44,114 nucleotides of DNA from an uncultured Acidobacteriia bacterium (GTDB lineage: Bacteria > Acidobacteriota > Terriglobia > Bryobacterales > Bryobacteraceae). The position numbers and the translations under genes were made by a program. Within the stretch, counting starts at the first letter, position 1; the number at the start of each line of letters is the position of its first letter. The stretch spans positions 1 through 44,114 of the forward strand of contig CAIRXZ010000028.1 in NCBI GenBank assembly GCA_903882645.1, given 5' to 3'. This document shows positions 1 to 44,114 of this stretch, piece after piece. The notes below the pieces were generated by a model, which was not told the DNA's origin, searched no databases, and saw only the letters and a list, made by a program, of their open reading frames with translations.

Positions 1-75
1 GACCGTCTGGAGCTGACACTTCCGGAGGAGCGGACCCTGTTCGATCCGGTCGACGATTGTAGTGACAAAAAATAG
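1..75 (+). pseudogene. C-terminal fragment of an unidentified gene, cut by an IS end
   Basis: Frame 1 is open from the window edge to a TAG at 73-75. Its 24 residues end in a short tail that begins where an insertion-sequence-like end (TGTAGTGAC, from 58) starts, so the last few residues are probably IS-encoded. The remaining 19 residues (motif LELTLPEERTLFDPV) look protein-like, but I do not recognise the family and the start lies outside the window. It could also be a chance open frame. Confidence 0.25.
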
Positions 76-281
76 CCGAGCTGGCCCTTAACCAACTGAT
101 AGCATACGCATTCCCCTCAAAAAGTGCGGAAAATGGGCTAATTTCGGAGTCGGCTGTCGCGAGGAAAACGGCGATGACGACGACGCGAAAACAGTACACG
201 CCGAAGTTCAAGGCGAAAGTGGCGTTGGAGGCGAGCTACGAGCCCAGGTTTCGGACTTGGGGGCGGGCGCCGCGAGCGTAG
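58..281 (+). mobile_element. Relic of an IS3-family insertion sequence (left end and start of orfA)
   Basis: The stretch starts with TGTAGTGACAAAAAATAG, which has the 5'-TG form of IS3-family ends. It is followed by about 115 nt of leader and then a short frame (174-281) whose first 19 residues match the N-terminal helix-turn-helix start of IS3-type OrfA proteins (motif RKQYTPKFKAKVALEA). Homology is lost after that and no orfB or right end is visible. Family assignment rests on the OrfA motif; the left boundary is an inference. Confidence 0.45.
174..281 (+). pseudogene. Truncated IS3-type transposase OrfA
   Basis: The ATG at 174 opens a 35-residue frame. Residues 5-20 carry the KQYTPKFKAKVALEA signature of the IS3/IS911 OrfA helix-turn-helix, where full proteins are about 90-110 residues. 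From residue 21 the reading is unlike the family and it stops at TAG 279-281. This is a decayed fragment with no function expected. Confidence 0.5.
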
Positions 282-409
282 TGGACGCCGCGTAACGAAC
301 TGTATCGCGAAGCTCCACGCCGGCGGCTGCGGCGCGGATAACGGCCGGGTTGGCTAGGGTGGTTCCACGACAAACCACGACGCGAGTCGCGGCCGCCCCG
401 AGACCGCGG
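282..409. other. Non-coding stretch, nothing recognised
   Basis: This is GC-rich sequence between the IS relic and the 3' end of the methyltransferase gene. An imperfect CGCGG/CCGCG pairing at about 388-408 might form a weak hairpin after the minus-strand gene, but it lacks a U-tract and I do not call a terminator. Confidence 0.3.
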
Positions 410-991
410 CTACTGGGCGCCGTGCGGCGGGATGGTCCAAAGAAACAGCTTGTGGCTCAGATAGGTGTCCTCGTCCTGGTTGCCGACGGTGACCTCCTTC
501 TCCGGCTTCCAATCGCCCATGTCGAACGTGTTGGACACCACGCGCGTGCCCGGTTTCAGGTCCTGGAGCAGCTTGGGACGGAGCTTGAGGTTGACGCTCG
601 AAAGCAGGAACAGCGTCACCACGCTGGCCTCGTGGATATCGGCCTCGAACAGGTCGTTTTCCTCGAATCGGACCAGGTTCTCCACGCCGGCCTGTTTGGC
701 GTTCTCCTTGGCCTCGGCGATGCGCACGGGGTTGATGTCGATTCCGACCGCGCGGGCGCCGTAGTTCTTGGCCGCGGCGATGACGATGCGGCCGTCGCCG
801 CAACCGAGGTCGTAGACGACGTCGGTCTTCTTGACGTCGGCGAGTTTGAGCATAGCCTGAACCGCTTCGTCCGTGGTTGGCACGAAGGGAACGTCCGGCT
901 GGCGCCGGGGCTGCGCGTCCTGGGCAGCGGCGGCGGCAACGGAAAGGGCGGCGACCAGACAGGCGACCGGGACCGCTTCTCTCAACAGCAT
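410..991 (-). CDS. Exported class I SAM-dependent methyltransferase-like protein
   Basis: A 193-residue protein. Residues 1-23 form a typical Sec signal peptide with a cut near AAA-AQ. A Rossmann methyltransferase core follows: motif I VYDLGCGDG (59-67), the acidic end of strand 2 in GIDINP (83-88), and motif ENDLF (111-115). The C-terminal half is shorter than in most cytoplasmic class I enzymes. GGAGG lies about 8 nt before the ATG and supports the start. Known: small exported proteins with this fold are common in Acidobacteria and Planctomycetes, and substrates are mostly unknown. Odd: SAM is not normally thought to be available in the periplasm. The amidase gene lies upstream on the same strand, with about 80 nt between. 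Confidence 0.75.
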   Translation of the reverse strand: MLLREAVPVACLVAALSVAAAAAQDAQPRRQPDVPFVPTTDEAVQAMLKLADVKKTDVVYDLGCGDGRIVIAAAKNYGARAVGIDINPVRIAEAKENAKQAGVENLVRFEENDLFEADIHEASVVTLFLLSSVNLKLRPKLLQDLKPGTRVVSNTFDMGDWKPEKEVTVGNQDEDTYLSHKLFLWTIPPHGAQ

Positions 992-1072
992 GGGACCACC
1001 TCCAGCCTCCGAGAATATCGCATGTAAAGCCCAGGCGCATCCCTCCCGCTCCGGCGTGCGCGCCCGCTGCCC

Positions 1073-2473
1073 TTAGAGGCCCTTGGCCGCCTGCCAGCCG
1101 CCAAAGGCTTGCTCCAGATACGCGGCCACGGCCAGCGCGACATCTTCCCTCCACGGCGCCGCCGCCACCTGAACGGCGATCGGCAGTCCCTCGGTTGATT
1201 CGCCGCAGCGCACTACGGCCGCCGGCCATCCCGCCACGTTGTAGGCCATGGTGTGGCTGAAACCGCGGAAATTCTCGTCGCGGATCGACTCGCCATGGGG
1301 AAGCGCCGGCTGCGTGTACGCCGGGCAGAGCAGCGCGTCGTAGCGGTTGAGGAAAGCGAACATCTCCGCGCGATAGGCGTCCAGCTCGGCCCAGTAGCCG
1401 TGAAGACCGGCGACGTCCGTTCGGTAGCGCTCCAGTTTGTCCAGCCAGCCGGTCAGAAGCGGGTGCGCGCGGGTCGATCCTATGTCCGCGAGGTACTGGC
1501 GCAGGGAATCGCCGCCGTCGGGGCCGATCAGTTTCATTTCCAGATCGTAGGCATCGGCCAGACACGCGGGCCGGGCCTCGTCCATGCAGGCGGTTTCGGC
1601 GGCCAGCGATTTCGCCGCTGCGCGGACCACCCCGGCGACTTCCGGCCTGGCCGCGGCAAACCCGTTATCGGTGTAGAACGCCACGCGCAGATCCCGCAAT
1701 CTCACGGCGGCGGGATCGAGCACGGGCATGCCTACAGCCGTCGGATCGAGGCCATCGGGACCAGCCAGCAACGGCATTGCGGCGATCAAGTCCTCCACGC
1801 GGCGGGCCATGGGGCCGACTTGCCACAGCGATTCGATCCATCCGCCCGCTGGAGGGAAATGGCCGGTACGCGGCAGACGGCCGGAGGTCGGCTTAATACC
1901 GGCGATGCCGCAGAACGCAGCGGGCAGCCGCACGCTGCCCGCCGCATCGCTTCCCAAGCCGAGCGGCGAACCGCATGCCGCGATCAAGGCCGCTTCGCCG
2001 CCGCTGCTGCCTCCCGAGGTGCGGTCGAGACCGTACGGATTGTTGGTGCGCCCGAAGAGCAGGTTGTCGCTTTCGAACGCGAAAAGCAGGTCGGGCAGGT
2101 TGGTTCGGGCCACGGGAATCGCGCCGGCGCCGCGCAGCCGGGCGACCACCGCGGCATCCTGGCTGGAAGCCGCGGCGCCGGCGCGGCCCAGCGTGCCGGC
2201 CGAGCAAACGGTACCCGCGACTTCGATGGAATCCTTGATGCTGAACGGGACGCCGTGGAGCGGGCCCGCGGCCTCGCCCCGCGCCAGCGCTCGATCGGCC
2301 GATGCGGCTTCCCGAAGCGCCCGTTCCGCCAGGACTTCCACGGTGGCGTGAATCCGAGGTTCGACGATCGCGATTTGCTCCAAATGCGCGGCGACCAGTT
2401 CGCGCGAAGACACCTGGCGCTGGCGCACGAGTTGCGCCTGGCGCGTTGCGGAAAAGCTCAGAATCTCATGCAT
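1073..2473 (-). CDS. Amidase-signature family hydrolase
   Basis: A 466-residue amidase of normal family length. The Ser-cisSer-Lys triad is visible: Lys80 in PFSIKDS, Ser156/157 in RTSGGSSGGE, and the nucleophile Ser180 in GSDAAGSVRLPA. The family cleaves C-N bonds of linear amides; the substrate here cannot be told. I chose the Met at 2473 rather than the upstream Met at 2578, because the longer form adds 35 unlike residues and overlaps the brnA gene, whereas the shorter form leaves an 11-nt gap after it. There is no signal peptide, so it is probably cytoplasmic. It may be cotranscribed with the brnT-brnA module just upstream. Confidence 0.88.
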   Translation of the reverse strand: MHEILSFSATRQAQLVRQRQVSSRELVAAHLEQIAIVEPRIHATVEVLAERALREAASADRALARGEAAGPLHGVPFSIKDSIEVAGTVCSAGTLGRAGAAASSQDAAVVARLRGAGAIPVARTNLPDLLFAFESDNLLFGRTNNPYGLDRTSGGSSGGEAALIAACGSPLGLGSDAAGSVRLPAAFCGIAGIKPTSGRLPRTGHFPPAGGWIESLWQVGPMARRVEDLIAAMPLLAGPDGLDPTAVGMPVLDPAAVRLRDLRVAFYTDNGFAAARPEVAGVVRAAAKSLAAETACMDEARPACLADAYDLEMKLIGPDGGDSLRQYLADIGSTRAHPLLTGWLDKLERYRTDVAGLHGYWAELDAYRAEMFAFLNRYDALLCPAYTQPALPHGESIRDENFRGFSHTMAYNVAGWPAAVVRCGESTEGLPIAVQVAAAPWREDVALAVAAYLEQAFGGWQAAKGL

Positions 2474-2484
2474 GGAGTGAGCGC

Positions 2485-2787
2485 TCAACCTCGCTGCCCC
2501 GGAGCCAGATTCGCATCCATGAAGGTTCGGAGCACGGCGTTGATCCGCGTTTGGTAGCCCTTCTGTTTCCGCAACCATTCGAGGAGATCCGCATCGAGCC
2601 GGATCGTGATGGTCTGCTTTGCCGCCGGCATGACCACGCGCGCCTTCTCCCAGAACTCCGCATCGGTCGGCCGCACCTCCGGGTCGCTCTCGATCGCTCG
2701 CCGGACTCGGTGATCGCTCAGGGAACGGAGGCGCTTCCAGTCGGTGCGTTCCTTAACTGAAATTCCCCCAGTACGCTTCTCTTTCAT
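2485..2787 (-). CDS. brnA: BrnA-family antitoxin
   Basis: A 100-residue protein with the BrnA layout: a basic N-terminus, a central DAEFWEKARVV stretch (42-52), then a ribbon-helix-helix segment (58-93, ITIRLDADLLEWLR then GYQTRINAVLRTFM). Known: BrnA neutralises the RNase toxin BrnT and represses the operon through its RHH domain. The start lies inside the 3' end of brnT (35-nt overlap), the usual toxin-first order for this module. The call is supported by both sequence and arrangement. Confidence 0.85.
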   Translation of the reverse strand: MKEKRTGGISVKERTDWKRLRSLSDHRVRRAIESDPEVRPTDAEFWEKARVVMPAAKQTITIRLDADLLEWLRKQKGYQTRINAVLRTFMDANLAPGQRG

Positions 2788-3028
2788 GTCGTTCCGCCTT
2801 CCACGCCGAAATGATTCGGCGCTCAGTCCGAGACACGTCGGTGTAGATCACCGTGATCTCAATGCCGTTTACGATGCCAATCGCGTACACGCGACCCTCG
2901 TGGTACCGAAAACGGTCGTCCACTCTCTCCAGCGTGAGACCTTCGAAGATCTTCACGGCGTCCTCGAACGCAATGCCGTGATGGGCAAGGTTGTGCCGGT
3001 TCTTCTTCGGGTCCCAAGTGTAGCTCAT
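2753..3028 (-). CDS. brnT: BrnT-family ribonuclease toxin
   Basis: A 91-residue protein, the normal BrnT size. It carries the family landmarks WDPKKNRHNLAHHGIAFEDA (5-24) and RIISAWKAERHEREAYW (71-87), with the basic residues expected of this RelE-like RNase fold. It acts in the cytoplasm by cleaving RNA until bound by BrnA. The gene is first in the operon and overlaps brnA. A pair of ACAT/ATGT palindromes sits 5-21 nt upstream of the ATG and is the likely autoregulatory site. No strong Shine-Dalgarno sequence is visible, so expression may be weak. Confidence 0.87.
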   Translation of the reverse strand: MSYTWDPKKNRHNLAHHGIAFEDAVKIFEGLTLERVDDRFRYHEGRVYAIGIVNGIEITVIYTDVSRTERRIISAWKAERHEREAYWGNFS

Positions 3029-3032
3029 GGAA

Positions 3033-3049
3033 ACATATGTACATTATGT
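3033..3049. promoter_or_regulatory. Candidate BrnA operator: two adjacent ACAT/ATGT palindromes
   Basis: ACATATGT is followed directly by ACATTATGT, 5-21 nt before the brnT start codon. Each half is nearly self-complementary, and together they form an AT-rich island in GC-rich DNA. Ribbon-helix-helix antitoxins of TA operons bind such short repeated sites. The position is seen; the binding is inferred. Confidence 0.4.
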
Positions 3050-3183
3050 ATTTACGCATGGGCGTTGCGCAAGTGCGGTCCCTGCCCGAATCCGAACGGT
3101 CTCGCTCGCCACGGAGCTAGTACCTTTCTATTACTGCCAAAAAGACCTCTTGAACCCTAATATTGGAACTGGGACGAGGTTAG

Positions 3184-4530
3184 GTGACAGTTCTTGCGCG
3201 CCTGGGTTCACGGGTTTGGATTGCCGCGGCGGCGGTTGCCGCAGGCGCGCTCGTGTGGGCCGCCACCGTCGACGCGCCGACAGTCCCGCCGTATTTGTTC
3301 ACTTCGGCCCCGCGCTACGAGCCGCAAGCTTGGCTCGCCGGCCGCGACAGGTTCCCATCCGGAGCGGTCCTGACCTTCGTCTCGGGGCAGAGGCGGCGGC
3401 CGCTGGCTCCCGGTTTCTACGCTTCCGCCGACCCCGCCGTCTCCTTCGATGGCGCGCGGGCGCTGTTCGCCGCGAAGCGTGAGGCGGCGGGGCATTGGCA
3501 GGTTTGGGAGACCGCCATCGAAAACGGCGTTCCCCGGCAGGTCTCCGCCTGCGATTCCGATTGCGTCCGCCCGCTCTACCTGCCCGATGGCCGCGTGGTC
3601 TACACGCGGACCGCCGCCCAGGGGTCCGAGATCGAAATCCTGCCGCTGGCGGGCGGCAAACCCGAGCGCCTGACCTTCGTTCCGGGACGGTACATGACCG
3701 ATGACGTGCTGCGCGATGGCCGGATTCTGTTCGAGTACGCCGGCCAGGGCGGCACGCGCGAACTGTTCACGGTCTACCCGGACGGCACAGGCGTCGAATC
3801 GCTGCGCTGCGATCACGGACCGGACCGCTCGGAAGCGCGGCAGATCTCCTCCGGCGACGTGATTTTCAGCTCCGGCGGGCATCTGGCGCGATTTGCCTCG
3901 GCGCTGGCGGCGCAGGCGGATGTCGCCCAGCCAAGAGGCGAGCCGGCCGGACCGGTCGCGGAAATCGCCGCGGGAAGCTGGCTCATGGCGTTGCGCCGCG
4001 GTCCTGCCGGTCCGTTCGGCCTCTCTGTCTGGAACGCAGCCACGGCGCAAACCAGGGAGATCGAGGCCCCCCGAGGCGCGAATGCCGTTCAGCCGGCGCT
4101 GGTGGCCGCCCGCGTTCCGCCGCGTGAGTTTCCATCCGCGTTGGTGACCACGAGGACCGCCGGGAACCTGCTCTGCCTGAACGCCAGGCAGTCGAAGACC
4201 CCGATCGCCGGGGAAGTGAGCGCCGTGCGGGTCTATACCCGAAGCGCCGGCGGCGCGCCGGTCGTCCTCGGCCAGGCGGCGGTGGAACGGGACGGCTCGT
4301 TTTACGTTCAGGTCCCCGCCGATCAGCCTCTCCGAGTGGAGCTGCTGGACCCCGCCGGCCGCGCCGTTCGCGCCGAGCGCGACTGGTTCTGGATGCGCCC
4401 CAGCGAGCAGAGGATCTGCGTGGGATGCCACGCCGGTCCCGAGCGCGCGCCGGAGAACAAAGTCCCCGAGGTCCTGCTGCGCAGCACCGTCCCCGTGAAA
4501 ATGCTTGGGGACGCCGGAAGGACGCAATGA
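3184..4530 (+). CDS. Exported TolB/PD40-type propeller protein with a haem-c site (HzsA-like)
   Basis: A 448-residue protein starting with GTG; GACGAGG lies just upstream. Residues 11-29 form a signal peptide or membrane anchor. The middle has PD40/TolB-like blades (about 82-100, 135-155, 172-190) and resembles the propeller of hydrazine synthase alpha-subunit-like proteins. Near the C-terminus is one CVGCH haem-c motif (412-416), followed by GPERAPENKVP. Inferred role: periplasmic or membrane-bound c-type cytochrome linked to an oxidative enzyme. It is the first gene of a six-gene run and its TGA overlaps the next ATG (ATGA). A TAATAT box at 3158 could be a -10, but its -35 is poor. True hydrazine synthase is not implied. 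Confidence 0.65.
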   Translation: MTVLARLGSRVWIAAAAVAAGALVWAATVDAPTVPPYLFTSAPRYEPQAWLAGRDRFPSGAVLTFVSGQRRRPLAPGFYASADPAVSFDGARALFAAKREAAGHWQVWETAIENGVPRQVSACDSDCVRPLYLPDGRVVYTRTAAQGSEIEILPLAGGKPERLTFVPGRYMTDDVLRDGRILFEYAGQGGTRELFTVYPDGTGVESLRCDHGPDRSEARQISSGDVIFSSGGHLARFASALAAQADVAQPRGEPAGPVAEIAAGSWLMALRRGPAGPFGLSVWNAATAQTREIEAPRGANAVQPALVAARVPPREFPSALVTTRTAGNLLCLNARQSKTPIAGEVSAVRVYTRSAGGAPVVLGQAAVERDGSFYVQVPADQPLRVELLDPAGRAVRAERDWFWMRPSEQRICVGCHAGPERAPENKVPEVLLRSTVPVKMLGDAGRTQ

Positions 4531-6164
4531 CCATCCAGAACACGCTCCGAATCCTCGCTATCTGCATCACGCCGTGCGCCTTGTTTGGGGCCGACCCCGC
4601 TCCCGCGCAGATCCGCTTCGACGACGTCACCGCTCAATCCGGCATTCAATTCGTCCATTCCTTCGGCGCGGAACGGCTCGGCTCCCTGCTCGAGAGCACT
4701 GGCGCGGGCTGCACGTGGTTCGATTACAACAACGATGGCAGGCCGGACCTGTTCGTGGTCAGCGGACGGCCCCTGGAGAAGGGGATGCATCCGTATCCGC
4801 TGCGGAAAGCCCCGGAGACGCCGCCGCACAATCATCTCTATCGCAACGATGGCAACGGGAAGTTCACCGACGTGACGGATCAGGCCGGAGTCGCGGGCGA
4901 TAGCTTCAGTTTCTCCGCGGTGGCCGCCGATTTCGATAACGACGGCCGCACGGATCTGCTGGTCATGAGCTACGGCAAAGTGACCCTCTATCGAAACAAG
5001 GGCGACGGGACGTTCGAGGACGTGACCGCCAAGGCCGGGCTTGGCAAGGTGGACCGCTGGGCCATCAACGCCTCGTGGCTGGACTACGACCGCGACGGCT
5101 GCATCGACCTGTTTATCGGCCGCTACGTGAAGTTCGACCCGACCTATCGATCTTACTACGCCGCCGATAACTATCCGGGCCCGCTCGATTACGAGGCCGA
5201 CACCAGTCTGCTATTTCACAGCAACTGCAACGGTACTTTCACGGACGTCAGCGAAAAATCCGGCATCGCGGCCTTCAAGGGCCGGGCCATGGGCGTGACG
5301 GCGGCCGATTTCGACGGCGACGGATACCCGGATATCTACGTCGCCAACGACAAGACCGAGAACTTTCTGTTCCACAACAAGCGCGACGGCACGTTCGAAG
5401 AGATCGCGCTCGAAGCCGGCGCCGCCTTCGGGCAGAACGGCGAGAACACCGGCGCCATGGGCCCCGTGTTTTTCGACATGGACAACCGCGGCGCCATGGA
5501 TCTCTGGGTCACCGATTCCAAGTACAACCGGCTCTTGAAGAACACCGGCAAGCTGCCGTTTACGGATGTGACGCAGCAGGCCGGCATCTCGCAGTTGACC
5601 GCGCAGTACACGAGCTGGGGCTCGGGCGTCTACGATTTCGATAACGACGGCCTGAGGGACATCTTCATCTCCCACGGCGGCCTGATCCACCTGGTCCCGC
5701 AAGAGGATTCGTTGTTCCGAAACCTGGGCGGGGGCAAGTTTCAGGACGTTTCCACCGGGGCGGGGCCGTTTTTCGACACGAAAAACGTCGGCCGCGGCGC
5801 CTGCTTCGCCGATTACGACAACGACGGCAAGGTGGATGCTTTCCTGGTCAACCTGGGAGCCCCCGGACAGTTGCTGCACAATGCGACGGCCGGCGCGGGG
5901 CACTGGCTGATGGTGCGCCTTGTCGGGACCAAAAGCAATCGGGATGGCATCGGCGCGACGGTGGAGGTGAACGCCGGCGGGTTGAAGCAGCGGTCCCAAC
6001 GGGTGGCGGGATCGGGCTACCTGAGCCAGGACGATTGGCGGCTGCATTTCGGCCTGGGGGCGAACACCCGCGCCACGAGCGTCACGGTGACGTGGCCGGG
6101 CGGCGCGAAGCAGGTCCTCGAAAACGTGCCCGCGGACCAGGTTGTCACGGTGACGGAGAAATAA
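4527..6164 (+). CDS. Exported CRTAC1-like protein (FG-GAP/VCBS repeats, ASPIC/UnbV)
   Basis: A 545-residue protein. The start at 4527 overlaps the upstream stop (ATGA) and gives a signal peptide (1-20); a longer open frame upstream lies inside the preceding gene and is not used. Seven calcium-loop-like repeats of the form D-x-D-x-D-G-x-x-D are visible, beginning with FDYNNDGRPDLFV (65-77); the fifth (DMDNRGAMD) has a changed loop. The C-terminus is an ASPIC/UnbV domain (about 468-545, from GHWLMVRLVG to the end). The fold is a beta-propeller with bound calcium, periplasmic or cell-surface. The biochemical role of bacterial members is not settled. Three nt separate it from the next gene. Confidence 0.85.
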   Translation: MTIQNTLRILAICITPCALFGADPAPAQIRFDDVTAQSGIQFVHSFGAERLGSLLESTGAGCTWFDYNNDGRPDLFVVSGRPLEKGMHPYPLRKAPETPPHNHLYRNDGNGKFTDVTDQAGVAGDSFSFSAVAADFDNDGRTDLLVMSYGKVTLYRNKGDGTFEDVTAKAGLGKVDRWAINASWLDYDRDGCIDLFIGRYVKFDPTYRSYYAADNYPGPLDYEADTSLLFHSNCNGTFTDVSEKSGIAAFKGRAMGVTAADFDGDGYPDIYVANDKTENFLFHNKRDGTFEEIALEAGAAFGQNGENTGAMGPVFFDMDNRGAMDLWVTDSKYNRLLKNTGKLPFTDVTQQAGISQLTAQYTSWGSGVYDFDNDGLRDIFISHGGLIHLVPQEDSLFRNLGGGKFQDVSTGAGPFFDTKNVGRGACFADYDNDGKVDAFLVNLGAPGQLLHNATAGAGHWLMVRLVGTKSNRDGIGATVEVNAGGLKQRSQRVAGSGYLSQDDWRLHFGLGANTRATSVTVTWPGGAKQVLENVPADQVVTVTEK

Positions 6165-6167
6165 GCG

Positions 6168-8009
6168 ATGCGGTTCGGGATCGTCGCCGGGATGGTTTTC
6201 GCGCTTCTGCTCTTGGGGCAGCCGGTTCCGGACGTCAAGAACCGCTATCCCAGCCCCGACGATCTAGCCGTATCTCCCGATGGAAAGCGGCTGTTCGTGG
6301 TCTGCTCGGGCACGGACGAACTGGTGGCGGTGGACCCGCTTGCGAAATCGGTAGCCGGCCGCGTGCCGGTGGGACGCGTGCCCCGCGGGGTCGCCGTCAG
6401 CCCGGACGGAACGCGCCTGTACGTGACCAACTCCTGGTCGGATACGGTCACGGAGATCGACGCCGGTTCGCTGAAGGCCATCCGCACGCTCCCGGCCGGC
6501 TTTGAACCCACCGGCATTGCGATGGACGGACGGCGCGGGACTCTCTACGTGGCGAACCGCATCGGCGGCGACGTTTCGCTGATCGATCTCGAAAGCGGCC
6601 AGGACGCGCGGCGCCTCCCGGCGGGACGCGGCGCCAGCTACGTGTCCGCTTCCGCGGACGGCTCGCGCGTGTTTGTCACCCACATTTACCCCAACCCCGG
6701 CAAGTGGCGCGCCGAGCCGGAGTCCGAAATCACCGAGGTCGATGCCGAGCATCGGATCGTCGCCTCCCGTATGCGCCTCCACAATGTCGGCGGCGTGTTT
6801 CATCTGGCCCTCTCGCGCGACGGCCGGCTGGGCATCGCGGCGCAGATGCGCCCAAAGAATCTGGTCCCGCTCGCGCACGTCGAGCACGGCTGGGCCTTGG
6901 GAAACTCGATCGCGGTCTTCGGCGACGACGTGGGCGGCGTCGTGCAGTTGCCGCTCGATGAAATCGAGAGCTACTTCTCGCTGCCGTTCGGCGTCGCCAT
7001 AGCGCCGGACAAGTCCAAAGCGTACGTTTCGGCCAGCGGCACGGACGAAGTCGCGATCCTCGATTTGCGCCGGCTGGTCGCGGCCGCGCGCTCTCCGGAG
7101 GCCGCCGGCCTGGCGAACGATTTGTCGGCCTCCGCGAAGTACGTGCTGGCGAGGATCCCCGTGGGCCGGAACCCCAGAAGCATCGCGCTATCGCCCGGCG
7201 GCGGCACGCTGTACGTGGCCAACCGGCTGGACGACGCTATTTCGATCGTCGACACGGCGCGCGGCGTTGTGACCGGCTCCGTATCGCTCGGCGGACCTGC
7301 CGCGCTGACCGCCGAACGCCGCGGCGAGCGCTTGTTCTACTCTTCAAAGTACGCCTGGGGGAACCAGTTCGGATGCGCCAACTGCCACCTCGACTCCACC
7401 TTCGACGGTCTTCAGTGGGATCTCGAACCGGACGGCTTCGGCATCGATATCGTCGATAACCGGCAGCTCGAAGACATCGGCGGAACGCCGCCCTACAAGT
7501 GGAACGGGGGCAACCCGGACCTGCCCACCGAGTGCGGGCCGCGAACCGAACGGTATTTCTTCCGCTCGCAGGGGTTCCGCGGCGGAGATCTGGAGGACCT
7601 GGCGCAGTACGTCATGTCCATTCCGCTTCGGCCCAACCGCTACCGGCTTCCAAACGGCGACCTGACGCCCGCCCAGGAGCGCGGCAAGGATGTTTTCGAG
7701 CGGACCAGGAAGAAGGACGGCACGCCTATACCCGACATGCTCCAGTGTTTCGTGTGCCATTCCGGACCGTATTACACCAACCTGCAACTGACCGACGTCG
7801 GCACGGGCAAGCCGACCGACCGTTCGCCGAAAATCGATGTCCCGCAGTTGACCAACGTGGTCTACAGCGCTCCTTACCTCCACGACGGGTCGGCCCGCAC
7901 CCTCGAGGAAATCTGGACGGTTTTTAACCCCAACGACCAGCACGGCGTCAGCAACGATCTAACCAAGGATGAGCTGAACGACCTCATCGAGTATCTGAAA
8001 ACGCTATGA
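6168..8009 (+). CDS. YncE-like propeller fused to a di-haem cytochrome c peroxidase/MauG-like domain
   Basis: A 613-residue protein with a signal peptide (1-20). Residues about 25-395 contain at least six YncE/YVTN-type repeats (for example AVSPDGTRLYVTNS, SPGGGTLYVANR). Two haem-c motifs follow, CANCH (403-407) and CFVCH (527-531), and the family motif APYLHDGSARTLEE lies near the end. Known: this domain pair belongs to the CcpA/MauG superfamily of periplasmic di-haem peroxidases and oxidases; propeller fusions are found in Planctomycetes and Acidobacteria. Inferred role: oxidation of a small molecule or protein, with electrons passed to other c-type haems such as the product at 3184. Its stop overlaps the next start. 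Confidence 0.82.
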   Translation: MRFGIVAGMVFALLLLGQPVPDVKNRYPSPDDLAVSPDGKRLFVVCSGTDELVAVDPLAKSVAGRVPVGRVPRGVAVSPDGTRLYVTNSWSDTVTEIDAGSLKAIRTLPAGFEPTGIAMDGRRGTLYVANRIGGDVSLIDLESGQDARRLPAGRGASYVSASADGSRVFVTHIYPNPGKWRAEPESEITEVDAEHRIVASRMRLHNVGGVFHLALSRDGRLGIAAQMRPKNLVPLAHVEHGWALGNSIAVFGDDVGGVVQLPLDEIESYFSLPFGVAIAPDKSKAYVSASGTDEVAILDLRRLVAAARSPEAAGLANDLSASAKYVLARIPVGRNPRSIALSPGGGTLYVANRLDDAISIVDTARGVVTGSVSLGGPAALTAERRGERLFYSSKYAWGNQFGCANCHLDSTFDGLQWDLEPDGFGIDIVDNRQLEDIGGTPPYKWNGGNPDLPTECGPRTERYFFRSQGFRGGDLEDLAQYVMSIPLRPNRYRLPNGDLTPAQERGKDVFERTRKKDGTPIPDMLQCFVCHSGPYYTNLQLTDVGTGKPTDRSPKIDVPQLTNVVYSAPYLHDGSARTLEEIWTVFNPNDQHGVSNDLTKDELNDLIEYLKTL

Positions 8010-9073
8010 GACACGCGATGCTAGCTACCCTCCTTGCCGCATCCGGGCTTTTCGCCCAGGACATGCCCCGATATCGCTGGGAGAACTTCACCACGGCGCA
8101 AGGCTTGCCCGACAATCGCGTGTACAGCGTATGCGTGGATGGCGACCGGGTCTGGGCCGGCACGGACAACGGTCTGGCGCTGTATGAAAAGGGAAAGTTC
8201 AAGGTCTTTACGCCGGCCGACGGGCTGGCCCACCGCGCGGCGCTGTCCGTGACGCTGGACAAGAGGACCCACGACCTGTGGATCTCCACCATGGGGGGAC
8301 TCAGCCGCTATTCGGCCGGCCGCTTCGATACCTTCACGCAGCTCAACAGCGGCGTAGCCAACGACGTCGTCTATGGCGCCTCGGTGCTGGGCGATTTCGT
8401 TTGGGTGGCCACCGCCGCCGGCGGTAGCCGGCTCAATACCCGAACCGGGGAATGGAGCCTCTACAACGAGCGCAACACGCCCATGTACGAGATCTGGACC
8501 TACAACGTCACGGCGGCCGAAGACAAGGTCTACTACGCGGTCTGGGGCGGCGGAGTTCTTGAGTACGACGTGAAGACCGAGCGCTGGAAAGACTACAACG
8601 ACCCGGACGGCGAGACCGAGATCGTCCTGCACAAGGACGAGGGCCTGATCCATGAGATCACTACGTCGGTAAGTTACGTGAACAAGATCCTGTGGGTTGC
8701 CACCTACTTCGGCGCCAGCCGCTACGACGGGCGGAACTGGCGCAATTTCCTGGATAAGGACAGCGGTCTGCCCAGCAATTTTCTGAACCAGGTGAAGACC
8801 ATCGACGGCACGCGAACCTGGTTTTCGACCGACAAGGGCCTGGCCTACTTCGATGGCGAGCGGTGGGCCACCTACCGGCCCGCGCTCGACACGGGCAAGC
8901 CCGAGATGCTGGTCCGCGGCGCGGACGGCGAAGTGACTCATGTGCCCGTGGATACCGCCCCAGCGCACAATTACACGTTCGGCATCGATTTCCAGGGCGA
9001 CGATATCTGGGTGGCCACGGCCAAGGGCCTGAGCCACGGAATACAAATCAAGACAGGGGATTCCAGCAAATGA
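8006..9073 (+). CDS. Exported two-component-regulator-propeller protein without signalling domain
   Basis: A 355-residue protein with a short signal peptide (1-18). The rest is built of Reg_prop-type blades with the pattern GLPDNRVYSV...VWAGTDNGLALY, repeated about seven times. Such propellers are usually the sensor half of hybrid two-component proteins, but no membrane helix, kinase or regulator domain follows, so this is a stand-alone exported propeller. It overlaps its neighbours on both sides by 4 nt (ATGA), so translation is probably coupled. Inferred role: ligand binding or scaffold for the operon's redox proteins; there is no direct evidence of the ligand. Confidence 0.72.
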   Translation: MRHAMLATLLAASGLFAQDMPRYRWENFTTAQGLPDNRVYSVCVDGDRVWAGTDNGLALYEKGKFKVFTPADGLAHRAALSVTLDKRTHDLWISTMGGLSRYSAGRFDTFTQLNSGVANDVVYGASVLGDFVWVATAAGGSRLNTRTGEWSLYNERNTPMYEIWTYNVTAAEDKVYYAVWGGGVLEYDVKTERWKDYNDPDGETEIVLHKDEGLIHEITTSVSYVNKILWVATYFGASRYDGRNWRNFLDKDSGLPSNFLNQVKTIDGTRTWFSTDKGLAYFDGERWATYRPALDTGKPEMLVRGADGEVTHVPVDTAPAHNYTFGIDFQGDDIWVATAKGLSHGIQIKTGDSSK

Positions 9074-9561
9074 CGATTATTGAAGCGCTCGAGCAGATCG
9101 GCGGCGCGACGCAGGTGAAGCGGAAGGCCATCAGCAATCCTTCCGTCCTCAACGAGGCCTTCAAGTACGAGCGGCCGAGCTCTTTTTCGCGCGGATTGCG
9201 CATCGACCTGAACGGACTGACGATTCTGCTGATTTCCGGGACGGCCAGCATCGACGAATATGGCAACACCGTACACGTGGGCGACTTCCGGGCGCAGCTT
9301 CGGCGCACCTACCACAACATCACCGGGCTGCTGGCGGCCGAAGGCGCCTCCTGGAAAGACGTTGTGCGGACCACTTGCTACTTGCGCGACATCGAGCGCG
9401 ATTACGCGGAGTTCAACGAGGAGCGCACCGCGTTCTTCGCGGAACAGGGGCTGGACCCGCTTCCGGCCTCGACCGGGATTCAGGCGATTCTGTGCCGGCC
9501 GGAGCTGCTGGTGGAAATCGAAGCGATCGCGATGTTCATTCCGCCTCCCAAGGAGGACTAG
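9070..9561 (+). CDS. RidA/YjgF-family protein lacking the catalytic arginine
   Basis: A 163-residue protein; RidA is about 128, so it has an N-terminal extension of about 35 residues. Family landmarks are present: LISGTASID (54-62), EGASWKDVVRTTCYL (91-105) and VEIEAIAM (148-155). The segment that carries the deaminase arginine in E. coli RidA (PARS) reads PAST here, with Ser134 in its place, while the downstream Glu (E151) is kept. Known: members without that arginine do not show normal 2-aminoacrylate deaminase activity. There is no signal peptide, so it is the only evidently cytoplasmic product in this operon. Start chosen by the ATGA overlap with the previous gene. It may act on an imine or enamine product of the pathway. 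Confidence 0.8.
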   Translation: MTIIEALEQIGGATQVKRKAISNPSVLNEAFKYERPSSFSRGLRIDLNGLTILLISGTASIDEYGNTVHVGDFRAQLRRTYHNITGLLAAEGASWKDVVRTTCYLRDIERDYAEFNEERTAFFAEQGLDPLPASTGIQAILCRPELLVEIEAIAMFIPPPKED

Positions 9562-9565
9562 TTCA

Positions 9566-11512
9566 ATGGCTGCAAGGAACCGGTTTCGTGGAGTGGGCCT
9601 CCAGGCCTGCCACGCCGTCGTCCGTGACGGCGTTCTTTCGCGCAAATGCCGGCACGGATGCCGGCATGGCAAGCCGGAGGCTCGCTCCACGGGATATTTG
9701 GCTGCGCCGCTCGCCCTCACCGTGCTGTTTACGTTGTTCTCCGTGGCCCTGGCGCAAGCTCAAACCTGGACGTGTTCTTGCGGCGCGAACCCGCCTGGCC
9801 CGCCGAACCGGACTCTCGAGCCGTACGCGAACGAGCCCGAAGACCTGCGGCCGTTCTCCAACTTCACCGCGCCGTATCACGAGTTCTACACCAAGACGCC
9901 GGAATACAACGGCGCCGCCCGCGACGCCGCCACCGTGAAGCCTTCGGATGTCGCCGAAGTGCCCATCGCGTTTCTGGGTCCGATTCAGGACAACAAGGAC
10001 CAGGCGCTTGGTCTCGCCATGCTGCACGGCGCGCAAATGGCCATCGGCGAAGCCAACGCGCACGGCGGCTACGGCGGAAAACCGTTTGCGCTGAAGGTCC
10101 ACAACGACGGCGCGCTTTGGGGATCCTCGGCCAACGAGATCGTCAAGATGACGTACGACGATAAGGCCTGGGCCATGCTCGGCTCCATCAGCGGCGATTC
10201 CACCCATATCGCTCTGCGCGTCTCCCTGCGGTCCGAATTGCCCATCGTGAACAGCGCGGCCACCGACCCGACCATCCCGGAGACCATCATCCCCTGGATT
10301 CTCACCACCATTCAGGACGACCGCGTCCAGAGCTACACCCTGGCGCGCCGGATTTACACCGATCTGGGCCTGAAGCGTATCGGCCTGCTGCGCGTCAACG
10401 AACGCTACGGGCGCTTCGGCGTCCTGAAGTTCCGCGACGCGTCGCGGCGCCTGGGACATCCCGTGGTCATCGAGCAGAAGTTTCCGCCGCCGGAGCAGAG
10501 CTTCACGCGTTACCTGAAGGTGATCAACGATTCCCGCGTGGACGGCATCGTGCTTTGGGCCGATTCGGCCGCGGCCGGCGCGATCCTCAAACAGATGCGC
10601 CAGATGGGCATGAAGCAGCCTGTATTCGGCGCGGCCAGGGTGGTCGGGGACGATCTTTTCCGCATCGCCGGCCAAGACGCCGAGGGCCTCGAGGTGGTCT
10701 ACCCCTACGATCCGAACCGCGAGGACCCTGTCTGGGTCGATTTTCAGAAGCGCTTTACAGCGGCCTACCATGCCAAGGTGGACATGTTCTCCTCGCTGGG
10801 CTTCGACACAATGAACATCCTTCTTCAGTCGATCTGCCAGGCGGGTTTGAATCGCGGCCGCATTCGGGACGCCCTATATGGTCTTGAGCGCTACAAGGGC
10901 GTTACCGGCGAGATGGTGTTCGACCCCAACGCGAAGAACATCGCGCCGCTGTTTCTCGGAAAAGTGAAAGATGGCAAACTGACCTTCCGCCGCTATCCCA
11001 TGGACAAACCCTACGCCGTGGTGGGCGAGCGCGGCGTGGCATTCGCCGGCCCGGAAATCGCCGATTCGCGCGGCGCCCTGAAGATCGGCCTGTTCGGACC
11101 CGGCGCGGAGGCGCTGGCGGCCGGCGTCCGCGCGGCGGGCTACCAAGTGGTGGGAGTGTCGTCCGACGTGCCCTGGGGCAAGGCTGCCGACGAGCTGGTG
11201 AAACTGGTCTACGACCCCGGCGTCATCGGATTGGTCGCCACGGACCGCGCCTCGGCTCATCTCGCCGAGCAGATCGCCGCCAAGACCTTCGTCCCGGTGA
11301 TCGCGATCTCTTCCGACCGCGCGCTGACGTCGGCCAACGTTCCGTGGATCTTCCGCCTGGCCGCCGGGACGCCGGTTTCGGATGCTGTCCGCTGCCTCTC
11401 CACGGCCGCCGCCCAAACCGGCCCCAATCGCGGCAAGATCCGCGACTACCTGGCCTCCGGGACCCTGGTGGCCGGCGCCTTCATGTTCGCCCAGAACGGC
11501 GAAGTGAAGTAG
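9566..11512 (+). CDS. Periplasmic binding protein, type 1 (Leu/Ile/Val-binding-like), with interrupted signal peptide
   Basis: A 648-residue protein. AGGAGG ends 9 nt before the ATG. Residues 1-7 (MAARNRF) and 43-66 (a hydrophobic helix ending ALAQAQ) read as one signal peptide if residues 8-42 are removed; those 35 codons are exactly a repeat element (9587-9691). A short CSCGANPPGPPNR segment follows (70-82), then a Peripla_BP_6-like domain (about 125-470), then a second region (about 505-648) resembling part of another binding lobe. Known: such proteins deliver amino acids, amides or aromatics to ABC importers, but no permease or ATPase gene is nearby. A TTG at 9698 could be an alternative start after the insertion. 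Last gene of the run. Confidence 0.8.
   Translation: MAARNRFRGVGLQACHAVVRDGVLSRKCRHGCRHGKPEARSTGYLAAPLALTVLFTLFSVALAQAQTWTCSCGANPPGPPNRTLEPYANEPEDLRPFSNFTAPYHEFYTKTPEYNGAARDAATVKPSDVAEVPIAFLGPIQDNKDQALGLAMLHGAQMAIGEANAHGGYGGKPFALKVHNDGALWGSSANEIVKMTYDDKAWAMLGSISGDSTHIALRVSLRSELPIVNSAATDPTIPETIIPWILTTIQDDRVQSYTLARRIYTDLGLKRIGLLRVNERYGRFGVLKFRDASRRLGHPVVIEQKFPPPEQSFTRYLKVINDSRVDGIVLWADSAAAGAILKQMRQMGMKQPVFGAARVVGDDLFRIAGQDAEGLEVVYPYDPNREDPVWVDFQKRFTAAYHAKVDMFSSLGFDTMNILLQSICQAGLNRGRIRDALYGLERYKGVTGEMVFDPNAKNIAPLFLGKVKDGKLTFRRYPMDKPYAVVGERGVAFAGPEIADSRGALKIGLFGPGAEALAAGVRAAGYQVVGVSSDVPWGKAADELVKLVYDPGVIGLVATDRASAHLAEQIAAKTFVPVIAISSDRALTSANVPWIFRLAAGTPVSDAVRCLSTAAAQTGPNRGKIRDYLASGTLVAGAFMFAQNGEVK
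9587..9691 (+). repeat. Two-hairpin repeat element inserted in a coding region (copy 1)
   Basis: 105 nt bounded by CGTGGAGTGGGCCTCC and GGAGGCTCGCTCCACG, which are imperfect inverted ends. Inside are two hairpins: ACGCCGTC/GACGGCGT (8 bp) and ATGCCGGCA/TGCCGGCAT (9 bp, loop CGGA). A second copy lies at 26537-26645 in the opposite orientation. There is no transposase, so it behaves like a MITE or REP-type unit. Boundaries are accurate to about 2 nt. Confidence 0.75.
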
Positions 11513-11558
11513 AAGCTTTCAGTTCTCATCTAAGGCCTGATTGCGACCGTCCTTCAGA

Positions 11559-11585
11559 CAGCGCACGGCGATGGGTGCGCTGTTT
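11559..11585 (+). terminator. Probable terminator of the 3184-11512 operon
   Basis: Perfect 8-bp stem CAGCGCAC/GTGCGCTG with loop GGCGATGG, 46 nt after the last stop codon, followed only by TTT. Position and stem support a terminator; the short U-tract makes it weak. Confidence 0.5.
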
Positions 11586-11657
11586 GGGACGCGTTCGTAG
11601 CTGTTGGTTGCTTGACCGGACGGGCCCCAAATGCCTTACGATGGTATAGGGACCGCA

Positions 11658-11849
11658 ATGAGCACACGGGAGCTGATAACCCGCGAGTTAGATCGCATGC
11701 CCGAGCAAGATCTGGACAGGCTGCTGGCGTTCATGCGATCGCTAAAGCAAGCGCCCGGCCATGACGCGATGCCCGCGCTGGCCGCTGAATCGTCGCTGGC
11801 CAAGGATTGGCTTACGCCACAGGAGGATGCGGCCTGGGCCAGTTTGTAA
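11658..11849 (+). CDS. Small antitoxin of a MazF/PemK module
   Basis: A 63-residue protein. The ATG at 11658 is preferred to an upstream in-frame Met at 11631, which adds nine unlike residues. The N-terminal half is a predicted helical segment (ELITRELDRMPEQDLDRLLA), similar to DUF2281-type antitoxins. The C-terminal half (about 30-63) is acidic and probably disordered, the part that usually wraps the MazF dimer. Its 3' end overlaps the start of the toxin gene, which is typical. There is no obvious DNA-binding fold beyond the N-terminal helices. The call depends mainly on the neighbouring toxin. Confidence 0.6.
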   Translation: MSTRELITRELDRMPEQDLDRLLAFMRSLKQAPGHDAMPALAAESSLAKDWLTPQEDAAWASL

Positions 11850-12178
11850 GAGGCGATGTTGTAGTCCTCAACTTCCCCTTCTCGGACCTCAGCCAGACGA
11901 AGCGGCGGCCGGCCCTGGTCATCGCGACCCTCAAAGGCGACGACGTCATCCTGTGCCAAATTACCGGTCAAGCGAGATTCGATGAATACTCGATTCGCCT
12001 TGATGACGTGGATTTCGTCGCGGGCGGGCTCAGCCAGAGCAGCAGGATTCGTCCGAATCGGTTATTTACAGCCGATGCGGGCATCGTCGTCTATCGGGTC
12101 GGGCACGTCTCCGAGGCGAAGCTCAGCGAAGTGGTGGAGCGGCTTATCGCCATCGTCAGCCTTGGGGGGGCTCAGTGA
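11807..12178 (+). CDS. PemK/MazF-family endoribonuclease toxin
   Basis: Up to 123 residues. The MazF/PemK core is clear: GDVVVLNFPFSDLSQTKRRPALVI near the N-terminus and SRIRPNRLFTAD in the middle, with the Arg and Ser/Thr positions used for RNA cleavage. The start is uncertain. TTG at 11807 opens the frame, but AGGAGG at 11820-11825 sits 8 nt before an in-frame CTG at 11834, which would give a 114-residue protein starting just before GQFVRGDVV, the normal MazF N-terminus. The gene overlaps the antitoxin gene, and its last 7 nt overlap the convergent gene's 3' end. Confidence 0.8.
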   Translation: MAYATGGCGLGQFVRGDVVVLNFPFSDLSQTKRRPALVIATLKGDDVILCQITGQARFDEYSIRLDDVDFVAGGLSQSSRIRPNRLFTADAGIVVYRVGHVSEAKLSEVVERLIAIVSLGGAQ

Positions 12179-14511
12179 ACCCGCCTCAGGCGCGCCAGAG
12201 TCTCCCGCGCATAGTCCAGATCGGGCCTGAGCCGAAGCGCCGCCTCGAGGTGCGTGATGGCCTCGGCCGAGCGGCCGGGCATCCTGGCCAACGCGAGGCC
12301 CAGGTTGTAGTGGGCTTCGACCAGGTCGGGGTTGCCGCGCAGCGCGGCCTGGTACTCGGCGATCGCCTCGGGCATTCGCCCCGGCATATCCGACAAGGCG
12401 AGCGCCAGGTTGGCGTGCGCCTCGGGGTAGTCCGGCCTTATGCGCACCGCCGCCCGGTATTCGGTAATCGCGTCCGGAAGCCGCCCCGGCATGTCCGATA
12501 GAAGGCTGCCCAGGTTATAGTGCGCCTCGGCATAGTCGGGTTGGATGCGCAACGCGGCCTGGTATTCGGCGAGCGCCTCGGACGCGCGCCCCATCCGCAA
12601 CATGAGGCCGGCGAGGTTCAGATGGGCCTCCGCGTAGTCGGGCCTCACGCGTAACGCCGTCTGGTATTCGGCCAGCGCGTCCGTCCAACGATCCTGGAGC
12701 TTCGAGTAGGCGTTCCCGAGGCTGAAATGCGCCGCCGGCGAATCGGGGTCCAGCCGCAACGCGGCTTGGCATTCGGCAATGGCGTCCGGCAGCCGGCCGG
12801 GGAGTTCCGCCAGGGCGCCTCCCAGGTTGGCGTGCGTATGGGCATCGCCGGGCTCGGCGCCCAGGGCTGCCCGATATTCCGCGACAGCCTCCGGAAAACG
12901 CCCCGCCGCCGATAGGGCGTCACCCAGCGCGGAATGCGCGTCCGCGTAGCCGGGCCGGATGCCCAGCGCGGTTCGGTACTCAGCCACGGCCTCGGCCGAC
13001 CGGCCGGGGATCCTCGACAGGGCCAGTCCCAGGTTCGTGTGCATCTCCGCGGACTCCGGGTTGAGCCGTAGCGCCTCGTGGAGTTCGGCGAGCGCCTCGG
13101 GCATCCGGCCGGGGACCCGCGCGAGCGCGTTCCCCAGGTTGTTATGCACCACCGCGAGATGTGGATCGATCCTCAGGGCGGCCTGGAAATGGCCGATGGC
13201 TTCGGGAAGCCGGCCGGGAATGTTCATGATCCCCGTCCCCAGGTTTAAGTGCGCCAACCAGGCGCCGGGGTTGCGCGCCAGGGTCTCGCGGTAGAGGGTT
13301 TCGGCATCAAGGTACATCCAGCTCTGGGCCCAGGTCAGTCCCCCGAGAACGGCCGCTAAGCCCACCCCACACGCGGGAGCGAACCGGCGAGCGGCGGGTG
13401 GGAGCCGGCGCGCCGCCAGCACAAGCCCCGATGCCGCCGGAACGATGATTCCCAAAGTCGCCAGGTACTGAAAGTGATCGGCGACGTAGGAATAGACGAA
13501 CGGATATACGTTGAAGAATCCCAGGGCCGGAACGAGCGTCCCGGCAAAGTAGAGGAAGCCGGCCAGCGGTCCCCGGTGTTTTCGCGCGGCCACCCACAAG
13601 GCCCCCGCCGCCGCCAGCGCGGCGAGCGGAAACAGGTACTGGCGCCAATCTCCGGCGTCCACCGTCCAGCGCGGATAGATGAACGTCAGGTTCCGCGGCC
13701 AAAGCAGTTTGCCGAGGTAGAACCAAATGGCCCGGCCCGCCACCAGGACGCGGTCCACGGGCGTCAGGCTGTACGCCGCTCCCTGCGCCCCGATGTAGTT
13801 CCGTTCCACCCAGGCGGTGAAGGTCCCGGCGGCGGCGGCGAGGCCAAACCAGGGCAGCAGAGGCCTGGCGTCCCGCTTCCAATCGATACGCCCGCGCTGG
13901 AACCAGAAGATCAGCAACAGCGCGGCCGGGAGCGTCGCGGCAATCGTCTTACTGAGCAGCGCGCAGACGAAGAATCCCAGGGCGGCCGCGTAGTGCGGGC
14001 GCCGCCTGGAGCCATCGAAGCGCAGGTAGGCGAGGCCGGAGGCTAAATAGAAAACCGCCGAAAGGGTGCTCTTCTGCTCCGAGATCCACGCCACGGCTTC
14101 CACGCACACAGGATGCAGGGCGAAGAGAAAACCCGCCAGCCACGCCCCCGGAAGGGCCAACCGGCGCATGATCGCCACCACCAGGCAGGCCGCCGCCGCG
14201 TGCAGGAGCACGCTCACCAAGTGGTAGCCCAATACCGAATCGCCCCAAAGCCGGTGCTCGAACCAGAACGCGGTGTGCAACAGCGGATAGTATTGCTGGG
14301 TCGCTCCGAGATCGAACCAGATGCGCCACAGGCCATGAAACGACCGCAGGCCCGGCCGGGTCACATGGGCGACGTCGTCCCACAGGGGTCCGCCGCGGAG
14401 GGCTGGCCAATAGGCGATCAGAGTGGCGCAGAATATCAGCGCGCCCAGGCCGAGATCCCGCGGAGGAAGCGTCTTCGCAGGCAAGGCTCCGGCTGGGGGC
14501 TTCTTCCGCAT
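12172..14511 (-). CDS. TMTC-like membrane protein: GT-C glycosyltransferase-type domain plus TPR repeats
   Basis: A 779-residue protein. Residues about 20-395 hold roughly ten membrane helices. The first external loop has the acidic pair D45-D46 in PLWDDVAHV, where GT-C enzymes carry their catalytic Asp, and a conserved EAVAWISEQKSTLSAVFYLAS stretch split over a loop and helix follows. Residues about 420-779 are ten tandem TPRs with a regular 35-residue period, each starting near P-G-R. Known: eukaryotic TMTC1-4, with the same layout, are O-mannosyltransferases; bacterial members are uncharacterised. Inferred role: sugar transfer to exported proteins. The gene at 14710 is a paralogue on the same strand. 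The 105-nt internal DNA repeats could drive copy-number changes. Confidence 0.75.
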   Translation of the reverse strand: MRKKPPAGALPAKTLPPRDLGLGALIFCATLIAYWPALRGGPLWDDVAHVTRPGLRSFHGLWRIWFDLGATQQYYPLLHTAFWFEHRLWGDSVLGYHLVSVLLHAAAACLVVAIMRRLALPGAWLAGFLFALHPVCVEAVAWISEQKSTLSAVFYLASGLAYLRFDGSRRRPHYAAALGFFVCALLSKTIAATLPAALLLIFWFQRGRIDWKRDARPLLPWFGLAAAAGTFTAWVERNYIGAQGAAYSLTPVDRVLVAGRAIWFYLGKLLWPRNLTFIYPRWTVDAGDWRQYLFPLAALAAAGALWVAARKHRGPLAGFLYFAGTLVPALGFFNVYPFVYSYVADHFQYLATLGIIVPAASGLVLAARRLPPAARRFAPACGVGLAAVLGGLTWAQSWMYLDAETLYRETLARNPGAWLAHLNLGTGIMNIPGRLPEAIGHFQAALRIDPHLAVVHNNLGNALARVPGRMPEALAELHEALRLNPESAEMHTNLGLALSRIPGRSAEAVAEYRTALGIRPGYADAHSALGDALSAAGRFPEAVAEYRAALGAEPGDAHTHANLGGALAELPGRLPDAIAECQAALRLDPDSPAAHFSLGNAYSKLQDRWTDALAEYQTALRVRPDYAEAHLNLAGLMLRMGRASEALAEYQAALRIQPDYAEAHYNLGSLLSDMPGRLPDAITEYRAAVRIRPDYPEAHANLALALSDMPGRMPEAIAEYQAALRGNPDLVEAHYNLGLALARMPGRSAEAITHLEAALRLRPDLDYARETLARLRRVH

Positions 14512-14583
14512 GAAAGATCATGATAGCCGGTTGCCGATGCCGGAATCAGGCGTAGCCGGCGCCGGCATGGCAGCCAAGAACCT

Positions 14584-14717
14584 CCCGCTAAGAAGCCGCA
14601 AAAGAACTCAGGCCGCCGATGAACGCGGATAAACGCGGATTGAAAACGAGAATCTCATCGGCGTTAATCGGCGTTCATCTGCGGCTCGAAACGGTTTTCT
14701 TACGGCTTCTCAGCGGG
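14584..14717. repeat. Long palindromic repeat of the GATGAACGC family (copy A)
   Basis: Outer arms CCCGCTAAGAAGCCG (14584-14598) and CGGCTTCTCAGCGGG (14703-14717) pair with one mismatch. Inner arms, at about 14608-14641 and 14656-14686, carry the 10-nt-period motif (CGGATGAACG repeated) in inverted orientation, with a loop near 14642-14655. The right outer arm runs over the last codons and stop of the gene at 14710-16800, so on the minus strand the hairpin immediately follows that gene and could stop or slow transcription. Confidence 0.75.
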
Positions 14718-16800
14718 CGGTTTGTGGCGAGGCCGCCCGCAACCGGGCCAGCGTCTGGCGGATCTCGTCCACATCCGGTCTGAGGCGGGCCGCAGCCTCG
14801 ATATGGCTGACGGCCTCGGGCAGACGTCCTGGGATGGCCGCCAGCGCCTGCCCCAGCCCGTAGTGCGCTTCGGCGAAATCGGGCGCGGCCCGCAACGCGG
14901 CCTCGAACTCCGCGACGGCGTCCGGAAGCCGGCCGGGCAGGCCCGATAGCACCACGCCCAAGTCGAAGTGCGCCTCCGCCCAGTCCGGCCGGATGCGAAG
15001 CGCCGCCTGGTACTCGGCGATCGCGTCGGCCGTCCGGCCTTGGACCTTCAAATAGGCGCCTGCCAGGTTGAAGCGCGCCTCGGCCAGATCCGGATCGAGC
15101 CGCACGGCCGTCTCCAAATGGACGATCCCCTCCTGCAAACCGCCGGGAGTCTGCGTCAGCGCGGCCCCCAGGTCGGCATGCACCGAGGCGGGGTCCGGCT
15201 CAATGCGGCCCTCAATCATAGTCGGCTTGAGCCGCAACGCCGCTTCCAGGTGCGTGATCGCGTCCGGCAGCCGCCCGGGGACCTTCACCAGACAGCCGGC
15301 CAGACCATAATGGCCCTGGGCGTAGTTGGGATCGACCCGCAGCGCCGCTTCGAACTCGCCGATGGCATCCATCAACCGGCCGGGTGTCTCCGCGAGGGCG
15401 CTGGCAAGGTTGTAGTGGACCTCCAGGCTGTCGGGCTTGAGCCGCACGGCCGTCTCAAGGTGGCGGAGCGCTTCCGGCATCCGGCTGGGGGTCTCGGCAA
15501 TCAGGACCCCGAGGCTATACTCCGCCGCCCAGGCATCGGGGTTGCGCGCCACCGAATCGGCGAAGAGCGTCTCGCCGTCCCTGTAGAGGCCGCTCTGGTT
15601 CCACGAGAGAGCGCCCAGGACCACCACAACCGCAGCCACCGCGGCGCCGGCCGGTCGACGCGCCGGCTTGGGAACCCGGTTCACCGCCAGAACCAGGCAG
15701 GAAGCCACAGGCGCCAACACGTACAGGGTGGCAAGGTATTGAAGATGGTCGGCCACGTAGGAGAACCGAAACCAGTAGACGTCAAAAAGACCAAGCACCG
15801 GGACAAGCGTTCCAAAGAACAACAGAAACGCTGCCAACGGTCCGCGGCGCCCCTTGACTGCCAGCCACGCCCCGGCCACGGCGGCCGCAATCAAACCCGC
15901 CGCCGGAAGATACTGCCCCCATTGGGCCGGGTCCACGGTCCATCGCCGGTAGAAGAACGTCAGATCGGCGGGCCAAAACAACTTGAGCGCATAGAACCAG
16001 ACCACCCGCGCCGCAAGCAGGCAGCGGGCGGCCAGCGTCATCGCGAAATCCGGGCCCGCGGCCCCGGTGAACCGCCGTTCCACCAGGGACGTAAACAGAC
16101 CGTACGACGCCCCGATCCCCAGCCACGGAATCAGCGGCCGGATGTCCGGTTTCCAGTCCAGCCGGCCCCGGCGCCACCAGAGGACCACCAAGAGCGCGGC
16201 GGGCAGCGTGGCCGTGACGGACTTGCTCATCAGCGCCAGCGCAAACAGTCCCAGCGCCTGGAAATACCGCGCCGGCCTTCGCGACTTGTCGAAATCCAGG
16301 TAAACCAACGCCGAGGCGAGGTAGAAGACCGTGGAAAGGGTGTTCTTCTGCTCGGAAATCCACGCTACCGATTCCACGCACGCCGGGTGCAGCGCCCAGA
16401 GCAGGCCAGCCAGCCAAGGCCCCGGCAGGCCCAGGCGGCGCATGATCGCCACTACCAGGAAGGCCGCCGTAACGTGCAGCAGCACGTTGGTCAGATGATA
16501 GCCTTCCACCGCGTCCCCCCACAGCCGGTGCTCCACCCAGAAGGCGCTATGCAGAATGGGCCACCAAAACTGGTGGACGGCCCCCACCCTGGTCCAGATG
16601 AGCCAAAGACCCTGTAAGGACCGGAGCGCCGGAGCCGTCACATAGTCCAGGTCGTCGGTGATGAATGCGCCGTGAAGCGCCGGCAGATAGGCGGCAAAGC
16701 CGGCGCCGAACAGCAAGGCCGCCTTGGCGATCTCCCAACGGTTGTCCGGACGGCTGGGCGCCGCGGCCTCGGCAGCCTTGGATGGACGTTTTGCCGCCAT
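14710..16800 (-). CDS. TMTC-like membrane protein, paralogue of the gene at 12172
   Basis: A 696-residue protein. It has the same plan as its neighbour: about ten membrane helices in residues 25-395, the acidic pair D49-D50 in AFITDDLDYV, a matching SVAWISEQKNTLSTVFYLAS block, then about seven TPRs (405-690). The TPR array is shorter and has an irregular insertion near residue 545 (GRIEPDPASVHADLG). The two genes are tandem paralogues and probably arose by duplication; copy A of the palindromic repeat lies between them. Inferred role: GT-C-type glycosyltransfer at the membrane, with TPRs presenting the protein substrate. Acceptor and donor are unknown. Only one start (ATG at 16800) is plausible. 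Confidence 0.75.
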   Translation of the reverse strand: MAAKRPSKAAEAAAPSRPDNRWEIAKAALLFGAGFAAYLPALHGAFITDDLDYVTAPALRSLQGLWLIWTRVGAVHQFWWPILHSAFWVEHRLWGDAVEGYHLTNVLLHVTAAFLVVAIMRRLGLPGPWLAGLLWALHPACVESVAWISEQKNTLSTVFYLASALVYLDFDKSRRPARYFQALGLFALALMSKSVTATLPAALLVVLWWRRGRLDWKPDIRPLIPWLGIGASYGLFTSLVERRFTGAAGPDFAMTLAARCLLAARVVWFYALKLFWPADLTFFYRRWTVDPAQWGQYLPAAGLIAAAVAGAWLAVKGRRGPLAAFLLFFGTLVPVLGLFDVYWFRFSYVADHLQYLATLYVLAPVASCLVLAVNRVPKPARRPAGAAVAAVVVVLGALSWNQSGLYRDGETLFADSVARNPDAWAAEYSLGVLIAETPSRMPEALRHLETAVRLKPDSLEVHYNLASALAETPGRLMDAIGEFEAALRVDPNYAQGHYGLAGCLVKVPGRLPDAITHLEAALRLKPTMIEGRIEPDPASVHADLGAALTQTPGGLQEGIVHLETAVRLDPDLAEARFNLAGAYLKVQGRTADAIAEYQAALRIRPDWAEAHFDLGVVLSGLPGRLPDAVAEFEAALRAAPDFAEAHYGLGQALAAIPGRLPEAVSHIEAAARLRPDVDEIRQTLARLRAASPQTAR

Positions 16801-16874
16801 ATTCGAGCGAGCATCCAGGTTAACATCGCGACCCCGGCCGCCGCAGCCCGGATCGGCGACGCGATGAGGCGGAG

Positions 16875-16891
16875 CCGATGAGGGACATCGG
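16875..16891. repeat. Short palindrome at the 3' end of the GxxExxY gene
   Basis: CCGATG-AGGGA-CATCGG, a perfect 6-bp stem, lies 6 nt beyond the minus-strand stop codon. The stem sequence equals the head of the repeat family found at the gene's other end, so it may be a vestige of a flanking copy. It is short enough that chance cannot be excluded. Confidence 0.35.
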
Positions 16892-16897
16892 GTTCAT

Positions 16898-17314
16898 TTA
16901 TGACGGCGCTTCAAGGGGCTCGGGAGTCTGGAACCCATGGACGATACGCTTCCACTCGACTTTGGGCTTTTGGAAATTGACTAGAAGACAGAGCGTGCGG
17001 CCGGAGGCCCGCAGGTAGTTGAGACATTGCGCGGTGTGCTCGTTGGCGAGGCGCTCCACACATTTCAGCTCGACCAGCAGCACGTCTTCGACGAGGATAT
17101 CGGCAAAGTATTCTCCGACATACTGACCCTTGTAGGTTATTGCAAATGAAGCTTGGGCGCTGGCCCGAATGCCACGAAGGCTGAGTTCTCTGAGCAGAGC
17201 GCGCTCGTAGACTTTCTCGAGGAATCCAGCGCCAAGAGTATTGGAGACCTCAAAGATAGCGCCGAGCACGCGCTCGGTCAGCGAATCGAAGAATCCGCGT
17301 TCATCGGTGTTCAT
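16898..17314 (-). CDS. GxxExxY protein, PD-(D/E)XK nuclease-like
   Basis: A 138-residue protein, matching the family length of about 130. The signature GFLEKVY (30-36) contains Glu33. Asp72 in YFADILV and E82-L83-K84 in LLVELKCV complete a PD-(D/E)XK-type set. The C-terminal part (LNYLRASGRTLCLLVNF) is also typical. The first seven codons (MNTDERG) are read from the palindromic repeat described at 17292; the conserved family core begins only after about residue 12. A second ATG in the repeat, 10 nt downstream, is out of frame. Known: the family is widespread, often multi-copy, and has no established function. It stands alone, not in an operon. Nuclease activity is inferred. Confidence 0.82.
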   Translation of the reverse strand: MNTDERGFFDSLTERVLGAIFEVSNTLGAGFLEKVYERALLRELSLRGIRASAQASFAITYKGQYVGEYFADILVEDVLLVELKCVERLANEHTAQCLNYLRASGRTLCLLVNFQKPKVEWKRIVHGFQTPEPLEAPS

Positions 17315-17399
17315 CGGCGGCTAATTCCTACGTGCCGTCTTAGGCCAATACCTCTCAGTATTATTATTAGCCGCCGATCAACGCGGATGAACGCAGATT
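17292..17399. repeat. Inverted pair of the GATGAACGC repeat family (copy B)
   Basis: Left arm 17292-17325 and right arm 17366-17399 are 34-nt inverted copies with about 30 of 34 positions matching, separated by 40 nt. Both carry ATTAGCCGCC heads, which here face each other across the spacer; in copies A and C the heads face outward. The GxxExxY start codon is in the left arm. Arms contain the 10-nt unit CGGATGAACG. Confidence 0.8.
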
Positions 17400-17430
17400 G
17401 GATAGTAAATGTCGCGAAGTTGCAGGGCCC

Positions 17431-17477
17431 AAAAAACACACCGAGCCGCTTGCGGTCATCCCGCAAGCGGCTCGGTG
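17431..17477 (-). terminator. Strong rho-independent terminator of the TonB receptor gene
   Basis: A perfect 17-bp stem: CACCGAGCCGCTTGCGG (17439-17455) pairs with 17461-17477 across loop TCATC. Read on the minus strand it is followed within a few bases by six T. It lies about 57 nt after the receptor stop codon. Confidence 0.93.
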
Positions 17478-17533
17478 AAAATCCTCGACCGCGGGGGCCG
17501 GGCGCACCCAACCCCCGCAAGCGGAACTTGCTG

Positions 17534-20500
17534 CTAGAACTGGAACCGAAGCTGGAACGACATCTGCCGCGGGTTCGCCATGTTGGAACTGGTGTAACGG
17601 CCGGTGCTGTTAGTCTGCGGAACCAGGATGCCTTGCCTGTAGTTGGCATAGTCGTACGACTGGCTTGTGTTGGCCGCCTGGAATTGGGTGTGGTTGAAGA
17701 TGTTGTACATCTCCGCCCGGAAGATAAGCTGGCGCTTCTCGCTCTTGATCGGGAAGGACTTCGAGAAGGTCATGTCCCAGTTATCGATGCGAGTGCCCGG
17801 AAGCGGGAACAAGCTGCCGTTGCCCGCATTGCCGAAGCAGGAGATGTTCTCCCCTACGCCGAATATGCGGGGATCCGTACCAAACACCGTCGGTCCCAGG
17901 CCGCCCGTGAGGGCGCTCGCCGCAACCGGCTTCAAGCTGCACGGCCAGGGCATCGTCACCGAGTTCATGTTGAGGATCTGGTTGCCGGGAGTCCCGTTGA
18001 TGTAGGTGCTGGCGGTTCCGGTGGCCAACATATTCGCCACCGATGGCAGGCTCGCGAGGTTGCTGCTGAACCTGACCATGCTCGAGGAAAGCTCCACCGG
18101 GCCTATGACATTCGGCCGTTGCGTCTGTTCGCTCGACGAACCGGTCTGGTCCGGTACGTACGCGTAATTGCCCGATGTGTTAGCGAAGCTGAAGCCGGGA
18201 TAGCCGACCATGACATCGCTGCGCCACTGGGTAATGCCGGATACCTGCCAGTCGTCCGTCACCCACTTCAACGGCTTGAAGTTGAGCTTTTCGGAAAGAC
18301 CTGGCACTTGATACACGTAGTTGACCGTCACGGCGATCGGAGCGGGCTGGTACGAAGGTGTCCAGTTCCGGAACTTGTCCGTGAAGTAATCGCTACGGCC
18401 GGTCAAGCTCATCAGCTTCGACCAGTTGAAGGACATCCCATAAGACAGCCGCTTGGTCATGTTGCGCCGCAGCACGACTTGCAGGGCATGGTAATCCGCG
18501 CTGCCCGCGAAATCGGTACGGTAAAAGCCGGCCAGGCCCGGAACCGGACGGTACAGGTTGTCGTTGATGTTTGCGCTGCCCGGCTCGGCGCCGGTTGGAA
18601 GATACGTGAACCGGTACGCCTGGGTCGGGTCCTGAGCGCCGCCGTTGTTGTAGGCGCTCAAAAGCGCGGCCGGGGTACTGGAGTTATAGGTCGTGATGCC
18701 CGCCGTCTGGTACTGCGCGTACATCGGCATGACGTTCATGCCCGTGTTCAGGTTGTTGGAGGTTGCAATGTGCCGCCGCAGGTTGAATACCCAGGAGGCC
18801 TCCAGAACCGTCCCAAAACCCATGTTCTGCTGAACCATAAAGCTCCCGTTATAGGTGCTTTCATACTTCTGGTTGCCGACGATTTCGCCGGGGCCGATGG
18901 GAGTGATACCGGCGATGTTGGGCAACTGCGAGGCGGGGATGAGGGAGCCCTCCGAGATTTGAGGGTTGTCCGGCGTGACCGATGCGATGTTGCCGTAGTA
19001 AACCGTCCGGTTGATGGTTGCCGGCTGTTGGCCGCCGTATCCCATAACCTGGTTGGCGTCGGCGCGGTTCAGGAACTGCCCGAAGCCCCAGCGGATGGCC
19101 GTCTTGCCGTCGCCGAACACGTCCCAAGCCATGCCGACACGGAAAGCCGGGGAAACCTTGGGCACAGTATATAGCCCATACGGGAGATCCGAATTGCCCG
19201 GCGTGGCGATCTCCATGCCCGGGAACGGATTGGGCGAGCCGGTATACCCGCCGACGGACTGCGGCACGAAGGTGCCGATGAAGTTGCTGAACGTGTACGT
19301 GTTGGTGCCCGGGTCCCACGCCTTGTAGTTGGTGGCCGGGCACGACGAAGCCGCCGTGGAAACCTGGCAGTACGGATAGTAAATCCGCATGGCGTTTGCC
19401 GAGCTGTAGGCGGATTTCACCCATTCCGCCGAGTTGTTGTTAAGGTTCTGGATCGGCGGCATGTCGTAGAAGCGAACGCCAAAGTCCAAGGACACCCGGC
19501 GGCTTACGCGCCAGTTGTCCTGCACAAAGGCCTCGTACTGAGAGAACCAGTAGTTTCCAATCTTGCGCTGACCTTCGCTGTAGGTCTGGAAATTGCCCAG
19601 CCACGCATTGGCGAATCCGTCCTTCGTGTCGGCCGCCATGTTCGCGTTGCCGCCCCCGAAGTTGTAGGTCCCCACATACGTGCCTTGGCCGTTGTACTGC
19701 AGTTTCCCGGTCCGCTCGTAGTAGAAGCCCGCCTTCAGGTTGTGCTTGCCGATCACCTTGCTGACGGCATCGTTAAAGCTGTAGATGTCGTTAAAGTTGG
19801 TGTAGGGGCACGTGCCGCCGCAGTTGCCCGTGTTCCAGGTCGCCTCATTGGGCATATTGCCGCCGCCAAGACTAATGCCGGGAGGCCCGACGAGGTAGTT
19901 CTGGCTGCCCGGAGAGGACATGTCCGGACGCGCCTGACCCTGGTCGGCGACGAAAGTCGGATCGCTGGCGAAGGTGTCGAACGAGGGCGGGCTGCCAAAG
20001 TTCGAACGCGTCAGTTGCGTCTGGTCCACCGGATAGTAGCTCCACGAGTTGTAGCTCTTGCCGAACGTAAACTCGTTCACCATGGTCGGGTTAATGGTGT
20101 AGGTGATGCCGACGCCCCATCCATGGCCGGGGTTCGGGTGGGCGATCGCCTCGGGGGCGACTCCGTTCGCGCCCTTCAAGGGCAGGCCGGCGGCCGTGTT
20201 ATCCAAGTCGTAGTCGTTGATCCAGCGCGCCCAACTGGTCAGCTTGGAGGTCAGGTTGATGTCGGCCCGCACGGTGTCGTTGCGGTGCGGGTGGCCTCCG
20301 CTGTACGTCCAGTAGTAGTTGCGGTTGTAGCCGTTGCCCCCGGTGAGGCCGCCCGACGTGTCGACGCCGCCAGCCAGCCCGGCGGCCGTACCGGCCGCGC
20401 TAATAGCCGAGGGGCAATTGCTGGGAGTGATGAGCGCCCCATTGTACACGCCCGCGGATGGGTTGCAGAGGTTCGGCGTGGGGAGGGCCGCCAACATGGC

Positions 20501-21670
20501 CTTGCCAATTGTCGACGAGGCGGCATTGCCATAGGCGGTTCCAATCAAGGTGTTCAGGTTGGTCAGCGTCAGGCTGCTCGCGCTCGAGTTGGTGGGATCG
20601 TGAAGTTGATATAGCGACCCGTTCGAATTGTAGTAGGATGAAAAGTCGCCGGCCAGGTAGGCCGCCGTCGGCACGTTCGTGTAGTTATAAGAGGTGCTCG
20701 GCAACTGCCTGGTGTACTCCTGCGAGACGAAGAAGAACAGCTTCTTTTTCTGCCTGTTGAACAGGTGCGGGATGTACACGGGACCGCCGATGGTATACCC
20801 CCAAACGAAGAACCGGTATTTAGACTTCTGCTGGCCTCCGTTGTTCACGAAGAAGCTCTTGGCGTTGAACATCTCGTGCCGTTTGTTGGCAAAGCCGCCG
20901 CCATGGAACTCCTGGCTGCCGCCCTTGGTCACGACCGAGATCTGGCCGCTCGAATTGCGGCCGTATTCAGCCTGGTAGTTGGTGGTCAGCACGCGCATTT
21001 CGGCGACCGAGTCCATGTTGGGCTCGAAGTGCGTGGTCATGTTGGACCCGGTATCGAGGTCCGTAATGCCATCCACCTGGAAGTTCGCCTTGCCCGTGCC
21101 GCCGCCGTTGATCTGCATGTTTTGCAGAGCGGTCGACTCGCTGGCGGTGTCTCCGCCCGTCAGATAGGCGGTGCCGAAGTACACGCCCGGGACGGTCGTC
21201 AAAACGGCGAACAGATCGCGGCCCTTCAAAGTGAGGTCCACCATCTGGGTGCTATCGACGAGTTTGGAGTTCTCGCTCGAAGTGGTCTGCACCGGCGTTA
21301 CCGGCGCCTGGACCTCGACGGTCTGCGTCACGGTCCCGACCTTCAGGGCGACCCGCCCTACGTCGTTGATGGCGCTGGGCGTAACGTCGACGGTCGACAT
21401 CAGGGCCGTCTCGAAGTTCGTGGCCTTGATCGTTACGCTGTACTTGGCCGGCTGCAAGCTGTTAAACCGGAAAATGCCTTCCGGCCCGGACGTCGTGTTG
21501 AAAATGGTTCCGGTCGTTAAGTTCTTAATTTGAATCTGCGCACCTGGCACGGCGGCGTCGCTGGAATCGGTGACCGTTCCAACCAAGGTAGCCGTTGTCG
21601 TTTGTGCATAAACACAGCCGCACAGGAGCGCGATGACGCAAAACCACTGCGCCATTCGTTTAGCTGTCAT
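17534..21670 (-). CDS. Oar-like TonB-dependent outer-membrane receptor
   Basis: A 1378-residue protein. The start at 21670 is preferred over an upstream in-frame Met at 21805 because GGGAGGA lies about 8 nt before it and it gives a clean signal peptide (1-22). Domains: carboxypeptidase-regulatory-like beta-sandwich (about 25-120, TLVGTVTDSSDAAVPGAQI), plug (about 130-250, with the IDGITDLDTGSN loop), then a very large beta-barrel ending in LRFQF with a C-terminal Phe, the outer-membrane assembly signal. Known: such receptors are expanded in Acidobacteria and import or bind large carbon compounds. The ligand is unknown. A strong terminator follows, so it is a single-gene unit, probably controlled with the gene at 22305. 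Confidence 0.93.
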   Translation of the reverse strand: MTAKRMAQWFCVIALLCGCVYAQTTTATLVGTVTDSSDAAVPGAQIQIKNLTTGTIFNTTSGPEGIFRFNSLQPAKYSVTIKATNFETALMSTVDVTPSAINDVGRVALKVGTVTQTVEVQAPVTPVQTTSSENSKLVDSTQMVDLTLKGRDLFAVLTTVPGVYFGTAYLTGGDTASESTALQNMQINGGGTGKANFQVDGITDLDTGSNMTTHFEPNMDSVAEMRVLTTNYQAEYGRNSSGQISVVTKGGSQEFHGGGFANKRHEMFNAKSFFVNNGGQQKSKYRFFVWGYTIGGPVYIPHLFNRQKKKLFFFVSQEYTRQLPSTSYNYTNVPTAAYLAGDFSSYYNSNGSLYQLHDPTNSSASSLTLTNLNTLIGTAYGNAASSTIGKAMLAALPTPNLCNPSAGVYNGALITPSNCPSAISAAGTAAGLAGGVDTSGGLTGGNGYNRNYYWTYSGGHPHRNDTVRADINLTSKLTSWARWINDYDLDNTAAGLPLKGANGVAPEAIAHPNPGHGWGVGITYTINPTMVNEFTFGKSYNSWSYYPVDQTQLTRSNFGSPPSFDTFASDPTFVADQGQARPDMSSPGSQNYLVGPPGISLGGGNMPNEATWNTGNCGGTCPYTNFNDIYSFNDAVSKVIGKHNLKAGFYYERTGKLQYNGQGTYVGTYNFGGGNANMAADTKDGFANAWLGNFQTYSEGQRKIGNYWFSQYEAFVQDNWRVSRRVSLDFGVRFYDMPPIQNLNNNSAEWVKSAYSSANAMRIYYPYCQVSTAASSCPATNYKAWDPGTNTYTFSNFIGTFVPQSVGGYTGSPNPFPGMEIATPGNSDLPYGLYTVPKVSPAFRVGMAWDVFGDGKTAIRWGFGQFLNRADANQVMGYGGQQPATINRTVYYGNIASVTPDNPQISEGSLIPASQLPNIAGITPIGPGEIVGNQKYESTYNGSFMVQQNMGFGTVLEASWVFNLRRHIATSNNLNTGMNVMPMYAQYQTAGITTYNSSTPAALLSAYNNGGAQDPTQAYRFTYLPTGAEPGSANINDNLYRPVPGLAGFYRTDFAGSADYHALQVVLRRNMTKRLSYGMSFNWSKLMSLTGRSDYFTDKFRNWTPSYQPAPIAVTVNYVYQVPGLSEKLNFKPLKWVTDDWQVSGITQWRSDVMVGYPGFSFANTSGNYAYVPDQTGSSSEQTQRPNVIGPVELSSSMVRFSSNLASLPSVANMLATGTASTYINGTPGNQILNMNSVTMPWPCSLKPVAASALTGGLGPTVFGTDPRIFGVGENISCFGNAGNGSLFPLPGTRIDNWDMTFSKSFPIKSEKRQLIFRAEMYNIFNHTQFQAANTSQSYDYANYRQGILVPQTNSTGRYTSSNMANPRQMSFQLRFQF

Positions 21671-22151
21671 GACTAATCCTCCCGTTACCTGAATTTCCCA
21701 CTTGTTTTTCCTTACCTCCCGTCTGCGCGGAGGTATTCCCTGCTCAAAACCACACTTTACATAATGGTGCTCTTCTGGTTTACTCGCAATCGCCCGGCCG
21801 CACAATAGCGTTACGGTTGCAAAACCGTAGAAACAGGTAAATCGGTCTTATTTCCTTAATGATAGCCAGGCTCCATGTGAGTTGCCACACGGACGTAGCA
21901 AGGCGTTCTATACCGTGAGGGCGGGTCTTTTCGGCAGGGTGCCACGCGGGCAAAAACGGAGTCGGTCGAGGGAATTCCCTGGGAATCCGAAAATGCGGAT
22001 AAAAGCGGATAAGACAGCCTGAAACTTCCCAAAAAGCATAGGGAAAAGGCCTGGAATTCCTGCCGATTTCGAGGGGCTTCGGTCTGCCAGAGCCGGGCTG
22101 GATTCCTGGCTCCAACACTGGGTTGGGATGCAGGCTGCTGAAGAAGGCTTC
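21671..22151. other. Upstream region of the TonB receptor gene
   Basis: This non-coding stretch is AT-richer than the surroundings. Just before the gene is a short inverted repeat TACCTCC/GGAGGTA (about 21715-21736). A possible minus-strand promoter is TTGCGA, 17 nt, CATTAT (about 21764-21792), which is weak. The rest (21800-22150) shows no gene; short frames there lack protein-like composition. Confidence 0.35.
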
Positions 22152-22248
22152 TTGGCCGCGGATGAACGCAGATCAACACGGATTGGGGGAGTGCAAGTGC
22201 TTTGTCTGTAGCCTAATCTGTGTTCATCGGCGTTGATCGGCGGCTAAT
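22152..22248. repeat. Inverted pair of the GATGAACGC repeat family (copy C)
   Basis: Left arm 22152-22185 and right arm 22215-22248 are 34-nt inverted copies (about 27 of 34 positions), with a 29-nt loop. The heads (GGCCGC left; GCGGCTAAT right) face outward. It lies between the TonB receptor gene and the gene at 22305. Confidence 0.75.
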
Positions 22249-22304
22249 ATGTTGTTCTGAGAGATCCTGGCCTACCCGAGCCGCCAGGCCAGGAGGCCCC
22301 CCAC

Positions 22305-23534
22305 CTACCAGAACCAGGTGGCCAGGACTCTGGGCGGGCCGGAGTTTGCGCCCGTAAGGCTGGTAGCGATCACAATCTGTATGTTCTTGTTCTGCCAGGA
22401 CTTCGGAGCCTTCGCGACGGCCGCCTCCAGATACCGCGGCTCCGACAGGAACTCGCCGGCCGCGCCGGTCCCGAAGGGCAAAAGCCCGGCCACGCTCACC
22501 ATGACCTGTCCGGTCGCCGGGTTCCAGACCCGCGAGACGACGGCATAATCCTCCGCGACCTTGGCGCGCGGGTCGACCCGCCAATTCCTCTGGCTGGGAT
22601 TCTGCTGGTCGCCGATCCAAGCCACCGGTCCGTCGCGCTCCAGCCGGAACCGAAGATGCAAATCGTCGAGCAGGCTGACGGTCCAACTGTTGTCGAATCC
22701 GCCGATGAGCACCACGGGCCCGTCCCTCAGGTCTTCAAACTTGGTATTGGCATAGGACCGGACGTGGAATGCCTTGCCTCTGGTGATCTTCTGCCCGACA
22801 ATCTTGAACGCGGCGGCGACTTCGGCCAGCGGAACGCCCCGATCCCCGCCGATGAGTTGCTCCAGGCTGGGAGTGGATGGCGAATCCTGCCGGGCGGCCG
22901 CGCCGGCGCTGGCGGGCGCGGCCTCGCCAATCCCGCCGACGCAGATCAGGACCCGCTCCGACCCGCTCCAGACCGGGGTCCAGAACCGGTCCAAAGCGCT
23001 GGGCGGCTTCCACGGGCTCCACCAGACGAGCGCGCCAACCAGAGCGACGGCGCCGGCAACCACCGCGGCCGTCACCGGGATTGCGAGGCGGCGCCCGCGC
23101 GCGGCTGCGGCAGGCGCCTGGGGAACCACCGCCGGCGGCAGCCGGAACTCGGGCATGTACGATCCGGACGGAAACTCAATCCGGACCTCGTTCTCATGCC
23201 CGGCTTCCTGGTAATACTGCGTGAGCCGCTTGCGGACCTCGACGGCCGTGGTGCGCACTACGGGGTCCTGGTTGGTGTCGTAGTTGGGATCCCGGTGGAA
23301 GACTTCGATCCCCAAAGTCCGTTCCTTGAGCGAGTCCGTGTGGCCCTCGAGAACCCTTTCCACTACGTAGCGCAGCAACGCCGGATAGCGCTTGCTGTTC
23401 CTGAACGACGGGTTGGCAAGCAGCCGCTCCAACTGCTCGCGGACGGAGGATTTCTCCGCGTCCGTCCCGGGAAGCCATACTCCTCCCGAAGGCGCGGCGA
23501 CGACACGGTCGTTTACTGGCGCAACAGCGGACAT
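22305..23534 (-). CDS. Membrane-anchored protein of an acidobacterial family, possible regulator
   Basis: A 409-residue protein. The N-terminal domain (about 28-132) carries a strongly patterned block: FRNSKRYPALLRYVVE, LKERTLGIEVFHRDPNYDTN, then VVRTTAVEVRKRLTQYY. One membrane helix follows (150-172), then a C-terminal domain (about 180-409) predicted to be outside the cytoplasm. From memory, proteins with this N-terminal block are frequent in Acidobacteria and often lie next to Oar-like TonB receptors, but I know no proven function. The layout (cytoplasmic domain, one helix, external domain) suggests a signal-transducing membrane regulator. It faces the TonB receptor in the same direction, about 630 nt upstream. 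No clear Shine-Dalgarno. Confidence 0.7.
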   Translation of the reverse strand: MSAVAPVNDRVVAAPSGGVWLPGTDAEKSSVREQLERLLANPSFRNSKRYPALLRYVVERVLEGHTDSLKERTLGIEVFHRDPNYDTNQDPVVRTTAVEVRKRLTQYYQEAGHENEVRIEFPSGSYMPEFRLPPAVVPQAPAAAARGRRLAIPVTAAVVAGAVALVGALVWWSPWKPPSALDRFWTPVWSGSERVLICVGGIGEAAPASAGAAARQDSPSTPSLEQLIGGDRGVPLAEVAAAFKIVGQKITRGKAFHVRSYANTKFEDLRDGPVVLIGGFDNSWTVSLLDDLHLRFRLERDGPVAWIGDQQNPSQRNWRVDPRAKVAEDYAVVSRVWNPATGQVMVSVAGLLPFGTGAAGEFLSEPRYLEAAVAKAPKSWQNKNIQIVIATSLTGANSGPPRVLATWFW

Positions 23535-23745
23535 ACGTTCGGGCTGTGGGCCTCATGGTATCACAGCACGTTCCTTTCCGGGTAGCGCATTTGATACGGG
23601 TTTGATACGCCCCTTAAACGTACCTGCTACGCCGGGCGTCATCCGGCCCCCTTGCCGCCCTTCGCCGGGCGGGCGTATCAACCCACCGTACAAACGCAAG
23701 ACATTCTTGTAACGCCTTGTCCGAGGGAGAGCTATTTCGGTATTC

Positions 23746-26424
23746 TCACCAATCGCCGGGCGGCCTGCTTTGGAGAAGCCTGGTCAGGTACTGAGGGGGG
23801 GCATCGGAGGCCTGTCTGGCCCGCTCCATCTCGGCCTGCGCTTCCTGTTTGAGGCCCATCGCGGTGTAAGCCCGCGCGAGATCGTTGTGCGCCTGAGCCA
23901 GATCCGGATCGAGACGGATGGCCTCGCGGAGCCGCGTCACGGCGGTTGCATGGTCCCCTTTTTCCAGCGCGATCCGGCCGCCGAGAGCCTGTATCCACGC
24001 GTCGTCCGGCGCAAGCCCGAGCGCCCGTCCGATGGCCGCCTCCGCGGCGTCCAGCCGCTTCGGCGCGGAACGGAGCGAGGAAGCCGCCAGATAGTAGAAA
24101 GCCTCGGGGCTGCGGGCGCCCAGCGACACCGCCGTTTCCAGCGCGTGGCGCGCCTCCTCGGAGCGCCCGTGCGTCTCCAGCACGATGCCGCGGGCCACCC
24201 ATCCGGCGTGCCACTCCGGCCAGCGGCCTTGGATGTCCGTCAGCAGGATATAGGCGTCTCCGGTCTGCCTGCCAAGTTCCAGCACGACGGCTTTCGCCAG
24301 CAGAATCTCGCGATCCTCAGGCAGGTTCCCCGCCCCCCGGTCGAGCAGCTTCAGCGCCTCATCCGTCTTGCCGTTTCCGATCAGGAAAGCACCCGTCCGC
24401 CAGTACAAATCGCCGCGTTTGGGCGCCGCCACGAGCGCCTTATTCAAAGCGGCGGCAGCCTCCTCGGGCTTTCCGGATGCGTCCAGCATCTGCGCGCGCG
24501 CCAGGTAGTAGTCCCCGCTCCGCGCGGCTTCCGGCACGCGGTCCATCCGCTCGATTCCGGCCTGCGCGCCCTCGGAATGGAAGGCTGCGATGGCCAAGTC
24601 CAGTTCCAGGTCCGCCGACGGACCGGCCGCCTCGGCCTGCTCCAACAACTTCTTGGCGAGGGCGAACTGGTTCGATTCCAGGAGCGCGCGCCCGGCATCG
24701 GCAAGCACGGCCGGCGGTGGTTTTAGAGCGGCGATGCGGCCCGCCGCGGCCGCAGCCTGCTCCGTTTTCCCATCGTCGAGCGACAGGCGAAGATAGCGCA
24801 ACTGCGCGTCCGGATCGCTCGGATCCTTGGCCACGGCCTCCTCGACGCGCTTCCGGTAATCCGCCTGCCGCTGCTCGGGAGTGAGGCCGAGATAATCCAC
24901 TAGTCCCGCCGGCACGGTGGCGAGCTTGGTCGGGCCCAGTTGCCGGAAACGGTCCATGGCCGCCTTGGATTCGGCGGTCAAACCCGCGAAGCCCAGCGCG
25001 TTGGCGAAGTGGTATTGGGTCTTGGAATCGTCCGGCGCCAGCTCGGCCGCTCTGCGCAGGACCCGCACCGCATCGGACGCGCGGTCCAAGGCCATGTACG
25101 TCTCGCCCAGGCGATCCAGGGTGACGGCGTTATCGGGGTCGCGGGCGGCGGCGAACTCGAGGTCCGTCAGCGCGGCCTCGGGATTCCCCTGCTTGTTGTA
25201 CAGATTGCCGCGAGCCGAGCGCGCCAGCGCCAGGTCCGGATTCAATTTCAAGGCCGTGTTTAAGTGCTCCATGGCCACCGTCTGGTCGACGTCCACTTGC
25301 GCCAGGCCGAACTCGAGATGGCCGTCGGCATCGCCGGGATGGCGCTTGATATACCAATCGAGGTCGGCCATGCCTTCGTCGAACTTGCCCAGGCGGGCCA
25401 GCATGAAGCCGCGCTCGCGGCGCGCCAGGTCGTCGCCGGGCTCCAGTTTCAGGTAGCGTTCCCAGGCCGCCAGCGAATCTTCCCATGCCCGAAGCTCGCT
25501 GGTCACGATCGCCGTCAGTTTCTGCACATCCGCCCGCCGCGGCGCGAGCGTGGCCGCGCGCGCCAGAAGCGTGGCGGCGGCCTCCCTTTGTTTCAACTCC
25601 TCGTCCGCCCACGCCAACGCGTAAAGCACGTCCACGTTTTGGGGCTGCTGCCGGAGGGCCGTTTCGAGGACGTCGCGCGCCCGCTGGTTGTGCCCGGCGC
25701 GGGAAGCCGCCACGCCCAGGCGGTAGAGCAGGCTGAAATTGGATGGGTCCGCCTCCAACGCCCGCGCCAGGTATGGCTCGGCCTTGTCGAACTGGCCGGC
25801 GGAGCCGAGCGCCACGCCCAGCGCCAAATTCAAGCCCGGGTCGCTCCCCGCCCTGGCGGACAGCCGTCCCGCCAGGGCCTCGGCTTCCGAACGGTCGCCC
25901 GCCAGGTACAGCGCCTGGAGTTTCAGCATCGCCGCGTTAGGGGCTTCTTGCTGGCTCGCGGGCAGGCGCTTCAGGTATGTCAGGGCCTCCGCGCCGTCCG
26001 CGCGATTCAGGGCCAGACGGGCCAGTTGCAGGTTGGCGTTGGAATGCGCCGGATCGATGGCGGCGGCTTTCAGATACGCGTCGCGCGCTCCCTTCTCGTC
26101 GCCCGCGCCCAGCAGATGGTTGCCGTAGTTGCTCAGAACATCCGCCGAGCGCGGCGCGGCCGCCACCGCGCGGCGGTGGAACTCGTCCGCTTCGCCGGAT
26201 TTCTTCTGGCTGTCCAGAGCTACGCCAAGCAGGCTGAGGATCCGGGCATCGTTGGGAAGCGAGCGCAACGCGGTGCGCAAGGTCCGCTCGGCCGAGGCAA
26301 AATCTCCCCGCCCCATGGCCGCCGCCGCGCTGGCGGCCGGGTCGTCGCCGGCGCCGCGGCCGGCCGCCGCGCACAGCAGCAGCGCCGCCACAATCGACGC
26401 GGAATGCGATACCGAACGGCGCAT
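23746..26424 (-). CDS. Large exported TPR protein
   Basis: An 892-residue protein with a signal peptide (1-24). From about residue 30 to the end it is an almost unbroken array of 34-residue TPR units (for example DFASAERTLRTALRSLPNDARILSLLGVAL), over twenty in total. No enzymatic domain, membrane helix or lipobox is seen. TPR proteins of this kind act as scaffolds in periplasmic assemblies such as exopolysaccharide export, but no such genes are adjacent. The start at 26424 is the only one giving a signal peptide. It is divergent from the CRTAC1 gene at 26765, with a repeat element between. Confidence 0.82.
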   Translation of the reverse strand: MRRSVSHSASIVAALLLCAAAGRGAGDDPAASAAAAMGRGDFASAERTLRTALRSLPNDARILSLLGVALDSQKKSGEADEFHRRAVAAAPRSADVLSNYGNHLLGAGDEKGARDAYLKAAAIDPAHSNANLQLARLALNRADGAEALTYLKRLPASQQEAPNAAMLKLQALYLAGDRSEAEALAGRLSARAGSDPGLNLALGVALGSAGQFDKAEPYLARALEADPSNFSLLYRLGVAASRAGHNQRARDVLETALRQQPQNVDVLYALAWADEELKQREAAATLLARAATLAPRRADVQKLTAIVTSELRAWEDSLAAWERYLKLEPGDDLARRERGFMLARLGKFDEGMADLDWYIKRHPGDADGHLEFGLAQVDVDQTVAMEHLNTALKLNPDLALARSARGNLYNKQGNPEAALTDLEFAAARDPDNAVTLDRLGETYMALDRASDAVRVLRRAAELAPDDSKTQYHFANALGFAGLTAESKAAMDRFRQLGPTKLATVPAGLVDYLGLTPEQRQADYRKRVEEAVAKDPSDPDAQLRYLRLSLDDGKTEQAAAAAGRIAALKPPPAVLADAGRALLESNQFALAKKLLEQAEAAGPSADLELDLAIAAFHSEGAQAGIERMDRVPEAARSGDYYLARAQMLDASGKPEEAAAALNKALVAAPKRGDLYWRTGAFLIGNGKTDEALKLLDRGAGNLPEDREILLAKAVVLELGRQTGDAYILLTDIQGRWPEWHAGWVARGIVLETHGRSEEARHALETAVSLGARSPEAFYYLAASSLRSAPKRLDAAEAAIGRALGLAPDDAWIQALGGRIALEKGDHATAVTRLREAIRLDPDLAQAHNDLARAYTAMGLKQEAQAEMERARQASDAPPQYLTRLLQSRPPGDW

Positions 26425-26536
26425 GACAAACGCGAAGGGAACAGTTCGATTCTATCGGAACCGCGCCGCCTGGCGCCATCGGAGAAGCTGTCAGCCATCA
26501 GCCGTCGGCTAAACCAGCCCCGGCGCCGGTGCGCGT

Positions 26537-26645
26537 CCGTGGAGCGAGCCTCCGGCTTGCCATGCCGCCATTCCTGGCGGCATCCTCCCGGTCGGCGGAT
26601 GCCCGCAAGAAAGCGGGCATGGCAGGCCGGAGGCCCACTCCACGG
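26537..26645 (-). repeat. Two-hairpin repeat element, intergenic (copy 2)
   Basis: 109 nt, CCGTGGAGCGAGCC to GCCCACTCCACGG; on the minus strand it aligns with copy 1 at 9587. Hairpins: ATGCCGCCA/TGGCGGCAT (9 bp, loop TTCC) and ATGCCCGC/GCGGGCAT (8 bp). Stem bases differ from copy 1 but pairing is preserved. It sits between divergent genes, about 110 nt from each. Confidence 0.75.
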
Positions 26646-26764
26646 GGGCGAACCGGGGGAGCAACTCACCGTCGAGGTCTTTCGTGAAATCCCGCGGGCC
26701 GCAGGCCCTCCACAACAGGCCAGGAGGTCCGCCCCACTGCCCGGCGCGGGGTATCCTGGATTCA

Positions 26765-28540
26765 ATGACGCGAAGAGAACTGCTGGCGCTGTCCTTGGGA
26801 CCCCTTGCCATGAGCCGCTTGGCCCGCGCGCAAAACGGCATGGCTTCGCGTGGCCTCAAGCCCCAACCGCGCGGCAAACCTTCGGGCTTGCCCTTCAACG
26901 CGCATTTCGTCAACGTGGCCCAGGCGGCCGGGTTGCGGGCGCCGGTGATCTACGGAGATGTGAGGGTCAACGACTACATCGTGGATTCCATGGGGTGCGG
27001 CATGGCATTCATCGATTACGATAACGACGGCTGGCAGGATATCGTCGTGCCGACCGGCCGCCGCTGGCAGTCCTCTCCCGAAGAGGCCGTCATCCGGCTC
27101 TACAAGAACAACCGCGACGGCACGTTTTCCGACGTGACCGCCACATCCGGGCTGGGCCGCAGCGTCTGGGCGATGGGCATCACGGTGGGCGACTACGATA
27201 ACGACGGCTTCGACGACATCTTCATCACCTGCTGGGGCCAGAACATTCTCTTCCACAACAACGGCGACGGCACGTTCTCCGACGTGACCGGGAAGGCCGG
27301 GCTGCTTCATCCCGGAACGCGCTACGGCTCGGGCTGCACATGGGTGGATTACGATCGCGACGGCAAACTGGATCTGTTCGTCTCGCACTACATGGTCTTC
27401 GACAAGGACGTCATGCCGCCGCGCGGACACGACGACACCTGCACTTACCGGGGCATTCCGGTGTACTGCTTCCCGCACAGCGTCCCCCAGGAGCGCTGCC
27501 GTCTTTATCACAACAACGGAGACGGGACTTTTACCGACGTGAGCGAGCAATCCGGCATCCTGGGCGTCAAACCGGGCTTCTGCCTCACCGCGGCCGCGAC
27601 CGATTTCGACGGCGACGGCTGGCCCGATATCTACGTAGCCTGCGATACCACCCCCAGCCTCCTGTTCCACAACAACCACGACGGCACGTTTACCGAGCAG
27701 GGTCTGGCCAGCGGCATCTCGCTGAGCGAGGACGGGCAGGAGCAGGCGGGAATGGGGCTGGGCATTGGCGACTACGATTTGGACGGCAACCTCGACATCC
27801 TCAAAACCCATTTCCGAGACGACACTCCGGCCCTGTACCGCGGCAACGGAAAAGGCTATTTCCGGGATTCCACGCTGCTGGCCGGCCTGGGAGTCGAGAC
27901 CCGGTTCGTGAGCTGGGGCGACGGAATCGTGGACCTCGACAACGACGGCCTTCCCGACCTCTTCTTCGCCACCGGCATGGTGTATCCCGAAGTGGAAGAG
28001 AAGTTCCCCGATTATCCCTACAAGACGCCGTCGGTGGTGTATCGCAATCTCGGCCAGGGGAAGTTCGAGGAGTTGATGGATGAGGCGGGGCCCGGCGTCA
28101 CCGAGCCGCATTGCAGCCGCGGGGTGGCCTTTGGCGATTTCGATAACGACGGCGACGTCGATATCCTCATCATGAACATGAACGAGCCGCCCTCGCTGCT
28201 GCGCAACGACATGAAGGGCGGCAATCACTGGCTCAAGGTGCTGCTCCAGGGCGTGGTTTCGAATCGCTCCGCCATCGGCGCGCAGGTCGTCGCCGCCTAC
28301 GGCGGGCGGAAGCAGAAACAGGCGGTGCTGGCGCAATCCTCCTACCTCTCGGTGAACGATCGCCGCCTGCATTTCGGCCTTGGCGCCGAAAAGACCGCCA
28401 GCCTGGAAATCCACTGGCCCAACGGAGGCGTGGAGAAGATCGCCAGCGTGGACGCCGACCAGTTGGTGGTGGTCAAGGAAGGTTCCGGCGTGGTCCGCAC
28501 GGACCGCTTCGCGCCGAGCCCGGCCGCCGCCAAACCCTGA
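26765..28540 (+). CDS. Exported CRTAC1-like protein (FG-GAP/VCBS, ASPIC/UnbV), likely Tat substrate
   Basis: A 591-residue protein. The start at 26765 gives MTRRELLALSLGPLAMSRLARAQ, split here as MTRRELLALS plus a hydrophobic tail, which is a twin-arginine-like signal; an earlier in-frame start adds an unlike extension. At least eight FG-GAP calcium loops (FIDYDNDGWQDIVV, DYDNDGFDDIFI and others) lie in residues about 80-480. The C-terminal ASPIC/UnbV domain runs from GNHWLKVLLQG (about 497) to about 580. It is homologous to the protein at 4527, but that one has a Sec-type signal. It heads a co-directional group with sugar-oxidoreductase-type genes. The molecular role of bacterial CRTAC1 proteins is unknown. 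Confidence 0.85.
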   Translation: MTRRELLALSLGPLAMSRLARAQNGMASRGLKPQPRGKPSGLPFNAHFVNVAQAAGLRAPVIYGDVRVNDYIVDSMGCGMAFIDYDNDGWQDIVVPTGRRWQSSPEEAVIRLYKNNRDGTFSDVTATSGLGRSVWAMGITVGDYDNDGFDDIFITCWGQNILFHNNGDGTFSDVTGKAGLLHPGTRYGSGCTWVDYDRDGKLDLFVSHYMVFDKDVMPPRGHDDTCTYRGIPVYCFPHSVPQERCRLYHNNGDGTFTDVSEQSGILGVKPGFCLTAAATDFDGDGWPDIYVACDTTPSLLFHNNHDGTFTEQGLASGISLSEDGQEQAGMGLGIGDYDLDGNLDILKTHFRDDTPALYRGNGKGYFRDSTLLAGLGVETRFVSWGDGIVDLDNDGLPDLFFATGMVYPEVEEKFPDYPYKTPSVVYRNLGQGKFEELMDEAGPGVTEPHCSRGVAFGDFDNDGDVDILIMNMNEPPSLLRNDMKGGNHWLKVLLQGVVSNRSAIGAQVVAAYGGRKQKQAVLAQSSYLSVNDRRLHFGLGAEKTASLEIHWPNGGVEKIASVDADQLVVVKEGSGVVRTDRFAPSPAAAKP

Positions 28541-28575
28541 AACGAACCACGTGGCGCGGACTCTCGGATCGGGTC

Positions 28576-28603
28576 GAGTGACGGGGATTGCGCCCCGTCG
28601 CTC
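28576..28603. repeat. 11-bp hairpin after the CRTAC1 gene
   Basis: GAGTGACGGGG pairs with CCCCGTCGCTC (one T-G pair) around loop ATTGCG, 36 nt after the stop codon. There is no U-tract, so it may be a weak terminator or a structure in the spacer before the oxidoreductase gene. Confidence 0.4.
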
Positions 28604-28714
28604 CAGTTCCTTCTCGAGCGCATACAGGTCGATGTTGGCCGGCGGCGTGCTACCTTTGGATTGCATCGCGTGAGTTTCCGGCCGGGTAGCGGCCGTGGCA
28701 AGGACGGATTTTGT

Positions 28715-30061
28715 ATGCTTGAGAACGATTCGGTGAAACGCAGAGACTTCGTGAAGAACGCGGCCGCCATCGGCGCCGCGCTGGGAGCGGCCGGCAAGGT
28801 CTGGTCCAAATCGGCGTCGAAGACCGGCCGGGTGATCGGCGCCAACGACAGGATTAACGTCGCGGTAATCGGAGGCGGCATGCGCGGTCCGGAGGACGCC
28901 CGCACCGTGGCCCGCATCGCCGAGACCTCCAACGCGAAAATCGTCGCGGTCTGCGATCTTTACGAGAAACGCAAGAAAGCGCTCGTCGACCGGCACAAGT
29001 GCGACGGCTATTCCGACTACCGCGAGGCGATCCACCGCTCCGACGTGGACGCCGTAGTGATCGCCGTGCCGGACCACTGGCATGCCCGAATGGCGCTCGA
29101 AGCCATGGACCAGGGGAAGGATGTCTACGTGGAGAAACCCATGACGCATACCATTCCCGAAGCCAGGCAGTTGGTCGCCAAGGTGAAGGAGACCGGGCGC
29201 GTGCTCCAGGTCGGCTCCCAGACCACTTCGGGGGCGCAGTGGGCCGCGGCGAAAAAGGCCATTGCCGATGGCTCCATCGGCCACATGGTCATGAGCCAGG
29301 GATCCTATCACCGCAACTCCAAAGAAGGCGAGTGGAATTACGCCATCGACCCGAACGCCGGTCCGGACGGCAAGGGCGACGACCATATCGACTGGAATAT
29401 GTGGATTAGCGGGGCCCCCAAGCGGCCCTTCGACGCCGATCGCTTTTTCCGCTTCCGCAAGTACTGGGATTACTCCGGCGGGATCGCCACCGACCTGTTC
29501 TTCCACGTGGTGGCGCCCATGAACATCTGCTGGCCGGAGCCGGAGTTCCCAACCAGGGTGATGGCGGGCGGAGGCATCTACGGCGGCCCCGCCTTCGAAG
29601 AGAAGCGCGAAGTCCCGGACACGTTCCACTTCATCGCCGATTTCCCCAGCAACCACTCGCTGGTGCTCTCCTCCTCGATGGCCAACTCCCGGCACATCCC
29701 CGGCCTGATCCGCGGGCATCTCGGAACCATCGTCATGGTGGACAACGGCATGTTCGAAAGCGGCACGGATCACATCACCATGACCCCGGAGAACCGCGTT
29801 ACCGACGCCGACTACAAAGCCAGGTTCGGAAATGCGGCCAAGACCATACCGGTGACGGAAATCGACGATGAAGCCGTCCACATGGCGAATTTTCTGGACT
29901 GCATGCGCACGCGCCGGAAACCCATTCTGGATGTCGAGACCGGCTACCACGTCCAGGTCGCCATCTCCATGGCGGTGCAGTCGTACCGGGAAGGCCGGGT
30001 CCTGTACTGGGACGCCAAGAACGAGAAGGTGACGTCCACGCCGTCCACCCGCGCGACGTAG
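28715..30061 (+). CDS. Tat-exported Gfo/Idh/MocA-family oxidoreductase
   Basis: A 448-residue protein. AAGGACGG lies about 9 nt before the ATG at 28715, which is preferred to an upstream Met at 28661. The N-terminus has a twin-arginine signal (KRRDFVKN, 8-15). The Rossmann motif is [10 protein letters not shown] (49-58), and the active-site Lys is in EKPMTHT (140-146), as in the family. Known: Gfo/Idh/MocA enzymes use NAD(P) to oxidise or reduce sugars; Tat-exported members carry the cofactor across the membrane, and several work with DUF1080 proteins in 3-keto-glycoside pathways. The next gene is a DUF1080 protein, which fits. The substrate is unknown. Confidence 0.9.
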
Positions 30062-30160
30062 TCTTGGTGGCGCGGACGATCGTTTCTTGTCGTCTGCGTT
30101 TGTTTGCGAGCCGGCAGGCCGCAAAAGACGAAAGCCCGCGCCACGTTGTACACTTCGATC

Positions 30161-31096
30161 ATGCTGCGCTTTGCTAAAGCTGTCGTTCTTGCGGCCGCGC
30201 TCGTTGCGCCCGCTCTCTCCCAAGGAACTGCCAACCCCCTCGTGGGACGGTGGGATCTCGCCGTCGCCAGAGGATCCACGACGCAACCCAGTTGGCTGGG
30301 AGTGGTGGAAAAGGGCGGCAACCTCGAGGTGTGGTACCAGCCTCCCACGGCCAATGTGTACCAGTTGAAGGACTTCAAGGTGTCCGGGTCGCATGTGACC
30401 ATCGTCATGTCCCCGGCCTCCGAGAACCGGCCGGCCGTGACCTGGGAACTCGACGCCGCGGGCGACAATCTCACCGGCGTTCAAAAGCGCGGCGAGACGG
30501 CCTCGGCGGTAACCGGCGTCCGCGCGCCCGACTTGAAGCGCCCGGCGCCGCGCGCCTGGACGGACCCCGAGCCTCTCTTCAACGGCAGGAATCTGGACGG
30601 CTGGCAACCGGTCGGCGGCGCCGCCAACAGCCACTGGACCGTGACGGACGGCCTGCTGGTCAACGAAGCTCACGGCGCGAACCTGATGACCACCCGGAAA
30701 TTCGACGACTTCAAAGTCCACTTTGAGGTGAATTGCCCGGACGATGGCAATAGCGGATTCTACTTGCGGGGCCGCTACGAACTCCAGATCGAGTACGAGC
30801 CGCTCACCTCCAATCCGGTGGAGCGCCGCATCGGGTCGATCTACGGGCGGATCGCTCCCAGCGTCGAACTGCCGCGCAAGCCGGGAACCTGGGAGACGTT
30901 CGATGTCACCCTGGTGGGCCGCATCGTCACCGTGGTCCGCAACGGCGTGACTACGATCGACAAGCGGGAGATCGAAGGCATCACCGGCGGCGCGCTCGAC
31001 GTCAACGAAGGCGACCCCGGCCCGTTCTACATCCAGGGCGACCACACCGGCGGCCTGAAATTCCGCAACATCACCGTATCCGTCCCGAAAAACTAG
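30161..31096 (+). CDS. Exported DUF1080 (3-keto-disaccharide hydrolase-type) protein
   Basis: A 311-residue protein with a signal peptide (1-20). An N-terminal beta-rich part (about 25-122, NPLVGRWDLAVA) is followed by DUF1080, a concanavalin-like jelly-roll (about 138-309), with the usual opening LFNGRNLDGWQP and GNSGFYLRGRYELQIEY in the middle. Known: DUF1080 members cleave 3-keto-glycosides made by Gfo/Idh/MocA-type oxidoreductases. About 100 nt separate it from the oxidoreductase. The start at 30161 is chosen because it begins the signal peptide; the longer frame from 30104 adds a basic tail. No clear Shine-Dalgarno. Confidence 0.85.
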   Translation: MLRFAKAVVLAAALVAPALSQGTANPLVGRWDLAVARGSTTQPSWLGVVEKGGNLEVWYQPPTANVYQLKDFKVSGSHVTIVMSPASENRPAVTWELDAAGDNLTGVQKRGETASAVTGVRAPDLKRPAPRAWTDPEPLFNGRNLDGWQPVGGAANSHWTVTDGLLVNEAHGANLMTTRKFDDFKVHFEVNCPDDGNSGFYLRGRYELQIEYEPLTSNPVERRIGSIYGRIAPSVELPRKPGTWETFDVTLVGRIVTVVRNGVTTIDKREIEGITGGALDVNEGDPGPFYIQGDHTGGLKFRNITVSVPKN

Positions 31097-31324
31097 CCCG
31101 ACTTCCGCGCCACCATTGGCGGATGGAAGCGGCGATCCAACTCCCGCATTTTCAGTAGTGAGATTTCGGGAGGCCCTTGAATACTGACTACTGGTTGGCC
31201 CGGTCTATTGTCGCTGGTGGTGCGCGTCCGATATTACGGCGTGTATGATTGCCGCGGCGCGCTGAAGCGTGCGCTACGTCGGCGCGCTAGGCGCTAGAAT
31301 GCGGCTTCATCGGGAGAGAATCCT

Positions 31325-34300
31325 ATGTTGAAGCGCAGCGCCCTGTTTCTGGGCATCGTTCTGGCGGCTGTTCCGGCGTGGACGGCGTCCTATTACACGG
31401 TCCGGCTGGACGATCCGAAAGCGGTCTACCTGACGAAGGAGAGTTTTCCCGTGCACGCCGATGGCGTGTCCGACGATACGGCCGCAATTCAACAGGCCAT
31501 CGACAAGGCCTCGGGAGTGGTCTTCGTTCCCGAAGGCCGCTACCGGATCGCGTCGACCATCACGGTTGGGGCCGGAATTCGCGTGATCGGGTATGGCGCC
31601 AACCGGCCGGTGATCGTGCTGGCCGAAAACACGCCGGGCTACCAGGACAAGAACGCCGAAAAGTACATGGTGTTCTTCTCGGGCGGGCGCTCCGGAGGAC
31701 CAGGAGGCGGTGGCTCGGGCCCCGGCGGACGGGCCGCGGGCGGAGGCTTCGGCGCACAGGCCCCGGCTGGAGGACGCGGAGCGCAGGCGGGCGCTCCCGG
31801 AGGCGGACGCGGCGGCCGGATGCAGGACGCCGGCGCCGGGACCTTCTATTCGGCGATGAGCAACATCGATCTCGAAATCAAGGACGGGAATCCGGGCGCG
31901 GTCGGAGTGCGCGGCACCTACGCGCAGCACTGTTTCCTGGCCCACATGGACTTCCACATCGGCTCCGGCATCGCGGGCATTCACGACACCGGCAACGTGG
32001 CCGAGGATGTCCATTTTTACGGGGGCCAGTACGGCATCTGGACCAAGACGCCGTCCCCGAGCTGGCAGTTCACGGCCGTCGACGCAACCTTCGAAGGCCA
32101 GCGCGAGGCTGCGATCCGCGACATCGAAGCGGGTTTGACGCTGATTCGGCCGCGGTTCAAGAACGTGCCGACGGCCATCTCCATGGACGACGGGCACGGC
32201 GACGAGCTGTGGGTGAAGAACGCGAGGATGGAAGACATAAGCGGCCCGGCGCTGATTATCGGCAACGAGAAGAATGCGAAGACCGAGATCAACCTGGAGG
32301 ACACGGTCTGCCAGCGCGTGCCGGTGTTCGCGCTCTTTCGAGAGAGCGGGAAGAAGGTGGCCGGTCCGGCCGCAATGTACGAAGTGAAAAGCTTCTCGCA
32401 CGGGCTGAGCTTTGCGGATATCGGCGCCACACCCGCGATGAAAGACGTTTTCGAAACCGCCGCGCTTAGCGCGATGCCGGCGCCCGTGAGATCCGACCTG
32501 CCCGCCCTGCCGCCCGGCGACACGTGGGTGAACATTCGAACGCTAGGCGCCAAGGGCGACGGAACCACGGACGATACGGCGGTCTTCAAGAAGGCCATCG
32601 CGGAGCGCCGCGCGATCTACCTGCCGTCGGGCAATTACATCGTCACCGACACACTCGTTCTCAAGCCCGAAACGGTGTTGATTGGCCTGCACCCCAGCGC
32701 CACGCAGATCGACCTGGTGGACGGAACGCCGGCATTCCAGGGGGTCGGCGGCCCGAAGCCGCTGATCGAGGCGCCTAAGGGCGGGACCAATATCATGATC
32801 GGCATCGGGCTGTACACCAACGGCATCAATCCCCGCGCGGTGGCGGCGAAATGGATGGCGGGCGCGGATTCCATGATGAACGACGTCCGCTTCCTGGGCG
32901 GCCACGGAACGAACAACATCGATGGCAGCCGCCAGAACCCGTACAACAACACGCACACGGCCGATCCGGACATGAACCGGCGCTGGGACGGCCAATATCC
33001 CAGCCTGTGGGTTACCGATGGCGGCGGCGGGACCTTCTTCGATATCTGGACGCCGAGCACCTTCGCGCAGGCCGGCATGCTGGTATCCGACACGGCCACC
33101 GAGGGGCGGGTCTACCAGATGTCGAGCGAGCACCACGTGCGCCACGAAATCCAACTGCGCAACGTGTCGAACTGGCGGATCTACGCGCTGCAGACCGAGG
33201 AGGAGCGGGGCGAAGGCGGTTTCGCGCTGCCGCTGGAGATCGACGGATCGAGCGACATCACAGTGGCGAACTACCACATTTATCGCGTGATCAGCATGTT
33301 CCAGCCGTTCCCCGAGGCCATCGAGATCTCGGACTCGAAGAACATCCGCTTCCGGAACATACACTGCTACAGCAACAGCAAGGTCTCTTTCGACGACACG
33401 ATTTACGACGCCACCCACAACGCCGATATCCGCCAGCGCGAGTTCGCGTGGCTGACGGTTTCCGGCAACCCTCCGGCGGCGCACCCGGCGGCGGCATCCG
33501 TCGCGCTGGCGCCGGGGGCGAAGGTCGAGAAGCTGGCGGGCGGATTCTATAACGTCTCGGGCGGGGCGGCCGACGCTTCCGGCGACTTCTACTTCGTGGA
33601 CGCCCACTGGCAGCGGATCTACCGCTGGTCGGCGGGAACGCGCCGGCTTTCGACGGTCCGCGACAACCCGATCGACCCGATCAACCTGGCCTTCGACAAG
33701 GCGGGCAACCTGATGGTGACATCTTACACGGGCGCGGGAACGGTTTACGCGTTCAAGCCAGGCGCTCCGGGAGACGACATCACATTGCTGAAACCGGAGA
33801 AGACCGCCCCGCGGCCGGGGATGATGCCGGTGCTGCCGGTGAGCGACTGGCACGTGAATAAGGCGGCGCTCCAGCAACCCCAGTGGCAGTACGTCTCACC
33901 TGACGGCACGACGTATCTTCCGGCGGGCCAGGACTTCGTCGGCGGCGCGGTGAGCTGGGGCATCAAGAGCAGCGCCTTGCTGCGAGGCTTTGGCCTGGCC
34001 CCCGCGACTCCCGGCAAGCCCGCCTACATCACCGACGAGTCGGACCAGACCACCTGGGTTGGGACGGTCGGCCCGGATGGGAGCATGGCCGACCTCAAGA
34101 TCTTCGCCTGGCAGGGCGGCGAGGGCGTGGCTGTGGATACGCAGGGCAACGTGTTCATCGCGGCCGGACAGATCTACGTGTATAACCCGTCGGGGCGGTT
34201 GATCGACATGATCGAGGTCCCGGAGCGGCCGATTCAGTTGGCATTCGGCGGGAAGGACGGGCGGACGCTGTTCATCGCGGCGCGGACCTCGTTGTACGCG

Positions 34301-34327
34301 GCGCGGGTCAAGGTCAAGGGGCGGTAG
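31325..34327 (+). CDS. Twin beta-helix (pectate-lyase-3-like) protein with C-terminal propeller
   Basis: A 1000-residue protein; GGGAGAG lies 7 nt before the ATG. Signal peptide 1-20. Two Pectate_lyase_3-type right-handed beta-helix modules are seen, each starting with a G-D/A-G-x-T/S-D-D-T-A motif: HADGVSDDTAAIQQAID (44-60) and AKGDGTTDDTAVFKKAI (about 409-425). The first is split by a Gly-rich, Arg/Ala-containing linker (120-171). From about residue 734 (GGFYNVSGGAADASGDFYFVD) the protein resembles an SMP-30/NHL-type propeller. Inferred role: exported polysaccharide-binding or -cleaving protein; catalytic residues cannot be assigned by eye. It lies about 230 nt after the DUF1080 gene, so co-transcription is uncertain. 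Confidence 0.78.
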   Translation: MLKRSALFLGIVLAAVPAWTASYYTVRLDDPKAVYLTKESFPVHADGVSDDTAAIQQAIDKASGVVFVPEGRYRIASTITVGAGIRVIGYGANRPVIVLAENTPGYQDKNAEKYMVFFSGGRSGGPGGGGSGPGGRAAGGGFGAQAPAGGRGAQAGAPGGGRGGRMQDAGAGTFYSAMSNIDLEIKDGNPGAVGVRGTYAQHCFLAHMDFHIGSGIAGIHDTGNVAEDVHFYGGQYGIWTKTPSPSWQFTAVDATFEGQREAAIRDIEAGLTLIRPRFKNVPTAISMDDGHGDELWVKNARMEDISGPALIIGNEKNAKTEINLEDTVCQRVPVFALFRESGKKVAGPAAMYEVKSFSHGLSFADIGATPAMKDVFETAALSAMPAPVRSDLPALPPGDTWVNIRTLGAKGDGTTDDTAVFKKAIAERRAIYLPSGNYIVTDTLVLKPETVLIGLHPSATQIDLVDGTPAFQGVGGPKPLIEAPKGGTNIMIGIGLYTNGINPRAVAAKWMAGADSMMNDVRFLGGHGTNNIDGSRQNPYNNTHTADPDMNRRWDGQYPSLWVTDGGGGTFFDIWTPSTFAQAGMLVSDTATEGRVYQMSSEHHVRHEIQLRNVSNWRIYALQTEEERGEGGFALPLEIDGSSDITVANYHIYRVISMFQPFPEAIEISDSKNIRFRNIHCYSNSKVSFDDTIYDATHNADIRQREFAWLTVSGNPPAAHPAAASVALAPGAKVEKLAGGFYNVSGGAADASGDFYFVDAHWQRIYRWSAGTRRLSTVRDNPIDPINLAFDKAGNLMVTSYTGAGTVYAFKPGAPGDDITLLKPEKTAPRPGMMPVLPVSDWHVNKAALQQPQWQYVSPDGTTYLPAGQDFVGGAVSWGIKSSALLRGFGLAPATPGKPAYITDESDQTTWVGTVGPDGSMADLKIFAWQGGEGVAVDTQGNVFIAAGQIYVYNPSGRLIDMIEVPERPIQLAFGGKDGRTLFIAARTSLYAARVKVKGR

Positions 34328-34353
34328 GGTTCGGGCTCGGATGCCTTTGTGGG

Positions 34354-34391
34354 GCGGGCGCCCTCGCCCGCGCCGGACCCCCTGGTCCGGC
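34354..34391. repeat. Twin hairpin with identical CCCT loops
   Basis: GCGGGCG-CCCT-CGCCCGC (34354-34371, 7-bp stem) is followed without a gap by GCCGGACC-CCCT-GGTCCGGC (34372-34391, 8-bp stem). It lies 27 nt after the beta-helix gene and could act as its terminator, though no U-tract follows. The repeated design (two stems, same loop) resembles an intergenic REP-type unit. Confidence 0.6.
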
Positions 34392-34442
34392 CCCCGGGTG
34401 TGTGCGCGTTGCCCGCGTTGCCGTTCGCGCTGTAGGAATCCG

Positions 34443-34490
34443 ATGCAGTGGTTCGAAGACGAGGCTTTCTGGGAGACGTTCTGCCCGCAT
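34443..34490 (+). pseudogene. 5' fragment resembling a SAM methyltransferase gene
   Basis: From ATG 34443 the frame reads MQWFEDEAFWETFCP. From memory, this is like the start of a group of acidobacterial class I methyltransferases (M-x-W-F-E-D-E-x-F-W). After about 16 codons the similarity ends and the frame becomes antisense to the zinc-ribbon gene. No methyltransferase motif I follows. I call it a remnant with low confidence; it may be chance. Confidence 0.3.
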
Positions 34491-34505
34491 CGTTCCTGGC
34501 AGGGG

Positions 34506-34733
34506 CTATTCGGCCGTGCCGGCGGGCTTGGCGGCTTTGCGCTCCCGCGCGTAGAAACGCTTTCCGCAGGCCCGGCAGTGCTTCGGGACGCGCCGCAGGC
34601 CTCTCATCAACGCGTCGATGAACCCGCGCGGCATGGAGGGAGCCAAATCCTTCGACAGACACCCCGGGCAACGCGATTCCCCGGGTTTGACCTCGATCCG
34701 CTGTTTGACTACCAATCCGGCAGTGTAGCGCAT
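34506..34733 (-). CDS. Small zinc-ribbon protein
   Basis: A 75-residue protein from the Met at 34733 (a longer frame begins at 34763). Two Cys pairs are visible: CPGC, followed by CRAC in PKHCRACGKRFYARER, about 30 residues apart, which would bind one zinc. Between them is a hydrophobic/basic helix (RGFIDALMRGLRRVP). Similar small proteins are recalled from Acidobacteria; the function is unknown. The 3' end faces the beta-helix gene. It is divergent from the proline dehydrogenase gene, with about 75 nt between. Confidence 0.6.
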   Translation of the reverse strand: MRYTAGLVVKQRIEVKPGESRCPGCLSKDLAPSMPRGFIDALMRGLRRVPKHCRACGKRFYARERKAAKPAGTAE

Positions 34734-34807
34734 TTGAAACCAAAAGCGCGCCCGGCAGCCCAACCCACCTTGGAGTGGTGCGCTTTCGCGGGAGGTGTTA
34801 GTCTGGA

Positions 34808-35719
34808 TTGGTGCGCAGCCTGTTGCTGTTCCTTTCGCGGCGCCAGCGGTTGCGAAACTGGATGGAAACCTCTCCGGCGGCCCGGCGCCTGGCGGCGCGC
34901 TTCGTGGCCGGCGCGACCCTCGATGAGGCGTTCGCCGTCTCCCGGCGTCTGAACGCGGAGGGCATTACCGTCACGCTCGATCACCTGGGCGAAAGCGTGA
35001 CGTCGCTCGCTGAGGCCGCCGCGGCGCGCGACGTCTACCTGCGCACACTCCCGGCCATCGCGGAGACGGGGATCCAAGGCAACGTCTCGCTGAAGCTGAC
35101 GCAACTGGGGCTGGACTTTTCCTACGGCCAATGCCTGGCCAACGTGGAACAGCTCGCGGCCTGCGCCGCCCGGCTGAATACGTTCGTGCGAATCGATATG
35201 GAGTCCAGCGAGTATGCCGGCCGCACCCTCGGGCTGGCCGCCGGCCTGCATGCCAGGTACGGGTCGGTGGGCGTGGTGATCCAGGCCTGCCTCTACCGCT
35301 CCAGGCAGGACATTGAAGCGCTGTGCGAGAAACGCGTGCGCGTGCGGTTGTGCAAGGGGGCCTATCTCGAGCCGGCCAGCGTCGCGTTCCCGCGCAAATC
35401 GGACGTGGACCGCAACTACGTCGCATTGATGAAACTGCTGCTGGACAAAGGCCAGTACCCCGCCATCGCCACGCACGACGAGAAGATCATAGCGGAAGCC
35501 AAGGCGTACGTCGCCGGGCGCAATATCGCGCGCGACGCTTTTGAGTTTCAGATGCTGTACGGCATCCGGCGCGACCTGCAAGAGCAACTGGTTTCGGAAG
35601 GCTACCGCGTGCGGCTCTACGCTCCTTTCGGCCAAGCCTGGTATCCGTACTTCATGCGCCGCCTGGCCGAGCGGCCCGCGAATGTCCTTTTCATTCTGAG
35701 GAATCTGCTTCGGCGGTGA
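34808..35719 (+). CDS. Proline dehydrogenase
   Basis: A 303-residue mono-functional enzyme of the size of the short bacterial ProDH. The FAD-binding TIM-barrel family pattern is present: LDHLGES near the start of the barrel (57-63), GNVSLKLTQLGLD (about 90-102), LCKGAYLEP, and the C-terminal APFGQAWYPYFMRRLAE, whose Arg pair (about 284-285) binds the proline carboxylate. It converts proline to pyrroline-5-carboxylate, passing electrons to quinone at the membrane. The start is TTG at 34808 or GTG at 34811; GGAGG is at 34791-34795, a little far. No P5C dehydrogenase gene is nearby. It is convergent with the gene at 35807. Confidence 0.88.
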   Translation: MVRSLLLFLSRRQRLRNWMETSPAARRLAARFVAGATLDEAFAVSRRLNAEGITVTLDHLGESVTSLAEAAAARDVYLRTLPAIAETGIQGNVSLKLTQLGLDFSYGQCLANVEQLAACAARLNTFVRIDMESSEYAGRTLGLAAGLHARYGSVGVVIQACLYRSRQDIEALCEKRVRVRLCKGAYLEPASVAFPRKSDVDRNYVALMKLLLDKGQYPAIATHDEKIIAEAKAYVAGRNIARDAFEFQMLYGIRRDLQEQLVSEGYRVRLYAPFGQAWYPYFMRRLAERPANVLFILRNLLRR

Positions 35720-35734
35720 GGCTCCTCCGGATCA

Positions 35735-35790
35735 AATGGCCGCGGATGAACACCCAAGAAAGGTCTGTCCGCTTCTGTCGGCGGCTCAAC
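35735..35790. repeat. Degenerate copy of the GATGAACGC repeat family (copy D)
   Basis: GGCCGCGGATGAACACC starts at 35739 and an inverted TGTCGGCGGCTC head closes at about 35787. The inner parts have diverged, so it pairs poorly. It lies between convergent genes. Confidence 0.5.
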
Positions 35791-35806
35791 ATGGTTTCGT
35801 CCGGGC

Positions 35807-36859
35807 CTACGCCGGACTTGCCGCCCGGCTTCCCTCCAACGCCTCCACCAGCGCCAAGATGTTCTCTCTGGGCATCCCCGGACTTACTCCACCGCCCACC
35901 GACAGGATCAGGCCCCGCCCCCCGGTCCGCGCCAGAATGTCCTCCGCCGCCGCGCGCACCGCCGCGGGCGTCCCACGCACCCCGATCTCCAGCGGCGCTA
36001 CGTTCCCCATCAGGCACAGCCGCCCCCCGGTCTTCTCCCGCGCCTGCATCACGTCGATCTTGTGGCTCCAGTTCAGCACGTCGAACCCCACGCCCGCCAA
36101 CTCCCCCAGGAACGGCCGGACGTTCGCGTCGTTGTGGTAAGCCTTCACCCAGTCCGCCGGAAACGCCTCGCAGATCCTCTTCAAATAGGGATGCGCAAAC
36201 TCCCGGTAGGCCGCGCCCGACAGGAACCCCACGATGTCGTCCAACACCAGGATCCCTTCCACCGTCCCGCCCGCCGCCTCCGCCTGCGCGCTCAGCCAGT
36301 CGATCACCGTCCGGGTCGTCAACTCCAGAAGCTTGTGTACCGCCGCGGGGTTCTCCACCGTATCCAGAAGGAACTCCGAAACGCCCCGCAGAAACGCCGC
36401 CAGACACAGCGGGCCGCGCGCCGCCACCACCGGGATCGTGTACCCCGCGTCCAGGATCCGCTGCCGCTGTTTGCGGTACACGCGTAGCGCCAACGGCATC
36501 AATCCGTCGGTCAGCGGATTCACCCCCGCCATTCCTTCCACGTCTTCGATGCGCTTCAATACCGGCGACTGCGCGGGCGGCTGATCCCCCCAAAAGTGAA
36601 TCCGGCAGCCGAACGCCGACGGCTCGATGGCCATTCCATATTCGACCCACCAGGAGGGAAACGGGATGATCTCCGGGAACTCCCTTGCGATTCGCAGGTT
36701 GGCCTGGAACCACAGTTCCGGGTCCATGTAATAATCCAGGTGGCCGGCTCCGACATACCCGGGAATCCACGGGCTATCGACGATCAGCGCCAGCGGCGTA
36801 GCCGCGCCGGGAGCTTGTTTGGCCGCGGCTTTGAAACACTGCCACTGTTCGGGGCGCAT
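35807..36859 (-). CDS. Uroporphyrinogen-decarboxylase-family protein (methyltransferase-type)
   Basis: A 350-residue protein in the UroD/MtaA/CmuA superfamily. Landmarks include LVLDDIVGFLS (about 205), the metal-site-like YHNDANVRPFL, LNWSHKIDV, and the closing GGRGLILSVGGGVSPGMPRENI. In many relatives the last motif has a Cys (GCG) as zinc ligand; here it is GGG, so metal binding may differ. Known: superfamily members decarboxylate uroporphyrinogen III or move methyl groups between corrinoid and thiol. No other haem genes are nearby, so haem synthesis is less likely. Members of this subgroup are common in bacteria that use methylated compounds. Start from the only good Met, with no clear Shine-Dalgarno. 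Confidence 0.78.
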   Translation of the reverse strand: MRPEQWQCFKAAAKQAPGAATPLALIVDSPWIPGYVGAGHLDYYMDPELWFQANLRIAREFPEIIPFPSWWVEYGMAIEPSAFGCRIHFWGDQPPAQSPVLKRIEDVEGMAGVNPLTDGLMPLALRVYRKQRQRILDAGYTIPVVAARGPLCLAAFLRGVSEFLLDTVENPAAVHKLLELTTRTVIDWLSAQAEAAGGTVEGILVLDDIVGFLSGAAYREFAHPYLKRICEAFPADWVKAYHNDANVRPFLGELAGVGFDVLNWSHKIDVMQAREKTGGRLCLMGNVAPLEIGVRGTPAAVRAAAEDILARTGGRGLILSVGGGVSPGMPRENILALVEALEGSRAASPA

Positions 36860-36939
36860 GAAGTTACATTGTCTCAGACGCCGCCCCAGCCCGCGCCCTC
36901 TGTTAAGATCTTTGGTCCGCTGACGATTGGAGGATCTCC

Positions 36940-38064
36940 ATGCTCATCGTGGCCGCGATTCTGGCCATTTTCGTCTACGGTATGATCGCCGCCATGCTGG
37001 GGACGATCCTGCCGGACTTCTCGCAACGCTTCAACCTGACCCCGAAACAAAACGGGAATATCGCCCTGGTGCAGGCCCTCGGTTTGATTGCCGCCTCGAT
37101 CTTCGCCGGCCCCGTGATCGATTCTCAGGGGACCAAAGCCGGACTGCTGCTGGGGCTTGGCCTGGCGGCATTGGCATTGCTGCTGCTTCCGAGATCCTCC
37201 GGTTACGGCTTCATCGCGCTCTGTCTGCTGCTGCTCGGCCTGGGCGGCGGATGCATCGTGACCGGCGCTTTCGCGCTCGCGGGTAGCATGGGCGGGAATA
37301 CTGCCCGGACCTTCAACCTGGTGAACCTGTTCTTCGGCCTGGGCGGAATGGCCACGCCCTTCATCGCGGCCAACCTTTTCAAGAAGGATGCGGAGAAGTT
37401 GTGCTATTTCGCCGGCAGCGTGGCCGCGCTGACCTTCTGCTTCCACGTCGTCACCGCCATGCCGCCTGCCACGGTAGGGTACAAGCTGTCCCAGGCTGGA
37501 GACGTGGTTGCATCGCCGGTCTTCTGGCTGTTGGGCGCGATGCTGTTCCTCTACGTCTCGGCCGAAGTGGGAGTCTGGAACTGGATGGCCCGCCACCTGA
37601 TCGCCCAGGGGATCAGCGAGAGTAAGGCGCTCAACACCCTCGGTCTGGGATTCGCGCTCGGCATCACGCTCGGCCGCGTGGCTGTCGCGCCTGTGTTGAC
37701 TTCCGTGGCGCCGAAATTCGTCACTTTGGGCGCGGCCGCCCTGATGGTGATCACGCTGCTGGTGGCGCTGCGCACCAAGGACGCGGTGGTGGCCGGAATC
37801 GCGGTCTTCTGCGCCGGCCTGGCCATGGCGCCGGTTTTCCCCACTGTGAATTCGATGGCCAGCGAGGCGTTTCCAAAGGTCCAGGCGACCGCCATGGGCC
37901 TGTGCCAGACCTTCGGATGGACCGGCTTGGCGGTCAGTTCGGGCATCATCGGCGCCATCGCCGGAGGAGATCCCAAGCGGCTCAAGAAGGCGCTGTTGAT
38001 CCTGCCGCTTTTCTCCGTGCTGATCGTGCTGGCCAACCTGGCGCTGCTGGGGATGATTAAGTAG
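36940..38064 (+). CDS. Major facilitator superfamily transporter
   Basis: A 374-residue protein made almost entirely of membrane helices (11-12), as in the FucP/sugar-type MFS group. GGAGGA lies 6 nt before the ATG. Helix 1 begins at residue 2 and there is no cleavable signal. The first intracellular loop FAGPVIDSQGTKAG resembles the MFS loop 2-3 signature. The second half begins near residue 195 after a soluble linker. The substrate cannot be read from the sequence; sugars or small organic acids are plausible. It is divergent from the UroD-family gene (80 nt) and may share its promoter region. Confidence 0.87.
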   Translation: MLIVAAILAIFVYGMIAAMLGTILPDFSQRFNLTPKQNGNIALVQALGLIAASIFAGPVIDSQGTKAGLLLGLGLAALALLLLPRSSGYGFIALCLLLLGLGGGCIVTGAFALAGSMGGNTARTFNLVNLFFGLGGMATPFIAANLFKKDAEKLCYFAGSVAALTFCFHVVTAMPPATVGYKLSQAGDVVASPVFWLLGAMLFLYVSAEVGVWNWMARHLIAQGISESKALNTLGLGFALGITLGRVAVAPVLTSVAPKFVTLGAAALMVITLLVALRTKDAVVAGIAVFCAGLAMAPVFPTVNSMASEAFPKVQATAMGLCQTFGWTGLAVSSGIIGAIAGGDPKRLKKALLILPLFSVLIVLANLALLGMIK

Positions 38065-38115
38065 CCAGCGAAGGCGCTTTCTCCCGGCGGGCGTGTGGCC
38101 GATAATGGTGGAGGC

Positions 38116-38439
38116 ATGAACCGCGACGAAGCGATTGCCGAGATCACGCGGCGACTGGTGGATTACTACCGGCCGGAGCGGATCTATCTGTTCGGCTCGG
38201 TGGCTCGGGGAGACGATGGGGCGGACAGCGATTTGGACTTTCTCGTCGTGGTTCCCGACGACGTTGCCGGAGAGAAGGTGCGTCCCGGCGCGGCGCGGAA
38301 AGCGGTGCGCGGGACGGGCTTCGCGAAGGACATCGTGACGTGGCGAAGCACGGACTTCAAAAGGCGGGCGGCGTGGGTGAAGTGCTCCTTGCCGGCTACC
38401 GTGGTGCGGGAGGGAAGGGTCCTTTATGAAGCCGGATGA
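38116..38439 (+). CDS. MNT-type minimal nucleotidyltransferase (antitoxin of a HEPN/MNT pair)
   Basis: A 107-residue protein. The start at 38116 is preceded by GGTGGAGG; an earlier Met at 38095 is less likely. The nucleotidyltransferase motif is complete: LFGSVARG (25-32), followed by DSDLDFLV (37-44) with the two metal-binding Asp. Known: MntA-type proteins AMPylate their HEPN RNase partner to silence it. The next gene overlaps by 14 nt and is a HEPN fragment with a stop codon, so this antitoxin now has no active partner next to it. Confidence 0.8.
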   Translation: MNRDEAIAEITRRLVDYYRPERIYLFGSVARGDDGADSDLDFLVVVPDDVAGEKVRPGAARKAVRGTGFAKDIVTWRSTDFKRRAAWVKCSLPATVVREGRVLYEAG

Positions 38440-38743
38440 GGCCAGGGTGGGGGAGGCGCGCGAGTGGCTGGCCAGAGCTTCCGAGGATCCCGCCTGAGCC
38501 CGGGTGCTGGCCGGCTCTGGCCATTGTGCGAACGCCCTGTTCCTCCGCCAACAGGCCGCCGAGAAAAGCCTGAAGGCTTTCCTGACCTATCATGATCGAC
38601 CGTTTCGGCGTACAGCGCTTCCGATCCGGACGAAGCAGCTTGAGCGGGCCCGCCGCGGTCACCCGCGCAGAAGCTCGACTCTGAGCGGCGGTGATTTGAA
38701 ACTCTCGGACTGGGTTTCGCTGCTGTCCGGCGAAGTTGGATGA
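38426..38743 (+). pseudogene. Broken HEPN-domain toxin gene
   Basis: The frame starts with MKPDEARVGEAREWLARA, a typical HEPN N-terminus, overlapping the MNT gene. An in-frame TGA at 38495-38497 interrupts it after 23 codons. Reading through, HEPN similarity continues (ANALFLRQQAAEKSLKAFL then TYHDRPFRRT), up to about 38610. After that the sequence does not resemble the family, and the catalytic R-x4-6-H motif expected further on is absent. Both a nonsense change and loss of the 3' half are present, so the toxin is very probably dead. Confidence 0.72.
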
Positions 38744-38880
38744 AATCCCGTTTTTCGTCCACTACGCCGGATCCCAAGCGATAACATATCCCAACAAGCC
38801 CCCCCCGACTGCCTCCAGCCGTCTTCTGGCATCGGCCCAACAAACCGGTCATAATATGATAGGGAGGCATTTGTGAGCGT

Positions 38881-39153
38881 ATGATCCATGAAGTGAAGGA
38901 CCTCTCGCCAGACCAGAAGCTGGCAGTCGAAAGCCTCCTTGGGCGGCCCGTGTCGGAGCAAGAGGCGGTGAGCGTGCAGGCGTTCCAGCCGCCCGCCATT
39001 TCCCGTCGGCGGCGCCAGGAGATCGCCGAGGCTCTTCGTCGTTACTTTGCCGAGGTGGACGCGAAACGCCAGCCCGTTCCCGCCGACGTGGCCGGCGGCA
39101 TTATCGACGAGGCTATGCGGGACAGCCGCCCTGGCTACCGCCCACGCCAGTGA
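38881..39153 (+). CDS. Antitoxin of a PIN-domain toxin pair
   Basis: A 90-residue protein; AGGGAGG is 13 nt before the ATG, slightly far. The N-terminal half includes LSPDQKLAVESLLGRPVSE, a helical segment; the C-terminal half has a charged helix (ISRRRRQEIAEALRRYFAEVD) and a tail of likely disorder. I do not recognise a named family, but size, order and the 4-nt overlap (GTGA) with a PIN gene fit a type II antitoxin. A TATGAT box at 38855 could be the -10, but the -35 is poor. Confidence 0.6.
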   Translation: MIHEVKDLSPDQKLAVESLLGRPVSEQEAVSVQAFQPPAISRRRRQEIAEALRRYFAEVDAKRQPVPADVAGGIIDEAMRDSRPGYRPRQ

Positions 39154-39584
39154 GGATCGTCCTCGACACCACTATTCTTGTCCGCGCGAATGAAAGTTCC
39201 CAAGGACTCGCCCGTCAGCTCTTGCTCGACATTGTCACCAGCCGGCACACTTTACTGCTCTGCAATGAGATGCTCCATGAGTTGGCGAGAGTCCTTCGAT
39301 ACCCCAGACTGCAAGCCCTTCATGGCTTGCCGGAGTCCCGAATCTACGACTACATCGGCTTCCTGCGCGAGGTTTCCCAACTGGTGACGCTGAATCCGGT
39401 GCTGAGCGTACCAATCCGGGATGTCAACGATATAGTTGTTGTCCAGACGGCGGTGATCGGTGAGGCGGATGTCATCAGCACCACCGACGCGGACTTCTAT
39501 GATCGACGCATCACCCGGTTCCTGGCGAACCTAGGGATCGCGGTTATGGACGACGTGACGTTGCTGCGGAAAATGCGGGTTTAG
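39150..39584 (+). CDS. PIN-domain ribonuclease toxin (VapC-like)
   Basis: A 144-residue protein starting with GTG that overlaps the antitoxin stop. The PIN-domain acids are visible: Asp6 in IVLDTTIL, Glu44 in LHELARVLR, Asp91/Asp94 in PIRDVNDIVV and Asp113/115 in STTDADF. Known: such proteins are Mg-dependent RNases that cleave tRNA or rRNA until bound by the antitoxin. It resembles the COG1569 group (a putative TA toxin of the PIN family) more than small VapC. All acids are intact, so it is likely functional. Confidence 0.85.
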   Translation: MRIVLDTTILVRANESSQGLARQLLLDIVTSRHTLLLCNEMLHELARVLRYPRLQALHGLPESRIYDYIGFLREVSQLVTLNPVLSVPIRDVNDIVVVQTAVIGEADVISTTDADFYDRRITRFLANLGIAVMDDVTLLRKMRV

Positions 39585-39596
39585 CGGCCTGGAACC

Positions 39597-40514
39597 TCAA
39601 TTCTCCGTCGGCTTGTCGCCCACCTTATCGACGACCAGCACCTTGACCGAACTCTTGCTGGATATCAGTTTCAGCCCAAGCTGGCTCTCCAAGGCGGCGA
39701 ATATGTCCGGAGCCGGATCGCTTACCCCATCCAGTGCGCTGGCCTGCCCGGACGATGACTCGGGGTTCGAAGTCAAATCGAACGCTGTGGCCGCACGCGC
39801 ACAGTCCAAGGTGAAGTCGTACGTCCCGGTCAGGCCCGTCTTATCCGCCGCCGGGTGGTCGATCTGGCTCCTTATGATCCGAAGCAGGTCCGCAACCGTC
39901 TGCATCCTGGCCGCGATATGCAACAACGGGTTCCCTCTCTGGCCGTAGAGGTTGATTCGCGGAAAGCCGGGCGGGAACACCGGCCAACCGTTCTTGTCGG
40001 TTGGCCACTGGTATCCGGGCGTTGGGTGTAACGAAGGATCCGGCGGCGCGTTAACTGGAGCCTTTTCGGCCTCCCGCAATTTGGAGCCACCCTTTGCTAC
40101 CACCAAATCGTAGCTCGGAAGCTCTCGTTGTTCCCAGTGGGCCACCAAGCCGAAGCGCTCCGCCAGCAGGCTACGAAGCATGGCGGTAAGTTGGTCCGCC
40201 TTTGCGCCAAGAGGGACCTTGGCCACGATGTCGTACTTGTCGCGATCCAGCGAAGGAGGGCCCAGAACAAGGTTGGAATCGTCGTACTGCAGATCGTAGG
40301 CCCTCGTGATCAGCATCCTCAACGGAAAACCTGAAGCGGTGAATTCGCCCGGGTTGCTCGTGCCGGGACCGCCCGTCATCCGGCCGGAGCGCGCCGGATC
40401 GGAAGAAGCGGTTGGCTTGATGGAAGCGACCTCGAAAGAAGGCGGAGCGGTAGTTTGCGCATAAGAGCAGATAACCGCCCACGCAAGCAGGCTTGCTATG
40501 GTTCGCAGTGTCAT
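39597..40514 (-). CDS. TIGR03435-family exported protein of unknown function
   Basis: A 305-residue protein with a signal peptide (1-20). The family opening FEVASIKP (27-34) is present, followed by a central part with LRMLITRAYDLQYDD and a C-terminal ESQLGLKLISSKSSVKVLVVDKV. Known: TIGR03435 is found in Acidobacteria and is highly multiplied in Candidatus Solibacter usitatus; its role is unknown. GGAGG about 7 nt before the ATG at 40514 fixes the start; a longer frame to 40619 lacks a signal peptide. It is a single gene facing away from the DUF2760 gene. Confidence 0.9.
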   Translation of the reverse strand: MTLRTIASLLAWAVICSYAQTTAPPSFEVASIKPTASSDPARSGRMTGGPGTSNPGEFTASGFPLRMLITRAYDLQYDDSNLVLGPPSLDRDKYDIVAKVPLGAKADQLTAMLRSLLAERFGLVAHWEQRELPSYDLVVAKGGSKLREAEKAPVNAPPDPSLHPTPGYQWPTDKNGWPVFPPGFPRINLYGQRGNPLLHIAARMQTVADLLRIIRSQIDHPAADKTGLTGTYDFTLDCARAATAFDLTSNPESSSGQASALDGVSDPAPDIFAALESQLGLKLISSKSSVKVLVVDKVGDKPTEN

Positions 40515-40745
40515 CGCTGACCTCCAAAGTCCCGTCAACTGAAGGCGTCTTGGACACCATAAGGTTACACGCAATATCACATGTTTGGACCTATTGCTCT
40601 TCTTTGTGCTTGGCGCCACGCAGGAACTCGCAGAGACCCACGCTGTACAAGAGCACGCCTATGGGGCTTGGGAACGAAAAGTGGTTAGCGGAGAAGTAGC
40701 CCGACTGGCGTCCCTGGTCCTCACCCGCGTTTTGCGACATCACCA

Positions 40746-40758
40746 GGGGTCTGACCCC
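40746..40758. repeat. GGGGTCTGACCCC palindrome
   Basis: Perfect 6-bp arms around one central base, about 36 nt before the DUF2760 start. Palindromes of this form recur as REP-like units near REP-associated transposase genes in other genomes; no such gene is here, so this would be a solitary unit. One copy only in this window. Confidence 0.4.
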
Positions 40759-40794
40759 CACTAGTAGTCTATCCTGGAGTCTGGAGCCACGCAC

Positions 40795-41325
40795 TTGAGC
40801 CGCATTTTCTCAGCATTCCGCTGCTTCTTCAACATCTTGTTCGGCGGTCGGCTTTCCGATGCCGCGCTCGCCGATCTCGGGCTTGCAAGACGCACTGCCG
40901 CCGCGCCGCCGAAGGCGCCTGCCGCGGCCCCGGCGCCCGTTTCGCGGGCTTCGGATGGCGCAGTGCAGATCCTCGCCATCCTTCAGCGCGACTCGCGTTT
41001 GATCGACTTCCTCATGGAGGACATCGGCTCCTATTCCGACGACCAGGTCGGCGCGGCCGTCAGGGAGCTGCACGGCCAGTGCCGCGAATCCCTGTCGCGC
41101 TGCGTCTCGCTCGAACCGGTGATCGACGGCGTGGAAGGAACCTTCGCCAAGGCGCCTTCCTCCGACCCGAGCGCGGTGCGGTTCATCGGCAACGTACCCG
41201 CCAAGCCGCCCTCCGGCGGTGTTCTGCGTCACAAAGGTTGGCGCGCGGTCAAGGTGGACCTGCCGGCGCTGCCGCCCAAGCAGGACGCGGCGATCGTCGC
41301 GCCGGCCGAGATCGAAATCGAGTAG
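40795..41325 (+). CDS. DUF2760 protein next to an Hsp70 homologue
   Basis: A 176-residue protein starting with TTG; GGAG lies about 8 nt upstream. The N-terminus (1-20) is hydrophobic/aromatic, followed by an Ala/Pro linker (34-50) and the DUF2760 core (about 55-150) with AVQILAILQRDSRLIDFL and RFIGNVPAKPPSGGVLRHKGW. No catalytic residues are known for the family. The next gene begins 3 nt later, so the two are surely cotranscribed. DUF2760 next to this Hsp70 type is a recurrent pairing as I recall it, suggesting a co-chaperone or adaptor. No other candidate partner gene is present. Confidence 0.78.
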   Translation: MSRIFSAFRCFFNILFGGRLSDAALADLGLARRTAAAPPKAPAAAPAPVSRASDGAVQILAILQRDSRLIDFLMEDIGSYSDDQVGAAVRELHGQCRESLSRCVSLEPVIDGVEGTFAKAPSSDPSAVRFIGNVPAKPPSGGVLRHKGWRAVKVDLPALPPKQDAAIVAPAEIEIE

Positions 41326-41328
41326 GCG

Positions 41329-43968
41329 ATGAACGTCGGCATCGACCTCGGCACCACCAATTCGGCGCTGGCGTTTATCGACGCGCGCGAGGCGGAAGAT
41401 CGCGACTACCCGCCGGTTCACGTCTTCGAAACGCCGCAGCTCGTCGCTGCCGGGCGCACGGAGCCGCGGCGCACGCTGCCGTCGTTTCTGTTTCTCGAAG
41501 ACGGGCAGCCCGTCGGCGCTTACGCGCGCGATCAAGGGGCGCTGGTGCCGACGCGGCTGGTGCACTCGGCCAAGTCCTGGCTCTCGAACCCCGAGGTGGA
41601 CCGCACCGCCAAGATTCTTCCGTGGGACTCGCAGGAGACGGGGCGCGTGCTTTCGCCGGTGGAAGTGTCGGCGCGCATCATCGCCAAGTTCCGCGAGGAA
41701 TGGGACCGCGCGATGGGCGCTCCTCTGGCCGGGCAGGACATCGTCCTCACCGTCCCGGCTTCCTTCGATGAGGAGGCGCGCGAGCTGACGGTCATGGCGG
41801 CGCGCGACGCCGGCCTCGACAAGCTCGCGCTGCTCGAAGAGCCTGCCGCGGCGTTCTATTCCTGGATCTCGAACAACCTGGCGCAGTCGCGCAAGAAACT
41901 GTTCGACGGCCAGACGGTGCTGGTTTGCGACGTGGGCGGCGGCACCAGCGATTTCAGCCTGATCCGCGTCTCGCGCAACGGCGACCTGGTCGATTTCACG
42001 CGCACGGCGGTAGGCAAGCACCTGCTCTTGGGCGGCGACAACCTGGACCTCACGCTGGCGTGGCTGGTGGAAACCAAGCTGGGCGCGAAGCTCTCGATCC
42101 GCCAGCGCAGCGGGCTGCGGCGGCAATGTTCGGCGGCCAAGGAGAAGCTGCTGAACGACGCGAGCCTCGGGAGCGTGGAAATCGTGGTGGCAGGCTCCGG
42201 CTCGGCGCTGATCGGTCGGTCGCTGAAGAGCGAGATCCTGCGCGAAGAGGCGCTGGAACTGGCGCTCGAAGGCTTCCTGCCGTTCACCGCGCGCGGCGAG
42301 GCGCCGAAGGAAGAAACGCGCAGCCTGTTCCGCGAGCTTGGGCTTCCCTACGTTTCCGACGCGGCGGTCACCCGCCACCTGAACGCGTTTCTGGAACCCA
42401 CGGGCCAGGCGCCCGACGCCATTCTGTTCAACGGCGGCTTCTTCATTCCGGAGATCCTGCAACAGCGCGTGGCCGACGTGGTGGAGCGCTGGTACGGACG
42501 CCGGCCCGAGATCCTGGAGAATTCGGAGCTGGATCTGGCGGTGGCGCGCGGCGCCGCTTATTACTCCTACGTGCGCTCCACCGGCAGCGGCGTGCTGGTC
42601 CGCGGAGGATTGCCGCGCACCTACTACATCGGTCTGGGCGAGCTTGGCGAAGGCCGCTTCCCGGCGGTGTGCCTGGTCCCGCGCGGCGCCGAGGAAGGCG
42701 CGGCCATCGAGATCGATAACGAGGCGCTGCAACTGGTCGCCAACCGGCCCGTCTCGTTCCGCCTCTACAGTTCGCTGACACGCACGGAGGACCAGGCCGG
42801 CTCCGTGATCGAGTTCGCCGCCGGAGATCCCGATCTGCACCGGCACGCGCCGCTGAACGCCATGATCCGCTTCGGCAAGCAAGCCGGGGAACGGCTGATT
42901 CCAGTGAAGCTGGGGGCGCGGCTCACCGAAATCGGGACCCTGGAGACGTGGTGCGAATCGAAGCTCGGCGACAATCGCTGGCGGCTGCAATTCGAGCTTC
43001 GCAAGCAGGCCGGGCAACCCGCGGCGCGCAAGGCGGCGGCTGTGGTGAGCGAGGCGGCATTGCGATCTTCGCTGGAGCTGATCCGGGCGGCCTTCTCGCC
43101 GGACGCGAAATCGCCGGTGGCGCCGGAAGAGATTCCCGGAAAGCTGGAGCAGGCCATGGGCCTGGGAAGAAACTCGTGGCCGCTGGCCGCCATCCGCCAA
43201 CTCGGGGACGCGTTCCTGGCCGCGGCCGGCGGCCGAAAGAAAAGCCCGGCCTACGAGAGCCGCTGGCTCAACCTGTGCGGCTTCTGCCTGCGCCCGGGCT
43301 TCGGGTATCCCGGCGACGACCTGCGGATCGAGCAGGCGCGCCGCGTCTACGCGGGCGGCCTCACCTTTGGCAACCAGGCGCAGTGCGAGATCGACTGGTG
43401 GATCTTCTGGGGGCGCGTGGCGGGCGGGCTGAACCGCAACCAGCAGACCGACATCTACCAGCGGATCTCCGGCTCCCTGCTGCCGCGCGGCGAGAAGAAG
43501 CCGCGGCGGATCAACCCCGCGCTGCTGCGCGAGATGTGGCGGACCGTGGCGAGCCTGGAGCTGCTGCCGATCGGGGCGAAGACGGAGCTGGGCGACGCGC
43601 TCGTCCGGCGCGTCAAGGCCGGCGATTTCAAGGAAAGCGAGCTGTGGTGCCTCTCACGGCTGGGCGCCCGCAAACTGTTCTACGGTCCCATGAACCTGGC
43701 CGTGCCCGTTGCCGCGGCCACCCGCTGGGCCGAGGCCCTGCTTCCCGTTCCGAACGCCGGCGACGCGCTGGCCGCCCTGGCCCGCCGCACCGAGGACCCC
43801 ATGCGCGATCTTCCTCCCGCCACCTATGAGAGCGTCAAGCGGAAGCTCGAATCGATGCCGCACGCCGAGCGCCTGCTGGCGGTCCTAGAGGGCGAAGAGG
43901 AGGACGACCGCGCGCTCGGGCGGATCTTCGGGGAGGAGTTGCCCTCGGGTTTGGTGCTGGCGGGCTGA
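41329..43968 (+). CDS. Atypical Hsp70/DnaK-family protein with DUF3731-like C-terminus
   Basis: An 879-residue protein, longer than DnaK (about 640). The N-terminal ATPase domain shows phosphate-1 MNVGIDLGTTNSALAF, phosphate-2 VLVCDVGGGTSDFSL (about 199-213) and the adenosine motif LFNGGFFIPEILQ (366-378), all intact. After about residue 480 it does not resemble the DnaK peptide-binding domain; the C-terminal part (about 600-879) matches the DUF3731 type, with RWLNLCGFCLRPGFGYPGDD and DLLPAATYESVKRKLE-like segments. It should bind ATP. Substrate binding may be through DUF3731 or the DUF2760 partner. There is no DnaJ or GrpE nearby. Confidence 0.88.
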   Translation: MNVGIDLGTTNSALAFIDAREAEDRDYPPVHVFETPQLVAAGRTEPRRTLPSFLFLEDGQPVGAYARDQGALVPTRLVHSAKSWLSNPEVDRTAKILPWDSQETGRVLSPVEVSARIIAKFREEWDRAMGAPLAGQDIVLTVPASFDEEARELTVMAARDAGLDKLALLEEPAAAFYSWISNNLAQSRKKLFDGQTVLVCDVGGGTSDFSLIRVSRNGDLVDFTRTAVGKHLLLGGDNLDLTLAWLVETKLGAKLSIRQRSGLRRQCSAAKEKLLNDASLGSVEIVVAGSGSALIGRSLKSEILREEALELALEGFLPFTARGEAPKEETRSLFRELGLPYVSDAAVTRHLNAFLEPTGQAPDAILFNGGFFIPEILQQRVADVVERWYGRRPEILENSELDLAVARGAAYYSYVRSTGSGVLVRGGLPRTYYIGLGELGEGRFPAVCLVPRGAEEGAAIEIDNEALQLVANRPVSFRLYSSLTRTEDQAGSVIEFAAGDPDLHRHAPLNAMIRFGKQAGERLIPVKLGARLTEIGTLETWCESKLGDNRWRLQFELRKQAGQPAARKAAAVVSEAALRSSLELIRAAFSPDAKSPVAPEEIPGKLEQAMGLGRNSWPLAAIRQLGDAFLAAAGGRKKSPAYESRWLNLCGFCLRPGFGYPGDDLRIEQARRVYAGGLTFGNQAQCEIDWWIFWGRVAGGLNRNQQTDIYQRISGSLLPRGEKKPRRINPALLREMWRTVASLELLPIGAKTELGDALVRRVKAGDFKESELWCLSRLGARKLFYGPMNLAVPVAAATRWAEALLPVPNAGDALAALARRTEDPMRDLPPATYESVKRKLESMPHAERLLAVLEGEEEDDRALGRIFGEELPSGLVLAG

Positions 43969-44053
43969 CGCCCGCCCCTGGAGTTTCTACATTTTCCCCG
44001 CGGTTTGTTTTGATTCGATTGCCCCCAGCGGAGATCCGCGGTCCCCAAAGTGA

Positions 44054-44083
44054 GTCTGTCTATATTGAGTTCTATTGACAGAC
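44054..44083. promoter_or_regulatory. Inverted repeat near the window end, possible regulatory site
   Basis: GTCTGTC and GACAGAC form 7-bp arms 16 nt apart in an AT-rich stretch that includes TTGACA (44075-44080). It probably belongs to the promoter of a gene beyond the window edge. A -10 at the right distance is not obvious, so the call is weak. Confidence 0.3.
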
Positions 44084-44114
44084 CGGCCCCAGTATGGCAT
44101 CCTGTTCTTAGCCC

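Follow-up and report, generated by a model that had tools for sequence, protein, structure and literature searches.

Why should the start codon of a small nuclease gene lie inside a palindromic repeat that occurs, without any gene, elsewhere in the same genome? The question is raised by a stretch of 44,114 nucleotides from an uncultured Acidobacteriia bacterium, called the window here. A sequence-only reading of the window had suggested that GxxExxY proteins may recognise or spread the repeats, as a RAYT-like system with a different enzyme, and had named two checks: enrichment of inverted repeats at GxxExxY genes, and agreement between repeat number and gene presence among genomes. Positions of the gene, its arms and the related palindromes are listed in Table 1.

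Table 1. The GxxExxY gene of the window, its arms and the related palindromes.
Feature	Position	Strand	Remarks
GxxExxY gene, PD-(D/E)XK nuclease (predicted)	16898..17314	-	138 aa; TIGR04256/PF13366 match
5' arm, GAT type	17292..17325	-	gene sense: tip AGCCGCCG then ATG AAC ACC GAT GAA CGC GGA TT
Spacer between the two arm tips, 40 nt	17326..17365	.	partly conserved in copies of same-family genomes
Second arm, tip to tip with the 5' arm	17366..17399	+	unit shared with G172 and G186 stops at its inner end (17398-17399)
Unit of two arms and gene	16905..17399	-	85% identity in two G172 copies, 79% in G186
Gene-less (solo) palindrome, same arm type as window gene, tips outward	14612..14685	.	arms 14612-14641 and 14656-14685; pairing outward to about 14584-14717
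Gene-less (solo) palindrome, same arm type as window gene, tips outward	22155..22244	.	arms 22155-22184 and 22215-22244
Degraded half-copy, weak	35739..35786	.	11/25 motif positions

The ATG at 17314 and the first seven codons had been placed inside an arm with an inverted copy further upstream, and the arm coordinates bear this out; the two arms, 40 nt apart, are 88% complementary. The 5' arm contains the ATG and the codons that follow, so that translation would begin inside it, with MNTDERG as the N-terminus. The two arms stand tip to tip, so that the gene is not enclosed by them; the two gene-less palindromes of the window have their tips outward. No 3' arm was found for the window gene, either by its inverted-repeat score (9.5, below the threshold of 15) or by a motif scan of the window. 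The same layout, with tip-to-tip arms, a 40-nt spacer, the gene and no 3' arm, is kept in two other genomes (G172 and G186). A third G172 copy matches the unit from 17338 inward at 83%, and in G188 and G166 the matching portion is the gene part (71-81%). The window gene is a side lineage or side form with both arms tip to tip before the gene, and a circular permutation of the usual element form is one idea for this layout. By eye, relatives of the window gene in G172 (L386, L387, L389) apparently lie inside another inverted-repeat element, with ends TAGTGTCCAGGAATTAA. A CCGATG/CATCGG palindrome reported just past the stop is real (16875-16891), but it stands at chance level, with 135 such stems in the window.

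The protein meets the cut-offs of both family models by a wide distance, with 137.7 bits for TIGR04256 (cut-off 35, E 2.1e-40) and 136.5 bits for PF13366, PDDEXK_3 (cut-off 22, E 7e-40). All 26 scanned GxxExxY proteins match PF13366, and the only other family at E ≤0.01 is Cas_Cas4 (Pfam), in 2 of them. Residues E33, D72, E82, K84, Q96, Y100, G30 and Y36, among others, are invariant in the 26 proteins, which confirms the PD-(D/E)XK-type residues (E33, D72, E82/K84) pointed out earlier. A structure model of the window protein (pLDDT 91.9) has as its top fold match SSO0001, a Cas4 (Z 9.6, rmsd 3.5, 103 residues); LHK-Exo, lambda exonuclease, MGME1 and the nuclease parts of AddAB are matched at lower scores, and I-Bth0305I weakly. 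A search of the PDB by sequence gave no match for the GxxExxY protein, and PADLOC none beyond a weak Cas4 match for one of two proteins. The conserved E/D/ExK core and the Q96/Y100 pattern, a QxxxY-type motif, fit a place for GxxExxY in the RecB/Cas4 branch of PD-(D/E)XK nucleases, as does the predicted fold.

The repeat family had also been noted at 14584-14717 and 22152-22248 and, degraded, at 35735-35790. The first two copies are well supported: six arms of a 30-nt motif in the window score 23-25 of 25, and the reversed window gives 0 hits of at least 13. The third is a family copy at best as a degraded half (Table 1). Folded as single-stranded DNA, the three palindromes of the window give z values of -6.5, -7.0 and -7.4; Rfam gave no match in the window. 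Across the full assembly of 5.27 Mb in 366 contigs, 44 places carry the motif with at most 3 mismatches, and none carries the reversed motif. Inspection by eye of 22 contexts shows loops or outer segments common to several gene-less palindromes, which therefore look like dispersed copies. The genome holds one other GxxExxY gene, whose flanking inverted repeat (TTACCGCCGAGGCGCGGAGACGCGGAG and its complement) is of another kind.

A GxxExxY gene is carried by 45 of 119 sampled genomes of the window's phylum. Each locus was scored by its best inverted repeat in the stretch from 300 bp before to 300 bp after the domain, and scores of at least 15 were counted as flanking repeats. Of 92 loci sampled from this phylum (43 genomes), 75 have such repeats, whereas of 87 control positions 1 does. 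The 92 loci omit a large share of the partial matches, the genomes G025 and G104, the short locus L278 and two loci of G097, L063 and L064, which score 49 and 34.5, respectively. For a sample of many phyla, the best 80 of at least 552 GxxExxY relatives from named genomes were taken, ranked by closeness to the alignment; by their record titles they belong to many phyla and include one archaeal record. Among these, 59 of 79 loci have flanking inverted repeats (the 80th was too short), compared with 16 of 2,266 positions of the same geometry in the same loci. Control genes of the ParE type, taken from the same 119 genomes and scored in the same way, never reach even 12 (0/30). The gene and its arms form a unit in many phyla, and the enrichment of inverted repeats at GxxExxY genes named as the first check is present. 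Below the threshold are 17 of the 92 and 20 of the 79 loci. As in RAYT/REP systems, the gene is flanked by inverted palindromic repeats in most loci, the copy in the window being an exception.

The second check concerned repeat number, and here too the two go together. Matches to two repeat patterns were tallied for each of the 119 genomes. At least five repeats are present in 35 of the 45 genomes with the gene and in 5 of the 74 without it (p 7e-16; totals of 2,364 and 269 repeats). When repeat number was permuted against the gene within families, the association persisted (p 0.0016; 11 families holding both kinds, 52 genomes), and gene presence thus goes with the abundance of cognate repeats as in RAYT/REP systems. 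The type of repeat follows the type of arm among the 39 genomes with at least one flanked gene: GAT repeats are more numerous in genomes with GAT-armed genes (8 vs 31 genomes, p 0.002), and GAG/AAG repeats in genomes with GAG/AAG-armed genes (30 vs 9 genomes, p 0.004). Behind the 80 named loci, 50 gene-bearing genomes were scanned with a generic arm pattern, a scan confined to genomes with the gene, and gave 2,933 matches compared with 6 for the reversed pattern; 39 of the 50 have at least five. Gene-less palindromes with similar arms are abundant in most gene-bearing genomes. Exceptions occur on both sides. A profile search at E ≤10, run without a positive control, found no GxxExxY gene in three repeat-rich genomes, G118 (118 repeats), G018 (61) and G030 (35), all draft assemblies of 240-280 contigs. 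Nor was a gene found in four more genomes, with 4-7 repeats (G053, G106, G045, G059), and seven have the gene and fewer than 3 pattern matches (G008, G047, G051, G058, G062, G075, G097).

The arms follow a simple grammar. A typical arm has two to four CRC-N-RAK units of 8-11 nt behind the tip (TT)(A)ACCRC; the spacing of CRC-N-RA units is 8-11 nt in 90% of 412 cases. The median arm length is 32.5 nt and the median size of the element, end to end, is 500 bp (138 elements). Past the CC tip, inverted similarity persists over some 7 nt before it fades (87 elements). GAG, AAG, GAT and AAT are the commonest arm types, and 16 of the 138 elements with repeats fit no type. In G097, another GxxExxY gene (L063) is bracketed by perfect 49-nt inverted repeats, which do not follow the CRC-N-RAK form. 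The unit GATGAACGC of GAT-type elements often gives an in-frame ATG, with N-termini such as MNTDE and MNADE. The start codon within the repeat, described for the window gene, is frequent in this type (14/23 elements) but not general, being found in 15/47 GAG and 6/26 AAG elements and more rarely than in GAT in most other types.

Arm type varies together with the protein. Among proteins thinned to below 70% identity, arm type agrees with that of the nearest protein of another genome in 79 of 108 cases, whereas 10,000 shuffles gave a mean of 24 and a maximum of 43; this covariation could partly mean joint inheritance. In orthologous elements at fixed sites, a change in the 5' arm has its counterpart in the 3' arm in 22/33 and 54/84 comparisons, the pairs being non-independent. 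Covariation of arm type with protein and concerted change of both arms would fit recognition of the arms by the nuclease. The idea that mismatches are selected at the degenerate position of the units was rejected as unsupported. At this position both arms share the base in 0.79 of cases against 0.39 expected, in arms chosen by an alignment that favours matches, and the arms therefore look like mutual copies rather than separate motifs.

A gene between inverted repeats, together with many gene-less copies, points to an undescribed small mobile element. To judge from these sequence comparisons, it is on balance probable that GxxExxY genes are what a small mobile element, some 500 bp long, encodes, the nuclease gene standing between an arm and its inverted copy. 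This would most likely be a REPtron-like element in which a Cas4/RecB-like PD-(D/E)XK nuclease replaces the tyrosine transposase. The nuclease, probably a multimer, would bind the arm units, whose spacing is close to one turn of the helix, and the bound arms may be extruded as a hairpin. The enzyme would cut at the arms; repair or replication would then place a copy of the element elsewhere. The gene-less palindromes may be non-autonomous copies moved in trans, as is thought for REPs and RAYTs. Since both checks named in the sequence-only reading came out favourably, the RAYT-like idea passes its own two tests. Flanking repeats and repeat number uphold it; the copies that ride on other elements and the repeat-rich genomes in which no gene was found do not.

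These last observations are the ground of the strongest rival explanation, in which the palindromes are moved by another agent, such as a RAYT, an IS transposase or host repair, and GxxExxY is a passenger that perhaps protects or processes them. In G097 (L062-L083), an IS4/5-type element (PF13340, DUF4096) bears a GxxExxY element, which has 52-bp inverted repeats of its own. The high copy number in this genome was considered as spread by GxxExxY and rejected, as the gene adjoins the IS4/5-type transposase and moves along with that element. Among 18 related G097 copies, 11 have one common internal deletion, 4 have other deletions, 1 matches to mid-gene and 2 contain the full-length gene. A passenger role would agree with these copies, with the apparent location on another element in G172 and with the lack of a detected gene in some repeat-rich genomes. 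However, if the gene were a passenger, there would be no reason for it to follow arm type across phyla or repeat number within families, and the gene lies between such arms in most loci, not occasionally. This explanation is considered unlikely. In two queries, 6 and 5 of 72,556 plasmid records had GxxExxY, one query of 50,697 phage records found none, and PHROGs gave no GxxExxY match.

Two elements of G087 were followed in one genus, where each search of 41 genomes led to 30 loci; both elements sit between conserved genes, in the same orientation as their neighbours. Site 1 is bordered by genes that Pfam identifies as thiolase and 3-hydroxyacyl-CoA dehydrogenase. Its 30 loci comprise 9 gene-length open-frame elements, 1 deletion derivative, 6 gene-less palindromes of other arm type and 14 with none; the 14 empty loci have a short TCCAACC...GGTTGGA stem, with one variant. 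Site 2 lies before a CTP synthase gene, and its 29 loci (the 30th, without one flank, was left out) comprise 13 gene-length open-frame elements, 2 shortened ones, 1 gene-less palindrome, 1 degenerate copy and 12 with none. The presence or absence of the element differs between related species at these fixed sites, which may reflect gain or loss. Palindromes at site 1 (L209, L214, L218, L219, L221 and L222) vary in arm type from one species to the next, which gives the site the look of a preferred one. Direct duplications at the element ends were counted in 85 elements. At offset 0 there is a small excess, observed and expected numbers being 5 and 2.1 for 2 nt, 5 and 1.9 for 3 nt, 2 and 3.2 for 4 nt, and 3 and 0.6 for 5 nt. 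No consistent target duplication was seen at offsets 1-7 in these elements, the ends of which are approximate and the self-complementary flanks of which, such as TTAA, can mimic short duplications.

The same sites bear on a homing-like explanation, in which the nuclease would cut gene-less palindromes and the gene-bearing copy would then be copied into the break. Homing endonucleases of the PD-(D/E)XK type are known, and I-Bth0305I is a weak fold match of the window protein. Gene-bearing elements and gene-less palindromes have a common arm form, and one intergenic site holds a gene-bearing element, a gene-less palindrome or neither, depending on the species. Homing would require an empty cognate site in relatives; at the two sites, however, relatives hold neither form or palindromes of another arm type. 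The gene-less palindromes of relatives (6/30 and 1/29) differ in arm type from the gene-bearing elements, and 14/30 and 12/29 relatives have no evident palindrome of this kind, although the short stem in the 14 site-1 relatives could be a relic. Insertion of a mobile element into new sites fits these loci better, and homing appears distinctly improbable. Like the PD-(D/E)XK homing endonucleases, GxxExxY would be a small selfish nuclease; unlike them, it is not known to lie within an intron or intein, and it is flanked by inverted repeats and has many gene-less relatives.

A further comparison comes from the four-helix-bundle, S23-like family TIGR02436. It was tried as a control family and proved unusable, because 27 of its 30 loci are themselves flanked at a score of at least 15. 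Many arms at these loci (L284-L313, the best per genome in the window's phylum) have units of about 7 nt, for example GGCAGTAGGCAGTAAGCAGTAGGCAG or GTGACTAGGGGACTAGG. A small gene between inverted repeats is thus a parallel arrangement in this family. TIGR02436 genes are present in G118, G018 and G030, the repeat-rich genomes in which no GxxExxY gene was found.

The parallel invites an explanation at the RNA level, as for the intervening sequences (IVS) of 23S rRNA: the stem formed by the arms would be removed from the transcript by RNase III, making insertions into operons harmless, and the gene would maintain the stem or the element. In the available part of the source (PMC4990558), IVS/S23 elements are small, measuring about 430-500 bp, and enclose one small gene in terminal inverted repeats, as do the elements described here. 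They differ in that the IVS protein is a four-helix bundle and the IVS lies in rRNA and is cleaved from RNA by RNase III, according to the same excerpt. The position of the two followed elements between conserved genes, co-oriented with them, would also suit such a process. On the other side, the GxxExxY protein has a predicted DNA-nuclease fold with its PD-(D/E)XK residues kept, and units 8-11 nt apart would suggest binding to a duplex. An Rfam scan of 17 of the 80 named loci found one tRNA, one TPP riboswitch and one int-alpA RNA, all away from the gene, and no rRNA. An RNA-level process of this kind is very improbable. Least credible of all is the view that the repeats, which are intergenic where examined closely, are ordinary terminators or regulatory palindromes with a host nuclease nearby by chance, since neither the ParE genes and same-locus control positions nor the presence and absence of elements between conserved flanks accord with it.

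The mobile element preferred here may thus be compared with known systems. In the available part of Nunvar et al. 2010 (PMC2817692), RAYT/REP systems are described as having flanking inverted repeats, coevolution of gene and repeat, and a correlation with repeat abundance. The GxxExxY repeats resemble REPs, as presented in that part, in being inverted flanking repeats that are abundant where the gene is present, covary with it and are thought to be non-autonomous. The enzymes are unlike: GxxExxY is predicted to be a Cas4/RecB-like PD-(D/E)XK nuclease, with all 26 scanned proteins in PF13366, whereas RAYT is a tyrosine (HUH/Y1) transposase related to IS200/IS605. Judged by this predicted enzyme, the GxxExxY system is no RAYT system. 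The repeats also differ, the GxxExxY arms being made mostly of 8-11-nt CRC-N-RAK units and REPs being GTAG-tagged repeats, as given in the available part of PMC3733652. The gene-less palindromes resemble MITEs and other small mobile sequences of bacteria in being short, presumably non-autonomous, intergenic elements of inverted-repeat form. MITEs derive from IS elements with DDE transposases, and their insertion as a rule duplicates the target; at the 85 GxxExxY elements no clear target duplications were found.

The system is best seen as REPtron-like; should the nuclease turn out to be what moves the repeats, it may form a mobile-element class of its own. A broader proposal is more tentative, and its chances are put slightly short of even: GxxExxY nucleases would define a class of autonomous mobile element, found in many bacterial phyla and at least one archaeon, whose single Cas4/RecB-like PD-(D/E)XK nuclease moves palindromes of helically phased 8-11-nt units; intergenic repeats of the ACCACAGAGACACAGAG and GATGAACGCGGATGAACGC types would be its non-autonomous offspring, and the four-helix-bundle S23 proteins a sister class whose arm units measure about 7 nt. 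Should the nuclease be the mover, a very widespread set of short repeats would owe its spread to a protein family of which mainly the name is known. This would explain where the repeats come from and offer for study a form of transposition that uses a new enzyme. The link between gene and repeat is strong even if the nuclease is not the mover. In the searched portions of the open-licence literature, no connection of GxxExxY, PF13366 or TIGR04256 with repeats was found, nor did a search of open-licence literature for six literal arm sequences return any. The arm types and their cognate proteins form ready pairs for tests of DNA recognition.

One minor observation concerns the neighbourhood of the gene in the window. 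Two large neighbouring genes (12172-14511 and 14710-16800) share 76% DNA identity over 265 nt (14015-14279 compared with 16289-16553). The latter has PMT_2 and TPR matches, and one of the gene-less palindromes is located between the two genes.
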